Shown here one piece after another: positions 1 through 64,000 of a stretch of DNA of 64,000 nucleotides. Source of the stretch: Chloroflexota bacterium (lineage in GTDB: Bacteria > Chloroflexota > Dehalococcoidia > Bin125); the NCBI GenBank assembly GCA_026707145.1, contig JAPOXK010000021.1, positions 233,588-297,587 on the forward strand, given 5' to 3'. The notes beneath the pieces are model-generated. The model ran no database searches. It saw only the letters and a program-made list of their open reading frames with translations, and was not told the DNA's origin. Every line of letters begins with the position of its first letter. The first letter of the stretch is position 1. Both the position numbers and the translations under genes were made by a program.

Positions 1-461
1 GCCGCCGTCGCCGCGTCGTCCTCCACGTGGCGGGCCACCCCAAGTTGCTGCGCCACGCGCTCCTTGAATCTTGCGGACACAAGGGCGGTGTTATTGAGCA
101 CAACCCGCTCCACATGCTCCAGTATCCCGTGCCGCCTCAGCCATGCTTCCGTTGCTTTGCGGCCCCTCCAGTTGCGCGCGGTCAGCACGATCACCCGGTA
201 GCGGGTCGCGGCGGCGACGACCGCTGCCTGCGCCCCGGGCATCGGCTCCCGTCCCTGGTACCGTATCCGAAAGTAAGTTTGGATCAGCAGCCGGTCGTGG
301 AGGGAAGGGCGTGGGTCCGGCTCGGGCGCCGTTCTGGTGGCTAGGGCATGCGGGAGAAGATCCGGCCGTCGCTGGATCGTGAAGTTGCGACCCAATGGTG
401 GTGCCGCCAGCACGCCGTCGAGGTCGAACGACAACAATGGCTTCTCGCTTCCAAGCGGCAT
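1..461 (-). CDS. HAD-superfamily hydrolase-like protein, C-terminus cut by window edge
   Basis: Read manually on the minus strand (absent from ORF track because it is truncated): MPLGSEKPLLSFDLDGVLAAPPLGRNFTIQRRPDLLPHALATRTAPEPDPRPSLHDRLLIQTYFRIRYQGREPMPGAQAAVVAAATRYRVIVLTARNWRGRKATEAWLRRHGILEHVERVVLNNTALVSARFKERVAQQLGVARHVEDDAA; DxDG(V/T) motif I, VLTAR motif II, KxR and H-x-E-DD motifs. ATG directly follows the TGA of the upstream epimerase gene. Confidence 0.75.
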   Translation of the reverse strand, partial: MPLGSEKPLLSFDLDGVLAAPPLGRNFTIQRRPDLLPHALATRTAPEPDPRPSLHDRLLIQTYFRIRYQGREPMPGAQAAVVAAATRYRVIVLTARNWRGRKATEAWLRRHGILEHVERVVLNNTALVSARFKERVAQQLGVARHVEDDAATA

Positions 462-1433
462 TCAGAGCCACCCACGCGCTCGGTACCACGCGGCAGTCTC
501 CCGTAGCCCTGGATCGAGATCACAGCGCGGCTCCCAGCCCGTGGCCGCCGTGAGGGCTACGTGATCACAGATCCAGCGCTGCCGCATCTCGGTGACCTTG
601 CCACGATCCAGTATCGGCGGTCCCTTGCTCAAGCGCGCTCCAGCCTCCGCCATCAGCGCTGCCCCTACGAACCCCGCCGCGGGTATGGGCAGCACGTTCA
701 CCGAGCGCTCCAGCGCCCGTCCCAGCGCCTCTACCAACTCGCGCCAACTCTGCGGTTTTCCGGGCCCTGCCACGTGAAAACAGGCTGCCGGGACCGGTTC
801 GCTCTCCAGCAATGCCTGAATGCTCTCCGCGAGGTCCCGCGCGTGGATGAGCGACAGACGGTTCTCGCCGCGGCCCATCACCGGCACGATCCGCCACCGC
901 GCCATGCGGAAGAACGGAAGAAGCGCGTTGTCGCGCGGGCCGTAGACGAGCGGCGGCCGCAGCACCTGCACCGCCATCTGGCCAGTGCGTGCCAAGGCCG
1001 CAGTCTCTCCGGCCGCTTTCGAGCGTCCGTAGGGCGAGACCGGCCGCGCTGGCTCCGCCGGATCGCGCGGCTGGCCGTGGTCAGCAGGTCCGTGCGCCGC
1101 AATCGAGGAAACGTACACGAATCGGCGCACGTCTGCGTTCGCAGCAGCCTCCGCGAGCAGCGCCGTGCCCTCTCCGTTCACGCGCATGAAGTGCGCTTCA
1201 CTGCGCGCGCGGGTTAGGCCGGCCAGGTGCACAACCGCGTCCATTCCCCCGCAGGCAGTCGTCAGGCCTGCTCCGATCAAGTCCCCCACCGCGTACTCAA
1301 CTGGCAGGTCCGTCAGGCCGGAGCGATCGCTCGTCGGCCGCACTAGTGCTCGAACGGCATGCCCCGCCTCGCTGAGCGCGCGGGCCGTATGCGCACCGAT
1401 GAACCCACTGGCCCCGGTCAGCAGCACTCGCAT
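462..1433 (-). CDS. NAD-dependent epimerase/dehydratase (extended SDR)
   Basis: N-terminal GASGFIGAHTARALSEAGH Rossmann motif, YGRSKAAGE (YxxxK) active site, VVHLAG. Confidence 0.9.
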   Translation of the reverse strand: MRVLLTGASGFIGAHTARALSEAGHAVRALVRPTSDRSGLTDLPVEYAVGDLIGAGLTTACGGMDAVVHLAGLTRARSEAHFMRVNGEGTALLAEAAANADVRRFVYVSSIAAHGPADHGQPRDPAEPARPVSPYGRSKAAGETAALARTGQMAVQVLRPPLVYGPRDNALLPFFRMARWRIVPVMGRGENRLSLIHARDLAESIQALLESEPVPAACFHVAGPGKPQSWRELVEALGRALERSVNVLPIPAAGFVGAALMAEAGARLSKGPPILDRGKVTEMRQRWICDHVALTAATGWEPRCDLDPGLRETAAWYRARGWL

Positions 1434-1451
1434 TCAGCCACCTGCTCGCCG

Positions 1452-2729
1452 TTAATCGATGATCCTGTGTTTGCGCGCCAGCTCGCCGAACCGCTCCAGC
1501 GCGCTCTCGATCTGCTCGTCGCTATGCGTCGCTACGTACGATGTCCGCAGCGAGGATTGGCCGCGCGGTACGGCCGGCACGACCACCGCGTTCGTGTAGA
1601 TCCCGTTGTTCAGCAGATCCCGCCAGAACAGCGCAGTCTTGAGCTCGCTGCCGATGATGATCGGAACGATCGGTGTCTCCGTCGCACCGATATTGAAGCC
1701 CATCTCGCGGAGAGCCACGCGCACCCGCGCTCCGATCTCCTTCACACGCACGACCCGCCAGGGTTCCTCTTCGATGCACTCGATCGCCGCCAGCGCCGCT
1801 GCCGCCGAAGCCGGGGGAGGGGCCGCCGTGAAGATCATGGGGCGAGCGAAATGCTTAATGTGCTCCAGCACGTACTTCGGCCCGGCGCAAAACCCGCCCA
1901 CTGAGGCGAGCGACTTGCTAAAGGTTCCCACGACGATATCGACCCCCTCCCTGATCCCGAAGTGGCTGGGTGTTCCCGTTCCGCGCTCGCCCACGGTTCC
2001 GATCGCGTGCGCGTCGTCCACCACCAGCCGCGCCTTGTAGCGTTGGCATACGGCAACGATCTCGGGTAGCGGCGCGATGTCGCCTCCCATTGAGTAGACC
2101 CCATCCACGATGACCAGCCGCCCTGTGCTCTCCGGGAGCTCCCCGAGCACCTCTTCCAAATGTGCGACATCGTTGTGCCGGAACCGCACCGACTCGCCCA
2201 GCGCCAGCGCCGCCGCGTCGTAGATGCTGGCGTGATCCATCTTGTCGATCACCGCCGTCACGCCACGATCAACGAGGGCGGAGATCACACAGAGGTTCGC
2301 TTGATAGCCCGTCGTACAGATCAGCGCCGCTTCCCATCCCAAGAACGAGGCGATCCGCTCTTCGAGCTGTTCGTGGATGACGCTGGTTCCGTTCAGCAGC
2401 CGCGAGCCCGTCATTGATGGGCCGTATCGCTCCAGAGCCTCCTTGGCCGCCGCCAAGACCTTGGGGTGCCGCGTGAGTCCCAGATAGTTGTTGGATCCCA
2501 GCATCAGGACTCGCTTGCCGTCGATAATGGCCTCGGGTCCTTCGTTCACCTCGATCGGCAGGAAGAAGGGATACAGGCCTAAGGCGCGGGCCTGTTCGAC
2601 GAGACGAAAATCCTTGAAGCGCTCGAAGACGTCCGCGCTTGGGGGCCGACTCTGCGGGCCCTCGATCTCATTGAGCGCCAGGTTGGCTATCTCTTCGTTG
2701 AGAGGCGGAGCGCCGTCGGCAGTGGTCAT
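1452..2729 (-). CDS. Alpha-oxoamine synthase family PLP enzyme (serine palmitoyltransferase / KBL / AONS-like)
   Basis: GSNNYLGLTRHPKV, GTFSKSLASVGGFCAG PLP-lysine motif, VDDAHAIG; start at internal MTTADGAPP preferred over the ORF-track start. Confidence 0.88.
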   Translation of the reverse strand: MTTADGAPPLNEEIANLALNEIEGPQSRPPSADVFERFKDFRLVEQARALGLYPFFLPIEVNEGPEAIIDGKRVLMLGSNNYLGLTRHPKVLAAAKEALERYGPSMTGSRLLNGTSVIHEQLEERIASFLGWEAALICTTGYQANLCVISALVDRGVTAVIDKMDHASIYDAAALALGESVRFRHNDVAHLEEVLGELPESTGRLVIVDGVYSMGGDIAPLPEIVAVCQRYKARLVVDDAHAIGTVGERGTGTPSHFGIREGVDIVVGTFSKSLASVGGFCAGPKYVLEHIKHFARPMIFTAAPPPASAAAALAAIECIEEEPWRVVRVKEIGARVRVALREMGFNIGATETPIVPIIIGSELKTALFWRDLLNNGIYTNAVVVPAVPRGQSSLRTSYVATHSDEQIESALERFGELARKHRIID

Positions 2730-2874
2730 GGTTCGCGCCTCCCCTGCCGTCCCCCTGAACGCAGCCAAGCGCGGCGAGCGCGCACGGGGCGGATCGGCCG
2801 GCTCCCACGTAGTGTAAGCCGATCCAGCGTATTGACCACCGCGCCACCTGATCTTGGAAGAATACCCAGGATGG

Positions 2875-3648
2875 TTAGACGCGGAGCGCGCGCCTTCTCT
2901 CCCCAAGGAAGGATCGTTGTAGGCAGGCCATGAGACGGGGGATGTAGCGGTAGCGCTCGATCCGCGTCGCGAGCATCATCCCCGCGATTGCCGGAGGCAG
3001 CCCCAGCGCTGCGTCCAGGAAGTAGTGGTTGCCGGTCACGATGATGCTGGTCAGCATCAGTGACGCGATGAGCAGCCCCGCTGCGGCCCCGCGCCGCCCG
3101 CCGAGGATGCGGTACAGCGCCGCGCCGATGATCACCGCGAATCCGAAGTGCATGCTGGGGACCGCCGCGAACTGATTCACGAGGGTTGAGTCGCTGTATT
3201 TCAGGACGAAAGCCGAATCCAGCGTGTCGACGAAGCCCGCAGCGGGTAGCAGCCGCGGCGGCGCGACCGGGAATGCCGCATACCCGATCAGTGCCAGCGC
3301 TCCCGCGATGAAGATCGCGTTGCGCGCCCAACGGTAATCGTCCCCGTGCCGGAATAACGTCCATACGCCGAACAGCGCGATCAATGGGAAATGACCCCAG
3401 AAGTACCAAAGGCTGAAGAAGTGCACGATCAGGTCGTAGCCGAGCAGCGCGATCTGCAGAGGTAATTCGACAAAGATCCCCAGCGCTTGCTCTGTTGAAA
3501 CGATGATATGGGCGTTATCGAAGGCGTCCTCGACACGGCCTGCTGCGAGCGCCCGTGCCAGGTAGTAAGCCCAATACGCCACTATGACTAATGCGACTTC
3601 CCGTCCGAGACGAATCGCATGGCGATGGCGAGAGGCTGCGCGGATCAC
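2875..3648 (-). CDS. PAP2 superfamily membrane protein, PAP2_3/AUR1-like
   Basis: Multiple TM segments; FPVAPPRLLP, FAAVPSMHFG and TGNHYFLDA motifs; likely GTG start (VIRAASRHRH...). Confidence 0.75.
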   Translation of the reverse strand: MIRAASRHRHAIRLGREVALVIVAYWAYYLARALAAGRVEDAFDNAHIIVSTEQALGIFVELPLQIALLGYDLIVHFFSLWYFWGHFPLIALFGVWTLFRHGDDYRWARNAIFIAGALALIGYAAFPVAPPRLLPAAGFVDTLDSAFVLKYSDSTLVNQFAAVPSMHFGFAVIIGAALYRILGGRRGAAAGLLIASLMLTSIIVTGNHYFLDAALGLPPAIAGMMLATRIERYRYIPRLMACLQRSFLGERRRALRV

Positions 3649-3799
3649 CGTTTCGTCCTGAGGAGTGCCCCTGTGAGGCCCGCCTAGAGTATCAGACGGG
3701 CCAAAGTGTGCCCTACTGCTCTCTATGCGCGCAACGGGCTCACCGGGAACAGCGGTTCCTGCTCGAGGCGGCCAAGGGTGAGGATCGCTGCCCAGCGTC

Positions 3800-4144
3800 C
3801 TAAGATTGCTTGCGCCGGCCAGAGCGCAGCACGCGGTGCTCCTCTTCCAAAGCGGCTTTGTCCAGAAAGAGCTGCGCGAAGTCACGTGTGGGCATCGCGG
3901 CCATCGTTTCGTAACGGATGTTCCCGCCAGCGGCTTCCCGGGCCAGGATACGCATCGCCGTCTCCATGTTCGGGCAGTCCAGCGTCACCACGAAGTCATA
4001 GCGCCCCATCGTGGCGTAGGAGCTGAGCACACGCCCGCCGAGTTGCTTGGCGCGCTTCACGGCTTCCTCGTGTCGTGCGATCAGATGGTTGTGGTTCTGC
4101 GCGCCCTGGCTCGTGACCTGGCCGAGCGCGATGAAGATCGGCAT
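3800..4144 (-). CDS. GYD domain protein
   Basis: MPIFIALGQVTSQGAQNH...GGRVLSSYATMGRYDFVVTLDCPNMETAMRI typical of GYD family. Confidence 0.8.
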   Translation of the reverse strand: MPIFIALGQVTSQGAQNHNHLIARHEEAVKRAKQLGGRVLSSYATMGRYDFVVTLDCPNMETAMRILAREAAGGNIRYETMAAMPTRDFAQLFLDKAALEEEHRVLRSGRRKQS

Positions 4145-4233
4145 CGTTTTCCCCGATCGGCGATCTCGCTTGTGTGATCGCGAGAGCTGAGTAGACTATA
4201 TGATAGTGGTGGTGGCCCTCTTGGAGGCCGCTC

Positions 4234-5046
4234 GTGCGCCTTGACGTCAAAAGCGCAGGCTTTCTTGCCACGGGCGCTTTTCTTCTCCTCCTCATCTTCG
4301 GCATTGGTTGGCCGGGATCGGGCGTCTGGCTCCTCGCGTTGGGGCTCCTGACCCTGTTCGTATCGCTCATCGTCTGGTGGATCGACTCCGCTACCGTCCC
4401 GAATTCCGTGGTGGTCCCCGCCTCAAGCAGCTATAGCCCTCGGGGAGCGCCATTCCGCGGTGGCAACCCTTCCCGCCGATCGCGCCTGCTTTACCTGGGT
4501 CTGCCCGGACCCGACGGCAGCGGTCGCTGGGTGCTCCCCGACTCCGTGCATGTCGCCTTGGTCTCCGGCGCGATTGGCGTCCTCGCCCTCATCATCTTTA
4601 TCGGCGACGCCGTTGGCGGACAAGGCGATGATGCGGCTCCTCCTCCCATCGCCGAGCAGCCCTCCGATGCCAGAGTGATCGACTTCGAAAAGCCAGTCGT
4701 CCCCGAGCTGGCGGCGGCCGTCGATCCCGCTGCTGAGACGGCGGATCTCAGCCGCGATCCTATCGACATCCAAGCGCCGACCAACCCCCAACCAGGGCTC
4801 GCCCGCCCTATTGAGGTTGTGAATGCGCCGCGCGAAACGCCCAACACGGTCCTCTACGAGGTTATTGCCGGGGACACGATCTACGACATCGCCGGTGCAC
4901 TTGGCTCTTCCGTTGACGCGATCATTGAGGCCAATGAGATCGGTGAGTTCGACATCATCCATGTTGGCCAGATCTTGCTCATCCCTCTTCTTGATGAAGA
5001 AGAGGTGGCTGATGCCAGTGGTTCTCCTACGGATCCCGATCCCTAG
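4234..5046 (+). CDS. Membrane-anchored LysM domain protein
   Basis: N-terminal TM segments; C-terminal LYEVIAGDTIYDIAGALGSSVDAIIEANEIGEFDIIHVGQILLIP LysM motif. Confidence 0.8.
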   Translation: MRLDVKSAGFLATGAFLLLLIFGIGWPGSGVWLLALGLLTLFVSLIVWWIDSATVPNSVVVPASSSYSPRGAPFRGGNPSRRSRLLYLGLPGPDGSGRWVLPDSVHVALVSGAIGVLALIIFIGDAVGGQGDDAAPPPIAEQPSDARVIDFEKPVVPELAAAVDPAAETADLSRDPIDIQAPTNPQPGLARPIEVVNAPRETPNTVLYEVIAGDTIYDIAGALGSSVDAIIEANEIGEFDIIHVGQILLIPLLDEEEVADASGSPTDPDP

Positions 5047-5152
5047 CACACTGCGCGGTAGCTCCAGCGCCTATGCGGAGAGGGGACGGTTTCGCTGCTT
5101 TTCCTGATTGCCGGAGCGGGATCCGCTGCTTGCAAGGAAGCACGGCCTTGCG

Positions 5153-5926
5153 CTAGCGACCCTTGTAGACGGGCGCGCGTCCTTCCATGAAGGCGCGCAC
5201 GCCCTCCTGCATGTCTTCCGTTCGCAGAATCTTGCGGTAGAGACCCGCCTCGATCTCCAATCCTCGCTGGAAGGCTCCGTTGGAGGAGAGCCCGCCCTCG
5301 TAGGCGGCGCGCTTGTTGTATCGCACCGAGAGCGGCGCGTTCGACGCGATCTCCTCCGCCCAAGCGCGCGCTGTCGACTGGAGTTGATCGGGCGGCACGA
5401 CCGCGTTCACAAGGCCGATCCGGTGCGCCTCGTGAGCATCGATGTGGTTCCCGCGCAGCAACAACTCCAGCGCGAGCCCGAACGGAACGTACCGCACGAG
5501 GCGCTGGGCCTGCCCGGCCGCAGACAGGAGTCCACGGCGCGGCGCCACGCTTCCGATCCGGGCCCCCTCCGATATGATTCGCAAGTCGCAGGCCAACGCC
5601 AGGGCGAATCCTGCCGCCAGGCACCAGCCGTTGATCGCCGCGATCACGGGTTTGGAGATCTGGTCGATGGCGAAGGGGGCATCTGGGTCGGCGCCGTCGT
5701 AGCGTTCCCGCTCGTCTTGCGCCGCATTGGTCCGGACGAGGTCCCGACCGGACGAAAAGGCTCGTCCGGTTCCGGTCACGATCGCCACGTGGAGCGACTC
5801 ATCGGCTTCGAACTCCGGCCAGAAGCGGGCCAGCTCGCTGAACATCGCGGGGCTGAGCGAATTCATCTTCTCGGGCCGATCGAGCGTCAACGTGACGATT
5901 GGCCCGTCGACTTCCGTGCGGATCAT
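5153..5926 (-). CDS. Enoyl-CoA hydratase/isomerase family protein
   Basis: VTLTLDRPEKMNSLSPAMF, AFSSGRDL, KPVIAAINGWCLAAGFALALACDLRI crotonase motifs. Confidence 0.9.
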   Translation of the reverse strand: MIRTEVDGPIVTLTLDRPEKMNSLSPAMFSELARFWPEFEADESLHVAIVTGTGRAFSSGRDLVRTNAAQDERERYDGADPDAPFAIDQISKPVIAAINGWCLAAGFALALACDLRIISEGARIGSVAPRRGLLSAAGQAQRLVRYVPFGLALELLLRGNHIDAHEAHRIGLVNAVVPPDQLQSTARAWAEEIASNAPLSVRYNKRAAYEGGLSSNGAFQRGLEIEAGLYRKILRTEDMQEGVRAFMEGRAPVYKGR

Positions 5927-6219
5927 GAACGCCCTCCGGCCACGCCGCCCCCTGCTACCGCTGGCACGATACTCACCTCGTCCCCAGCTTGGAGGGCTGT
6001 CTGTAGTCCCTGCAAGAAGCGCACGTCCTCGCCGTTCACGAATACGTTCACGAACCGTCGCAACTCGCCCTTCTCGTCCACCAAGCGCGCCGCGATCCCT
6101 GCGTAGGATTCTTCAAGATTCGCGATCAGCGTTTCGATGTCGGCTGCCTCCGCCGTCACGGCATCCTGATTGCGGGTGATCCCCCGCAGCGGCGTGGGAA
6201 TGCGCACGGTGATGCTCAT
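5923..6219 (-). CDS. MoaD/ThiS-like ubiquitin-fold protein
   Basis: MSITVRIPTPLRGITRNQDAV...VNVFVNGEDVRFLQGLQTALQAGDEVSIVPAVAGG; 4-nt ATGA overlap with the downstream enoyl-CoA hydratase gene. Confidence 0.82.
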   Translation of the reverse strand: MSITVRIPTPLRGITRNQDAVTAEAADIETLIANLEESYAGIAARLVDEKGELRRFVNVFVNGEDVRFLQGLQTALQAGDEVSIVPAVAGGGVAGGRS

Positions 6220-6319
6220 CCGTGTTCCTCTCTCGCTGGCGCTATCGCCTTCCTGCTTCACAGGATCATTATGACTGTCTGCCCCTACCATGTGGCTGCT
6301 GACACCATGCCTCCGTTGC

Positions 6320-7342
6320 TCAGACACACTGGAGAGGCCGGCCCAACGCCTGTGCCAGCAGATCGAGGCGCTGCACCAATTCTCCGTATTGCTGCAGCGC
6401 CAGCGACTGCGCGCCGTCGACGAGTGCCTGACTCGGTGCCGGATGCACCTCGATCGCTAAGCCATCCGCTCCCGCGGCGACGGCTGCTAGGGCCAGCCGC
6501 TCTACCAGATCCGCTCTCCCTGCTCCGCGCGCCGGATCTACCAGGACTGGCAGGTGCGTCAGCCCCTTGAGCACCGGTATCGCCGACAGATCAAGCGTCG
6601 CGGGGGTGGAGGAATCGTAGGAGCGAATGCCGGACTCACAGAGCACCAGCTGTTCGTTTCCCGCGTGCAGTACGTGCTCCGCGCTCAGCAGCCATTCATC
6701 TACGGTCGCCGAGAGCCCTCGGTGCAAGAGGATCGCCCGGCCGGTCTCGGCTGCTGCTTCGAGCAGGCCGAAGTTCTGCATATTGAACGGGCCGATCTCA
6801 ATCACATCGACATACGGCGCGATTGTCGCCACCTCGGCGACGCTCGGCACCTCACTCACGACCGCGAGTCCCGCCGCCTCTCCTGCCGCCGCGAGGCGCT
6901 GCAGCCCCTCCTCGCCGGCGCCGCGGAAGGCATACGGCGATTGCCCCGGCCGCATCGCTCCCCCCCACAGCAGGGACACTCCCTGTGCTCTCAGCGATAC
7001 GGCCAGCGCCTCCAGATCATGTCCTTCCTCCACGGCACCCGGGCCCGCCATGATCGTTAAGCTTCCCTCGCTGACGCAGACACTTCCGATCTCGACAGAC
7101 GACGCCGCCCGCGCAGGATCTTTGCTCGCGAGCTTGTAGGATTTGCCAAGTTGCACCACACTGTCGACCCGCGGCAGCGTGCGCATCTCTTGCGGCAACT
7201 CCGGCGCCTGCGGTCCGACAACGGTCACGATGGTCCGCTCTACTCCCACGGTCAGCTCGCCGTGGCAACCGTGCTCTTCCAGAGAGGCGAGCACGCGTTC
7301 TACGTCGGCTTGCGCGGCCTCAGTGCTCATCACGATCACCAT
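6320..7342 (-). CDS. DAHP synthase (AroF/AroG type Ibeta-like) family protein with divergent active-site motifs
   Basis: Overall family pattern ([69 protein letters not shown]) clear, but several canonical residues replaced. Confidence 0.85.
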
Positions 7343-7383
7343 TGGTGAACCTCGTGCTTCTGTGAGGCGGGACCGTCCGACCG

Positions 7384-7662
7384 CTAGTCCACCGCTGATC
7401 CCGGACCTTCGGCTGCCGTCCGCCAGACCAATGCGCAGTCGTCGCAGATCAGGGCTTCCAACACGGACTCCCCGGTCTCCGTGTCTTCATACGAGAGCCG
7501 CAGCGGCGTCCCGCAATCCGGACACAATGGGCTGAGCACGTAGTCGAAGTCACCGCTAGTGATCGCCGTCCGGTGCACCAGCGTGTCGAAGTCCGTCCAC
7601 TCGTCGAAAGGAACGGTCCGTACCTCGTAGTCGGCAGCAGCGCCGGCATTGTCGGTCGTCAT
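7384..7662 (-). CDS. Small protein with C-terminal zinc-ribbon-like CxxC pair
   Basis: CPDCGTPLRLSYEDTETGESVLEALICDDCALVW; downstream of the DAHP-synthase-like gene on the chromosome map. Confidence 0.65.
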   Translation of the reverse strand: MTTDNAGAAADYEVRTVPFDEWTDFDTLVHRTAITSGDFDYVLSPLCPDCGTPLRLSYEDTETGESVLEALICDDCALVWRTAAEGPGSAVD

Positions 7663-7781
7663 GATGCGATACTAGGGTTCTCGGCGCGCACGGTCTGCAC
7701 CCGAAGAGGTGTCGGTCTTGACAGGCGTTCGCGACTTCGCCTCACGCGACGCGCAAGGCCTGGCGGTTGGCTCCCATAAAG

Positions 7782-7812
7782 AGAGCCGGCCCGCAGCGCG
7801 GACCGGCTCAAG
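7782..7812 (-). terminator. Probable intrinsic terminator for the 7944-8219 minus-strand gene
   Basis: Minus strand GAGCCGG-T-CCGC-GCT-GCGG-G-CCGGCTC followed by TCTTTAT. Confidence 0.6.
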
Positions 7813-7943
7813 CGGAGCCCGAGACCCCCATCCCTCAACGATATGCGGCTCCGCCCATCAGCGGGCCGACTTTCGATGCATCCACCGGCGCATGGCTGGC
7901 AGCCTCCTGCTGCCGAAGCCCCGATCGAGCAGGGATGCGGACG

Positions 7944-8219
7944 CTAGGAGGCGTTCCAACTCGCTAGCCGCGCCGCTTCATATGCCTCGCGCACACGTGG
8001 TTCGGCCGTCGCTGTCGATCGCCAGTTCGGCCGCCAGCTGACTGGGTTGTCGACAAAGATGTCCGAATTATTCGCGCGATCCTGCCCCTTGAATGAGTTG
8101 CTGAACCGCTTTCGCTTCCCGCACTTTCGGCAGCGCGCCCAACTCGTTGTGCCTTCCGGTGGGCGGACGAGCCAGTGATGGACGCAGTGCTTCGTCCGGG
8201 TCTTCACCGCTGTGGTCAT
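7944..8219 (-). CDS. Small basic zinc-ribbon-like hypothetical protein
   Basis: KHCVHHWLVRPPEGTTSWARCRKCGKRKRFSNSF (C-x-HH ... CxxC); isolated gene followed by terminator-like hairpin. Confidence 0.65.
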   Translation of the reverse strand: MTTAVKTRTKHCVHHWLVRPPEGTTSWARCRKCGKRKRFSNSFKGQDRANNSDIFVDNPVSWRPNWRSTATAEPRVREAYEAARLASWNAS

Positions 8220-8569
8220 TAGGGCGCCTCCCGGCGCGGCAGACGCCGCCCCCCTGCACGCTGCGAAGGCTTGCGCGTGCTCGACCAGTCTCCCTCTGGA
8301 CGCAGAGGTGGCTGCAGTCGATTGGAGATGGGAAGAAGGGCGTTCTTCGTGACGACGTACATGCCGATCGCGCGAACAACCCGCCAGCGAAACCCACGCT
8401 TAGTTCACAAGGAGGCCACGCTCCGGTCAACGCCACCGCCGCGTGTTTTACTCGAGATTAACGGAAGAGTCCCGAACGCATCCGTTTCCGAGACTGGCCT
8501 TGCCAGTTGAATCGAGTGACAAGCGATTCCGGTTCGGTTGTACGGTGTCCGTCCAGCAGATGCGCTCGC

Positions 8570-9004
8570 TCAGAGTCGACGCTCTGCCTCCGCCGGACCC
8601 GCCAGTTTTCCTATCCAGCGATAGCGGTAGTCCTCTCCGGTTCGGATAGCGCGAGCGGCCCGCATGACCAGCACGCCTTGGGTCACGTAGTGCGTGGCAA
8701 AGAACGGTAGCGCCGTGAGCGCGACCGCCAGCACCAAGTCACCGCCGTCATACCGCGTCCCCCAACCAACCAGCGCGACCGGCACCACGATCGCCAAGAG
8801 CACCAAGATCACGTTGAACGTGACCACCTGGAACAGTGCCGCCTGCATCGCCTGTTGTGCTATCCACGGCGACGCCTTCTTCTGCCGGTTGTAGATCCCC
8901 ACAGTTGGGAACAAACCCAGCAACGGAAGCACACTCAGCAGTGCGCAAAGATGCGCGGCGGCTGCGAGACGTCGCTCGGAAACTGTGAGGGGTTGTTCTG
9001 TCAT
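8570..9004 (-). CDS. DUF4870-like membrane protein
   Basis: SERRLAAAAHLCALLSVLPLLG...YNRQKKASPWIAQQAMQAALFQ pattern and TM segments. Confidence 0.75.
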   Translation of the reverse strand: MTEQPLTVSERRLAAAAHLCALLSVLPLLGLFPTVGIYNRQKKASPWIAQQAMQAALFQVVTFNVILVLLAIVVPVALVGWGTRYDGGDLVLAVALTALPFFATHYVTQGVLVMRAARAIRTGEDYRYRWIGKLAGPAEAERRL

Positions 9005-9408
9005 GCGTAACGCTCTCCCCGCCCCGGCTCTGCCTCAGCTGCTCCGCCGGAGCTGTGACTCACTCGGCGAGTCGTCGCTGCGATGCTCCAAGCCCCAAGA
9101 TTAAGCAGGCCGGTCCAGCTTCTGTCGAGCCTTCAAGAGATGGAGTGCTCACTCGGCGAGCAGGCGGGCCAGCTGGAGGTGGCGAGATCGGGGGACCGGC
9201 CGCTGGAAAGGATGCTGATCCGTTTGGCCTCCCTGCGTAAGTGGTTGTCCTCGCACACTTGCTCCGCTTGAGCAAGAATCCGCCCCCTGCTTGCTCTGTG
9301 ACGCACGAGCTCCACCAGGCACTGAGCCTCGATCGACTCGGGTTGCGCTCCAGGATCCCTCACGAGAGGGTGCGGCGATCTACGCACTCAGCGGTATAGA
9401 CTTTTTCT

Positions 9409-9954
9409 ATGGCAGAAGCCCAGCGCGACCTCGGCCCGCTCAACTCCCTGGAGGCTGAAGCGATCGGCGAGCCCGGCCAGCGCCGGTTTCGCCTCCGCTT
9501 GATCGCTCACGACGAGGTCTCCGCTTCGGTTTGGCTTGAGAAGGAGCAGGTCGATTCGCTGGCTACCGCTGTACGCCGCGTGCTCGCCCAGCATCGGTGG
9601 CCGGGGGAGCGTGGCTGGCCGGATCCGCTCCCGCTTGCCGTGTTCCCCCTAGCTCCGGATATCGACTTCCAAGTCGCTCGCCTCGCGCTTGGGTATGACG
9701 AGAGCAACGGCGCCTTCGCTCTCTACGCCGTGGCCCTCGGCGATACGGACGCACAGGATCCCACGCTGCGCGCAGCTTTCTCGCGGGAGCAGGCGCGCCT
9801 CTTCGCGGCCCAAGCGGAGAGCACCGTCGCCGCCGGCCGACCCCTTTGCCCGCTCTGCGACACGCCTCTCGTAGCCGGCGAAGCTGAGCCCCATCTCTGT
9901 CCGCCCTCCAATGGCCACTCAGACGACGCGCTCTCTTGGATCCCCGATCTCTAA
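9409..9954 (+). CDS. DUF3090 family protein
   Basis: DLGPLNSLEAEAIGEPGQRRFRLRL...EKEQV...GRPLCPLCDTPLVAGEAEPHLCPPSNGH. Confidence 0.85.
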   Translation: MAEAQRDLGPLNSLEAEAIGEPGQRRFRLRLIAHDEVSASVWLEKEQVDSLATAVRRVLAQHRWPGERGWPDPLPLAVFPLAPDIDFQVARLALGYDESNGAFALYAVALGDTDAQDPTLRAAFSREQARLFAAQAESTVAAGRPLCPLCDTPLVAGEAEPHLCPPSNGHSDDALSWIPDL

Positions 9955-10095
9955 ATCCACGCTCCTGGCTCTCTAGCGGCTGGAGGGGATCATGTCCGTG
10001 GCGGCAAAACACCTTGCGCAGCGCCTGCCTGCCTGCCTGCCTCTATAGTTACGGTGCACCAGGAGTTACTGCGCCTTGTGTAAGGAGTTGCCGCC

Positions 10096-10935
10096 ATGAC
10101 TGACCAGGGCTGGGTCCGTCCCGAGTTTCTGACGACGAGCGAGTGGGTCGCTGAGCACGTTGCAGACGACAACGTCGTCGTCGTTGATTGCGACCTGCTG
10201 CCGGCCTACCAGCGCCTCCATATTCCCGGCGCCGTTGCCGCTCGCTCCCGCTACTGGAAGGGCGACGGCAACGATACCGATCTCTTCGGCATCGACGGCG
10301 ATAAGTTCGCTGAGCACCTCGGTAAGATGGGCATCGGCAACGACGACACCATCGTCGCCTACGACGGTTCCGGAGGCGTCTTCGCTGCCCGCTTCTGGTG
10401 GACCCTTGACCGCTACGGCCATACCAACGCCATGCTGCTCGACGGCGGCCTGGATCAGTGGGTGGCGGACGGCCGACCGCTCTCGCGTGAGAACTACCGT
10501 CCCAAGCCCAAGAGCTACCGGGCGGGCGCACAGGACAATCACTGGACCTGCGGCATCGCCGACGTCGCCGGCGCGGCCGAGGACCCCAACGTGATCCTCT
10601 GGGACGTTCGCTCCGACGGTGAATGGACCGGCGCCAACAAACGCGGAACGAAGCGCGGCGGTCGCATCCCCGGCGCGGTGCATCTTGAGTGGTTGAAGCT
10701 CCTCAACGAGCCCGTGCGCACGCTGCGCCCGCCGACGGAGATCCGTGCCGAGCTCGAGGGCTTAGGCGTGACGCCGGAGAAACGCGTCACGACCTACTGA
10801 CAGGGCGGCATCCGTGCGGCGCACGGACTGTTCGTCCTTCGGCTCCTCGGCTACAACCAGATCCAGGTCTACGACGGCTCCTGGCATGAGTACGGCAACG
10901 CCCTCGACCGGCCGATCGAAACGGAGGCGGGATAA
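10096..10935 (+). CDS. Two-domain rhodanese-like sulfurtransferase, probable selenoprotein (TGA at 10798-10800 read as Sec)
   Basis: ORF track stops at 10800 (...GVTPEKRVTTY*), but the same frame continues QGGIRAAHGLFVLRLLGYNQIQVYDGSWHEYGNALDRPIETEAG* to 10935. The TGA occupies the catalytic Cys position of the rhodanese (TYCxGGxRAAH) loop. Confidence 0.85.
10811..10827 (+). promoter_or_regulatory. Candidate bacterial SECIS hairpin (rhodanese)
   Basis: TCCGTGC-GGC-GCACGGA, perfect 7-bp stem, GGC loop starting 18 nt after the TGA. Confidence 0.7.
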
Positions 10936-10961
10936 CGACCTAAGGGGGTTGCTCTCGGAGG

Positions 10962-12587
10962 TTATACCGGAAGCCCCGCCCCCTCCGCCGTTGAGAACCT
11001 CGTCGCGGCAGGGACCTTCGGCAGTCCAGGCATCGTCATGATCTCTCCGGCAATGATCACGAGGAACCCGGCTCCCGCCGCTGGCCGTACCTCCCGCACA
11101 TGGAGGTCGTGCCCCTTTGGCCTGCCGATCAACGCGGGATCGTCCGCAAGCGAGTACTGGGTCTTTGCGACGCAGATCGGCAGTGCCGCCATACCCATGC
11201 GCTCTGCCCGTTCGATCGTCCGCTCCGCCGTTCCCTGATAGACCACGCCGTCCGCTCCATAGACTGATCGCGCCACCGCATCGATCTTTTCCCTGATCGG
11301 ACGCTCCATTACGTAGAGTGGTTGCAACCTTCCTTTACCAGCTTCCAAGGCATCCTGCACCGCGTCCGCCAGTTCCAGGCACGCTTCGCCGCCGTCGTAC
11401 GGCGACAGAGGCGCGGCCCGCACGCCGCGCCGAGCGCAGTGCTCGACTATCGTGGTGATCTCCGCATCGGTGTCATTCGGAAAGCGATTCACGGCGACGA
11501 CCGGCGTCAGGCCATGCTGCTCCATGTTGTCGATATGTGCGTCGAGGTTCGCCAGTCCGCCCGCCAGCGCCTCCAAGTCTTCGATCTCCAACGCCGCGGC
11601 GTTCCGGCCGCCGTGACGCTTGATCGCTCGCGCGGTTGCGACGATCACCGCGACCTGTGGCTGCAATTCGCCGAAGCGCGACACAACATTGAGGAACTTC
11701 TCGGCCCCGAGATCGCTCCCAAACCCGGCTTCCGTCACGACGACTTCGGAGAGTGCCAGCGCAGCCCGAGTCGCCACGATGCTGTTACAGCCCAGCGCGA
11801 TGTTCGCGAAGGGCCCCCCGTGCACGAGTGCAGGTGCTCCTTCGCTGGTTTGCACCAGGTTGGGCCGCACCGCCTGGCGCAGCAATACCGCCATGGCGGC
11901 GTCCACTCCGATCTCCGTGCACCGCACCGGCGTGAAATCACGGGTGTAGCCCACGATCACTGCGCCTAATCGCCGGTGCAGGTCCTCGAAATCCGACGCA
12001 ACCGATAGGATCGCCATCACTTCCGAGGCGGGGGTGATGTCGAACCCTTCTTGCCGTGGCACGCCGTCCGGCGCATTCCCGAGCCCCACTACCACGTGCC
12101 GCAGCGCACGATCGTTGATATCCAGGCAACGCCGCCACGTCACCCGGCGTACGTCGAGACCCAGCGGGTTGCCGTGGAAGATCGAAGCGTCCACAGCCGC
12201 AGCCAATAGATTGTTGGCTGCGGTGACGGCGTGCAGATCGCCCGTGAAGTGCAGGTTGATCTCATCCGCGGGCAGCAGCTGCGCGCCACCTCCGCCGGTC
12301 CCTCCGCCCTTGATCCCCATCACCGGTCCGATCGACGGCTCACGCAGGCACACCGCCGCCCCCACTCCGCGCCGCCGTAAGCCCTGCGTCAGCCCGATCG
12401 ACGTCGTCGTCTTGCCCTCACCCGCAGTCGTGGGCGTCATCCCAGTGACGAGGACCAGCTGGCCCTGCCCTTGGAGGCGCAAGCGCTCCAGCGTCGCAGC
12501 GCTCAGCTTCGCCTTGTACGGCCCGTACTGCTCCAGATCATCGGGCGCCAGCCCCAGATCTGCCCCGACCTCGGTAATTGCTCGCAT
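10962..12587 (-). CDS. fhs: Formate--tetrahydrofolate ligase
   Basis: TGMTPTTAGEGKTTTSIGLTQGLRRRG P-loop region, EPSIGPVMGIKGGGTGGGGAQLLPADEINLHFTGDLHAVTAANNLLAA. Confidence 0.95.
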   Translation of the reverse strand: MRAITEVGADLGLAPDDLEQYGPYKAKLSAATLERLRLQGQGQLVLVTGMTPTTAGEGKTTTSIGLTQGLRRRGVGAAVCLREPSIGPVMGIKGGGTGGGGAQLLPADEINLHFTGDLHAVTAANNLLAAAVDASIFHGNPLGLDVRRVTWRRCLDINDRALRHVVVGLGNAPDGVPRQEGFDITPASEVMAILSVASDFEDLHRRLGAVIVGYTRDFTPVRCTEIGVDAAMAVLLRQAVRPNLVQTSEGAPALVHGGPFANIALGCNSIVATRAALALSEVVVTEAGFGSDLGAEKFLNVVSRFGELQPQVAVIVATARAIKRHGGRNAAALEIEDLEALAGGLANLDAHIDNMEQHGLTPVVAVNRFPNDTDAEITTIVEHCARRGVRAAPLSPYDGGEACLELADAVQDALEAGKGRLQPLYVMERPIREKIDAVARSVYGADGVVYQGTAERTIERAERMGMAALPICVAKTQYSLADDPALIGRPKGHDLHVREVRPAAGAGFLVIIAGEIMTMPGLPKVPAATRFSTAEGAGLPV

Positions 12588-12618
12588 GCACGTCTCCCTA
12601 CGGAGCCGACGATACCAC

Positions 12619-13026
12619 TCACTCCACGTCCACTTCGGCATCCGTAAGCTTGCGCGAGTTGGCGAAGACTGACACCAGCCACTCCCCTCGTCGCTCCAAC
12701 GTCAGCGGGATCACTATCACCCGCCAGGGAGCCGAAACGGGCTGGTCGAACTCGATCAGCGGCTGAAATGAGCCTCCCACCCGCCGCGCGGCCCGCAACG
12801 TCACGAACGCTTCGGTGCGTGGCTCCGGGACCTGCAAGCGCACAAGGAACTCACGCCCCGCTGTGACCGGGCCCTCCACTTGTTCGGTGACGGGCTGCTG
12901 TGCGAGCCGGGTCTCGACCGCGTACCCCAGGGTGATGTCGCCCCGCTCGCCGCCGAAGCAGCCTGCCGTCGCGATTAACAGGACAAGTCCGAGCCCCAGT
13001 CCGGCTCCACGGCACCGCGTCGTCAC
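12619..13026 (-). CDS. Putative lipoprotein
   Basis: GTG start overlapping upstream stop (GTGA); LVLLIATAGCFGGERGD lipobox; beta-rich remainder. Confidence 0.6.
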   Translation of the reverse strand: MTTRCRGAGLGLGLVLLIATAGCFGGERGDITLGYAVETRLAQQPVTEQVEGPVTAGREFLVRLQVPEPRTEAFVTLRAARRVGGSFQPLIEFDQPVSAPWRVIVIPLTLERRGEWLVSVFANSRKLTDAEVDVE

Positions 13027-13541
13027 TCCTGCGGGTAGCGCCAAGGCGGCGGCTGTTCCGCGTCCTGGTCCATCGTCCATTGCGGGATGGCGATCCCTTC
13101 GCCTGCGTCCACGAACACCATGCGCACCCGCGTTCCAATCCCTACCTGCCTCACGAGCTCGGGCGGCGCTGGTTCCCCATCGGCGGTCACGAGGTTCGCC
13201 AGCACGCGCAGCGCGTCGTGCTCCGTGGGGGCGCCCTTCTGAGTATCCAAGTCGACCAAGAGGAACAGATAGGGCGTATGTGCCTTCCAGGCCGGCTGGA
13301 TGGCATGATGCACCTCGCCGTACGAGTGCACCGCTCCTTTCCCTTCCACGGGATGCCATTCCGACTCCATGCCCATGCACCAAGGGCACCCCGTCGTGGG
13401 TGGATAGCGCAGCAGATGGCAATTGCCGCATCGCTGCAGCCGGAAGTCATGCGTCGCGCAGTACTGGAAGTACGCCAGGTTCTGCTCGTCGTTCTCGGGA
13501 ATCGCCAGGTTCATTCCCAAATACGTCCCGGTGACGGTCAC
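13023..13541 (-). CDS. DUF35/Zn-ribbon OB-fold protein
   Basis: LQRCGNCHLLRYPPTTGCPWCMGMESEWHPVEGKGAVHSY followed by OB-fold pattern; adjacent to thiolase-like gene as typical. Confidence 0.88.
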   Translation of the reverse strand: MTVTGTYLGMNLAIPENDEQNLAYFQYCATHDFRLQRCGNCHLLRYPPTTGCPWCMGMESEWHPVEGKGAVHSYGEVHHAIQPAWKAHTPYLFLLVDLDTQKGAPTEHDALRVLANLVTADGEPAPPELVRQVGIGTRVRMVFVDAGEGIAIPQWTMDQDAEQPPPWRYPQE

Positions 13542-13543
13542 GG

Positions 13544-14797
13544 CTATCCTTTCCGCAGGACTGCCGCGGAGCAGGTGATCGGCCCCGCCCAGCCGATGTT
13601 GGCCGTCACCGCCACATCCTTCACCTGGCGGCAGCCGCCCGCACGATAGTCATAGCTGTGCTCGGGATTACCGTTCGCGCCGATAGGACAGGAGTCGTCG
13701 ATCTCGCCGCGTAGTTGGCGCACATTCTCGATCACCAAGTTCATCCCGTGGGTGTAGCCCTCGCAGAGATGCCCACCGCTCGTGTTGTTGGGACGTGCGC
13801 CGCCCAAGCGCATGACGCCGCTGCTGACGTACTCCCCCCCGGCGCCCTTCTCGCAGAAGCCGAAGTCTTCCAGTCCCAGCAGCGTCGTGAAGGTGAAGGC
13901 GTCGTAGGCGCCCGTCACGTCGATCTCCTCCGGCCCCAGCCCCGCGTTCGGCCACAGGATCTTGCTGGCGTAGCGGGCGGCCCACGATGAGATCGGGCCG
14001 TGCTGGTAATGCATGTCCATCCGTGGCCAGTTACAGCGCCCCACTACTCCCAGCACGCGCGCTGGCGTATGCCGGTAGTCGTAGGCGCGCTGTGCGTTGG
14101 TCACGATGATCGCCGTGCCGTTATCCGTCTCCAGACAACAGTCCAGCAAGTGCAGCGGCTTTACGATCATGCGGCTCGAGAGCACGTCGTCGACGGTCAC
14201 GCGGCGGGGATAGAGCGCCTTGGGGTTATTCGAGGCGTGCTCGCTATGGATGACTTTCACCATGGCGACCTGCTCCGGCGTGGTGCCGTAGTCGTACATG
14301 TGGCGCATGAAGGAAAAGGCGAAGCGCTGTCCGGCGCTGAAGAAACCATAGGGAGCCATGTGCAAGCCGTCGCCGGAGATGGTCGACGGCGTCCGGCCGG
14401 TTGCCCCGATCCGCCTTCCGGAGTAGCCGTTCATCGCCCGGTAGATGCACACCATCTGGCACATGCCCGCTTCCATGGCGCCGATCGCCAGCCCGAGCAA
14501 AGCCTCCGTGCTGCTCCCGCCGCCGAAACAGTCCATGTAGAAGTTCAGCCGGATACCGAGGTCGCCGGCGATGAAGGGAGTCGCCGTCGAGTCTCCGATG
14601 GAGTACGACAGCATTCCGTCGATCTCGCCCGGCTCGACTCCGGCGTCCGCGATCGCGTTCCGGATCGCCCAGGTCCCCAGCGCCCGCGTGGTCTTGCCCG
14701 AGCCGCGCATGAACGGGGTCTCCCCCACGCCGATGATCGCGTACTTGTCGCGCAGGTACTGCGGGGTCGTGCCGTCGACCGGCTTGGCTTCGGCCAT
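13544..14797 (-). CDS. Thiolase-like / lipid-transfer family acetyl-CoA acetyltransferase
   Basis: YAIIGVGETPFMRGSGKTTRALGTWAIRNAIADAGVEPGEIDGML; PNNTSGGHLCEGYTHGMNLVIENVRQLRGE. Confidence 0.88.
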   Translation of the reverse strand: MAEAKPVDGTTPQYLRDKYAIIGVGETPFMRGSGKTTRALGTWAIRNAIADAGVEPGEIDGMLSYSIGDSTATPFIAGDLGIRLNFYMDCFGGGSSTEALLGLAIGAMEAGMCQMVCIYRAMNGYSGRRIGATGRTPSTISGDGLHMAPYGFFSAGQRFAFSFMRHMYDYGTTPEQVAMVKVIHSEHASNNPKALYPRRVTVDDVLSSRMIVKPLHLLDCCLETDNGTAIIVTNAQRAYDYRHTPARVLGVVGRCNWPRMDMHYQHGPISSWAARYASKILWPNAGLGPEEIDVTGAYDAFTFTTLLGLEDFGFCEKGAGGEYVSSGVMRLGGARPNNTSGGHLCEGYTHGMNLVIENVRQLRGEIDDSCPIGANGNPEHSYDYRAGGCRQVKDVAVTANIGWAGPITCSAAVLRKG

Positions 14798-14802
14798 CGT
14801 GA

Positions 14803-15777
14803 TCACAACCCCGCCGCGCGCACGAGAGGCACGACCTCGCGCGCGAACCGGGTCAGGCCTTCTTGGTCGTAGGGGGGGTCCGTCAGTAGGACGATGTGAT
14901 CGACGCCCAGCTCCGCGAACTCCCCGATCTGCTCCGCAATCTCCTCCGGTGACCCTGCGAGCGCCTGGTTGATCAGCTCTTCGAAGCCCTCCGGCAGCTC
15001 TTCCCCGCTGGCCGTGCCCTCCGTCATCATCGCCGCCCGTGCCGCCTCGCTGCTCCTGTCGATGCGCATTCGCGCCGCCAGAGAGCGCCGCACGCTTCTC
15101 GGGTCCCGCCCCTCTTGCTCGCAGTACTGGTCGAGGAGGGCGAGCCGCTCCAGGTAGTCCTCGCGCGGCAGCGTCCAAACGTTCCAGCCGTCCGCGTATT
15201 TCGCCGCCATGCGCAGCGTGTACTTCTTCCCCCGGCCGCCGATCCAGAGGGGCAGATGCGGCTGCTGCACCGGTTTCGGTTGGAACGGCGCGTCCCGAAT
15301 CGTGTAGTAAGCCCCCTCGAAGGTTGTCCGGTCCTGCGTCCATAGCGACTGCATGACCTGGATCGCTTCGTCCATCTGCGCCAGCCGCTCCGGCAGCGGC
15401 GCCCACTCGATCCCATAGTGCCGGAACTCCGGCTCCCACCAGCCTGCCCCCAGCGCCATCTCGAGGCGCCCACCGCTCAGCTGATCGACCGTGACCGCCA
15501 TCTTGGCCGTCACGATCGGTGGCCGGAACGGGTTGCAGGGCACCAGCACCCCCGCGCGGATGCGGGGCACTTGCGTCATCAGCGCGGCCAGCGTGGTCCA
15601 ACCCTCCAAGTTCGGGCCCTCCGGGTTCGAGAACAGCGGCATCAAGTGGTCGTACGTCCAGGCGTGGTCCAACCCCTCTCGCTCCACGAGTTGCCAAGTC
15701 GCGAGCACCTCGTCGAACGTCGTCTGGTGCAGGTTGGTTTGAATCCCAAACTCGATTGGCCGGCCCGTGGGCGCCAT
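14803..15777 (-). CDS. LLM-class (luciferase-like) flavin/F420-dependent oxidoreductase
   Basis: DHAWTYDHLMPLF, LSGGRLEMALGAGWWEPEF, RLAQMDEAIQVMQSLW. The ORF track fuses this region with the thiolase in another frame. Confidence 0.9.
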   Translation of the reverse strand: MAPTGRPIEFGIQTNLHQTTFDEVLATWQLVEREGLDHAWTYDHLMPLFSNPEGPNLEGWTTLAALMTQVPRIRAGVLVPCNPFRPPIVTAKMAVTVDQLSGGRLEMALGAGWWEPEFRHYGIEWAPLPERLAQMDEAIQVMQSLWTQDRTTFEGAYYTIRDAPFQPKPVQQPHLPLWIGGRGKKYTLRMAAKYADGWNVWTLPREDYLERLALLDQYCEQEGRDPRSVRRSLAARMRIDRSSEAARAAMMTEGTASGEELPEGFEELINQALAGSPEEIAEQIGEFAELGVDHIVLLTDPPYDQEGLTRFAREVVPLVRAAGL

Positions 15778-15846
15778 GTGCCGCTTCCCTTCGCTGCGCT
15801 CGGAGCAACGGCGCCCATACTAGCGCGGCGCCCCGATCCAGGCTGG

Positions 15847-17748
15847 CTAATCCTCGAGGGTGGTCAGATCCCCGGGATCGATGCCCAGCTCCCGCGCCTT
15901 CAGCACCCGGCGCATGATCTTGCCGCTCCGCGTCTTCGGCAGCGAGGGCACGAAGTCGATCGCCTTGGGGGTCGCGATCGGCCCCAGCGTGTTGCGCACC
16001 TGCTCGAATAGCTGCTTATGGAGGGCATCGCTGGGCTGAGATCCCGCTCGCAGCACCACGAAGGCCTTGATCTCCTCGCCCTTGATCGCGTCGGGGATTC
16101 CGATCACGCCGGCCTCCCCCACTGCGGGGTGCGACACCAAAGCGCTCTCCACGTCGGCCGTGCCGATCCGGTGCCCCGCCACGTTCAAGACATCGTCGGC
16201 GCGTCCCAGCACCGCGAAGTAACCGTCGCCATCCCGCGTCGCAACATCGCCTGCCGTGTAGACGCCCGGGATCAGGCTGTAGTACTCCTGGTAGCGCGCG
16301 TCGTTGTTCCAGATCGTCTGCAGCATGTGAGGCCAGCTGTTCTGGAGGACCAGGAAGCCGCCGTGCCCGTCCGCTACGGGCTTCCCTTCCCGGTCCACGA
16401 CCTCCGCGCGCACGCCGGGCAGCGGCCGCCCGACGCGCCCGATCTTGGCGACATCCGCAGGCAGAGTCCCCAGCGTCGGCCCGCCAGTCTCCGTCTGCCA
16501 CCAGTTATCGCAGACCGGTCCGCGATCTCGCATGACATGCCGGTAGGCCCAGATCTGCGCCTCCGGGTTGAGCGGCTCGCCTGCGCAGATCAGGATCGTG
16601 AGACTGTCGAGGTCGTACTTCGCCGGATACTTCCCGCCGAACCGCATGAACATTCGCAGCGCGGTGGGCGCCGTGAACAGCGTCGTCACGGCGTACCGCT
16701 CGATGATCGACCAGACGACGCCGGGATCCGGGTAGTCCGGCGCTCCCTCGCGCACTACCTGCGTCACGCCGTTGATCCAGGGTCCGTAGACGATGCACGA
16801 GTGACCCACGATCCAGCCGATATCGCTCGTGCACCAGTAGATGGTTTCCGGTTTCAGGTTGTAGGCGATCCTCGTGTTGCGCGCCACGCCGACCATGTAG
16901 CCCGCATGCGGATAGACCACACCCTTCGGCGTCCCCGTGGTTCCCGACGTGTAGAGGATGAACAGCGGGTCCGAGGCTTCCATCGGCTCCGCCTCCGCTT
17001 CGTCGGACGCGTCCGCCAGCGCCGGAACGAGATCGATCGCCCCCTGCGGCAGCGCCGTCTCGGGGCTCCGCCGGTGCAGGATCACCCGCCGCACGGGCGT
17101 TTCCCCGGAGAGCGCCTCGCTCGCGATCGACCACAAGTCGACCGTCTTCCCTCGCCGGACGCCTTGGTCGGCGACGATCAGCGCCGTCGCACCCGCGTCC
17201 TCGATGCGCGACCGCAAGGCCGTTGCCGCGAGTCCGGCATACACCACCGAGTGGATGGCGCCGATGCGCGCGCAGGCGAGCATGGCTGCCATGCCTTCCG
17301 GCGTCAGCGGCATGTAGATACAGACCCGGTCCCCCTTCTGCACTCCGGCCCGGCGCAGCACATTGGCGAATCGATTCACGAACCGCGCCAGCTCCTCGAA
17401 GGTGAACCGACGCTCCTCACCCTCCTCGCTCACCCAGATCAGTGCCGTTTTGGTGCGATTGGCCCCTTCGAGGTGCCGGTCCAGCACATTCTGCGTGATG
17501 TTGCAGCGCGATCCCGCGAACCACTCCGTGTGGTTGCGCTCGTCTTCGACCCGCAGCTCTCGCCACGGCTCGATCCAAGTCAGCTCGCGCGCGACCCTCG
17601 CCCAGTAGGCCTCGGTGTCGGCGTCTGCCACCTCGTAGGCCGTACGCCAGTCGGGCAAGATGGCATTGAGCCGGGTCGCCGCGACCGGCGCAACCCTCTC
17701 GCCTGCGTCCAGTAGACCGCGGAACTCCCCACCCGTCGCGTCTGCCAT
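15847..17748 (-). CDS. acs: Acetyl-CoA synthetase-like AMP-forming ligase
   Basis: LFILYTSGTTGTPKGVVYPHAGYMV, WWQTETGG, YFAVLGRADDVLNVAGHRIGTADVESAL, KTRSGKIMRR. Confidence 0.92.
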   Translation of the reverse strand: MADATGGEFRGLLDAGERVAPVAATRLNAILPDWRTAYEVADADTEAYWARVARELTWIEPWRELRVEDERNHTEWFAGSRCNITQNVLDRHLEGANRTKTALIWVSEEGEERRFTFEELARFVNRFANVLRRAGVQKGDRVCIYMPLTPEGMAAMLACARIGAIHSVVYAGLAATALRSRIEDAGATALIVADQGVRRGKTVDLWSIASEALSGETPVRRVILHRRSPETALPQGAIDLVPALADASDEAEAEPMEASDPLFILYTSGTTGTPKGVVYPHAGYMVGVARNTRIAYNLKPETIYWCTSDIGWIVGHSCIVYGPWINGVTQVVREGAPDYPDPGVVWSIIERYAVTTLFTAPTALRMFMRFGGKYPAKYDLDSLTILICAGEPLNPEAQIWAYRHVMRDRGPVCDNWWQTETGGPTLGTLPADVAKIGRVGRPLPGVRAEVVDREGKPVADGHGGFLVLQNSWPHMLQTIWNNDARYQEYYSLIPGVYTAGDVATRDGDGYFAVLGRADDVLNVAGHRIGTADVESALVSHPAVGEAGVIGIPDAIKGEEIKAFVVLRAGSQPSDALHKQLFEQVRNTLGPIATPKAIDFVPSLPKTRSGKIMRRVLKARELGIDPGDLTTLED

Positions 17749-17877
17749 GCTGATCTCCCGGCGCTCCGTCCGGATATCCGAAGCGCACCCAGAATTCTAG
17801 GAGCGCTCCACACCGCCGGACCAGGCAGCGCGGGACCCGGTGGCGCGAGTTCGTGAGCGGCTTCCCTAGGGTCGGCG

Positions 17878-18786
17878 CTAGAAGAGCTGCCCCATCTCCC
17901 GACCGATGGCGCGCAGGCGCTCTACCCGCTGCTCGGTGGGCGGGTGGCTGGAAAACCAGCGGCCCATCCCGCCCGCGAACGGATTGATGATGAACAGATG
18001 CTCGACCGCCGCGTTCGTCGTGCTCGCCGTAGCCGGACGCATCTGCTGCACCCGCTGATTGGCGAGCTGCAGCTTAGCCAAGGCCGATGCGAGCGCTTCC
18101 GGGTCCTGAGAATTCCGGGCCCCGGTCGCATCCGCGCTGAACTCGCGTGCCCGCGAGATCGCCAGCTTGATCAGTGTCGCCACGATGGGCGCGATAATCG
18201 CGAGCGCCAGCATGCCCGCGAGCTGTCCGATCTCTCCCCCGCCCCGGTCGTCGCGCCCACCGCCTGCGAACATGAAGCCAAAGAGCAATCCAAAGCGCGC
18301 GACCATCGCGATCAGCAAGATCGCGGTCGCGATCATCGCCACGATCGTGTTGATGAGCGTGTCGCGGTTCTTCACATGCGCCAACTCGTGCGCGAACACG
18401 CCGGCTAATTCACGCTCCGTGAGCAGCCCCATGATCCCAGTCGTCGCCGCAACCGCAGCGTGATTGGGGCTGCGCCCAGTTGCGAACGCGTTGGGCGCGG
18501 GATTCTGAACGATGTAGACCTTGGGTTTGGGGAGCTTCGCCTCATGGGCCGCCCGCTCCACGATTCGGTGCAGTTGGGGCGCCTCGGCCGCACTGACTTC
18601 GCGGGCGTGCATCATCGTCAACACGGCGCTGTCGGATTTCCAATACGCGAAGAAGTTCATGGCAAAGGCGATCACGGCCGCGATCACCAGTCCGACGTAG
18701 CCACCCATCAGCATCCCTGCGACCAGTAACAGGCCGCTTAGCAGCACGATCAAGAAGAGCGTCTTGACCCCGTTCGTCCCGATCAC
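17878..18786 (-). CDS. htpX: HtpX-type zinc metalloprotease
   Basis: GVFAHELAHVKNRDTL (HExxH), TM segments, EFSADATGARNSQDPEALASAL. Confidence 0.92.
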   Translation of the reverse strand: MIGTNGVKTLFLIVLLSGLLLVAGMLMGGYVGLVIAAVIAFAMNFFAYWKSDSAVLTMMHAREVSAAEAPQLHRIVERAAHEAKLPKPKVYIVQNPAPNAFATGRSPNHAAVAATTGIMGLLTERELAGVFAHELAHVKNRDTLINTIVAMIATAILLIAMVARFGLLFGFMFAGGGRDDRGGGEIGQLAGMLALAIIAPIVATLIKLAISRAREFSADATGARNSQDPEALASALAKLQLANQRVQQMRPATASTTNAAVEHLFIINPFAGGMGRWFSSHPPTEQRVERLRAIGREMGQLF

Positions 18787-18949
18787 TCCAACGACTCCTT
18801 ACACCGCTATTAGCCGCATTGCGAGGCGCTGCGCCGGCCAGGCGCTGCAGCGGTCACGGCAGGGGTAGGGTATCAGGCATGCCGCCGGATCCATCCGCTT
18901 GGGACTCGTGCGATGGAGCCGTGTACGCCGGACGGGCCTCGCGAGAGAG

Positions 18950-19897
18950 CTAGGTCAGTAGTGTTCCAGGCGTCACGCCCGCCGCCGCGGCCCACTCGGC
19001 CGCCGGCACCCGCTTCCCGCCTTCCGCCTTCGCCGTGTCCACCCGCACGGCTCCCCGGCCGCAGCGAATCGTGAGACCTGCGGCTTCCACGGCGAGGACG
19101 CTTCCTGGCTGCCCCTGCGCTTCCTCATCGGGCTCCGCCTTTTGTGATCCGTAGAGCGTCACCTTGACGGCGTCTCCCGCCGGTCCGGCAATAGTCGACC
19201 ACGCTCCCGGCTGCCGGTCGCTCCCACGAATGAAATCGTGCACCCGCGGCGCGGCTTGGGTCCAGTCGATGCGGGCGATGTCGCCTTCCCAAGGTGCTTC
19301 GTAAGTCGCTTGGCTCTCATCTTGCGCGATCCGCGGCGCCTCGCCCTTCGCTATGCGCCGCACCGCCTCGGTCAGCGCCTCCACTCCTATGGGAAACAGC
19401 CGCTCTCGATAGAGGCTGTTCACGGTGTCGTTCTCGCTGATCGCACAGCGTTCCTGGAGCAGCACCGGTCCCGTATCGATCCCGGCGTCCACCCAGAAGA
19501 TCGTGCAGCCGGTTTCGGTATCCCCTTGCATGATCGCGTGATTGATCGCGCTCCGTCCCCGATGCTTGGGCAGCAAACTGGGGTGGTACTGGATCGTCGC
19601 TTGTGGCGGGAAGTCCAGAACCTGACTCGGGATGATCTGCGTGACGAAAGCCATCACGTTGAGAGCCGGCTTGGTCGAGGCGTAGGTTTCGAAGACGGTG
19701 GCATCCACGATTCCCTTGCGTTGCCAGCGCGCAGGCTGCTCGACGCGGACGCCGTCGCGACGCGCGGCCTCGGCGAGGGGGTCGGGGCGGCCCGTCTCGG
19801 GCGCCGTGAACACGCCGACGATCTCGTGACCGTCGTCACGCAGCCGCTCGTAGACCGCCGCGCCGAACGCTGCCTGTCCGATGATCGCGATCCGCAT
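18950..19897 (-). CDS. Formyltransferase / 10-formyl-THF hydrolase-domain protein
   Basis: IQYHPSLLPKHRGRSAINHAIMQGDTETGCTIFWVDAGIDTGPVLLQ; C-terminal FMT-like domain. Confidence 0.85.
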   Translation of the reverse strand: MRIAIIGQAAFGAAVYERLRDDGHEIVGVFTAPETGRPDPLAEAARRDGVRVEQPARWQRKGIVDATVFETYASTKPALNVMAFVTQIIPSQVLDFPPQATIQYHPSLLPKHRGRSAINHAIMQGDTETGCTIFWVDAGIDTGPVLLQERCAISENDTVNSLYRERLFPIGVEALTEAVRRIAKGEAPRIAQDESQATYEAPWEGDIARIDWTQAAPRVHDFIRGSDRQPGAWSTIAGPAGDAVKVTLYGSQKAEPDEEAQGQPGSVLAVEAAGLTIRCGRGAVRVDTAKAEGGKRVPAAEWAAAAGVTPGTLLT

Positions 19898-19978
19898 GCC
19901 CGCCTCCTGAATCGGATCTCCGCGAGAGAGCCTGAGCCTATGAGCCGAAGTGCGACAGGGTCAACGCGACGCTCGGCA

Positions 19979-20713
19979 TCAGGCCGGCCCTCCGGTCACC
20001 TCGCGAAGCTCGCCGTCGTGCATAGCGAACACCCGCTTGGCCCGCCGCGCCAGCGCCGCGTTGTGGGTCACCATTACCACCGCCTGGCCACCCGCATTCA
20101 GCTCTTCCAGCAGCGCAACCACCTCCTCGCCCGTCTTTGAATCCAGATTCCCGGTTGGCTCGTCGGCCAGGAGCACCGCCGGTTGGTTCGCGAGCGCTCG
20201 CGCGATCGCGACCCGCTGGCGCTCCCCGCCCGAGAGGCTCGCGGGGCGATGCTGCAAGCGCTCTCCCAGCCCCACCGTCCGCAGCAGGACCTCGGCGCGC
20301 TTGCGCCGCTCGCCTTTCGGCACTCCTGCCAGTTGCAACACGATCTCTACGTTCTCGCGGGTTGTCAGCGAGTGCAGTAAGTTGAAGGTCTGAAAGATGA
20401 AACCCACGGTGGTGAGTCGGCGCTTGGCCCGTGCCTCCGCGCCGAGCCGCCCCGTCGGCTCGCCTTGCAGTCGTACCTCTCCACGCGAAGGTGAATCGAT
20501 CAAGCCGAGTAGGTGCAGCAGAGTCGATTTCCCGCTCCCACTCGGTCCCACCACGGCGACGAAGTCGCCCGCTTGGACTTCCAGATTCACGGCGCGCAGC
20601 GCCTGCACATCACTTGCCCCTACTCGGAAGCTGCGACTGAGCCCTCGCGCGGCGAGCACAGGAGTATCCTTTCGCTTCGGTCGCGATTTGCGCTTAGGCC
20701 AGAGCCAAGCCAT
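19979..20713 (-). CDS. ABC transporter ATP-binding protein (LolD/MacB type)
   Basis: VGPSGSGKSTLLHLLGL Walker A, LSGGERQRVAIARAL signature, VLLADEPTGNLDSKTG Walker B. Confidence 0.95.
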   Translation of the reverse strand: MAWLWPKRKSRPKRKDTPVLAARGLSRSFRVGASDVQALRAVNLEVQAGDFVAVVGPSGSGKSTLLHLLGLIDSPSRGEVRLQGEPTGRLGAEARAKRRLTTVGFIFQTFNLLHSLTTRENVEIVLQLAGVPKGERRKRAEVLLRTVGLGERLQHRPASLSGGERQRVAIARALANQPAVLLADEPTGNLDSKTGEEVVALLEELNAGGQAVVMVTHNAALARRAKRVFAMHDGELREVTGGPA

Positions 20714-20717
20714 TGAA

Positions 20718-21938
20718 CTACTCGTATCGGAGCGCGACGATCGGATCGACCCGCAGCGCGCGCACTGCGGGCAATATCGCAGCCAGCAGCCCCAGTGCCG
20801 TCAGCAACCCGACCGATTGCGCCTCGATCCGCCGGCTCCGGATCGCGGCTGCGTCGGGCCCCAATGCCTTCATGATCACCAAGCGCGAGATCGGCACCCC
20901 CAGCGCCGATCCGGCCAATGCGACGAGCAAGGCCTCCGCGAGGATCATGCCCGTGATCGCACTACCAGGCGCCCCGATCGCTCGGAGCGTCCCCAGCTCC
21001 TTCGTCCGCTCCAATACCGCTACGAACATGACCACCGTGATCAGCAGCGCCGCCACGACCACCGCTGTCCAGCGCACCACCCGGAAGAATTGCTGCGTGC
21101 GGTCCAGCAACTGCCGGGCGCTGGCCGTCAGCTGCTTGTCGCTGACCACCATGAGCGCAGGGTGCGATGCCTCCAACGCGGCTTCTAGCTCCGCAATGTC
21201 CTTGGTTCGCCGCGGCGTCACGATCGCGGCGCTCACCGTCTCCGTCTGTCCCAGCAGCGCCCGCGCCGACTCCAGGGGCATCACGACGCACGAGCGCAGC
21301 AGCTGGTTCGTCTGCGGCTCAATGATCCCTATCACCCGGAACGGCGCCCCGCGGATCTCTAGGTCACTCCCTGGCGCCGCCAGCGCGATCGGCCCGATCG
21401 GCGATTCCACTTCGGTGGTCGCCGACGCCTGGGCCGCCAGGTAGCGCGCTGCCAGGACTCCCAGAATGACCGGCGCCGGCTCATGTCCGGCAGCGCCGCT
21501 GTCCGCGGGTAAGCGATTGGTCCCGAGCATCGCGGGCGCGCCAGCCAGGAAGGCGTCCTCCCTGCCTATCTCCAGCCCCACCACCAGCGCTTCCGGCGGC
21601 GCCGTCGCGAAGGGCGGCGGTGCCAGCACCGCGAACGATACCGCCGTGGACTTCGAACGCTGCACGCGATCCGAGACCAGGACGCGCTCCACGGCTTCGA
21701 ACGGGATTGAGGAAGAGATCGGTGGCCACTCGATCCCGGTCGTTCCGGCAGCGCTCCGCGACTGGATCACCAAGCGCCCGGTGAAGCGTTGCATCTGCAT
21801 ATCCAGGTCTTCGGAGATGAATCGCATCACCGTCGTCACCACGATATGGAGGTTCACGCACACGCCGAACCCCGCCACAGTCAGGAGTGTCCGCAGCTTC
21901 TTCGATAGGAGATTCCCCGTAACGACGCTCAGCAGCAC
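20718..21938 (-). CDS. FtsX/MacB-like ABC transporter permease
   Basis: N-terminal TM, C-terminal FtsX domain (ELGTLRAIGAPGSAITGMILAEALLVALAGSALGV). Confidence 0.88.
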   Translation of the reverse strand: MLLSVVTGNLLSKKLRTLLTVAGFGVCVNLHIVVTTVMRFISEDLDMQMQRFTGRLVIQSRSAAGTTGIEWPPISSSIPFEAVERVLVSDRVQRSKSTAVSFAVLAPPPFATAPPEALVVGLEIGREDAFLAGAPAMLGTNRLPADSGAAGHEPAPVILGVLAARYLAAQASATTEVESPIGPIALAAPGSDLEIRGAPFRVIGIIEPQTNQLLRSCVVMPLESARALLGQTETVSAAIVTPRRTKDIAELEAALEASHPALMVVSDKQLTASARQLLDRTQQFFRVVRWTAVVVAALLITVVMFVAVLERTKELGTLRAIGAPGSAITGMILAEALLVALAGSALGVPISRLVIMKALGPDAAAIRSRRIEAQSVGLLTALGLLAAILPAVRALRVDPIVALRYE

Positions 21939-22019
21939 CCGCTGATGCTACCTGCCTCGCGGGATGCGAGCAGCCGCCAAGTAGGCCGCTGCGCCCGGGA
22001 GAGGGCGAGAGGTTCCTGC

Positions 22020-22361
22020 CTACGAATCCTGCAAATGGCAGAAGAACTGCCGTTGTTCGGGCGGGCCAGTCATGTGGTCGAGCCGCACCGCGACCTCGCA
22101 GCCGCTATCGAGCCGCAGCCTCAAGTCCGGCTTGTCTTGGTAAACCAGCATCTCCAGCGCGCCTTTCGGCGACACGCCGGATAGTTGCACGCTGTAGGCC
22201 TCTTCAAGGTGCGCGGGGCGGCGTGGGTCGCAGCGCCCATGCGCTACCGTCGACGCATCAGGCGTAAGGATGGTGCAATCGGTCGTCTCGGGAAGAATCG
22301 TTGCGAGGTCGATAGCAGGCCCGGCAGCCGAGAGGTTCGGGTGAGCGGATACGCTAGTCAT
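22020..22361 (-). CDS. Hypothetical protein
   Basis: Divergent from the SDR gene with a good upstream promoter (minus strand TTGACA-17-AAGAAT); no family recognised. Confidence 0.6.
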   Translation of the reverse strand: MTSVSAHPNLSAAGPAIDLATILPETTDCTILTPDASTVAHGRCDPRRPAHLEEAYSVQLSGVSPKGALEMLVYQDKPDLRLRLDSGCEVAVRLDHMTGPPEQRQFFCHLQDS

Positions 22362-22399
22362 GAGGGCTCCTCGGGAAGCCCAGCCACCAAACTGATTAC

Positions 22400-22428
22400 A
22401 TTCTTTAACGTTAAGTTCGATCTGTCAA
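22400..22428 (-). promoter_or_regulatory. Predicted sigma70-like promoter with palindromic element
   Basis: Minus strand TTGACA (22428-22423), 17-nt spacer, AAGAAT (22405-22400); TTAACGTTAA palindrome at 22405-22414. Confidence 0.5.
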
Positions 22429-22567
22429 TCGATACGCCGCGCGAGGCGCATCGCCTTCGGCGGCTTTGGGACGGCTCCGCCAGCCGTCATTGATCCCGGC
22501 GATCATTCGAGGACCACGTGGGGCATGACTAGCGGCACCGATCCGCATCGGCCATACTGCCTCGGTC

Positions 22568-23527
22568 ATGGGTACCCGACTCAAGGATCGTGTCGCCATC
22601 GTTACGGGCGCCGGCCGCGGTATCGGTCGCGGCGAGGCGATTCTGCTTGCTTCCGAGGGCGCCAAAGTCGTCGTGAACGACCTCGGCGGCGCGCAGACTG
22701 GCGAAGGCGGTAGCAGCAGTGCTCCCGCCGACCAAGTCGTCGACGAGATCAGGGCCGCTGGGGGGACTGCACTCGCTAATTACGATTCCGTTGCGGAAAC
22801 CGACGGCGCCGATCACCTTATCCAGAGCGCCATGGACGCTTTTGGGCGCCTCGACATCCTCGTGAACAACGCCGGCATCATTCGGGATCGCATGGTCTAC
22901 AACATTCCCGAAGAGGAATGGGATCGCGTTCACGGGGTGCACTTGAAAGGGCACTTCAACTGCATCCGCGCCGCCGCGCCCATCTTGCGGGCGCAGCGCT
23001 CCGGTCGCATCGTCAACACCTCGTCGGAGGCCGGGCTCGGCAGCATGGGTCAGGCTTCCTACGGCTCCGCAAAGGAGGGGATCGTCGGCCTCACGCGTAC
23101 AGTAGCCAAGGACCTTGGGCGCTACGGGATCACCTGCAACGCCATCCGCCCCCGCGCTTCCACGCGGATGACCGAGAACCCGGAGCTCAAGGAAGCGACG
23201 ACGCGCATGGGTGAGCTCCGCAAACGCCCCGGGCAGTTCGCAGTCCCCGAGCAGGAGGACTTCCTCATCGCGGGCGGCGGACCCGATCCCCAAATTCACC
23301 GGGCTGAGAACGTCGCTCCCATCGTGGTCTGGCTCTGCACGGACAAGGCCGCCAAGATCAACGGCCGCACCTTTCTCACGGGGGGCTACGCCATCGGCCT
23401 CTACGAGGAGCCCCACATTGAGGCAGAGATGATCTGCCGAGATGGCTGGTCGGTCGACGCGATCGACGCTGCCGTTCCTACAACCTTCCTTGCCCGCGAC
23501 ATGAATCCTCAGCTCTTCGACGAGTAA
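22568..23527 (+). CDS. Short-chain dehydrogenase/reductase
   Basis: VTGAGRGIGRGEAILLASEGAKVVVNDLGG; NNAGIIRD; YGSAKEGIVGLTRTVAKDLGRYGITCNAIRP. Confidence 0.93.
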   Translation: MGTRLKDRVAIVTGAGRGIGRGEAILLASEGAKVVVNDLGGAQTGEGGSSSAPADQVVDEIRAAGGTALANYDSVAETDGADHLIQSAMDAFGRLDILVNNAGIIRDRMVYNIPEEEWDRVHGVHLKGHFNCIRAAAPILRAQRSGRIVNTSSEAGLGSMGQASYGSAKEGIVGLTRTVAKDLGRYGITCNAIRPRASTRMTENPELKEATTRMGELRKRPGQFAVPEQEDFLIAGGGPDPQIHRAENVAPIVVWLCTDKAAKINGRTFLTGGYAIGLYEEPHIEAEMICRDGWSVDAIDAAVPTTFLARDMNPQLFDE

Positions 23528-23532
23528 TCGCG

Positions 23533-24495
23533 ATGTCCAACCGACTCCAAGGCCGCGTCGCACTCGTCACCGGATCTGGTGGAGGCATCGGCCGTGCGGA
23601 GGCTTTGGCACTCGCCGCCGAAGGCGCCCAGGTGGTCGTCAACGATATCGGCGCGAGCGTCACCGGCATTGAGGGGCAGGCCAGTCGCACTCCCGCGGAG
23701 GAGGTCGTCGCCGAGATCAGGCAGGCCGGTGGGGAAGCGGTGCCCAACTTCGACTCCGTCGCCGACCACAAAGCCGCAGAGCGCATCATCCAAGCGACGC
23801 TCGATGCCTTTGGCCGCCTCGATATCCTGGTCAATAATGCGGGCGTTCTCCAAGAGCAGATGGTCTGGAAGATCAGCGATGAACAATGGGATCGCGAACA
23901 CGGCGTTCACCTCAAGGGCGCGTTCAACACCATTAAGTTCGCCGCACAGATCTTTCGTCAACAGAAGTCCGGCCGCATCGTCAACACGGCCTCGCCGGCC
24001 GGGCTCGGCGCCATGGGCCATGCTTCCTACGCCTCGGCGAAGGAGGGCGTCGTCGGCCTGACCCGCACGGTGGCGAAGGACCTAGGCCGTTACGGTGTGA
24101 CCTGCAACGCGATCCGCCCCGCCGCACGCACGCGCATGACCGTGAACCCCGACCTCGAGGCCAATCTCGAGCGCATGCGCGAGATGCGCACTCGCCCCGG
24201 GCAGTTTGCCGATCCGATGCTCGAGGAGATCGTCCTGGCTGGCGAAGGGCTCAAGGCCGATCTCTTCCATCCCAACAACGTCGCCGCCTTTGTCGTCTGG
24301 CTGTGTACCGACGCCGCTCGCCGGATCAACGGGCGCACCTTCTTCGTGGGCGGCGATCGCATCGGCCTTTACGCGGAGCCGACCGCGAAGTCGGTGCTCT
24401 GCAACGACGGCCCCTGGGCCCTCGACGCCTTGGACGCTCTCTTCGACGCCAGCTTCCTCTCCGACGACATGAACCCCAATGCGCCGGAGCAGTAA
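23533..24495 (+). CDS. Short-chain dehydrogenase/reductase (tandem paralogue)
   Basis: VTGSGGGIGRAEALALAAEGAQVVVNDIGA; NNAGVLQE; YASAKEGVVGLTRTVAKDLGRYGVTCNAIRPAARTRMT. Confidence 0.93.
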   Translation: MSNRLQGRVALVTGSGGGIGRAEALALAAEGAQVVVNDIGASVTGIEGQASRTPAEEVVAEIRQAGGEAVPNFDSVADHKAAERIIQATLDAFGRLDILVNNAGVLQEQMVWKISDEQWDREHGVHLKGAFNTIKFAAQIFRQQKSGRIVNTASPAGLGAMGHASYASAKEGVVGLTRTVAKDLGRYGVTCNAIRPAARTRMTVNPDLEANLERMREMRTRPGQFADPMLEEIVLAGEGLKADLFHPNNVAAFVVWLCTDAARRINGRTFFVGGDRIGLYAEPTAKSVLCNDGPWALDALDALFDASFLSDDMNPNAPEQ

Positions 24496-24528
24496 CGCGG
24501 AGAGCTGCACGGTAACGCTGTCAATAAG

Positions 24529-24550
24529 AAAGCCCGCACAGGCGGGCTTT
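24529..24550. terminator. Intrinsic-terminator-like hairpin between convergent genes
   Basis: AAAGCCCGC-ACAG-GCGGGCTTT. Confidence 0.8.
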
Positions 24551-24573
24551 CCCTGCGTCACGGGGAGGGTCGC

Positions 24574-24921
24574 TTAGACCTCCAGCATCCCCGTCTCACC
24601 CTGATCGGCTTGGTCGTATGGCTCCGAGCCGCCGCCCTTGCGCGCGCCGAAGTAGATAAAGCCGCCCAATCCGAGGCCCAGTACCAGCCCCACGCCGACG
24701 ATGATCCAGATCAGCCACTCGTCGAAACCGTTCGCGTTCGAGCTCAAGTGTTGGTTTCCCGCGCCAAGGTTGACGGCGATCGCGTTCACGACCACGAACA
24801 GGACCGCGTGCACAATCATTGCCGGAACCACGACAGCCGCCTTGATATAGAGCGGTTGACGCATAAACCACTGCAGCACCTGCGTGAGATCCTGCAGCAG
24901 CTTCCCCATCATCTGGTCCAT
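24574..24921 (-). CDS. Small two-TM membrane protein
   Basis: MDQMMGKLLQDL...IKAAVVVPAMIVHAVLFVVVNAI...WLIWIIVGVGLVLGLGLGGFIYFGARKGGG. Confidence 0.7.
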   Translation of the reverse strand: MDQMMGKLLQDLTQVLQWFMRQPLYIKAAVVVPAMIVHAVLFVVVNAIAVNLGAGNQHLSSNANGFDEWLIWIIVGVGLVLGLGLGGFIYFGARKGGGSEPYDQADQGETGMLEV

Positions 24922-24985
24922 CAGTCTCCCCCCTGTATGGCAGTATGACCCCGCGCGGGCGATTGCGTCTAGCCGAACCGAGTCA

Positions 24986-25960
24986 CTAGAGTCCCGGCCG
25001 TGCGTCGCCTTCCACCGCCACCGCGTAAGCGCCGATATCTCCGCCGCGTCCCAGATTCGGGTCTTCCAGGCGAGGCAGCATTTCCGCTTCAGCCTGCTGG
25101 AACAGTTGGTCGACATCCCAGGCTTGGTCGTCGTCGCTGCGCATGAGGAACTTTTCGTGCGGGTGGCTGTACAGGATCACGTCGTATCCTCGCACGCCGA
25201 AGGCCTGCCCCGTCACCTCCTGTGCCTCGTCGGATGCGAGGTACAGAATCCAGCGCGCGACGTTGATGGGATCCCGGCGCGTTCCCGCGTTCGCCTCCGA
25301 CGCCACGATCCCTTGCTCTTGTCGCTGTTTCATCGCCTGCGGCGTTCGGTCCATCAGTCGGGTCGAAGCCGCCGGCAGGATCGCGTTGCAGGTCACGTTA
25401 TAGCGCCCGAGCGCGTTCGCGCAGGAGCGCATGAAGGACCACACGCCCCCTTTGGCTGCTGCGTAGTTCGGTTGCCCCGGCGCCCCGAACATCGCGTTCG
25501 AGGAGATGAAGATCAGGCGACCGCTGCGCTGCTGTCGGAACACTTGCGAGACATACTTAGTCAGGGCGAAGTGGCCTTTCAGGTGCACTGCGACGACATC
25601 GTCCCATTCGGTCTCCGTCATGTTGAACACCATGCGCTCACGCAGGATTCCCGCACAGCAGACGGCGATATCCACTTGGCCGAAGGCATCGATCGCTTGC
25701 TGCACCATTTGCTCGCCCGTTGCCATCTCGGCCACGTTTCCGGCGTTCGCAACCGCTTGCCCACCCATCGCTTGGATCTCGGCGACCACCCGCTCCGCTG
25801 GCTCGCTGTTCTGCTCTCCCACCTCGTTGGGCGGCCCGCCGTAGTCGTTCACGACCACTTTGGCGCCATGCTCCGCGAAGAGCAGCGCTACCGCACGTCC
25901 GATCCCGCTTCCCGCCCCGGTGACGATCGCCACCTTGCCCTCGAGCCGCTTTTTCGCCAT
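24986..25960 (-). CDS. Short-chain dehydrogenase/reductase
   Basis: VTGAGSGIGRAVALLFAEHGAKVVVNDYGG; YAAAKGGVWSFMRSCANALGRYNVTCNAILPAASTRLMD. Confidence 0.92.
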   Translation of the reverse strand: MAKKRLEGKVAIVTGAGSGIGRAVALLFAEHGAKVVVNDYGGPPNEVGEQNSEPAERVVAEIQAMGGQAVANAGNVAEMATGEQMVQQAIDAFGQVDIAVCCAGILRERMVFNMTETEWDDVVAVHLKGHFALTKYVSQVFRQQRSGRLIFISSNAMFGAPGQPNYAAAKGGVWSFMRSCANALGRYNVTCNAILPAASTRLMDRTPQAMKQRQEQGIVASEANAGTRRDPINVARWILYLASDEAQEVTGQAFGVRGYDVILYSHPHEKFLMRSDDDQAWDVDQLFQQAEAEMLPRLEDPNLGRGGDIGAYAVAVEGDARPGL

Positions 25961-26107
25961 GTTGCCGTCTCCGAATCTTTCTTTCGGTGGTGTTCAGCCG
26001 ACCACGATGATAAAGGCTGCGCCCGTCCGTCGCCGTGCAGGTGGTTTGCAGGGCCGGTACGCTAGATCTCTACCGCAAGATCATGAAGGGCGCGTTCGCT
26101 GCTACCT

Positions 26108-28099
26108 ATGGCTCGACTACCCGCCGACCATCGTACACGCCTCTCCAGGCGCGCGCTTCTCCGCGCCGCCGCCGCCAGCGGCGTCGGCGCCTCCGCTCTG
26201 GCGCTTGTGGGCTGCGGCGAAGATGGTGACGAAGACACGGTGGACCAATCTCCCAACGAGCAATCGCCCCTCCAAACGCCGGCCGCGGCTCCACCGGAGA
26301 CGCCCACGGTCGAGGAGGCAGCATCCGGCGAAGCAGCGCCCGTGCTCCTCCCCCCCAATCCTGTCCAAGGCGGCATCATCGGCTGGCCCGCCCAAGTCAC
26401 GCACGAAGGGCACGACCGGTGGGACCCTCACCGCAGCCGCTACAGCGAGACCCAGACGTGGCTCAGCACCATGTACAGCCGCCTCATTCGCTGGGAGTCG
26501 ATCTTGCAGGGCACGCTGGAAGCCGATCTCGCCGCCACGCTTCCCGAGATCCCGGACGAGGTTACCTACATCTTCCGCGTCAACCCGGCTGCGCGTTTCT
26601 GGGAGACGCCGCCGATGGAAGGTCGCGGCGTTACTGCCGAGGATGTGCGATTCACCATCCAGCGGCAGATCGAGGCACGGGACGCGGAAGACATTCCCGA
26701 TCCCTTCTTCTTCCGCCAGGCGGCCTACACCCGCACCGCGACGCTGGAGGTGAGCGACGAGCACACGATCCGCCTCACCACTGAGGAGCCCGACGCGACC
26801 TACCTCAGCAACGTGCACGCCGGCCCGTGGGCCTGGATCATCGGCGCCGAGGCCGCCGAAGCGTTCGGCGATGATTGGCGGGACGCGCCCGACGATCCCT
26901 CGCTCAACGCCGGCAGCGGCCCGTATCTGCCGGTGGGCTTCAGCCGCGACAATTCCTTTCAGATCCGCCGCTCCGCCAATTGGTGGAAGCCGGATCTTCC
27001 CATTTACCCCGAAGGGTGGACCTTCGTTCACGTCGACGCAGCCACTGCGGCGGCCGCCTACCGCGATGGGCAGATCGACGCCGTCGACTTCCCCCTAGGC
27101 AAAGCCGCCATTGACGAACTCCGCGCTGATTTTCCGCATCACACCGTCTACGAGCATCCTATCCAAAGCGCGATCCAGCTCGGCATGGTCTTCGACGGCG
27201 CCGCCGGTGAGCGCAATCCTCTGGCAGATACGCGGTTAGCTCGCGCCATGCACCTCGCCATTGATCGCTTTGAGCTGATCGAGGCCCTCTACTTTGGCGA
27301 CGGCCGCCTTTCCGGACCCATTCCCTGGTTCTTCCCGAAGTGGGCGATCCCGGAAGCCGACCTGCTGGAAGTTCCCGGCTACCGCCCCGACAAAGCGGAT
27401 GATCGCGCGGAGATCAACGCCCTGGTCAGCGCCGCCGGCGGCGCTGCCCAAATCGGCCGCGTGCCGCTAGTGGTGCCAGACATCTTTCAGGGCATCTTTC
27501 CCGGCATTGCCGACACCATCCAAGCGATGTTGGAGCGGAATCTCGGCCTCGCGATCGATATCGATTTCCTGACCTACGACGCCTTGTTCACCGGCGTGCG
27601 GGAGAAGACCGTAGCCGCTTTTATCGGCCTCGGGCCCCTCACGCTCCAGCAATCCGAGGCGGACCCCAGCAGCCACTGGCTCGACATCGCTCATAGCGAG
27701 GGAAGCGCTAACTGGGGAGGCTATAGCAACCCCGCCGTCGATGAGCTGATCGAGCAGATGCAGAGCACGTTCGATGTCAGCGCCCGCCGTACGCGCGCCC
27801 GCCAAATCCAGCAGCATTTCCTGGATGATCCCTTCTGGCTCGTTAACATCACAAACGGTATCCAGCTCGGCATCGCCCGGCCGTATCTCTTCACCGACGA
27901 GCGTGCCTTGGAATTCGCGTGGTCCGCCCATCACTTCGATAAGTCTTGGCTCGATAGCAGCAACCCGGAGTATCCGGAATCGCGGATGCTGCCAGCGGAT
28001 GCTTCCGTATTCGATCGTGCGCGGGAAGAGACCGACGCCGCCTCCGGTGAAGAAGAGGCATCCGGAGCGATTCCCGAAGCCGAAGACGGAGGCGGCTAG
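26108..28099 (+). CDS. ABC transporter substrate-binding protein (family 5, peptide/solute type), Tat-like lipoprotein
   Basis: SRRALLRAAAASGVGASALALVGCGEDGD signal; GRGVTAEDVRFTIQRQIE; ARAMHLAIDRFELIEALYFGDG; EGSANWGGYSNPAVDELIEQMQ. Confidence 0.88.
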   Translation: MARLPADHRTRLSRRALLRAAAASGVGASALALVGCGEDGDEDTVDQSPNEQSPLQTPAAAPPETPTVEEAASGEAAPVLLPPNPVQGGIIGWPAQVTHEGHDRWDPHRSRYSETQTWLSTMYSRLIRWESILQGTLEADLAATLPEIPDEVTYIFRVNPAARFWETPPMEGRGVTAEDVRFTIQRQIEARDAEDIPDPFFFRQAAYTRTATLEVSDEHTIRLTTEEPDATYLSNVHAGPWAWIIGAEAAEAFGDDWRDAPDDPSLNAGSGPYLPVGFSRDNSFQIRRSANWWKPDLPIYPEGWTFVHVDAATAAAAYRDGQIDAVDFPLGKAAIDELRADFPHHTVYEHPIQSAIQLGMVFDGAAGERNPLADTRLARAMHLAIDRFELIEALYFGDGRLSGPIPWFFPKWAIPEADLLEVPGYRPDKADDRAEINALVSAAGGAAQIGRVPLVVPDIFQGIFPGIADTIQAMLERNLGLAIDIDFLTYDALFTGVREKTVAAFIGLGPLTLQQSEADPSSHWLDIAHSEGSANWGGYSNPAVDELIEQMQSTFDVSARRTRARQIQQHFLDDPFWLVNITNGIQLGIARPYLFTDERALEFAWSAHHFDKSWLDSSNPEYPESRMLPADASVFDRAREETDAASGEEEASGAIPEAEDGGG

Positions 28100-28129
28100 C
28101 CGCCCCGTCGCGCTGGATAGCAGCCGCGC

Positions 28130-28459
28130 ATGCGCGTCACGCCGGACTCGACTTGCCCACATCTCACGGGCCAAGGGCACGTGGCGGCGCGCGTCTTCCG
28201 GATGTCCCGTTCGGATGGCGCCATCGCTCTCAAGTGCGCAGCTTGCGCCCTTGGCGACCGGCGCATGCTGCGGCGATCCGTCCTGACCGCGATCGTCGTC
28301 GGAACCATTCTCGTCCTCATCAACCAAGGTCCAGCCCTCTTCGCGGGCGACTTCCCCTCCGCCCTCGCTTGGAAAATCCCCCTGACCTACCTCGTGCCCT
28401 TCTGCGTCGCATCGTGGGGCTCGCTCACCAACGCTTACCTGCGCCATCGCCGCGACTAG
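28130..28459 (+). CDS. NrtS-like small membrane protein
   Basis: MLRRSVLTAIVVGTILVLINQGPALFAGDFPSALAWKIPLTYLVPFCVASWGSLTNAY; real start may be at an internal codon. Confidence 0.7.
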   Translation: MRVTPDSTCPHLTGQGHVAARVFRMSRSDGAIALKCAACALGDRRMLRRSVLTAIVVGTILVLINQGPALFAGDFPSALAWKIPLTYLVPFCVASWGSLTNAYLRHRRD

Positions 28460-28541
28460 CTTTAGCTAATGCCGATGAGCGAGTATTCATTGAAGTGACG
28501 ACGGCTCCCGGGGACAGGTCTGCGCCTTCGCTCTAGTAAGC

Positions 28542-29753
<1,212 letters not shown>

Positions 29754-29871
29754 CCATCTCTAAAGAGCGCCTGTGACCCGTGTCACGACCTTGACATGCC
29801 ACGCTAACGCGCCACGATCAGCATGACTACCAGTCAACCGCCCTGCCTGAGCAAGGGAAAAGGAGGAAGCC

Positions 29872-30465
29872 ATGGCCCTGCGGCGCGTACCCCGCGAAGA
29901 GATGCAGGAACACGAACAGCAGTGGCTCGACGATTGCCGCGCCGTCGGCCTCGATACCCGTTGGATCGAGTTCATCGCCAACGCGCCGCACGTCAGCAAG
30001 TTTCTATGGGAGGATTTCTACGCCAAGCTCTTCTACGGCGGCGTCGTTCCCATCAAGATCAAGGAGATGACGCAGTTGCGGCTCTCGAAGCTGCACGGCT
30101 GCCATTTCTGAAACACCATCAACTCCGCTTCGGCGAAGCGGAACGGCGTGACCCAAGAGCAGATCGACGCCCTCGACGACTTCGAGAACGGTCCCTTCGA
30201 CGAAGCCGAGAAGGCGGCCCTGCGCTTTGCAAGCAAGATGGCCCTCACGGATCCCTACGGCGAGGTCGACGACGGCCTGTGGGCGCAGATGCAGGAGCAC
30301 TACAGCGACGCGCAGATCGCGGAGCTTGCCGTGGTCCTCTGCGTCGACGTCGGCTGGGCCAAGATGCTCTTCACGCTCGACTGGGCGGAGAAGGAGCCTT
30401 ACTGCTACTACCACCCGCCCGAGGAGATGAAAGACAAGGAGCCAGTATCAGCCTCCGGTGACTGA
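29872..30465 (+). CDS. AhpD/carboxymuconolactone-decarboxylase-like protein, probable selenoprotein (TGA at 30109-30111 read as Sec)
   Basis: ORF track gives 29872-30111 and 30148-30465 as two ORFs; both are the same frame. Continuous reading: ...MTQLRLSKLHGCHF-U-NTINSASAKRNGVTQEQIDALDDFENGPF... TGA is at the second Cys of the CxxC redox motif. Strong RBS AAAAGGAGGAAGCCATGG. Confidence 0.85.
30124..30142 (+). promoter_or_regulatory. Candidate bacterial SECIS hairpin (AhpD-like)
   Basis: TCCGCTTC-GGC-GAAGCGGA, perfect 8-bp stem, GGC loop starting 21 nt after the TGA. Confidence 0.75.
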
Positions 30466-30614
30466 AGCCGGCGCCTGGGCGATGCTTGTGCAGGCGTGAT
30501 GGAGTGCCCTTGACGATCGAGCAGGGGGAATCGTAAGCGGAATCGATCCGCAGAAAAGGCGTGGCGCCGGTCCCGTTGCCGCGAGCGGCGAAGCCTGGTG
30601 AGGAGCAGCCAACG

Positions 30615-31400
30615 ATGCGTGCCCAAGTCAACGGGATCGAGTTGCGCTACGAGATGCAGGGCGACGGGCCCGATGTCGTCCTCACGCACGGGATGGGCGG
30701 CCGCCTTGAGGTGTGGGACGGCACCGCCCGGGAGCTCGCTAAGCGCTATCGCGTCACGACCTGGGACGTCCGCGGCTTTGGCGAATCCTCCAAGCCGCCC
30801 GGCCCGGTGACCCCGGAGGTCTGGGCGGCGGATCTGCGCGGGTTGATGGACCAGATTGGCATCGACAAGGCCGCCCAGATCGGCCACTCCATGGGCGGGG
30901 TCATCGTCCAGCGCTTTGCGCTGGACTACCCGGCTCGGACGTGGGCGCTGATCCCGATGGGCACGTCGAGCGAGGTGAACGAGAAGGCCCGCGAGCGATG
31001 GGCCCGCATGGCGGACAAGATCGAGAAGGAGGGGCTGCAGGCCGTGATCGGCGACCGCGGATCCTTGGCCTTCTCGGACGCCTACACTCGCGCTCATCCA
31101 GCCGAGGTCGCCGAGTACACATCGCAACGTCTCCGCAACGACGGCCCCGCCTACGCCGCCGCCGGTCGCGCCGTCAGCAGCTACAGCTACACCGCCGAGC
31201 TCGCGCGCATCGCCTGCCCCACCTTGGTCATCGCCGGCGCCGACGACAAAGTGGCGCCGCCCGGCGGCAGCGTGATCATGAGCCGCCAGATCCCCGGCGC
31301 CCGGCTCGAGATCATCGAGAACTGCGGCCACACGATGACCATGGAGCAGTTCCCCACGTTGATCGCACTACTCAAGGATTTCCTCAACTCGGTGAGCTAG
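30615..31400 (+). CDS. Alpha/beta hydrolase
   Basis: VLTHGMGGRLEVWDGTARELAKRYRVTTWDVRGFGESSKPPG; IGHSMGGVIVQRFALDYP nucleophile elbow; ENCGHTMTMEQ. Confidence 0.93.
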   Translation: MRAQVNGIELRYEMQGDGPDVVLTHGMGGRLEVWDGTARELAKRYRVTTWDVRGFGESSKPPGPVTPEVWAADLRGLMDQIGIDKAAQIGHSMGGVIVQRFALDYPARTWALIPMGTSSEVNEKARERWARMADKIEKEGLQAVIGDRGSLAFSDAYTRAHPAEVAEYTSQRLRNDGPAYAAAGRAVSSYSYTAELARIACPTLVIAGADDKVAPPGGSVIMSRQIPGARLEIIENCGHTMTMEQFPTLIALLKDFLNSVS

Positions 31401-31445
31401 CCCTTGTAGAGCGCCCCAGCACGACCTTTCCCGCTTCGAGCAGGC

Positions 31446-31895
31446 TTAGAAGCCCTCTGGAAGTCTCCCTTTACCTACGAGCAGCCGCGCCTCACGAAGC
31501 CGCTGGGCATGGCTGTTCTGCAGAGCATCGAACGGATCACCCACGGCCTCTTGCCAGACCTCGCTCGCGATGAGGCGGTCTCGAATCTCCTCTACTCCCC
31601 TCCACCATTCCCAGTCGCGCTCCATGGGACGCGGCACCGCCAACTCCATCTGCGCCTGGCGGTTCCGAACCGCGCAGAACCATGTGTGCCGGCGCCAGAT
31701 CCCCGCCCGCATCAGCACCACCAGGGTCTCGTTTGCGTCGTACGCCGCCCGCAGCCGGAAATTGTGAATGGAAAACTGGCCGGACCGCTCCCCTGTGCGC
31801 AGCATCCCGATCCGAGTCAGCGCCTCCGCCAGCGCCACCAAAGCCGCTAGGCGATCCGGATCCAGATTGACCGCTTCGAGATCAGTGATCGTCAC
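31446..31895 (-). CDS. Hypothetical protein
   Basis: Coherent ORF divergent from 32019 gene; no family recognised. Confidence 0.55.
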   Translation of the reverse strand: MTITDLEAVNLDPDRLAALVALAEALTRIGMLRTGERSGQFSIHNFRLRAAYDANETLVVLMRAGIWRRHTWFCAVRNRQAQMELAVPRPMERDWEWWRGVEEIRDRLIASEVWQEAVGDPFDALQNSHAQRLREARLLVGKGRLPEGF

Positions 31896-31912
31896 CGGCG
31901 ATCACTCTTACG

Positions 31913-31967
31913 TTGACAAGACGGAACACGTGTTCTAAAGTTTACATACATTACGAACGAATGTTCC
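31913..31967 (+). promoter_or_regulatory. Sigma70-like promoter with two LexA/SOS-box-like operators
   Basis: TTGACA (31913-31918)-17 nt-TAAAGT (31936-31941); GGAACACGTGTTCT (31923-31936) and CGAACGAATGTTCC (31954-31967), both GAAC-N4-GTTC. Confidence 0.75.
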
Positions 31968-32018
31968 GCACGCCGGTTCGGAATCGATCCGACCCGGCGG
32001 GAATCGAAAGAGGACGCT

Positions 32019-32240
32019 ATGGCACTTACCGTCGTCATTCTCCTCCTCACTGCCGCAATCGGCTCCTGGCTTCTCTGGCAATGGTGGGTGGGTGCGTTGG
32101 CGGGGACGATCGAGGAGGACCGCCGTGTCTCCCGGTCGGCCCCCGCGACCCCCGCTATCGCCGATCCGACCGCGTTCCTTCCCGTTACGCACCGGACCCG
32201 CGTTCCTTCACGCTACCGCTTTCCCTTTCAGGCCGCGTAA
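32019..32240 (+). CDS. Small single-TM protein, candidate SOS-induced gene
   Basis: MALTVVILLLTAAIGSWLLWQWWVGALAGTIEEDRRVSRSAPATPAIADPTAFLPV...; directly downstream of SOS-box promoter. Confidence 0.6.
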   Translation: MALTVVILLLTAAIGSWLLWQWWVGALAGTIEEDRRVSRSAPATPAIADPTAFLPVTHRTRVPSRYRFPFQAA

Positions 32241-32341
32241 CGACACAAGGTGTTGGCGTCACTCCGACCCGACGGCTAGCATCAACCGTAAGTTGCTCCC
32301 GCGGTCGGCCGCTTCGCGCGGCCTGCACCATGACTGGCTGA

Positions 32342-33049
32342 TTGCCGATGACTCGCGACGCCGGCTCCTCCGACCTTCTCCGACGCGTCCCGCTCTTCCA
32401 AGAGATGACGCCCGCTCTCCTCGGCGAACTCGCCCGGCGCCTGCGGCCCGTCCGCTTCCGGGCCGGCCATGCCATCTTTCACGCCGGCGACGAGGGCTCC
32501 ATGCTGTACATCGTCATCGAAGGGGCGGTGAAGATCTTCATCCCCTCGACCGACGGGCGTGAGGTCCTCCTCGCCATTCTCCGTACCGGCGACGTCTTCG
32601 GCGAGATGTCGCTCTTGGACGACGAGCCCCGCTCCGCATCCGCGACCACGCTGGACGATACAGAGATGGTCAGCCTGCGGCGCAACGACTTCCAGGAAGT
32701 TCTCAACCGCTATCCGGATGCGTGCCGTGCCATCGTCAGCGTCCTCGTCCGCCGGCTGCGCCAGACGAACCAATCCATCCAGGACGCCTACATCCTTGAC
32801 GTGCCCGGCCGCCTTGCTCGCCGGCTCCTCGTCCTCGCCGACGAGCACGGCATCCCCGCCGATGCCGGCATTGAGATCGACCTGCGCGTCAGCCAGCAGG
32901 ACCTCGCCAGCATGATTGGCGCCAGCCGCGTGGCCGTGAATAAGCAGCTCCAGGCCTGGCGCCAGCAAGGGATCGTTGAGGTTCGGCGCCAGCGCGTCAC
33001 CATCCTCGACCCCATCGCGCTCGAGAAGGCTTTCACCGTCGCCGAATAA
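32342..33049 (+). CDS. Crp/Fnr family transcriptional regulator
   Basis: cNMP-binding fold (FRAGHAIFHAGDEGSMLYIVIEGAVKIF; GEMSLLDDEPRSASATTLDDTEMVSL) plus HTH_Crp (VSQQDLASMIGASRVAVNKQLQAWRQQGIVEV). Confidence 0.92.
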   Translation: MPMTRDAGSSDLLRRVPLFQEMTPALLGELARRLRPVRFRAGHAIFHAGDEGSMLYIVIEGAVKIFIPSTDGREVLLAILRTGDVFGEMSLLDDEPRSASATTLDDTEMVSLRRNDFQEVLNRYPDACRAIVSVLVRRLRQTNQSIQDAYILDVPGRLARRLLVLADEHGIPADAGIEIDLRVSQQDLASMIGASRVAVNKQLQAWRQQGIVEVRRQRVTILDPIALEKAFTVAE

Positions 33050-33212
33050 GAGCCTCATCCGGCGGGCACTGCGCCAGCGAAGCGGCCGCAGAGAGCATTG
33101 GGAAAGCAGGCCCACCTTCGAGGCTCCATTGAACGGCACCGCAGTGAACCGCAACTATGTCGCCTTGATCGCCAGTAGCGCCAGGTAGCTCCACCGGCGC
33201 CCCCACGAAGCT

Positions 33213-34292
33213 ATGGGATCCATTCACCGCCGCAGCTCCCAAGGCGCGTCGTCCCACGCGCCTCAGCTTCTCCCGCTTTTCGCCTTCATGCTGCGGGCTC
33301 CTGTGATCTCCCACGCCGCCATCCTCGCCGCCGTCATTCTCGCGGCCGTTTTTGCCACGCACGAGTTCGCCCAAGCACCAACGGTCTCCGCGAGCAGGCC
33401 CTCTCCCAGCAGCGCGACCACCTTCGATCGCGCTGTCCGCCCCAACACGCTCCTGCAAGTGCAGGTGCGCTACCAGCGGGATCAAGCCCGCTCTTTCGAT
33501 GCTCTCCGTCGAGGGCTCCTTCCGATCATTGATGATCACAACGGCGAGGTCGCCGTGGCCGTGGCCGATCTCCAAACCGGCGAGCGGTTCCACATCAACG
33601 GCCAGGCCCTGCACGTCGCCGGCAGCGTGATCAAGGTCTACACCGGCCTTAGTGCTTGGCGCTCCGTACAAGACGGAGTTCTTCCCCTCGACAGAGTCGA
33701 CGACCTCCTTTTCGAGACATTCATTGTCCAGTCAAATGATGCCGCGGCGATCCTCGGCCAAATGGTCGGATTTGAGGCGATCAACGAAGAGATGCGGCGA
33801 TTCGGCGCCCACCACAGCGTCCTCACGCACCATCCCGGCTACGTGGCACAGCAAGCACAGGGTTACGTTGCCAACAGCAACCTCACAACCGCCCTCGACT
33901 CCATCGACGCTCTCGCAACTCTCTGGCACGGCGACGCACTAGGCCTTGAGGCCTCGCGTGCTTTTCTCGAGCGGATGGACTCGCGGCACACTGTTTTCGG
34001 TCTCCCAGGAGGCCTTCCCCCTCAAGCGCGCATCATTCGCAAGGACGGCATCGTCAGCCCAAGCGACCCTGATAGTCACTGGCTCGATGCCGACGCCGTC
34101 AACGACATTGCCATCGTCGAGTTCGACCGCGACGGAACGACCTATGCCTACGCGATCGGGGTATTCATGCAGCACAATCGCAGCCAAGTGGCGGCTTGGC
34201 AGCTTACACGGGCAATATCCACGATGGTTTGGGACTTTTTCGTAGAAGAGCGCTACCCCTTGGACGCAACGCCCTCGCCCGGGGCCGGGTAG
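33213..34292 (+). CDS. Class A beta-lactamase-like serine hydrolase
   Basis: N-terminal hydrophobic segment; SVIK (SxxK), SND-like QSNDAAAILG, IIRKDGIVSP (KTG-like). Confidence 0.78.
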   Translation: MGSIHRRSSQGASSHAPQLLPLFAFMLRAPVISHAAILAAVILAAVFATHEFAQAPTVSASRPSPSSATTFDRAVRPNTLLQVQVRYQRDQARSFDALRRGLLPIIDDHNGEVAVAVADLQTGERFHINGQALHVAGSVIKVYTGLSAWRSVQDGVLPLDRVDDLLFETFIVQSNDAAAILGQMVGFEAINEEMRRFGAHHSVLTHHPGYVAQQAQGYVANSNLTTALDSIDALATLWHGDALGLEASRAFLERMDSRHTVFGLPGGLPPQARIIRKDGIVSPSDPDSHWLDADAVNDIAIVEFDRDGTTYAYAIGVFMQHNRSQVAAWQLTRAISTMVWDFFVEERYPLDATPSPGAG

Positions 34293-34312
34293 CAGACCCG
34301 GCCAAGCGGCTG

Positions 34313-35460
<1,148 letters not shown>

Positions 35461-35638
35461 GCGCCCCTGTGCGGCCGCGCTCACTGGATGCGCGGGATGC
35501 GATCTCCGAGCCCGCAACACGAGTGCTCGGTTCTACCCACCAGTAGTTGTCTCCGGGCGCGGCACGAACCTGAGCGCTGGCGTGGCCGGAGACGAGAGCC
35601 GCGCACCATAGCAGGGTGACGCCATTCTCGGACCAGCC

Positions 35639-36766
35639 TCAGGCCGGCCATGGCGCCAAGGTGATCGGCACCTCCAGCATCGCTCCGTCGCGCAGCACCT
35701 GGAACGGCAGGGTCTCACCCACCTCTCGTGCATCGATCAGCACAGCCAACTCATCGAAATCGTCCAGTGGTTCATCGGCCACCGCTACGATCCGATCTCC
35801 CCCGATCAGCCCTGCTGCCTGGGCCGGGCTCCCGCTCACCACGGCACCGATCGGCAGGCCAGAATCTCCGTCCGGGACCCCGCCGCTGATCCCGATCCAG
35901 GGATGCTGAATCGCCTCACCCTTGATCATCTGCGGCAGGAAGCGCGTAACCAGGTTCACCGGCACGGCAAAGTTCGTCCCTACGGAGCCACGCACAGGAC
36001 TCTCCGCGGCCGCATTCACGCCGATCACCTCTCCGGCGGCGTTGATCAACGGCCCGCCGGAATTTCCCGGGTTCAGCGCCGCGTCGGTTTGGATTAACCC
36101 TCGCTGCAAGCGGCCACCGCTCAGCAAGGGCGGCCGCGTCCGGCTCGTCGCCGAGATGATGCCCGTGGTCAAGGTACGCTGCAGACCAAAGGGATGTCCG
36201 ATCGCCGCGACAGGCTCGCCGACGATCAACGCATCGGAATCCCCCAGCCGTACCGGTGCGACCGCCCATCCCTCTAGCTCTACCCGCACGACCGCGAGGT
36301 CGTTGGCGCTATCGAATCCCAGCACCGTCCCATCCAGCGTGACACCGTCGCTCAGTTCTACCGTTACAGCCGAAGCGCCTTGCACCACGTGATAGTTCGT
36401 CACGATGTGACCGCTCGCGTCGACGAAAAATCCCGTCCCGGCTCCGCCGTCGGCGAGAACACTTACCACGGCCGGCTCCACTGCCGTGAAGATCGCGATC
36501 GGGTCGAACACCCCGGTACTCTCAGCGGCGCCTTGTGTCGCTGGTTCCGCCGTGATCGCTGCGTCGTCCGCCTTTGGAGGTACCGTCAGAAGCGTGTCGC
36601 CGGATCGATCGCTTGGTCCATCTGCGCCGGGTATCGTCGCGCTCGTCAGCGGCGGTGTCTCTCCGTTTGCCGGACTGTCGTTACCGGCAAACGCCAGCAC
36701 AATGAGGGCAGCTGCGACCGCTGCCGCCAGTGCAGAGGCCGTGCTCGTTAGAACAGTGCGCATCAT
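35639..36766 (-). CDS. HtrA/DegP-like trypsin-like serine protease with PDZ domain
   Basis: IVTNYHVV (His), NDLAVV (Asp), [11 protein letters not shown] (Ser), C-terminal PDZ (AVVSGSPAQAAGLIGGDRIVAV). Confidence 0.93.
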   Translation of the reverse strand: MMRTVLTSTASALAAAVAAALIVLAFAGNDSPANGETPPLTSATIPGADGPSDRSGDTLLTVPPKADDAAITAEPATQGAAESTGVFDPIAIFTAVEPAVVSVLADGGAGTGFFVDASGHIVTNYHVVQGASAVTVELSDGVTLDGTVLGFDSANDLAVVRVELEGWAVAPVRLGDSDALIVGEPVAAIGHPFGLQRTLTTGIISATSRTRPPLLSGGRLQRGLIQTDAALNPGNSGGPLINAAGEVIGVNAAAESPVRGSVGTNFAVPVNLVTRFLPQMIKGEAIQHPWIGISGGVPDGDSGLPIGAVVSGSPAQAAGLIGGDRIVAVADEPLDDFDELAVLIDAREVGETLPFQVLRDGAMLEVPITLAPWPA

Positions 36767-36935
36767 CCCCGTTTCAGGCCGACTCCACTCGTCCGCGCTT
36801 CACCCACACATGGGCGAGCGCCGTTAAAACTAAAACGCGATTCACGGCCGTGCGGATCTCCCACCTTCGGAGGGCTCCCTCCCGCGCTTGGCCGCATTGA
36901 TGATCTTGCTCAGAAGGAAATTGAAGGAAGAGCAG

Positions 36936-37559
36936 CTATCCTCGGCGCCCGCGCCGTGGTGGCCAGGCTTGCTGCTCCCCTTTCTCGATCTGCTTTCGCA
37001 GGTGCTGCGCGGCCCGGCTGACCCGCAGCCCTCCCATTACCGCGAACGTCCCGCCCACTGCCACCACGAATAAGCCCGGCTTGACGCTGCGTTCGATCCG
37101 GCCCAAGTCCGGCCCTCCCTCGGTAGCACGAAAGACAACGTCCCTCGTGTCCCCAATCTCGAAGACCGCCACGATCAGCGGTATGGCAGCCAGGAAAGGC
37201 AATAGGATCCCGCGCCAGTCCGAAAGTCCCACCCGCCAGAGAAAGCTCGCCAGCACAAGCAGCACCAGGGTGTAAGCGAGTGCAACCAGCCCTCCAGATC
37301 GTTCAAGCCCTGAATCGGTAAACTCGCGCGCCGACATGCTGCCGAATTCCGGGTCGTCGAAGGCAGGAATCGAAGTTTCGACCCAAGGCAGAAAGCTGCC
37401 GATAAATACCAGCAGTGCTCCGAGAACCAGCAGCCAGATCGCAACGGTCGGCGCCGGGTGCAGCGCGGGAGAAGGTGGGATCAGCTGTCCCAGCCGGGAA
37501 TCCTCCCAGCGCTCGCGTCCTGCACGCACCCGCTCCCGCAGCTCGTTGAGTCGCTCCAT
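36936..37559 (-). CDS. Multi-TM hypothetical membrane protein
   Basis: Start at MERLNELRERVRAGRERWEDS; TM segments VAIWLLVLGALLVFIGSFLPWV, LVALAYTLVLLVLASFLW etc. Confidence 0.65.
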   Translation of the reverse strand: MERLNELRERVRAGRERWEDSRLGQLIPPSPALHPAPTVAIWLLVLGALLVFIGSFLPWVETSIPAFDDPEFGSMSAREFTDSGLERSGGLVALAYTLVLLVLASFLWRVGLSDWRGILLPFLAAIPLIVAVFEIGDTRDVVFRATEGGPDLGRIERSVKPGLFVVAVGGTFAVMGGLRVSRAAQHLRKQIEKGEQQAWPPRRGRRG

Positions 37560-37597
37560 GTAGCCAGCGTAAGGGAAGTGTCGCAACAACCGGCCTG

Positions 37598-38515
37598 CTA
37601 GCCGAGCTGCGGCCGCACCTCTTCCTTCAAGCGCTGCAGAGCCTGGAGGCGTCCCTCGATCCCACCGGGTGCGATGACATCCACGACGATGTGCGTAACT
37701 CCCATCTCTTGGAGTTCCCCTACCTGCTCCACGATCTGCTCCGTCGATCCGAACAACGAGCCATCCGCCCGTGGTCCGGATTCGGCTCCATAAGCGAGCC
37801 ACATGCGATTGCTCAGCACGATCGTGTCTGGGTCCCGGCCGGCCTCTTCGGCGTAGCGCCGCACGGAGGCCCATTGCGCCTGCAGCGCCGCCGGCGAGGC
37901 GTAGGCCCCCTGGAACCCGTCTCCCCGGCGCGCCGCGCGCTTGTACCCGGCTTCGGACGCTCCACCCATCCAGAGGGTGATACGGCCGTTGACCGGCTTG
38001 GGATTGAAGCCAATTTTCTCGAACTCGTAGTAGGTGCCGTGGTATTCGGGCATCTCTTCGGTCGAGAGCGCTTCCAAGATGTCGAGGTGCTCGTCGAGAC
38101 GCGCCCCGCGATGGTCAAACGGCATCCCCAGCGCTGCGAACTCTTCCGGCATCCAGCCTGCCCCCGCACCCAGGATCAGCCGACCCTTGCTCAGCTGATC
38201 CAGGGTGATCAAGACCTTCGTCGTCTGCACCGGCATGCGCCAAGGCAAGACCAGGACGGAGGTCCCCAAGCGCGCCGTCTCGGTCTGCGCTGCTACGAAG
38301 CAGAGCGTGCCCAAGGGGTCCAGCCAAGGCAGCTCGGGTGGCACAGGGAACTTGCCCCCCAGGGGGTACTCCGTCTCGATCTTCTCGGGGATGGCGATGT
38401 GATCGCTTACCCAAAGCGACTCGTATCCCATCGCCTCCGACTGCCGGGCGACCTCAGTGATCGCCTCGGGCGTCGCGCGCCAACCCAGCTGCGGCAGGTG
38501 AACGCCAAATTCCAT
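37598..38515 (-). CDS. LLM-class F420-dependent oxidoreductase
   Basis: MEFGVHLPQLGWRATPEAITEVARQSEAMGYESLWVSDHIAIP; LSKGRLILGAGAGWMPEEFAALG. Confidence 0.92.
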   Translation of the reverse strand: MEFGVHLPQLGWRATPEAITEVARQSEAMGYESLWVSDHIAIPEKIETEYPLGGKFPVPPELPWLDPLGTLCFVAAQTETARLGTSVLVLPWRMPVQTTKVLITLDQLSKGRLILGAGAGWMPEEFAALGMPFDHRGARLDEHLDILEALSTEEMPEYHGTYYEFEKIGFNPKPVNGRITLWMGGASEAGYKRAARRGDGFQGAYASPAALQAQWASVRRYAEEAGRDPDTIVLSNRMWLAYGAESGPRADGSLFGSTEQIVEQVGELQEMGVTHIVVDVIAPGGIEGRLQALQRLKEEVRPQLG

Positions 38516-38605
38516 CACGGACCTCCTCTTGCCCTCTGGCGCCATTGACGCCCGTAGCTCGCGGGAGTCTAGACGCTACGCCTTACCGATGATGAGCGAA
38601 GCAGC

Positions 38606-39571
38606 TCAGAGTTCCTCGATCCGCACGTCGATCCGCCCCTCAGCCAAGGGCGCCAACTGTTGGAACCCTGCCTCCGACAGATCAACATGGGTAGACGGGA
38701 ACAAGCCTTTGTCCTGTACCACCACATCCAGCGTTCGATCTCCGTACCGTATCCGCAAGCGAGTCCCGCATTCCCATCCAGTAGCGGCTGCGATCGTGGG
38801 GTCGAAGCGATCGTACACACCGCCGCAGAACATCACATTGCCGTGCAACGCTGGGTGGTAATAGGTCGCTTGTCCCCTGACGAACCCAGGTTCGATAGGC
38901 GCCGATGAAAGCCCTCGAATCGGGCTCCAGCGCAGGCCGCCCGCCTCCAGCCTCAGCCAGAGCACGTCCCCTTGATGCAGGCTCGTAAAGGCTTCTCGGG
39001 CAGCGACGCCGGGCAGGTAGCTGTGATAGCGCCGCTCAAGCGAGCTCCAACGCAATGCTCGAGTTACGGGCGACTCGGCGGTCTCGCCGAGAATATTCCC
39101 GACCGGCACTTCGCTGCCGAGCCAGCTCACACAGGACCATCCCTGCGGCAAGACTCGATCTGCCGGCGGCGCTTCCGGCCGCGGCGGCTGCTGCCAGGTG
39201 GCGTCGCTCGTCAGCAGCAGCCACAGCGCCGCGCCTTGCGTCACGTGGTCGAGACTATTGACCGGCCGCGGCGGTACGTAAGATCGCCAGCTTTGCGAAT
39301 CGCTTTCCCAAAGCCAGGCAGCTTTGAGCGGCAGACCGGAGAAGGCGTCCACCACCGACGTGGGCCCGCCAAACCACGGCACCGAATTCCATCCTTGTAC
39401 AAGGTTGAGCGCGGGGCCTTCGGCCGCCGCTCGCGCCCGTCCACCACCCGGTCCGAGGGCGGGTCCCAACCCGGCGCCGATCGCCGCCGCGCCGGCCGCC
39501 GCGATCATTCCGCGCCGCAGCAACGTCCTGCGGTCGATCGCTTTGGAGGCCCCCCGTTTCAACCCGGACAC
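38606..39571 (-). CDS. Secreted (Tat-like) protein with two tandem W-rich modules and C-terminal RlpA-like double-psi beta-barrel
   Basis: DRRTLLRRGMIAAAGAAAIGAGLG signal; two GWxxVxWxG...W...YxP...GxxLWLxL modules; GQATYYHPALHGNVMFCGGVYDRFDPTIAAATGWECGTRLRIRYGDRTLDVVVQDKG. Confidence 0.75.
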   Translation of the reverse strand: MSGLKRGASKAIDRRTLLRRGMIAAAGAAAIGAGLGPALGPGGGRARAAAEGPALNLVQGWNSVPWFGGPTSVVDAFSGLPLKAAWLWESDSQSWRSYVPPRPVNSLDHVTQGAALWLLLTSDATWQQPPRPEAPPADRVLPQGWSCVSWLGSEVPVGNILGETAESPVTRALRWSSLERRYHSYLPGVAAREAFTSLHQGDVLWLRLEAGGLRWSPIRGLSSAPIEPGFVRGQATYYHPALHGNVMFCGGVYDRFDPTIAAATGWECGTRLRIRYGDRTLDVVVQDKGLFPSTHVDLSEAGFQQLAPLAEGRIDVRIEEL

Positions 39572-39584
39572 TGCCGTCTCCGCT

Positions 39585-40631
39585 TCATGTGTTCATGCGC
39601 TCCTGCGCTCCCAAGTAAAAATACATGCCCACCGTCGCCGCCACAGCCACGTTGAGGCTGTCGATCCGACCCACGACGGGGATGCTCACTTGCAGATCTG
39701 CGGCTTCGATGAAGTCTGGCGGGAGGCCGTCGCCTTCGTTGCCGACGACGATCAAGGGCTGCCGAGGCCACTTGACATCGTACAGCGACTGCGCTGTGGA
39801 GCCCTGCTGCAACGCTACGATCGCGTACCCTTCCGTCCGCGCCCGCTCGATGCAAGCCATCGGCGTTGGCAGCAGCTCTACCGGGATCCACCAGTCGCTC
39901 CCTTTCGTCGAGGGCCGGTAGTAGAAGTCTCGCCCCACCACCCAGACCGCCCGCGCGCCCGCCGCCTCTGCGCTGCGGATCAGCACGCCGAGGTTCACAC
40001 CATAGGAGAAGTTGAACGCCGCCACCGCGAATGTCCCCGTACGCTCCGGCATCGTCTCATGCCGCGGCGGCAACCCGAATGGCCGCCGCGCCGACTCCGG
40101 CATCGTCCCTTTTCGTGGCGTCGCAGCCGCTTGCGCCGCCCGTTCCTCGCTCACGGTTAGCGTCCGCGCGGCCTGCCGTGCCACGCCCGGGTCGGCATCC
40201 CCAGCCAGTACGCGCAGCAAAGCCGTTCCGTCCTCCCCCACGGCTCCCAGCACGCTGCAGGCGGCTTTTTTCCCTTCCCGCGACGCTTCGGTCAGCCAAG
40301 GCTCCATTTGGCGGAGCAGCTCGGCCGCCTCCAACCGTGGCAGGAGCGTCATCGCCCGGCGGCGCAAGCGCCGATTTTGCGACGTCAGCGCCGGCAGCAG
40401 CGCTCGCACGACCGCCGGGGCGGGAGCCTGCTGCAGCGCTAGCCGCGCCTCGCCGCGTGGAAATGGGTGCTCGGCTTTCAGCGCAGCCTCCAGGCAACGC
40501 TGCACCCATCCGCCGGCCCGCGCTTCCGCCAACGCGCGCAACGCACGTCCCTGCGCGTAGGCAGCCGCTTCGGCGGGAGCGAGCGGCGGGAGTTCGTGCA
40601 GCGCACGCGGCTGATCGGTGCGTCGCGACAT
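39585..40631 (-). CDS. HEAT-like repeat / TrmH (SpoU) RNA methyltransferase fusion
   Basis: N-terminal Ala/Leu-rich helical repeats; C-terminal FNFSYGVNLGVLIRSAEAAGARAVWVVG, VVGNEGDGLPPDFIEAADLQVSIPVVGRIDSLNVAVAATVGMYFYLG. Confidence 0.85.
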   Translation of the reverse strand: MSRRTDQPRALHELPPLAPAEAAAYAQGRALRALAEARAGGWVQRCLEAALKAEHPFPRGEARLALQQAPAPAVVRALLPALTSQNRRLRRRAMTLLPRLEAAELLRQMEPWLTEASREGKKAACSVLGAVGEDGTALLRVLAGDADPGVARQAARTLTVSEERAAQAAATPRKGTMPESARRPFGLPPRHETMPERTGTFAVAAFNFSYGVNLGVLIRSAEAAGARAVWVVGRDFYYRPSTKGSDWWIPVELLPTPMACIERARTEGYAIVALQQGSTAQSLYDVKWPRQPLIVVGNEGDGLPPDFIEAADLQVSIPVVGRIDSLNVAVAATVGMYFYLGAQERMNT

Positions 40632-40678
40632 GATCGATTAGCCTAGCGCTCGCCCATCCTCACGCCAGGGAGCACGCG

Positions 40679-41482
40679 ATGTCTTACGAATTCATTGTCT
40701 ACGAGCACAGCGACCGCATCGTCACCATCACGATTAACCGGCCCGAACGGCTCAACGCTGTTCATCCTCCCACCACAGACGAACTGGCCGACGCTTGGGA
40801 GCGTTTTCGCAACGACGATGATGCCTGGATCGCGATCCTCACCGGCGCCGGAGAGCGCGCTTTCAGCGCCGGGAACGATCTCAAGTACGCCGCCCAGGTC
40901 GGTTCCAGCAAAGTCACTGCTGCTAGCTCCCCGCAGCCCGGGGGACTCGGAGGGCACACACGCACCTTCACGTGCTGGAAACCGATCATCGCCGCCGTGA
41001 ACGGCTACGCCCTCGGCGGTGGCTTCGAGATGGCTCTCGCCTGCGACGTCATCATCGCGGCGGATCATGCCCGTTTCGGGTTGCCCGAACCCACCGTGGG
41101 CTTTATGGCCTCCTCGGGCGGCGCACAGCGCCTCCCGCGTTCCATCCCGTTCAAGGTCGCGATGGGCTACATGCTAACAGCGCGGCAGATGAGTGCAGCG
41201 GAGGCGCTGCGCTGGGGACTGGTCAACGAAGTAGTTCCCCATGCGGAACTCATGACGACCGCCCACCGCTGGGCGGAAGAGATTCTCCGCTGTGCTCCGC
41301 TCTCCATCCGCGCTACGAAAGAGGCCGCCACGCGCGGCTATGACATGCCGCTCATTCCCGCTATCGAGCACCTCTACCACAACCAGCTTCTGATGATGGG
41401 ATCGGAGGACTTTGTGGAAGGGCCGTTGGCGTTCGCGGAAAAGCGAGCGCCGCGCTGGACAGCCCGGCCGCGCGCCGAGTAG
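40679..41482 (+). CDS. Enoyl-CoA hydratase/isomerase family protein
   Basis: VTITINRPERLNAVHPPTTDEL; AFSAGNDLKYAA; KPIIAAVNGYALGGGFEMALACDVIIAADHARFGLPE. Confidence 0.93.
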   Translation: MSYEFIVYEHSDRIVTITINRPERLNAVHPPTTDELADAWERFRNDDDAWIAILTGAGERAFSAGNDLKYAAQVGSSKVTAASSPQPGGLGGHTRTFTCWKPIIAAVNGYALGGGFEMALACDVIIAADHARFGLPEPTVGFMASSGGAQRLPRSIPFKVAMGYMLTARQMSAAEALRWGLVNEVVPHAELMTTAHRWAEEILRCAPLSIRATKEAATRGYDMPLIPAIEHLYHNQLLMMGSEDFVEGPLAFAEKRAPRWTARPRAE

Positions 41483-41497
41483 AGCGAGGCCCTGCTC

Positions 41498-42235
41498 TTA
41501 GCTCGACCGGCCGTGTGAGTCGACCGGTACTTGGCGCTCCGAGCGCAGCGGGAGCTCCGCTGGCTGCTCGCTCTTGCGGCGCCGCCGACCGCGCCAGGCG
41601 ATGACCAACAGGGGCAACAGAAGGAAAACACCGAGGCCGGCGATGCTGATCAGGGCGACCGTCCGGTCCTCGCGCAAGTTGTCCCCCACCAGCGATAGCA
41701 GCAAGAACATGGGCGTCGACCCCACCAGCGTGATCGCTAAGTAGAGCGTAAAGCGGATCCGCGTGAGCCCCGCACCATAGGAGACGGCGTCCGTCCCGAG
41801 GATCGGGAAGAGCCGTAGAACAAAAAGCACCCGCACTCCAAGCCGATCGGCTACACGATCGACTTCCGCCATGAAGCGCCCCGGCAGGAACCGCTGCAAC
41901 AGCGGGCGTCCCCAGCGGCGGGCGATCCCAAAACAGATCGATCCCCCGATGGCGGCCCCGAGGAGAGTGTAAAGAAAACCCTCTACCCCCCCGAAGGCTG
42001 TAGCAGCCGCCACCGGCGCCGGCGAGGTGGGAATCGGCGCTAAGGCCATCGAGAGCGCATAGAAAGCGACGTAGGCGATTGGTCCCAGCGCGCCGTAGCC
42101 TTGCGCCCAAGTGGCGAAATCGTCGTAGTCCCAAGGCGAGAATCGCTCCAGCAGTTGGTCCGTCGCGATCAGGAGCCCCAACGCTGTCGCAACGACTGCG
42201 ATCGCCATGACGAGCTGCCGGCGAGAGATCTCCAT
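41498..42235 (-). CDS. TVP38/TMEM64 (VTT/SNARE-associated) family membrane protein
   Basis: AYVAFYALSMALAPIPTSPAPVAAATAFGGVEGFLYTLLGAAIGGSICFGIARRWGRP; VLFVLRLFPILGTDAVSYGAGLTRIRFTLY. Confidence 0.85.
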   Translation of the reverse strand: MEISRRQLVMAIAVVATALGLLIATDQLLERFSPWDYDDFATWAQGYGALGPIAYVAFYALSMALAPIPTSPAPVAAATAFGGVEGFLYTLLGAAIGGSICFGIARRWGRPLLQRFLPGRFMAEVDRVADRLGVRVLFVLRLFPILGTDAVSYGAGLTRIRFTLYLAITLVGSTPMFLLLSLVGDNLREDRTVALISIAGLGVFLLLPLLVIAWRGRRRRKSEQPAELPLRSERQVPVDSHGRSS

Positions 42236-42445
42236 GCCTCCACTATCGTTGATGTTCCGTTGCGGATCAGCCAGGTGCCCTTGAGACGAACGGTCTCCCC
42301 CGCCACACCCGAGAGCCCATCCGCTCTAGCGCATCCGCCGTACCTTGATCAGACGCGGCACCTTGGTGCTCGAGACCGTGACCCTGCTTAGGGCCCGTCA
42401 GGAAACGGGATCGGTCGCCAAGGATTGAAGGGAGGAGGACGGGAG

Positions 42446-42685
42446 ATGAACGTGGAGATCGCGGAGATCAGCTGCCTGATCTGCGGTCGCGGGCTCGGTT
42501 CCGTGCAACGGCGAGGCTGGCGTCTCCGGCACGTACCAGCCATGGAGTCGCCCAGCAGCGCCACGCTTACCCAGAATCGCGGCGGCGGCCTCGTCTGCGG
42601 CTGCTGCGGCGGCAAGGCCGTCGTCGGTCCCTTTGAGCGCGTGCCCGCGTACGCAGCACCGGGGGTGCTTGGCGCTGCGGCTTAA
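42446..42685 (+). CDS. Small Cys-rich zinc-ribbon-like protein
   Basis: MNVEIAEISCLICGRGLGSV...GGGLVCGCCGGKAVVGPFE; RBS GGAGGAGGACGGGAG. Confidence 0.55.
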   Translation: MNVEIAEISCLICGRGLGSVQRRGWRLRHVPAMESPSSATLTQNRGGGLVCGCCGGKAVVGPFERVPAYAAPGVLGAAA

Positions 42686-42767
42686 TACGCCGGGAGTGTC
42701 GGCCGGGAGGACAGCAGCGGGATGGAACGGCGACCGCTGCTCGATTCACCCTCCTCGGGCTTCCACC

Positions 42768-44843
42768 TCAGCTGCGTGCAGCCGCACTTGCAACTCGCTC
42801 CACTTCCACAGCGACATCGCACAGAGTCGCCCCGTGTCCGATGTCGCCCAAGCGGTCGCTGGTAAGCACGTTCACTCCCGGTACTCCCCAGTGCCCGAAT
42901 GGGGCAGCGACAGTGCCGCGCTTCACCTTCCGGCTGACTGAGACTGGATACTCTAGCGATCCGCGGTCGTTGAATACCCGCACCCTCTCTCCAGGCTCGA
43001 TCCCGCGCGCGACGGCGTCGTCTGGGTGCATCTCAACGAGCGGCTGGGGTTCCGCCCTGGTGAGCACTGCCGATCCGCCGTACGAGCTATTCAAAGAATG
43101 GTGGCGTTTCAGGGTCAGGAGCCGCAAGGGGTGGTGGTCGCTCGGTTCCTCGGCGGGCGGCAGGTACTGTGGCAATTCTCCAAGTCCGCTCCGGCCAAAG
43201 GCTTTCGATGCGAACTCGAAGCGCCCGCTCTCGCTGGGAAAGCCGCCCTGTGCGAAGGGAGTGCAACCCTTCACCGGCTCTATCCGGACAAATCCCTGCG
43301 TTTCCAGCGCTCGGCGTGCACCCGCCCGCTCCGCGGGCGACTCCCGCAGCGCTTCATCCAACAGATCCGCATCGCTCATCTGAAACAGCGCTTCATCAAA
43401 GCCGAGCCTAGCCGCGAGCAGGCGTGCCACCTCACTGTTCGGCTTGCTCTCTCCGATCGGTGGGATCACTTGCTCGCTGCGCTGGATATAGTTAAACCCC
43501 CACGACATCGTCAGGTCTGCCTGCTCCAGCATGGTCGTTGCAGGCAAAACGATATCGGCGTAGCGCGCCGTGTCCGTCATGAACTGGTCGTGCACCACCG
43601 TGAATAGATCGTCGCGCCGCAAGCCCGCGATCACGCTGCGTTGGTCCGGCGCGATAAGGGCCGGGTTGGAGTTCCACACGTAAAGCGCGCGCAGCGCTGG
43701 CCGCAAATTGGGATCCGTGAGGTGCCGCCCCAACTGCAGCATATTCAGCTGCCGCGGTGGTGGCGGGCATTCGGGCGTTCGCGTCAGCCGCCGCGCCCGC
43801 AGCGCCTCGAACGAGTGCGCGAACGCGATCCCGCCCGCCGCATGCCGCCATTGCCCGGTGAGCGCCGGCAGGCACTGGATGGCTCGCAGCGCCGAACCCG
43901 CTCCGTAGGCCCGCTGCATGCCCACGCCCGGCAGAATACCCGCCGGCTTCGTTGTCGCGTAGTCCCGCGCGAGCGCGACCACTTCCAGCGCCTCGATCCC
44001 CGTTACCTCCGCCGTGCGTTCGGGCGGCCACGCCGCGACATGCGCGCGTAGCTCCTCCAAGCCGCTCGTGTAGCGCGTCACGTAGTCCGCGTCCTCCAGC
44101 CCTTCCTGGAGAATCAAGTGCAGCATGCCCAACGCCAAGGCACCATCCGTTCCCGGATAGATCGCGATGTGGGCATCCGCCTGTTGGGCCGTGCGCGAAC
44201 GATACGGATCGACGACGATGAGCCGTGCTCCTCGCCGCCGCGCCGCGCGCACGATCTCCCACGTGTGAATCGAGCTGCTCACCGGGTTATAGCCCCAGGC
44301 GACGATCAGTTTTGCCTCTAGCAGCGACTGCGGGTCGTTGGTCATCTCCCCCACCAGGCGCGTGAGGCCCAGGCGCTGCCCGCCGCAGATCGTCCGCTCG
44401 AGATCGCTCGCCCCCAGTCGCCGGAACAGCGCCTCCATCGTCCCGAGCCCGCTCAGCACCCCCATGCTTCCGCAGTAGCTGTAGGGCAGGATAGCCGCCG
44501 CCCCCTCTCGCACGGCGATCGCCTCCCAGCGCTCCGCGATCTCGTCGACGGCTGCTTCCCACGAGAGCCTCTCGAAGCGGCCTTCTCCCTTGGGCCCCAA
44601 GCGCCGTAGCGGCGTCATCACTCGGGAGGGGCTGTAGACCCGCTCCAGGTAGCGGTTGACCTTGGCACAAAGGTGCTTGCCGGTGACCGGATGCGCCGGG
44701 TTCGGCGCCACCCGCACGGCCACGCCGTCTCGCACGGTCACGAGCATGGCACAAGCGTCTTGGCAGTCGTGGGTGCAGGCTCCTCGCAGTATGCGCTCGC
44801 CTGTCGGTTGCTGCTGTGAAGCGGTTACGGGCATAGTCGCCAT
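42768..44843 (-). CDS. Molybdopterin-dependent oxidoreductase, 4Fe-4S containing
   Basis: CTHDCQDACAML...HLCAKVNRY [4Fe-4S] motif; YNPVSSSIHTWEIVRAARRRGARLIVVDPYRSRTA; VWNSNPALIAPD. Start set at MATMPVTASQQ. Confidence 0.9.
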   Translation of the reverse strand: MATMPVTASQQQPTGERILRGACTHDCQDACAMLVTVRDGVAVRVAPNPAHPVTGKHLCAKVNRYLERVYSPSRVMTPLRRLGPKGEGRFERLSWEAAVDEIAERWEAIAVREGAAAILPYSYCGSMGVLSGLGTMEALFRRLGASDLERTICGGQRLGLTRLVGEMTNDPQSLLEAKLIVAWGYNPVSSSIHTWEIVRAARRRGARLIVVDPYRSRTAQQADAHIAIYPGTDGALALGMLHLILQEGLEDADYVTRYTSGLEELRAHVAAWPPERTAEVTGIEALEVVALARDYATTKPAGILPGVGMQRAYGAGSALRAIQCLPALTGQWRHAAGGIAFAHSFEALRARRLTRTPECPPPPRQLNMLQLGRHLTDPNLRPALRALYVWNSNPALIAPDQRSVIAGLRRDDLFTVVHDQFMTDTARYADIVLPATTMLEQADLTMSWGFNYIQRSEQVIPPIGESKPNSEVARLLAARLGFDEALFQMSDADLLDEALRESPAERAGARRALETQGFVRIEPVKGCTPFAQGGFPSESGRFEFASKAFGRSGLGELPQYLPPAEEPSDHHPLRLLTLKRHHSLNSSYGGSAVLTRAEPQPLVEMHPDDAVARGIEPGERVRVFNDRGSLEYPVSVSRKVKRGTVAAPFGHWGVPGVNVLTSDRLGDIGHGATLCDVAVEVERVASAAARS

Positions 44844-44939
44844 TGCATGATTGTCGGTCAGCGGACGCACCGGCCACAAGCGACGCTCGCTTCCGCTACC
44901 GTGCACATATCGCGCCGACTCACGACGAGGGAGGCTCCC

Positions 44940-46292
44940 GTGAGCACGATCGACGAGCGATTCATCGCTTTGCACCCCCGCTCCGCTGAACTCGCCGGTG
45001 AGGCGCATCAGATCTTCCCCGGAGGCGTCACCCACGATATCCGTCACTTTGAGCCGTTCGGCCTCTACGTCGATCGCGCGGAAGGGGCGCGCAAGTGGGA
45101 TGTCGACGGCAATGAGATCATCGATTACGTCATGGGCCACGGCGCGCTGCTCTTAGGGCATGCCCATCCAACCCTCACCGCAGCTGTGAAGGGCCAGGTC
45201 GAGCGCGGTACCCACTACGGCGCCTCGCACACGCTCGAGATCGCCTGGGCGCGTGCCATTCAGTCGCTTCTCCCAAGCGCGGAGCGCGTCCGCTTCGTTT
45301 CCTCGGGCACCGAAGCCACCATGATGGCGGTGCGGCTCGCCCGCGCTTTCAACGGCCGCTCACGCTTGCTGAAGCTGCGCCATCATTTCCACGGCTGGAA
45401 CGACACCATCAGCGCCGGTGGTCCAAGCGCGCGCGACAGCTACGGCTCCGTGGGGGTTCCCTCGGAGTGGGCCGGGTCCATCGAGGTTTTGGACCAGCAC
45501 GACCTTGAGGCGATCGGCGCGGCCTTGGCCAGGCGCGATTTCGCGGCCGTGATCCTAGAGCCCACCGGCTACAGCTGGGGAACGGGCCCGCTCGATCCCG
45601 CGGTCCCCGCCTTTCTTCGCGACCGTACTCGCGAGACCGAGACCATTCTCATCTTCGACGAGGTCATCACGGGCTTCCGTGCCTCAATGGGCGGGGCTCA
45701 AGCCCGGCTGCAGATTCAGCCTGACCTCACCACGTTGGCCAAGATCGTCGCGGGAGGGCTGCCTGGAGGAGTCGTCGCCGGGCGCGCTGATCTGCTCGAC
45801 CAGATCGCGATCGATCCGGACAAGCCCCCGTCCAAGCGCGTAGGCCATCCCGGGACCTTCAACGCCAACCCTCTGAGCGCCGTAGCCGGCGCCGCCATGC
45901 TGGCCGAAGTTGCGACGGGCGTGCCAAACGAAATGGCCGACAGGCGCGCGACCCAACTCACGCGTGGGATGAACGCCATCATTCGCCGGGCGGAAGTTCC
46001 GGGCGCCGCCTACCGCGACGCTTCGATGGTCCACTTGCTCCTTGGCCACGAAGTTGACCCTCCCTTCGAGGATCAATACTGGAACTGGGGTACCAGCGGT
46101 CCCGGTGCCAGGGTCCCGCATACTCCGGCTCGGCTGGTCTGGCCTTTCTCCCGCGCGATGCTCAATCACGGCGTTGACCTCATCCACATGGGCGCGATGG
46201 TCTCCGCCGTCCACTCAGAAACCGATGTCGAAGCTACGCTGGAAGCGTTCGAGGCCTCCCTGGCCGATCTGCGGGCGGAAGCGATCCTGTAA
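44940..46292 (+). CDS. Class III aminotransferase, glutamate-1-semialdehyde aminomutase-like
   Basis: IFPGGVTHDIRHFEPFGLYVDRAEGARKWDVDGNEIIDYVMGHGALLLGHAHP; VRFVSSGTEATMMAVRLARAFNGR; GTG start. Confidence 0.9.
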   Translation: MSTIDERFIALHPRSAELAGEAHQIFPGGVTHDIRHFEPFGLYVDRAEGARKWDVDGNEIIDYVMGHGALLLGHAHPTLTAAVKGQVERGTHYGASHTLEIAWARAIQSLLPSAERVRFVSSGTEATMMAVRLARAFNGRSRLLKLRHHFHGWNDTISAGGPSARDSYGSVGVPSEWAGSIEVLDQHDLEAIGAALARRDFAAVILEPTGYSWGTGPLDPAVPAFLRDRTRETETILIFDEVITGFRASMGGAQARLQIQPDLTTLAKIVAGGLPGGVVAGRADLLDQIAIDPDKPPSKRVGHPGTFNANPLSAVAGAAMLAEVATGVPNEMADRRATQLTRGMNAIIRRAEVPGAAYRDASMVHLLLGHEVDPPFEDQYWNWGTSGPGARVPHTPARLVWPFSRAMLNHGVDLIHMGAMVSAVHSETDVEATLEAFEASLADLRAEAIL

Positions 46293-46390
46293 GGGCCTTC
46301 AACCGGCAAGCTTGCTTATCTGAAGCTGAAAATGCTGCCAGGCATACCAATACGGCCCGGCTTGCTCAGGCAGGCGAGCAAGTGCCGTCG

Positions 46391-46429
46391 GGACCGCTCA
46401 CCAGTACTGAGAATACTGCCGCTCGGTCC
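46391..46429 (+). other. Long imperfect hairpin in the gltB upstream region
   Basis: GGACCG(46391-46396)/CGGTCC(46424-46429) outer stem and CAGTA(46402-46406)/TACTG(46414-46418) inner stem. Confidence 0.45.
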
Positions 46430-46582
46430 GTTCGCTCCTCGGCAAAGTCATGCCGCAGCCCTGGCGGGACAGCCATCCGTGGCTTGGGCACGATCGGCTG
46501 CCCCTAGACGGCTCTCCTAGTTATCTGGGAAAATCTGCATAACGCTGGCCTGTCCCGATGGAGGGGTTGGCTTGAGGCCGCT

Positions 46583-46620
46583 GCGCACAGTTGGTGCGCG
46601 GTGCTGGTGCCTTTTATTTT
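46583..46620 (+). terminator. Terminator/attenuator-like hairpin in gltB leader
   Basis: GCGCAC-AGTTG-GTGCGC followed by GGTGCTGGTGCC and TTTTATTTT, about 100 nt upstream of the gltB ATG. Confidence 0.4.
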
Positions 46621-46718
46621 CGTCATCCAGCCGGTTTCCATTTGTTATCCGCCGGCAAGACTTTAAAAGTACGCCGCTTCAACGGTATCGATGTGCATTC
46701 ACGCGCGGTAGGGAGCCG

Positions 46719-49700
46719 ATGGATTCACCGCAAGCACAGCCCAGACGGCTTACGAAGCAGGGCCTTTACGACCCCGCTTTCGAACACGACGCCTGTGGGG
46801 TGGGTGTCGTGGCCAACCTCAACGGGCAGCGAAGCCACCGCATCCTGGAACAGGCGATCGAGGTCGCGAACAACCTCGCCCACCGCGGCGCTCTCGGCGC
46901 CGATCCGCTCACCGGAGATGGCGGCGGCGTTCTCTTCCAGATGCCAGATGCCTTTTTCCGTCGCGAGACGGCGAAGCTCGGCATCTCGCTGCCCGCTCCT
47001 GGCCGCTACGGAGTAGCGATGGTCTTCTTCCCGCCAGGTGAGGCCGATCGCGCCACCTGCCAATCGATCGTGGAGGCGGAGGTCAGACGCCGTGGCCTCA
47101 CGGTGCTGGGCTGGCGCGAAGTCCCCGTCACTCCCGAGGCGATCGGATCCATCGCTCGCACCGTCGCTCCTCAGATCGCGCAGTGCTTCATCGGCGCCCC
47201 GGACGAGGTCGAGGAGGAGAGCGAGCTGAATCGCCGTCTCTATGTTGCCCGCCGCTGCATCGAGAGCGCGGTCGAGGCGAGCGGCATTCCCCATTCGGAG
47301 GACTTCTACATCCCCAGCATGTTCAGCGACCGCGTGGTCTACAAGGGTCTGCTGATCAGCACGCAGGTCAATGGGTTCTACCAAGACTTGCACGATCCGG
47401 ATCTCGTCAGCGCCTGGGCAATCGTGCATTCTCGTTTCAGCACGAACACGCTCGGATCCTGGCGGCTGGCACACCCCTACCGCTTCATCGCCCATAACGG
47501 CGAGATCAACACGCTGCGGGGCAATATCAACTGGATGACCGCGCGGCAGGCGTTGTTTTCCTCTCCGCACTTCACGGACGAGGAATTGAAGAGCCTCTTC
47601 CCCATCTGCCAGCCTGGCCAGAGCGATACCGCGAGCTTCGACAACGCGCTTGAACTCCTGATCCACACAGGCCGCTCTCTACCCCACTGCCTCATGATGA
47701 TGATCCCTGAGGCTTTCGAGAATCACGAGTCGATGGCTCAAGAGACGCGGGATTTCTACGATTACCACGCAGCGCTGATGGAGCCTTGGGATGGGCCGGC
47801 GATGGTCGCCGCCAGCGACGGCCAGCAGATCGCCGTCGTATTGGATCGCAACGGCCTGCGTCCGCTGCGGTACCTCGTGACCAAGGACGGCTTGGTCGTG
47901 ATGGGGTCTGAGACGGGCGTCTTGGACATTCCACCGGAGCAGATCGAGCTCAAGAGCCGTGTCCGCCCCGGCCGCGTTTTCCTCATCGATATGGAGCAGG
48001 GCCGCATCGTCCCCGATGAAGAAGTGAAACCTGCCCTGGCCAGCCGCCGGCCCTACGGCGAATGGCTGCGGGAGCAACGGCTCACCTTCGCGGACCTTCC
48101 CACTCCCGCCCAGGTGCCCGGACCGCATTTCAGCAGCCTGCGGGAGCGCCAGCGCGCCCATGGTTACACGACGGAAGAGCTCGGTATGATCATGGCGGCC
48201 ATGGCCAACGACGCGAAAGAGCCTGTGGGCTCTATGGGGAACGATACCCCCATCGCGGTCCTCTCGGACCACCCCCAGCCACTGGCGAACTATTTCCGTC
48301 AGCTCTTCGCGCAGGTGACCAACCCGCCGCTCGATGCTCAGTGGGAGAAGCTCGTTACGTCCACCGAGACGCTGATCGGTACGCGCGGGAATCTCTTCGA
48401 AGAGACGCCCGGGCATGCGCGACAGCTGAAGATCGCCCGCCCTGTGATCACCAACGCCGAACTCGCCAAGATCAAGGCGCTGGACCAGCCGGGGCTGCGC
48501 GCCACCACCCTGCCGATCCTCTTCGAGACCGCGGCATCGTCCCGAAATAGCAAGCCAACGTCGAGCGGGGCGCTGCGCGCGGCACTCGACGCGCTGTGCG
48601 CAGCCGCCATCAAGGCAGTGGATGCCGGTTACTCCATCCTGATCCTCAGTGATCGTGATATCGACGCTCGGCATGCTCCGATTCCAAGCCTGCTCGCGGT
48701 AGCCGCCGTCCACCACCACCTGATCGACGCCGGCCGTCGCATGCGCGCCGATATCGTGATCGAATCGGGCGAGCCCCGCGAGGTGCACCACTTCGCCACG
48801 CTGGTGGGCTATGGAGCCTCAGCGATCAACCCCTACTTGGCTTTCGAAACACTTGCGGAGCTGCGCGCCGACGGCATCCTCTCTCAAGCGTTCGATCAAG
48901 ACGGCATCGAAGAGCGCTACCTCCAAGCCGTCGACAAAGGGATCGTCAAGGTGATGTCCAAGATGGGGATCTCGACGGTGTCCAGCTATCGCGGCGCTCA
49001 GATCTTCGAGGCGATCGGGCTCGGCCAAGAGTTCGTCGACGAGTTCTTTACCAACACGCCGACCCGCATCGGCGGTATCGGGCTTGACGTGGTCGAAGAA
49101 GCCGTGCTGCGGCGCCATGATCATGCCTTCCCGCGAAGGCTGATCGCTGAGGCGCTTGATCTGCGATCGGGGGGTAACTATCACTGGCGCCGCGATGGCG
49201 AGTTCCACATGCTCAACCCGGACGCGATCGCGCTGATTCAAGACGCCACCCGCCGCAACGACTTTGCTGCTTACAAACGCTTCGCGCACATGGTCGATGA
49301 GGATCCGGAGCAGCGAGCCACGATCCGCGGGTTACTCCGCTTCAAGGAAGTCGAATCGATCCCGATCGACGAAGTCGAGCCGGCATCCGAGATCGTGAAA
49401 CGATTCGCGACCGGCGCCGCCTCTTTCGGCTCCATCAGCAAGGAGGCCCACGAGACCCTGGCGATCGCCATGAATCGGATCGGCGCGAAGAGCAACACCG
49501 GGGAAGGCGGAGAGGATCCCGCCCGCTACGTTCCGGACCCCAATGGCGATCGTCGCGAAAGCGCGATCAAGCAGGTCGCCTCGGGGCGCTTCGGCGTCAA
49601 CAGCAACTACCTCACGCATGCGACCGATCTCCAGATCAAAATGGCCCAAGGAGCCAAGCCCGGCGAGGGTGGTCAGTTGCCCGGTCACAAGGTCGACGAG

Positions 49701-51317
49701 ACGATCGCCCGAGTCCGCCACTCGACCCCTGGCGTTGAGTTGATCTCCCCGCCTCCCCATCACGACATTTATTCCATTGAGGACCTCGCCCAGCTCATTC
49801 ACGATCTCAAGAATGGGAATCCCGACGCGCGCGTGCACGTCAAGCTCGTGTCCGAAGTCGGGGTCGGAACGATCGCCGCCGGCGTTTCCAAAGGGCACGG
49901 GGACGTTGTCCTGATCAGCGGCGCCAGCGGCGGTACCGGCGCCTCGCCACAGAGCTCAATCAAGCATGGGGGGCTTCCCTGGGAACTCGGCATTGCCGAG
50001 ACGCAACAAGTGCTGGTCATGAACGACCTGCGGGGCCGGATCGTGGTTCAAGCGGACGGCCAGCTCAAAACCGGCCGGGACGTCGCCATCGCCTGTCTGC
50101 TCGGTGCTGAGGAGTTCGGTTTCGCCACCATGCCGCTCGTCACCCTCGGTTGCATCATGCTGCGCAAATGCCATCTCAATGCCTGCTCCGTCGGCATCGC
50201 GACCCAGGATCCCGAACTCCGCGCTCGCTTTACCGGCGAGCCCGACTTCGTCGTCAACTACATGCTCTTCGTCGCCGAGCATCTGCGCGAGATCATGGCC
50301 AAGCTGGGGCTTCGCACGGTCAACGAAATGGTCGGCCGGGCCGACCTGCTCGAGCCAGCGGACGATATCGACCACTGGAAGGCCGCTCACCTCAATCTCT
50401 CCCCCATCCTGCAGCGCCCCGATGTTCCCGATTCCTTCGCCACCTATTGCAAGCAGAGGCAGGAGCACGGTCTTGAGCACGCGATCGACCACGAGATCGT
50501 CGCCCGTGCCCTCCCCGCCCTGACGGAGCAACGCCCTGTCCAGATCGAGTTGCCGATTCGTAACGCGAACCGGGCCGTGGGCGGCATCCTCAGCTGGGAG
50601 ATCTCGAAGAAGACCGGGGAAGCTGGTCTTCTAGCAGAGACCATCCGTGTACATTTCCGCGGCTCGGCCGGGCAGTCGTTTGGCCTCTGGCTTGCGGGCG
50701 GCGTGGAGTTCACGCTGGAGGGCGACGCGAATGACTATCTCGCCAAAGGGCTCTCGGGAGGACGTGTCATCGTCAAGCCACCCCGTCAAGCGACTTTTGT
50801 CCCCGAGCGGAACACCATCATCGGTAATGTTGTGCTCTATGGCGCCACGGCTGGCGAGCTGTATGTCCGCGGGCTCGCGGGCGAGCGCTTCGCCGTCCGC
50901 AACAGCGGTGCCAGGGCCGTCGTAGAAGGGGTAGGCGATCACGGCTGTGAGTACATGACCGGCGGGTGCGTGGTGGTCCTCGGCTCCACGGGCCGCAACT
51001 TCGCCGCCGGGATGAGTGGTGGCCTTGCCTTCGTCTGGGACGAGAGTGGCGATTTCCCTGTTCGCTGCAATCCCGACATGGTCGACTTGGAGGCGGTGTC
51101 CGATCCCCAAGATCAGGACATGCTCCGCAGGATGGTCGAGGCTCATCTCCGGCACACCGGCAGTGACATCGCTCGACGTCTCCTCGACGACTGGGAGAGC
51201 GCCCTGTCGCAATTCGTTAAAGTCTTCCCACAAGCCTACCGCCGGGTATTGGAGGAGCGCGCCCAGCGCGCTGCGTCCCCAACTCGCGACAAAACCCCCG
51301 CGCCTGCTCTCGGCTAA
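46719..51317 (+). CDS. gltB: Glutamate synthase large subunit
   Basis: [18 protein letters not shown] amidotransferase N-terminus; [56 protein letters not shown]; GXGXG beta-helix C-terminus. Confidence 0.97.
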   Translation: [1532 protein letters not shown]

Positions 51318-51330
51318 ACGGAGGTAGCGC

Positions 51331-52806
51331 GTGGGCAAGACCACCGGTTTCAAGGAGTTTCCACGCCGCCCACCGGCCAAGCGCCCGGTGCAGGAGCGAG
51401 TCGGTGACTACTTGGAGATCTACCACGAGTGGCCGACGGAGCGGGTCCAGGAGCAGGGTGCGCGCTGCATGGATTGCGGTGTGCCCTTCTGCCACCAGGG
51501 CTGCCCGCTGGGCAACCTCATCCCGGAATGGAACGACTTGGTCTACCAGGGGCGTTGGGAGGAAGCGCTCCACCGGCTTCTGGCAACCAACAACTTCCCC
51601 GAGTTCACCGGCCGCATCTGCCCCGCCCCCTGCGAGGTCTCCTGCACACTGGCCATCAACGACGACCCCGTCACGATCGAGTTCATCGAGAAAGCGATCG
51701 CGGACCGCGGCTATGCCGAGGGCTGGATCAAACCCAGGCCTCCCGCCCAGCGCACAGGCAAGAAGGTGGCCATCATAGGCTCGGGTCCTGCCGGCCTAGC
51801 CTGCGCACAGCAACTCAACCGCGCAGGGCACCAAGTCAGCGTCTACGAGCGTGATCAGCTGATCGGCGGGCTCCTGCGATTAGGCATCCCAGACTTCAAG
51901 CTCGACAAGGATCTCGTCCAACGGCGGATCGAAATAATGGCCGAAGAAGGAATCGAGTTCTTTACCGGCGCCTACGTCGGCAAGAACATCGCCACGGATG
52001 ATCTCGTGCGCGACTTCGACGCGATCGTCCTTTGCGGCGGCTCCACCCATCCCCGCGACCTCGCCGTTCCCGGCCGCGATCTGGACGGCATCCACTTCGC
52101 GATGGAGTACTTACCGCAGCAGAACTATCGCAGCGCCGGCATAACGCCGGTCGCAGCGGGATTCAAGGCCGGAGGCGATCTCCCCTCACCCATCACCGCC
52201 GAAGGCAAGCATGTGATCATCATCGGCGGCGGCGACACCGGAGCCGACTGCCTCGGCACCGCCCATCGACAGGGAGCGGCGGCCATCCACCAGTTCGAGC
52301 TGCTTCCCGAACCCCCCGAGGAGCGCGCTCCCGACAATCCCTGGCCGCAGTGGTCGCGCATCCTCCGCCTCTCTCCCGCTCATGAGGAGGGGGGAGAGCG
52401 CGACTATGCGATCGAGACGACGCGATTCAGCGGCTCCCACGGCCGGGTTGAGCAGCTGCACGCCCGCCGGCTCGACTGGAAACGCAGCGAGGGCGGCCGC
52501 ATGCAGATGGAGCCGATCAGCGACACGGAGTTCAGCATCGATTGCGACTTAGTCCTGCTCGCCATGGGCTTTCTCCACCCCGAGCACGACGGTCCTGTGA
52601 GCCAACTCGGGCTCGCTCTCGATAGTCGCGGCAACGTCCAGGTGGACCGCTTTAAACAGAGCAGTCACGCCGGGGTCTTCGCTGCCGGCGACATGGTGCG
52701 CGGCCAGTCGCTTGTGGTCTGGGCGATCGCCGAAGGACGCGCAGCCGCCCACGGAGTGGACAGATACTTGATGGGGCATAGCACCCTGCCCTACGTGAGG
52801 ACCTAG
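51331..52806 (+). CDS. gltD: Glutamate synthase small subunit
   Basis: [69 protein letters not shown] start, directly downstream of gltB. Confidence 0.97.
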
Positions 52807-52907
52807 CCCGCGCGGGAGCGCCGCCCGGTCCTTGCGGTCGATCTCATCCGACTCTCGGCGGCCCTTTCCTGCTGGCACGGTAGCCCGGAGGGCGCCCTGT
52901 GCCCGGA

Positions 52908-54575
52908 TTAGTCTGCCCCGCCACGGACCGGCGCCGACCGCGGTCCGAGCTCCCGCTCCGGAGGCGCGGACGGCTCTTGCGCGATCAGCTCCGCTAGCAG
53001 CTCTTCCCGGCGCTGTTGCCGGATCGCGGGCAGAAAGAGCGTCGCCACCAGCGCTGCCACCATCATCAACGCCGCGATCTGGAAAAGATCCGTGATCGTC
53101 CCCGCCAAGGCATCTCGCGCCGTGCCGATGACCACTGCTGCCGTACCGGGCGCATCCGCCTCTAGCGATTCCCGGAACGGCGTAAGCGTTTCCCGGCTCA
53201 ACAGGATCTGTGGCGCTTCCCGCAACTCGTCGAAGTCCGTTGGAAACTGCTGCGCCAGCTCGGCGGCAAAGCCCGCAGCCAGTAGTGACCCGAAGACCGC
53301 CACGCCAAGTGCCCCGCCGAGTTGCCGAAAGAACTGCAACGAAGCGGTAGCGATGCCCAAAACCCGATACGACAAGGTGTTTTGGACCGCCAGGTTGTAG
53401 AGCGGCATCGCTACTCCGATCCCCACGCCCATCGTCACGATGTAACCTCGCGTCACCCAGGCCGACGAATCCGCTTCCAGCGTGGAAAGCAGCCACACTC
53501 CCAGCACCATCACCGCGCCGCCGCTCACCGCGAAGAGCCGGTACCGCCCGACCCGGGTGACGAGCTGCCCCGTCAGGATCGAGGCCAGCACGATCCCGCC
53601 CATCATGGGCATCGTCACGGTGCCAGAGTTCGTCGCAGTCTCTCCCTGCCCGCCTTGCACGAATAGCGGCAGGAACTGGATCACACTGAACAGTCCCAGC
53701 CCCACGAATGAGACGACCACGATCGATACCGCGAAGACTCGATTCCGAAACAGCGGCAACGGCAACAGGGGGTGGGGCGCCCTCCGCTCCACCCATACGA
53801 AGAGCGTGAAGGCGGCGGCCGATCCCAGTAAGAGCGCGATCACCGGCGGATCCGACCAGTCATACAAGTTCCCCGCCCACGACACCGCAAGCAGGAGTGG
53901 GACCGATCCCGCGATCAACAGCGCCGCACCCTTGTAGTCGATACCACCCTCGCCACCGCGGCTGAACTTCGGCATGAGGAAGAACACCACTGCCAGCGCG
54001 ACCGCGCCGACGGGAATATTGATGAAGAAGACCCAGCGCCAGGAGAGATTGTCTGTGAGCGCGCCACCAACGAGCGGTCCGATCACACTCGCCAGAGCGA
54101 AGGTCCCGGAGATGATCCCGGTCCAGCGTCCCCGCTCGGCTGGGGCGAATAGATCACCGATCACCGTTAGCGCGTTCGCCATGATCAGGCCGCCGCCTAT
54201 CCCTTGCACCGCACGAAACCCAATGAGCTGGTGCATGTCGCCCGCCGCGCCGGCCAGCACGGATCCCACCAAAAAGACCAGCACCCCAACCAAAAGGAGC
54301 GGGCGCCGTCCGTAGAGATCCGAGAGCTTCCCCGCCACGGGAACGACCGATGTCGATGCGAGCATGTAGACGGTGATGGGCCAGGCGAAGAGGTCCAGCG
54401 CGCCGAAATCGGCCACGATACTCGGCATCGCGACACCCATGATGGTGAAGTCCAGCGCAGCTAGGAATAGCGAGAGCATGACCCCGGCCATCACCAGCGC
54501 CTTCTGGCGTGATGGCAGAAGCATTCCCGCCGGGACCTCACCGCCGACGCTCCCGGAGTATTCGCGAGCAGGCAT
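52908..54575 (-). CDS. MFS drug transporter, DHA2/EmrB type
   Basis: [78 protein letters not shown]. Confidence 0.93.
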
Positions 54576-54649
54576 CAGGGCAGTATCACGCCCAGCTTGG
54601 GAGTCCCGCGCCGGGTTCGCGTCGGCGATCCTGCAACGCAGCCGCACCC

Positions 54650-55681
54650 TTAAACACTGCGATAGAGCGGCTCCCCGGGCCCATCCTCCCGATGCACCGC
54701 TCCCTCCTGCACCAGAGCTTCCAGATGCGCGTACGTCTCCGAGAGTGCCAGCATCGCGTGCATCCCCAAGTGCCGGTTCTTGAACACCTGCGGCATGATC
54801 GCTCGCGCCGTCCGCGCTTTCGATCCCAAAGCAGCCAGCACCCGCTCGCGGCGTTTCCTATGGTGTAGCCGGATCTCCCGCGTCCGCTCCGCGGCATTCT
54901 CGATCACGCCCTCATGAGCCGGCAATGCGACCGCCGGGCGCAGCCGCTCCACTAGGGCAAGCGACTGCTCATATGCGTGCAGCGGGCTGCCGTCGCTGCT
55001 CCAGGTACCGACGTGGGGCGTGATCCGCGCCAACAGGTGGTCGCCGGTGAAGAGCAGATCATGGTCTAAGTCATGAATACACAGATGTCCCGCAGTATGT
55101 CCCGGCGTCCAGACCAGCGCGAGACGCCGGCTGCCAAACTCCAGCACTTCACCGCCCCCGACCAAGGTCGGCGTTTCCACCGGCAGAATGTTCTCTCGGA
55201 TCCCGGCTCGCGTCTTGCTCCACTCCGCACGGGTCTCCTCCGGCACCTTCGCGTAGAGGTCGCCGCCGAACTCTTCCGGCTTTTCAGACCACCCTGCGCT
55301 CGTCACCTCAGGCACGAGCCGCCAATCCTGCTGGTGTACGTATACCGCCGCTCCGCTCTCCTGTTGCAGCCAGCCCGCTTGCCCGATGTGGTCCGAGTGA
55401 TAGTGCGTCACCACCACCGCCTTGACACGACCCAGCCCACCGAAGCGCCGCTCCATCTCGGCCCGCAGGCGTGCGCGTCCCGCCTCCGAAGGAAACCCGG
55501 AGTCGATCATGAGGTACCCGCCCTCGACCTCGATCACATAGGCGTGCACGTGATCCAGCTGAAACGGCAAGGGAGTCGTCACTTGATGGATACCAGTCGC
55601 CGCCGCCCGCGCCGCGTCCCAGGACTCGAAGGGGTGATCCCGGCCGGGTTGCCAGCCGCTTCCGTGCACTGTTTCGGTCAT
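54650..55681 (-). CDS. MBL-fold metallohydrolase
   Basis: [18 protein letters not shown] (HxHxDH); [29 protein letters not shown]. Confidence 0.94.
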
Positions 55682-55684
55682 GCG

Positions 55685-56923
55685 CTAGGCCCTCAAGTAC
55701 TGCTCAATGTCGGGACCACCCGCGGTCTCGACGACTCCAGCCCCCGCTAACTCTTCCACTGCGTCGTCACCGAGGCCCAGCCATTCTCGTAGCACATCCT
55801 TGGTGTGCGCCCCATAGAGCGGCCCTGCGCCTCGCACCTGCCCCGGCGTTCGTGACAGCCGCAGCGGCGAAGCGGCCATCTGCAGCGTCCCCACCGAGGG
55901 GTGTTGCACCTCGGCGATCATCTCCCGCGCTTCGATCTGCTCCTGTGTGACCGCTTCGCCCACGGTGTTCAGCGGCCCCACCGCCATTCCGTATCCCTCA
56001 AACAGCGCGACCCATTCGGCGGTCGGCCGCTTGCGCATCGCTTCGAATAGCTCCGGTTCGAGCGCAGCATGGTTCTGTGTACGCTTGAAGGAGGTGTCGA
56101 AGCGCGGATCGTCGATCAGGTCCACGCGATCCAAGGCCGAGCATAGCAATGCCCACTGATTATCCACACCCCAAGCCAAGGCCAGCACCAGCCACCCGTC
56201 CGAGGTAGGAAAGGCTTGAAACGGCGTTGCCGAGGGGTGCCGCGTCCCCAGTCGCTGTGGCTCCTCGCCCGTTGCGAAGTAACGGACGACCGCATTTTCG
56301 AGGATCGCGATCTGACAATCCAGCATACTGATATCCACCAGTTGCCCGGCGCCACTCATCTCCCGCTCTCGCAGCGCCGCCAGGATCCCGATCGCCGTGT
56401 AGAGACCCGCGCTGATGTCCCCCACGGAGGTCCCCACTCGCGCCGGCGGCCCATCCGGGTAACCCGTGATGCTCATCACCCCACCCATGCCCTGCACCAC
56501 GACATCCAGGGCCGGTTTCTCTCGCTGCGGCCCCGTCTGTCCGAAACCGGAGGTGGCGGCGTAGATCAATCGCGGGTTTCGCTGAGACAGCACTTCATAT
56601 CCCAGGCCGAGCCGTTCCATGGCGCCGGGTGTGAAGTTCTCCATCACGACGTCGGCTCGCTCGGTCAGATCGAGGAACAGCGCCTTGCCGCGCTCGCTGC
56701 GTAGATCGATGGCGATGCTTCGCTTGCCGCGGTTGATGCTCTGGAAGTAAGCGCTCTCGTTGTTCACGAACGGCCCCGTCGTGCGCGCCACGTCTCCGTC
56801 TGGCGGGCGCTCGACCTTCACCACCTCCGCTCCCAAGTCGCAGAGCACCATTGAGGCGTAGGGACCCGCCAGCACCCAAGTAAGATCCAACACCCGCAAA
56901 CCTGCCAGCGCCCCCTGCGTCAT
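55685..56923 (-). CDS. CaiB/BaiF family CoA-transferase
   Basis: LAGLRVLDLTWVLAGPYASMVLCDLGAEVVKVERPPDGDVAR; NRGKRSIAIDLRSERGKALFLDLTERADVVMENFTPGAMERLGLGYE. Confidence 0.95.
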   Translation of the reverse strand: MTQGALAGLRVLDLTWVLAGPYASMVLCDLGAEVVKVERPPDGDVARTTGPFVNNESAYFQSINRGKRSIAIDLRSERGKALFLDLTERADVVMENFTPGAMERLGLGYEVLSQRNPRLIYAATSGFGQTGPQREKPALDVVVQGMGGVMSITGYPDGPPARVGTSVGDISAGLYTAIGILAALREREMSGAGQLVDISMLDCQIAILENAVVRYFATGEEPQRLGTRHPSATPFQAFPTSDGWLVLALAWGVDNQWALLCSALDRVDLIDDPRFDTSFKRTQNHAALEPELFEAMRKRPTAEWVALFEGYGMAVGPLNTVGEAVTQEQIEAREMIAEVQHPSVGTLQMAASPLRLSRTPGQVRGAGPLYGAHTKDVLREWLGLGDDAVEELAGAGVVETAGGPDIEQYLRA

Positions 56924-57169
56924 TCCAACTCCTCCCCTCCGACCGACATCGACACCGGGGTCTCCAGCAGTATCAACCAACGACGCATGCTGTCCTTCTG
57001 TGCTCGCCTATCGCCCAGCAACGGCAGCTGGCCCCGCAGAGGGACCTCTACGTCTCGCCCGATCGCCTGGAGATCGTGCCGCCCGCCCTGTCGCTACCCG
57101 CACGATCCATTACCCGCTTCGCATAGCCCAAGCACGAGGGCCCACACCCGCTAAGGTGACCCAATCCTC

Positions 57170-58438
57170 ATGTCCATCTCACGCGTGCCGCTCCGCAACC
57201 CTACGCTCTTCCACGGCTGGTGGGTAGCCGGCGCTGCTTCGTTGGTCGCACTCACCCAAGTCGCGTTTTTCAATCCGGTCCTAGGAGTCTTCGTCACTCC
57301 CCTGGAGAACGAGTTCGGGTGGAGCCGGGCCACCATCGCGGGAGCCATCACCGCCGGGACCATCCTGGGCGCCCTCCTCTCCCCGTTGATCGGCGCCCGT
57401 ATCGATAGGCACGGCGCCCGCACCTTCCTAACGCTCTCGGCCCTGCTTATGGGGGTCGCCCTGCTTCTTCTCGCTCTGATTGAAGAGGTTTGGCAGTTCT
57501 ACATTCTCTATGCGATCGGGCGTGGCCTCGTCATCGGCGTCGTCAATCTCGCCATCACCGTTGCGATCGCGAACTGGTTTATCCGCGCTCGCGGTCGCGC
57601 TACCGGCCTCACGCTCGTCGGCGTACGCGCCGGCGGCGCCTTGATGCCGCTCGTCGTCTTGCTTTTTCTCTCCATTGCCGACTTCCGTATGGCCTTCCTC
57701 GCTCTCGGCGTGATCGTCCTAGCCCTGGGCGTCCTGCCGCCCTGGCTCATGGTGCGTCGCCGGCCCGAGGACCTGGGCCTCCGCCCAGACGGGGACCCGC
57801 CCGATGCCCCTTCGGCTTCGGCGACGAGCACGGCCGCTCTCGACAGGCACTGGTCCGTTCGCAATGCCGTCCGCACCCGATCCTTCTGGCTGCTTCTTAT
57901 CGGCACGAGTCAACTCTTCATGGTGGGGGGAGCCGTCAACTTCAGCAGCGTCCCTCATCTGCAAGACAATGGCCTGAGTCAGAGCACCGCGGTGACGGTG
58001 ATCACGGTCTGGGCCCTGATGGGCGCGCTCGGTGGGATCCTTGGCGGTGAACTTCGGCAGCGCCTGCCCATCTACCGAGCCTTGCCCGCCGTCCTGGTGA
58101 TCGCTTCCCTTGCCATTGTCTGGCTGATCCTCGTCGACAATGCTTGGATGGCCTACCTCTTTGCCGTCTGGCACGGCCTGATCTTCGGTATGCACCTCCC
58201 GCTGACCCAGGTTGCCTTCCCAGACTATTTCGGGCGCTGGAGCGTCGGCGCGATCCGCGGCATCACGGCTCCGGTGCAGTTCGGCCTGAATGCCGCCGGA
58301 CCGCTCGTCGCCAGCCTTGTCTTCGACGCCCGCGGCTCCTTCGACTTGATCCTCGCCATCTTCGTCGGCTGCTATCTCTTCGGGGCTGCCGTCATCGCCG
58401 TCTCCCGTCCCCCAAGCGCCCGCGTTCCCCACGCATGA
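57170..58438 (+). CDS. MFS transporter
   Basis: NPVLGVFVTPLENEFGWSRATIAGAITAGTILGALLSPLIGARIDRHGARTFL; 12-TM-like hydrophobicity. Confidence 0.9.
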   Translation: MSISRVPLRNPTLFHGWWVAGAASLVALTQVAFFNPVLGVFVTPLENEFGWSRATIAGAITAGTILGALLSPLIGARIDRHGARTFLTLSALLMGVALLLLALIEEVWQFYILYAIGRGLVIGVVNLAITVAIANWFIRARGRATGLTLVGVRAGGALMPLVVLLFLSIADFRMAFLALGVIVLALGVLPPWLMVRRRPEDLGLRPDGDPPDAPSASATSTAALDRHWSVRNAVRTRSFWLLLIGTSQLFMVGGAVNFSSVPHLQDNGLSQSTAVTVITVWALMGALGGILGGELRQRLPIYRALPAVLVIASLAIVWLILVDNAWMAYLFAVWHGLIFGMHLPLTQVAFPDYFGRWSVGAIRGITAPVQFGLNAAGPLVASLVFDARGSFDLILAIFVGCYLFGAAVIAVSRPPSARVPHA

Positions 58439-58465
58439 CCTTTACGCCCGGCGTACACTCGCTGC

Positions 58466-58948
58466 ATGAAGGTGCTCGTCTCTCTCAATACCGACGAATG
58501 GGCCGAAACGGTCTTGCCCAGCGCGGTGGCGATCGCGCGCAACTCTCCGGAGCACGACGGCGCCAGTCTCGTACTGCTCACCGTCGTCCCGACCGCCGCC
58601 GAGCGCATGACCACCAGCGCTGGCATTGTCTCCCCAGGGGAGCTGCTGGCCCGCGCCGGATCCGCCACCCGCATCGCCGACACCGCAGCGGCGGCGGCCC
58701 TGGAATACCTCTCCAGTCTCCGCGCCCGCCTGCTCGCTTCCCCGGGCGGCGGGCCTCTCTCCATCGACGTGCGCGTCGAGCCGGGCCGCCCCGCCGACAC
58801 CATCATTCGCGTCGCCCACGAGATCAACGCTGATATCATCGCGCTCGCCAACCGGGGGCCGAAAGGCCTCCGCCGCAGCACCCTTACCCGGATCAATGAT
58901 CGAGTGATCCGGTCGAGCGGCCGTCCCATCCTCATCGTCACCGTCTAG
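58466..58948 (+). CDS. Universal stress protein family
   Basis: N-terminal MKVLVSLNTDEWAETVLPSAVAIARNS; C-terminal ADIIALANRGPKGLRR...RVIRSSGRPILIVTV. Confidence 0.85.
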   Translation: MKVLVSLNTDEWAETVLPSAVAIARNSPEHDGASLVLLTVVPTAAERMTTSAGIVSPGELLARAGSATRIADTAAAAALEYLSSLRARLLASPGGGPLSIDVRVEPGRPADTIIRVAHEINADIIALANRGPKGLRRSTLTRINDRVIRSSGRPILIVTV

Positions 58949-59013
58949 CGATCGCTGAGTTGACCCGTGACGCAGTCATCCCGGTGCGCCAAAATGGCCG
59001 CGGAGGCCAACCA

Positions 59014-59292
59014 ATGACTCGAACCGCTCTACTCCTCACAGTCCTCGCGCTTGTAGCAGCCCTCGCCCTCACTCTCGCCCCAGGGGAGGCCTTGGCTGCG
59101 GGCATTGACGGGCCCACCGTTGGGGAACAGCCCCTCCCCCAAGCCTCGCCCGATCAAGGCGGCGCCGGCGTCAACGGCTACAAAGCGACCGACTGGATCA
59201 CCTTCGCCGTACCACTGGGTGCGTTCCTGCCCGCGATCATCGGGCTGCTCTGGCTCACGCTCCGCATCGACCGCTCGGAAGGCCGCGAGTAG
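59014..59292 (+). CDS. Small membrane/secreted hypothetical protein
   Basis: Signal-like MTRTALLLTVLALVAALALTLAPGEALA and C-terminal TM. Confidence 0.55.
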   Translation: MTRTALLLTVLALVAALALTLAPGEALAAGIDGPTVGEQPLPQASPDQGGAGVNGYKATDWITFAVPLGAFLPAIIGLLWLTLRIDRSEGRE

Positions 59293-59332
59293 CGACTCCC
59301 CTCGCCTCGCACTGACCCATTACCCTGTGGCC

Positions 59333-59815
59333 ATGCCACATCCCCTAGCAGTCGAAGTCGTCCGGCTCCTGATCGACCGCAGGCTCACCGTCGCCAGTGC
59401 CGAAACCGATACGGGAGGCCTCATCGGCTCTTGGTTCACCGATGTCCCCGGCAGTAGCAAGACCTTCCGCGGGGGCGCCACCCCCTACGCCAATCCACCC
59501 AAAGAGAGGGTACTGGGCGTCTCGCGCGACATCCTCGCTACCGAAGGATCCGTCAGCGAGGCGACCGTCCTCGCCCTCGCTCAAGGCGTCCGTGCGGCAT
59601 TCGCTGCGGACATTGCGCTCGCCGAGAGCGGCATTACCGGCCCCAGCGGCGGTAGTGAGACCAACCCCGTGGGCACAGTCTGGATCGCCTGCCTCGGCCC
59701 CGGTGCGCGCTGCGTGACAGAGCGCCAAGTCTGGAGCGGCGACCGCGAGGCCAACAAACACGCTACCGTGCTCCGCGCCTTCGCTCTGATCCAAGCCGCC
59801 GCTAAAGACAGCTAA
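59333..59815 (+). CDS. CinA C-terminal-domain (PncC-like) family protein
   Basis: ETDTGGLIGSWFTDVPGSSKTFRGGATPYANPPK...ESGITGPSGGSETNPVGTVWIACLG. Confidence 0.85.
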   Translation: MPHPLAVEVVRLLIDRRLTVASAETDTGGLIGSWFTDVPGSSKTFRGGATPYANPPKERVLGVSRDILATEGSVSEATVLALAQGVRAAFAADIALAESGITGPSGGSETNPVGTVWIACLGPGARCVTERQVWSGDREANKHATVLRAFALIQAAAKDS

Positions 59816-59924
59816 GCAGCCCCAGGGCCGCTCGCTCTCGCTTTGTTCTAGCTTCTTCCGGCCCCGTACATCCCGTGACGCACTCGCGCGTTCGCGGCGC
59901 TGCGTCCCAATCCTGCCTAATCCG

Positions 59925-60215
59925 CTAGTCGCCTTCCACCAAGAGGAAGCGACTCTCGCTCGACACCCGTCGCAATTGCCTTACGGCTTGGTACTCCGCC
60001 GAGGCATACCAGCGCTTAGCCGCATCCAGCGAAGGGAATTCAATGAGAACCAGTCGAGGCAGATCGGCCTGCTCCCCTTCTAAGACTTCGGATGGGTCGC
60101 CGATGCCAAGCAACCGCCCGCCATGCGCCTCGACCGTTGGATTCGCTGCCACACGATACGCGTCGAATCGCTCTCGATCGTCGATCCGTCCTTGGACGAT
60201 CACGTAGGCCGACAC
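59925..60215 (-). CDS. DUF1330 family protein
   Basis: VSAYVIVQGRIDDRERFDAYRVAANPTVEAHGGRLLGIG...RLVLIEFPSLDAAKRWYASAEYQAV; GTG start. Confidence 0.88.
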   Translation of the reverse strand: MSAYVIVQGRIDDRERFDAYRVAANPTVEAHGGRLLGIGDPSEVLEGEQADLPRLVLIEFPSLDAAKRWYASAEYQAVRQLRRVSSESRFLLVEGD

Positions 60216-60225
60216 CCGTTGCCGC

Positions 60226-60885
60226 TTAGTCCTCAATCGGCCGGAACGTTCGCACCGCCGACCACGCCACCGGCACAACCAGTGCCGCCGCGATCAGCTT
60301 CGCCATGTCGCCGGGAATGAACGGCCACAACCCCGCGTGCCAGACGCTCAGGTCTAAAGCAGCGTTGTCGATCCAAAGCGCCAGCACCGGCAGCCCCACC
60401 ACGTAGATCAGAACGTTACCCACCAGCATCGCAACGACCAGTCCCGCTCCCTGATGGAAGCCGTGCTCGGCCATCCACCCCACCACGAACGCCGCCAGCA
60501 CGAAGCCCCACAGGTAGCCGGCCGTTGCTCCCAGGTACAAGGCCGTCATCCCGTGCGCCCCACCCGCAAAGAAGGGAGCCCCTGCCCACCCCCAGGCGAG
60601 ATAGACCAATACTCCCGCTGCCGCGCGGCGGCTCCCCAGCGTCACGCCGATCAGCAGCACTCCGAAGGTCTGCCCGGTGATCGGCACGAGATCTCCGGTG
60701 CGACCCGTCGAGAAAGGAACGCTGAAGGAGATCTGCGACAACCCGGCGAGGATCAAGCTCGCCGCCACGACCAGTATGACGTCGCGAATCCATGCCTGCT
60801 CTGGCGCCTTCACGGGAAAGGCCGCCAGCGCCAGCGGTGGCTGGTAGCTCGGCCGGAACGTCGATGCGAACGCCGTCATTATCAT
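60226..60885 (-). CDS. bioY: BioY-family biotin (ECF) transporter substrate-binding subunit
   Basis: SVPFSTGRTGDLVPITGQTFGVLLIGVTLGSRRAAAGVLVYLAWGWAGAPFFAGG; VGLPVLAL...PFIPGDMAKLIAAALV. Confidence 0.92.
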   Translation of the reverse strand: MIMTAFASTFRPSYQPPLALAAFPVKAPEQAWIRDVILVVAASLILAGLSQISFSVPFSTGRTGDLVPITGQTFGVLLIGVTLGSRRAAAGVLVYLAWGWAGAPFFAGGAHGMTALYLGATAGYLWGFVLAAFVVGWMAEHGFHQGAGLVVAMLVGNVLIYVVGLPVLALWIDNAALDLSVWHAGLWPFIPGDMAKLIAAALVVPVAWSAVRTFRPIED

Positions 60886-61017
60886 CCTTTCCACAAACTC
60901 GCCGACTGAGGAACGGCGGGAGCCCCTCACAAGACCGCGTAAGTATAGCCTCCCAGGTCTCAGCACACCGCCACAGCGGTCCGCCAAGGGCCAGTATCTC
61001 TATCCGAGAGAGCCGAT

Positions 61018-62484
61018 ATGATGACGGGAATGGCGACGCCCACCCCCTTCGTCCGCGATCTCCAAGAGGCTCTTGGCCGCGACGCGGTGATCTGGGCTCT
61101 CGAAGACCTCTTGGTCTATGAGTACGACGGCACCTTCGATCGGGGAGCGCCCGAGGCCGTTGCCTTCCCCGCCAGCACGGCCGAGGTAGCCGCCGCCATC
61201 CAGATCGCCAACGTCTACGAACTCCCTATTACTCCCCGTGGAGCCGGGACTGGCCTCAGCGGCGGCGCGCTCGCCGTCCGTGGTGGGCTTTTGCTCTCCC
61301 TGAACCGCATGCGGCGCATCCTCGATATCGACCCCAACAATCGCACCGCCCTTGTGGAGCCCGGCGTCGTCAATCTCGATCTCTCGGTGGCCGCCGAGCC
61401 CTACGGCCTCGCCTATATGCCCGACCCGAGCAGCCAGCGGGCCTGCACGATCGGTGGCAACGTCGCTGAGAACGCTGGGGGTCCCCATTGCCTCGCCTAT
61501 GGGGCCACCACCAATCACGTCCTCGGCCTTGAGCTTGTGACCCCCGACGGAACGGTGCAGTGGCTGGGCGGCCCGAATCGCGAGCGACCAGGCTACGACC
61601 TCGTCGGCTGCGTCGTCGGAAGCGAGGGGACGGTCGGGGTGGTCACCAAAATACAGGTCAAGCTCATGCCCAAGCCGGAGGCAGTGCGCACGCTGCTCGC
61701 TATTTTCGACTCGATGCGCCAGGCCAGCAGCGCCGTGAGCGGGGTCATTAAGGCCGGCATCGTCCCGGCCGCCTTGGAAATGATCGACCAACAGACGATC
61801 GCCGCCGTGGAACCCGTGCTCCACACCGGCTTTCCATTGGACGCTGAGGCCGTGCTGATCATTGAGGTCGACGGCCCCGTTTCCCAAGTGCAGGCGGAAG
61901 ACGCGATCGTGCAAGAGATCGTGCAGAGCTTCGAGCCCCGTGAGATCCGCGTCGCCAGCGAGCTGCCCGATCGCGAGCGCCTGTGGGCCGGCCGCAAGGG
62001 CGCGATCAGCTGCCTCGGCCACATCCAGCCGAACTACTACATCCTGGATGGGGTCGTGCCTCGTACCAAGCTCCCCGCCGTTCTCGACGAGGTCTCCCAT
62101 ATCGCCGCTCGCTATGACGTACAGGTCGCCAACGTGTTTCACGCCGGAGATGGCAACCTCCACCCCTGTCTGCTCTTCGACGACCGTATTCCTGGGATGA
62201 GCGAACGCGTACTCGATGCGGGAGGGGAGATCATGCGGCTCTGTGTGGATGCCGGAGGGGCCATCACCGGCGAGCACGGTGTCGGCCTTGAGAAGCGCTC
62301 GTATCTACCCTGGATCTTCACCGATGATGACATCGACGCCTTCGCCCGCCTCAAGGCCGCCTTCGCATCAGGCGATACGTTCAATCCCTGCAAGGTCTTT
62401 CCAAGTGGACACGGCTGTGGCGAGACCAGCAGCGCTCACGCGCAAAAGGTGATCCAACAGTTCGGTGCCGATGCCTACGTGTAA
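61018..62484 (+). CDS. glcD: FAD-linked oxidase, glycolate oxidase GlcD-like
   Basis: VAFPASTAEVAAAIQIANVYELPITPRGAGTGLSGGALAVRGG; VFHAGDGNLHPCLLFD; GAITGEHGVGLEKRSYLPWIF. Confidence 0.93.
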   Translation: MMTGMATPTPFVRDLQEALGRDAVIWALEDLLVYEYDGTFDRGAPEAVAFPASTAEVAAAIQIANVYELPITPRGAGTGLSGGALAVRGGLLLSLNRMRRILDIDPNNRTALVEPGVVNLDLSVAAEPYGLAYMPDPSSQRACTIGGNVAENAGGPHCLAYGATTNHVLGLELVTPDGTVQWLGGPNRERPGYDLVGCVVGSEGTVGVVTKIQVKLMPKPEAVRTLLAIFDSMRQASSAVSGVIKAGIVPAALEMIDQQTIAAVEPVLHTGFPLDAEAVLIIEVDGPVSQVQAEDAIVQEIVQSFEPREIRVASELPDRERLWAGRKGAISCLGHIQPNYYILDGVVPRTKLPAVLDEVSHIAARYDVQVANVFHAGDGNLHPCLLFDDRIPGMSERVLDAGGEIMRLCVDAGGAITGEHGVGLEKRSYLPWIFTDDDIDAFARLKAAFASGDTFNPCKVFPSGHGCGETSSAHAQKVIQQFGADAYV

Positions 62485-62493
62485 CGCGAGACC

Positions 62494-63810
62494 ATGAAGT
62501 CCCCCGAGGCATCCGCCGGCCTCAGCGACGGAGCCGGGATCGCCGCCGTGGCTGCAGCGACCGCTAACGCGTACAGCGATACCGACGCCCTCGATCGCTA
62601 TCTCGTCGACGGGCTGCGGCCTGCCATCGCCGTCTGCCCCTCTACTGCTGAGGAGCTCGCCGCCGTGCTCCGCGCGGCTGCCACCGCGGACCTTGCCGTT
62701 GTGCTCCAGGGCGGCCGCACCGCCATCGGTCTCGGCGCCCCCCCAACCCGCTATGACGTTGCGCTCGATACCAGCGCTCTCGGCGCCGTTATCGACCACG
62801 TTCCCGACGACTTCACGATCACCGTGCAGAGCGGCATGCGGTTTGCCGCCCTGCAGACCTTCCTGGCCGATCACGGACAGTTCGTCCCTCTAGACGTGCC
62901 CTTCCCCGACCAGGCGACCGTTGGCGGCAGCGTAGCGGCGGCGCGCAGCGGGCCACGACGGGGCGTGTTTGGCGGTCCCCGCGATTGGCTGATCGGCTGC
63001 GGCGTCGTCCTATCGCATGGGGCCACGGTGCACGGCGGCGGCCGGGTCGTGAAGAACGTCAGTGGCTACGACCTGTGCAAGCTCTTCAGCGGCTCCTTGG
63101 GCACGTTGGGCTGTATCGTTGAAGCGACTTTCAAGCTACGCCCCCTCCCAGCCGCGGACGCCACGCTCATCATCCCCGCCGCCGACTTGGACGCCGCGAT
63201 CGATCTAGGGCGGCAGATCGCTCTCGGGGTAAACGGGCTGCAATCCATCATTGCCCTCGACCCGGTAAGCGCCCACGACTTGGGACTCGACGAGGCCGGC
63301 GTGGTCCTGCGTGCCGCCGGGGTCGAGGGCGCCGTCTCCTCCACGTTGCAGTTGGCAGGCGCGGTTGCCCAAGCTGGCTCTGCAATCCAACCCGAGCCCA
63401 CGGCGCCAGATTTCTGGCAACGCCTCACGGATCGCGAAGGCACGTCACCCCGCGGCAATGCCGTGCTCGTCCGCTGCGCCGCGCCTCCCGATTCCCTCCG
63501 CAGCGCCACAGCCGCCCTGCGCGCCGCCACCGATCAAACTTGTCTTTGGGCATACGCCGACGCCGGACTTCTCTTCGGACAGCTCGCTGCTCCCACTAGC
63601 GCGCTGCTTCCCGCGATGGTGGCCACCGCGCGCAAGGGGATCGAAGCGCTGGGCGGCTCGCTCGTCGTTGAGCACGCTCCCGTGACCGAGAAATGCGCAA
63701 TGGACGTCTGGGGACCCGCCGGCGACGGGATCACCATCATGCGCCGCATCAAACGCGAGTTTGATCCCAACGCGACCCTCAGCCCCGGCCGCTTCGTGGG
63801 CGGGATCTGA
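62494..63810 (+). CDS. glcE: FAD-binding protein, glycolate oxidase GlcE-like
   Basis: DGLRPAIAVCPSTAEELAAVLRAAATADLAVVLQGGRTAIGLGAPP; GGRVVKNVSGYDLCKLFSGSLGTLGCIVEATFKLRPLP. Confidence 0.9.
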   Translation: MKSPEASAGLSDGAGIAAVAAATANAYSDTDALDRYLVDGLRPAIAVCPSTAEELAAVLRAAATADLAVVLQGGRTAIGLGAPPTRYDVALDTSALGAVIDHVPDDFTITVQSGMRFAALQTFLADHGQFVPLDVPFPDQATVGGSVAAARSGPRRGVFGGPRDWLIGCGVVLSHGATVHGGGRVVKNVSGYDLCKLFSGSLGTLGCIVEATFKLRPLPAADATLIIPAADLDAAIDLGRQIALGVNGLQSIIALDPVSAHDLGLDEAGVVLRAAGVEGAVSSTLQLAGAVAQAGSAIQPEPTAPDFWQRLTDREGTSPRGNAVLVRCAAPPDSLRSATAALRAATDQTCLWAYADAGLLFGQLAAPTSALLPAMVATARKGIEALGGSLVVEHAPVTEKCAMDVWGPAGDGITIMRRIKREFDPNATLSPGRFVGGI

Positions 63811-63861
63811 GCCAGCGACGCATCATCCAAGCGACGGCTACACTTCAGCGATGAGCAAGCG

Positions 63862-64000
63862 ATGAGCAGCATTCCGGACGCGCCTCCTGCTACCGACGCG
63901 CTCAGCCGATTCATCAGTCCCGACGCTCCTGACAGCGCTGAACTGACGCTCTGCGTCCACTGCGGCTTTTGCCTTAACGCCTGTCCGACCTATATCGAGC
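63862..64000 (+). CDS. glcF: Fe-S subunit, glycolate oxidase GlcF-like, truncated by window end
   Basis: MSSIPDAPPATDALSRFISPDAPDSAELTLCVHCGFCLNACPTYIE, CxxCxxCxxxCP ferredoxin motif following glcD/glcE-like genes. Confidence 0.85.
   Translation, partial: MSSIPDAPPATDALSRFISPDAPDSAELTLCVHCGFCLNACPTYIE

Follow-up and report, generated by a model that had tools for sequence, protein, structure and literature searches.

Among small membrane proteins under LexA control, those with a known role mostly inhibit a late step of cell division. In Caulobacter crescentus, this is the case of SidA, a LexA-controlled inner-membrane protein of 29 aa that acts on FtsW (PMC4211646). SosA of Staphylococcus aureus, with 77 aa and one N-terminal transmembrane (TM) segment, is SOS-induced and arrests division in this organism (PMC6851548); its C-terminal end controls turnover, is extracellular and is a likely CtpA substrate. 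YneA of Bacillus subtilis and ChiZ of Mycobacterium are SOS-induced small membrane proteins that carry a LysM domain. The TM domain of YneA, which is degraded by CtpA and DdcP, binds TM7 of FtsW, and FtsW binding has been predicted for several SOS membrane inhibitors (PMC13396833). TisB of Escherichia coli, an SOS-induced small membrane peptide as well, is a dormancy toxin (PMC11575346). With regard to regulation, doubled SOS boxes keep harmful products silent in E. coli (PMC2994835). A literature search for a Chloroflexota division checkpoint under SOS control found no paper.

The window analysed here, that is, the whole stretch of 64,000 nucleotides, comes from a genome of 2.42 Mb in 28 contigs that is about 93% complete. 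It contains a 73-aa ORF preceded by two LexA-like boxes, which we read as encoding a LexA-repressed single-pass inhibitor of a membrane partner, probably short-lived and with the divisome as the most likely target; we give this reading as a whole a probability of about 0.57. Its regulatory part, LexA control, is near certain as judged from the sequence. The features of the locus, in window coordinates, are:

31446-31895, minus strand: divergent gene for a 149-aa hypothetical protein, with a similar protein upstream in G004 and G006
31913-31918, plus strand: -35 hexamer TTGACA, read from the sequence
31923-31936, plus strand: LexA operator 1, the 14-mer GGAACACGTGTTCT, inside the promoter spacer and at the same position in relatives
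31924-31935: core of operator 1, GAACACGTGTTC, within the 17-bp spacer (31919-31935)
31936-31941, plus strand: -10 hexamer TAAAGT, which abuts operator 1 directly
31954-31967 (core 31955-31966), plus strand: LexA operator 2, CGAACGAATGTTCC, near the expected transcription start
32007-32014, plus strand: probable ribosome-binding site AAAGAGGA, just 5' of the ATG
32019-32240, plus strand: ORF of the predicted 73-aa single-pass membrane protein, the putative SOS-controlled gene, with operator-bearing homologues and purifying selection in relatives
32019-32087, plus strand: residues 1-23, a predicted TM helix with juxtamembrane W-L-L-W-Q-W-W, which form the conserved core according to alignments and hydrophobicity
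32229-32237, plus strand: C-terminal QAA, a candidate degradation signal in view of the -AA bias among members and the tmRNA tag of the genome
32348-33049, plus strand: Crp/FNR-type regulator gene that has a promoter-like sequence of its own and is a conserved downstream neighbour within the bacterial family

The preliminary description had proposed two boxes 31 bp apart in a TTGACA-17-TAAAGT promoter, the second being perfect and the first retaining the core GAAC-N4-GTTC. Direct reading of the sequence bears out the arrangement, in which the 31 bp correspond to about three helical turns. Base-by-base comparison with the Gram-positive-type consensus CGAACRNRYGTTYC likewise agrees, operator 2 fitting it at every position and operator 1 deviating at the two outermost bases. 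The 73-aa ORF starts 52 bp past the second operator core. Furthermore, the expectation that lexA would be present, and that the lexA and recA promoters would carry a matching operator, holds in this genome. It has one lexA and one recA, with the GAAC-N4-GTTC cores GAACACACGTTC and GAACGGGTGTTC upstream of lexA and recA, 44 bp 5' of the recA ORF and 70 bp 5' of the called lexA ORF. Single cores were dropped as evidence, their number in the 2.42 Mb (28, versus 23 for the reversed control pattern) not being significant alone. Pairs of cores at most 50 bp apart are expected by chance about 0.016 times per genome, and the 31-bp-spaced pair is the only close pair found, with none for the reversed control.

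A first search with the single protein gave weak matches in its own bacterial family and mostly noise beyond it, one of the weak matches (G001) also having two perfect boxes, 29 bp apart. Members were gathered by profile, by tandem-box search and then by a larger profile, with new profile matches taken in order of E-value and some with in-frame stop codons skipped. The 49 members used for counting comprise 38 found by protein similarity alone, ten found via tandem boxes and the window's own gene. From these sequence comparisons, the small membrane protein is a family that recurs across Dehalococcoidia and not a lone gene, and this class-wide extent is absent from the preliminary description. 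A stricter profile search gave no match in 9 of the 20 genomes of its own bacterial family, and a phylum-wide profile search returned, outside the class, only two weak matches that were treated as noise. A scan of the genome collection with the small-protein alignment yielded no confirmed relative, and Pfam, NCBIfam, PHROGs and PADLOC have no family for the members, giving isolated weak matches to single members only.

The tandem operators accompany the protein in most members across the class. Boxes were counted at up to one mismatch within 170 bp upstream, and 574 windows from the same loci served as background; the ten members found via tandem boxes were not counted in this test, and the window's own gene was set aside. 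At least two boxes lie upstream of 34 of the 38 protein-only members, compared with 3/574 background windows. The fetched locus L218, which is not member-like and is excluded from the 49, would change the first figure to 34/39 if counted as a failure. Across all members, 45/49 have two or more boxes upstream, and two (G003 and G227) have no upstream box at this mismatch level. The inner operator bases, which were left free in the search, are a purine at position 5 in 98/100 boxes and a pyrimidine at position 8 in 95/100, which fits the R-N-N-Y pattern of LexA. The family thus shares the palindrome of the Gram-positive-type operator, inner R and Y positions included. It differs from this operator in that its boxes are in tandem, with the first inside the promoter spacer, and in that the second base is free in many relatives, where the deviations cluster at this position (GNAC-N4-GTTC).

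The promoter layout is conserved as well and can be written TTGA-N7/8-box-TAnnnT. TTGA is found 11 or 12 bp 5' of the first box in 34/50 pairs and TA directly 3' of it in 43/50, with TAnnnT there in most; these positions indicate that, for most members, the promoter spacer is occupied by the first box, which directly adjoins the -10 element. The second box lies 16-34 bp past the first, most commonly 32-33. Among relatives in the same bacterial family, the core is found upstream of most lexA genes and a one-mismatch version at some others. The proposed LexA/SOS control of the small gene is therefore strongly supported by the motif at lexA and recA, the class-wide tandem operator, the conserved promoter layout and the inner bases, which fit LexA without having been searched for. 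LexA binding and induction of the 73-aa gene can be predicted from these sequences with little doubt. Separately, in one genus the lexA operator is degenerate (GAACATCAGTAC; L073, L088 of G002 and L089 of G017) and is accompanied by degenerate small-gene boxes, a pairing that may reflect drifted LexA specificity.

The 73-aa protein (32019-32240), which had been described as having an N-terminal TM segment, indeed shows this feature by hydrophobicity, and membrane insertion is very probable on these grounds. Its order is one N-terminal TM helix, LLWQWW and a basic, presumably disordered tail with a terminal AA; the G000 protein reads MALTVVILLLTAAIGSWLLWQWW and then the tail, and the best hydrophobic 19-residue window starts at the N-terminus. 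Members range from 28 to 91 aa and have an uncharged N-terminal helix, a leucine shared by all aligned sequences and, at the edge of the membrane, a [QE]-[WYF] motif, followed in most by a basic, proline-rich tail. Five of them (G086, G114, G178, G168 and G198) end at 28-32 aa, soon after the QWW-type motif, which suggests that helix and motif form the core. The dN/dS values, 0.13-0.58 in 20 pairs, indicate purifying selection, as expected for translated functional ORFs. The proteins have no LysM domain after the TM segment (no Pfam match). The pattern of charges favours a cytoplasmic location of the basic tail, topology being judged by charge alone.

The final Ala-Ala matters for ssrA-type recognition. 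An -AA ending is found in 28/49 members but in only 7/493 background long ORFs (1.4%), and the C-terminus of the family is often RRAA; the proteins of genus g3 lack the ending. The tmRNA of the genome encodes the tag GEKELALAA, and ClpXP recognises ssrA-tagged proteins by a C-terminus of the ssrA kind (PMC7652416). The resemblance of the -AA end to this tag, together with ClpXP recognition, makes a turnover signal plausible, and we consider the chances that this C-terminus is a degron to be evenly balanced. Were the tail extracellular, the -AA end could be read by a C-terminal processing protease, but the charge pattern favours the inside.

The mechanism that we propose would operate as follows. 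In the undamaged cell, LexA dimers would occupy both operators, in the spacer and near the transcription start, and impose tight repression; the silencing of harmful products by doubled SOS boxes in E. coli suits an inhibitor role. Tandem boxes are found in the class before lexA and recA too, as well as before polymerase and uncharacterised genes, so that pairing alone is no proof of a toxic product. Upon damage, RecA would trigger LexA cleavage and the 73-aa protein would be made and inserted as a single N-terminal helix devoid of charged residues. This helix and the Q-W/Y juxtamembrane motif would then delay division by binding a membrane partner, which most likely belongs to the late divisome (FtsW/FtsI), and the -AA C-terminus would let a tag-recognising protease clear the protein after repair.

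Since the family matches no known division inhibitor at the level of sequence families, its function is assigned by analogy. The 28-32 aa members equal SidA in size, but there is no sequence-family match between the two, FtsW has been shown as a target for SidA only, and most members differ from SidA by an added basic tail with a terminal AA. SosA is alike in its single N-terminal TM segment and its SOS induction, which is predicted for the family, and the candidate -AA signal would parallel the control of SosA turnover by its C-terminal end. Nonetheless it has no sequence-family match to the family either, and the family tail would be, by charge alone, cytoplasmic with an ssrA-like end where that of SosA is extracellular. 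YneA and ChiZ, as SOS-induced small membrane proteins, resemble the presumably SOS-induced family, except that the LysM domain is absent from it. What we infer as the best available reading, a candidate checkpoint, is strengthened by the conserved helix-only core, the 28-32 aa members, the -AA end and the presence in the genome of FtsZ and two FtsW/RodA (SEDS) proteins.

By analogy with these systems, division arrest by the 73-aa protein is somewhat favoured, and the cassette is probably the class's previously unnamed brake on division after DNA damage; FtsW as the target is a tentative proposal. The more specific view of a class-wide micro-protein family that stops division via the helix and the Q-W motif, and is cleared via its built-in ssrA-like C-terminus, is possible but not favoured. 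Such an off-switch is, as far as we know, not used by SidA, SosA or YneA. What is new here is the class-wide family with its tandem operators and ssrA-like end. It provides a candidate division checkpoint, operators included, across many uncultured lineages, a minimal version of 28-32 aa that makes the binding of a divisome partner directly testable, a usable description of the class's LexA operator and a testable idea on how such an inhibitor is switched off.

The genes around the cassette bear on a different role, in which the small membrane protein would be an adaptor with some other SOS or stress function, for instance the anchoring or regulation of a repair polymerase, of a protease, of a transporter or of the adjacent regulator, and would leave division unaffected. 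In G072 (L111, from 1501), the DNA polymerase IV gene lies directly 3' of the small gene and shares its tandem operator. In the bacterial family of the window's genome, a Crp/FNR gene follows; it adjoins the small gene in 10 genomes, lies about 1.3 kb further on in G001 and begins about 100 bp past the 73-aa ORF in the window. The closest named relatives of this Crp/FNR protein (66-77% identity) come from metagenome-derived genomes that carry the label Chloroflexi or Dehalococcoidia, and on this basis the class is taken to be Dehalococcoidia (Chloroflexota). Across bacterial families, however, the neighbours vary (Crp/FNR, pol IV, unrelated ORFs) while operator and small gene stay paired, which points to a cassette that is independent of any neighbour and makes the adaptor role unlikely. 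Scanning short fragments from the neighbours against Pfam gave no match.

A role such as that of TisB, in which the SOS peptide would lower the membrane potential or slow growth and lead to a dormant, damage-tolerant state with the divisome untouched, would agree with the very short members (28-32 aa), the membrane helix and the tight double operator. It is nevertheless quite unlikely, since the helix is uncharged, unlike an amphipathic pore former, and the conserved aromatic Q-W/Y juxtamembrane motif and the tail suggest a protein partner.

Alternatively, the operators could control the Crp/FNR gene downstream or the 149-aa gene on the opposite strand, the small ORF being a bystander leader peptide. 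Operator 1 is just 28 bp from the divergent ORF, and the Crp/FNR gene is close by. The upstream divergent gene, however, changes with the genus, encoding either the 149-aa hypothetical protein or an enoyl-CoA hydratase, which argues for assigning the operators to the small gene, whose product is under purifying selection. The Crp/FNR gene has promoter-like sequence of its own and is not beside the small gene in other bacterial families. The divergent gene is probably not a target of the operators and the Crp/FNR gene probably lies outside the SOS unit, so that a bystander ORF is highly improbable. As for chance operators before a spurious ORF, the count of single cores barely exceeds the control, but the pair expectation of 0.016 and the conservation of promoter layout and protein in relatives in practice refute it.

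Further along the window, an HtrA-like serine protease frame (34313-35198, minus strand) is seemingly disrupted twice, by a frameshift and by a stop codon in frame. It adjoins an intact 375-aa HtrA-like copy at 35639-36766 and is probably a decayed duplicate.

Across the wider class, the tandem box pair is present in 68/393 genomes and the reversed control pattern in only a handful. Besides the small gene, it picks lexA (L135, L160 and L161), recA (L148) and a Y-family polymerase-like gene (L131). In some Dehalococcoidia, a second type of SOS-linked small membrane protein, of 63-85 aa and with two hydrophobic segments, sits behind tandem LexA boxes (L143, L144, L145, L146 and L149, boxes at about 801); G118, G288 and G342 also carry the helix-Q-W family. 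An uncharacterised ORF of 240-276 aa follows tandem boxes in L127-L130 and L165 (from 801 or 1501), with a cinA-like gene divergent on the other side of the boxes in several of these genomes. In one bacterial family (L116-L118, from 1501), the boxes precede a conserved protein of 434-436 aa, beginning MKTPTTYQREIATAV, to which no role was assigned. Near-identical tandem-box stretches, found in L102, L104 and further copies in G010 (C8, C25, C37, C40) and G017 (C13, C20, C22), occur three or four times per genome 5' of short related ORFs and are possibly a mobile element. Additionally, the window's own genome has a perfect box, AGAACGTACGTTCT, flanked on one side by a large serine recombinase and on the other by a divergently encoded HTH protein (C22:20245; L019:2046), a setting that resembles an SOS-controlled mobile element, and a box, AGAACTGACGTTCT, about 200 bp 5' of a FitA-like antitoxin/PIN toxin pair (C13:11298; L033:1999).
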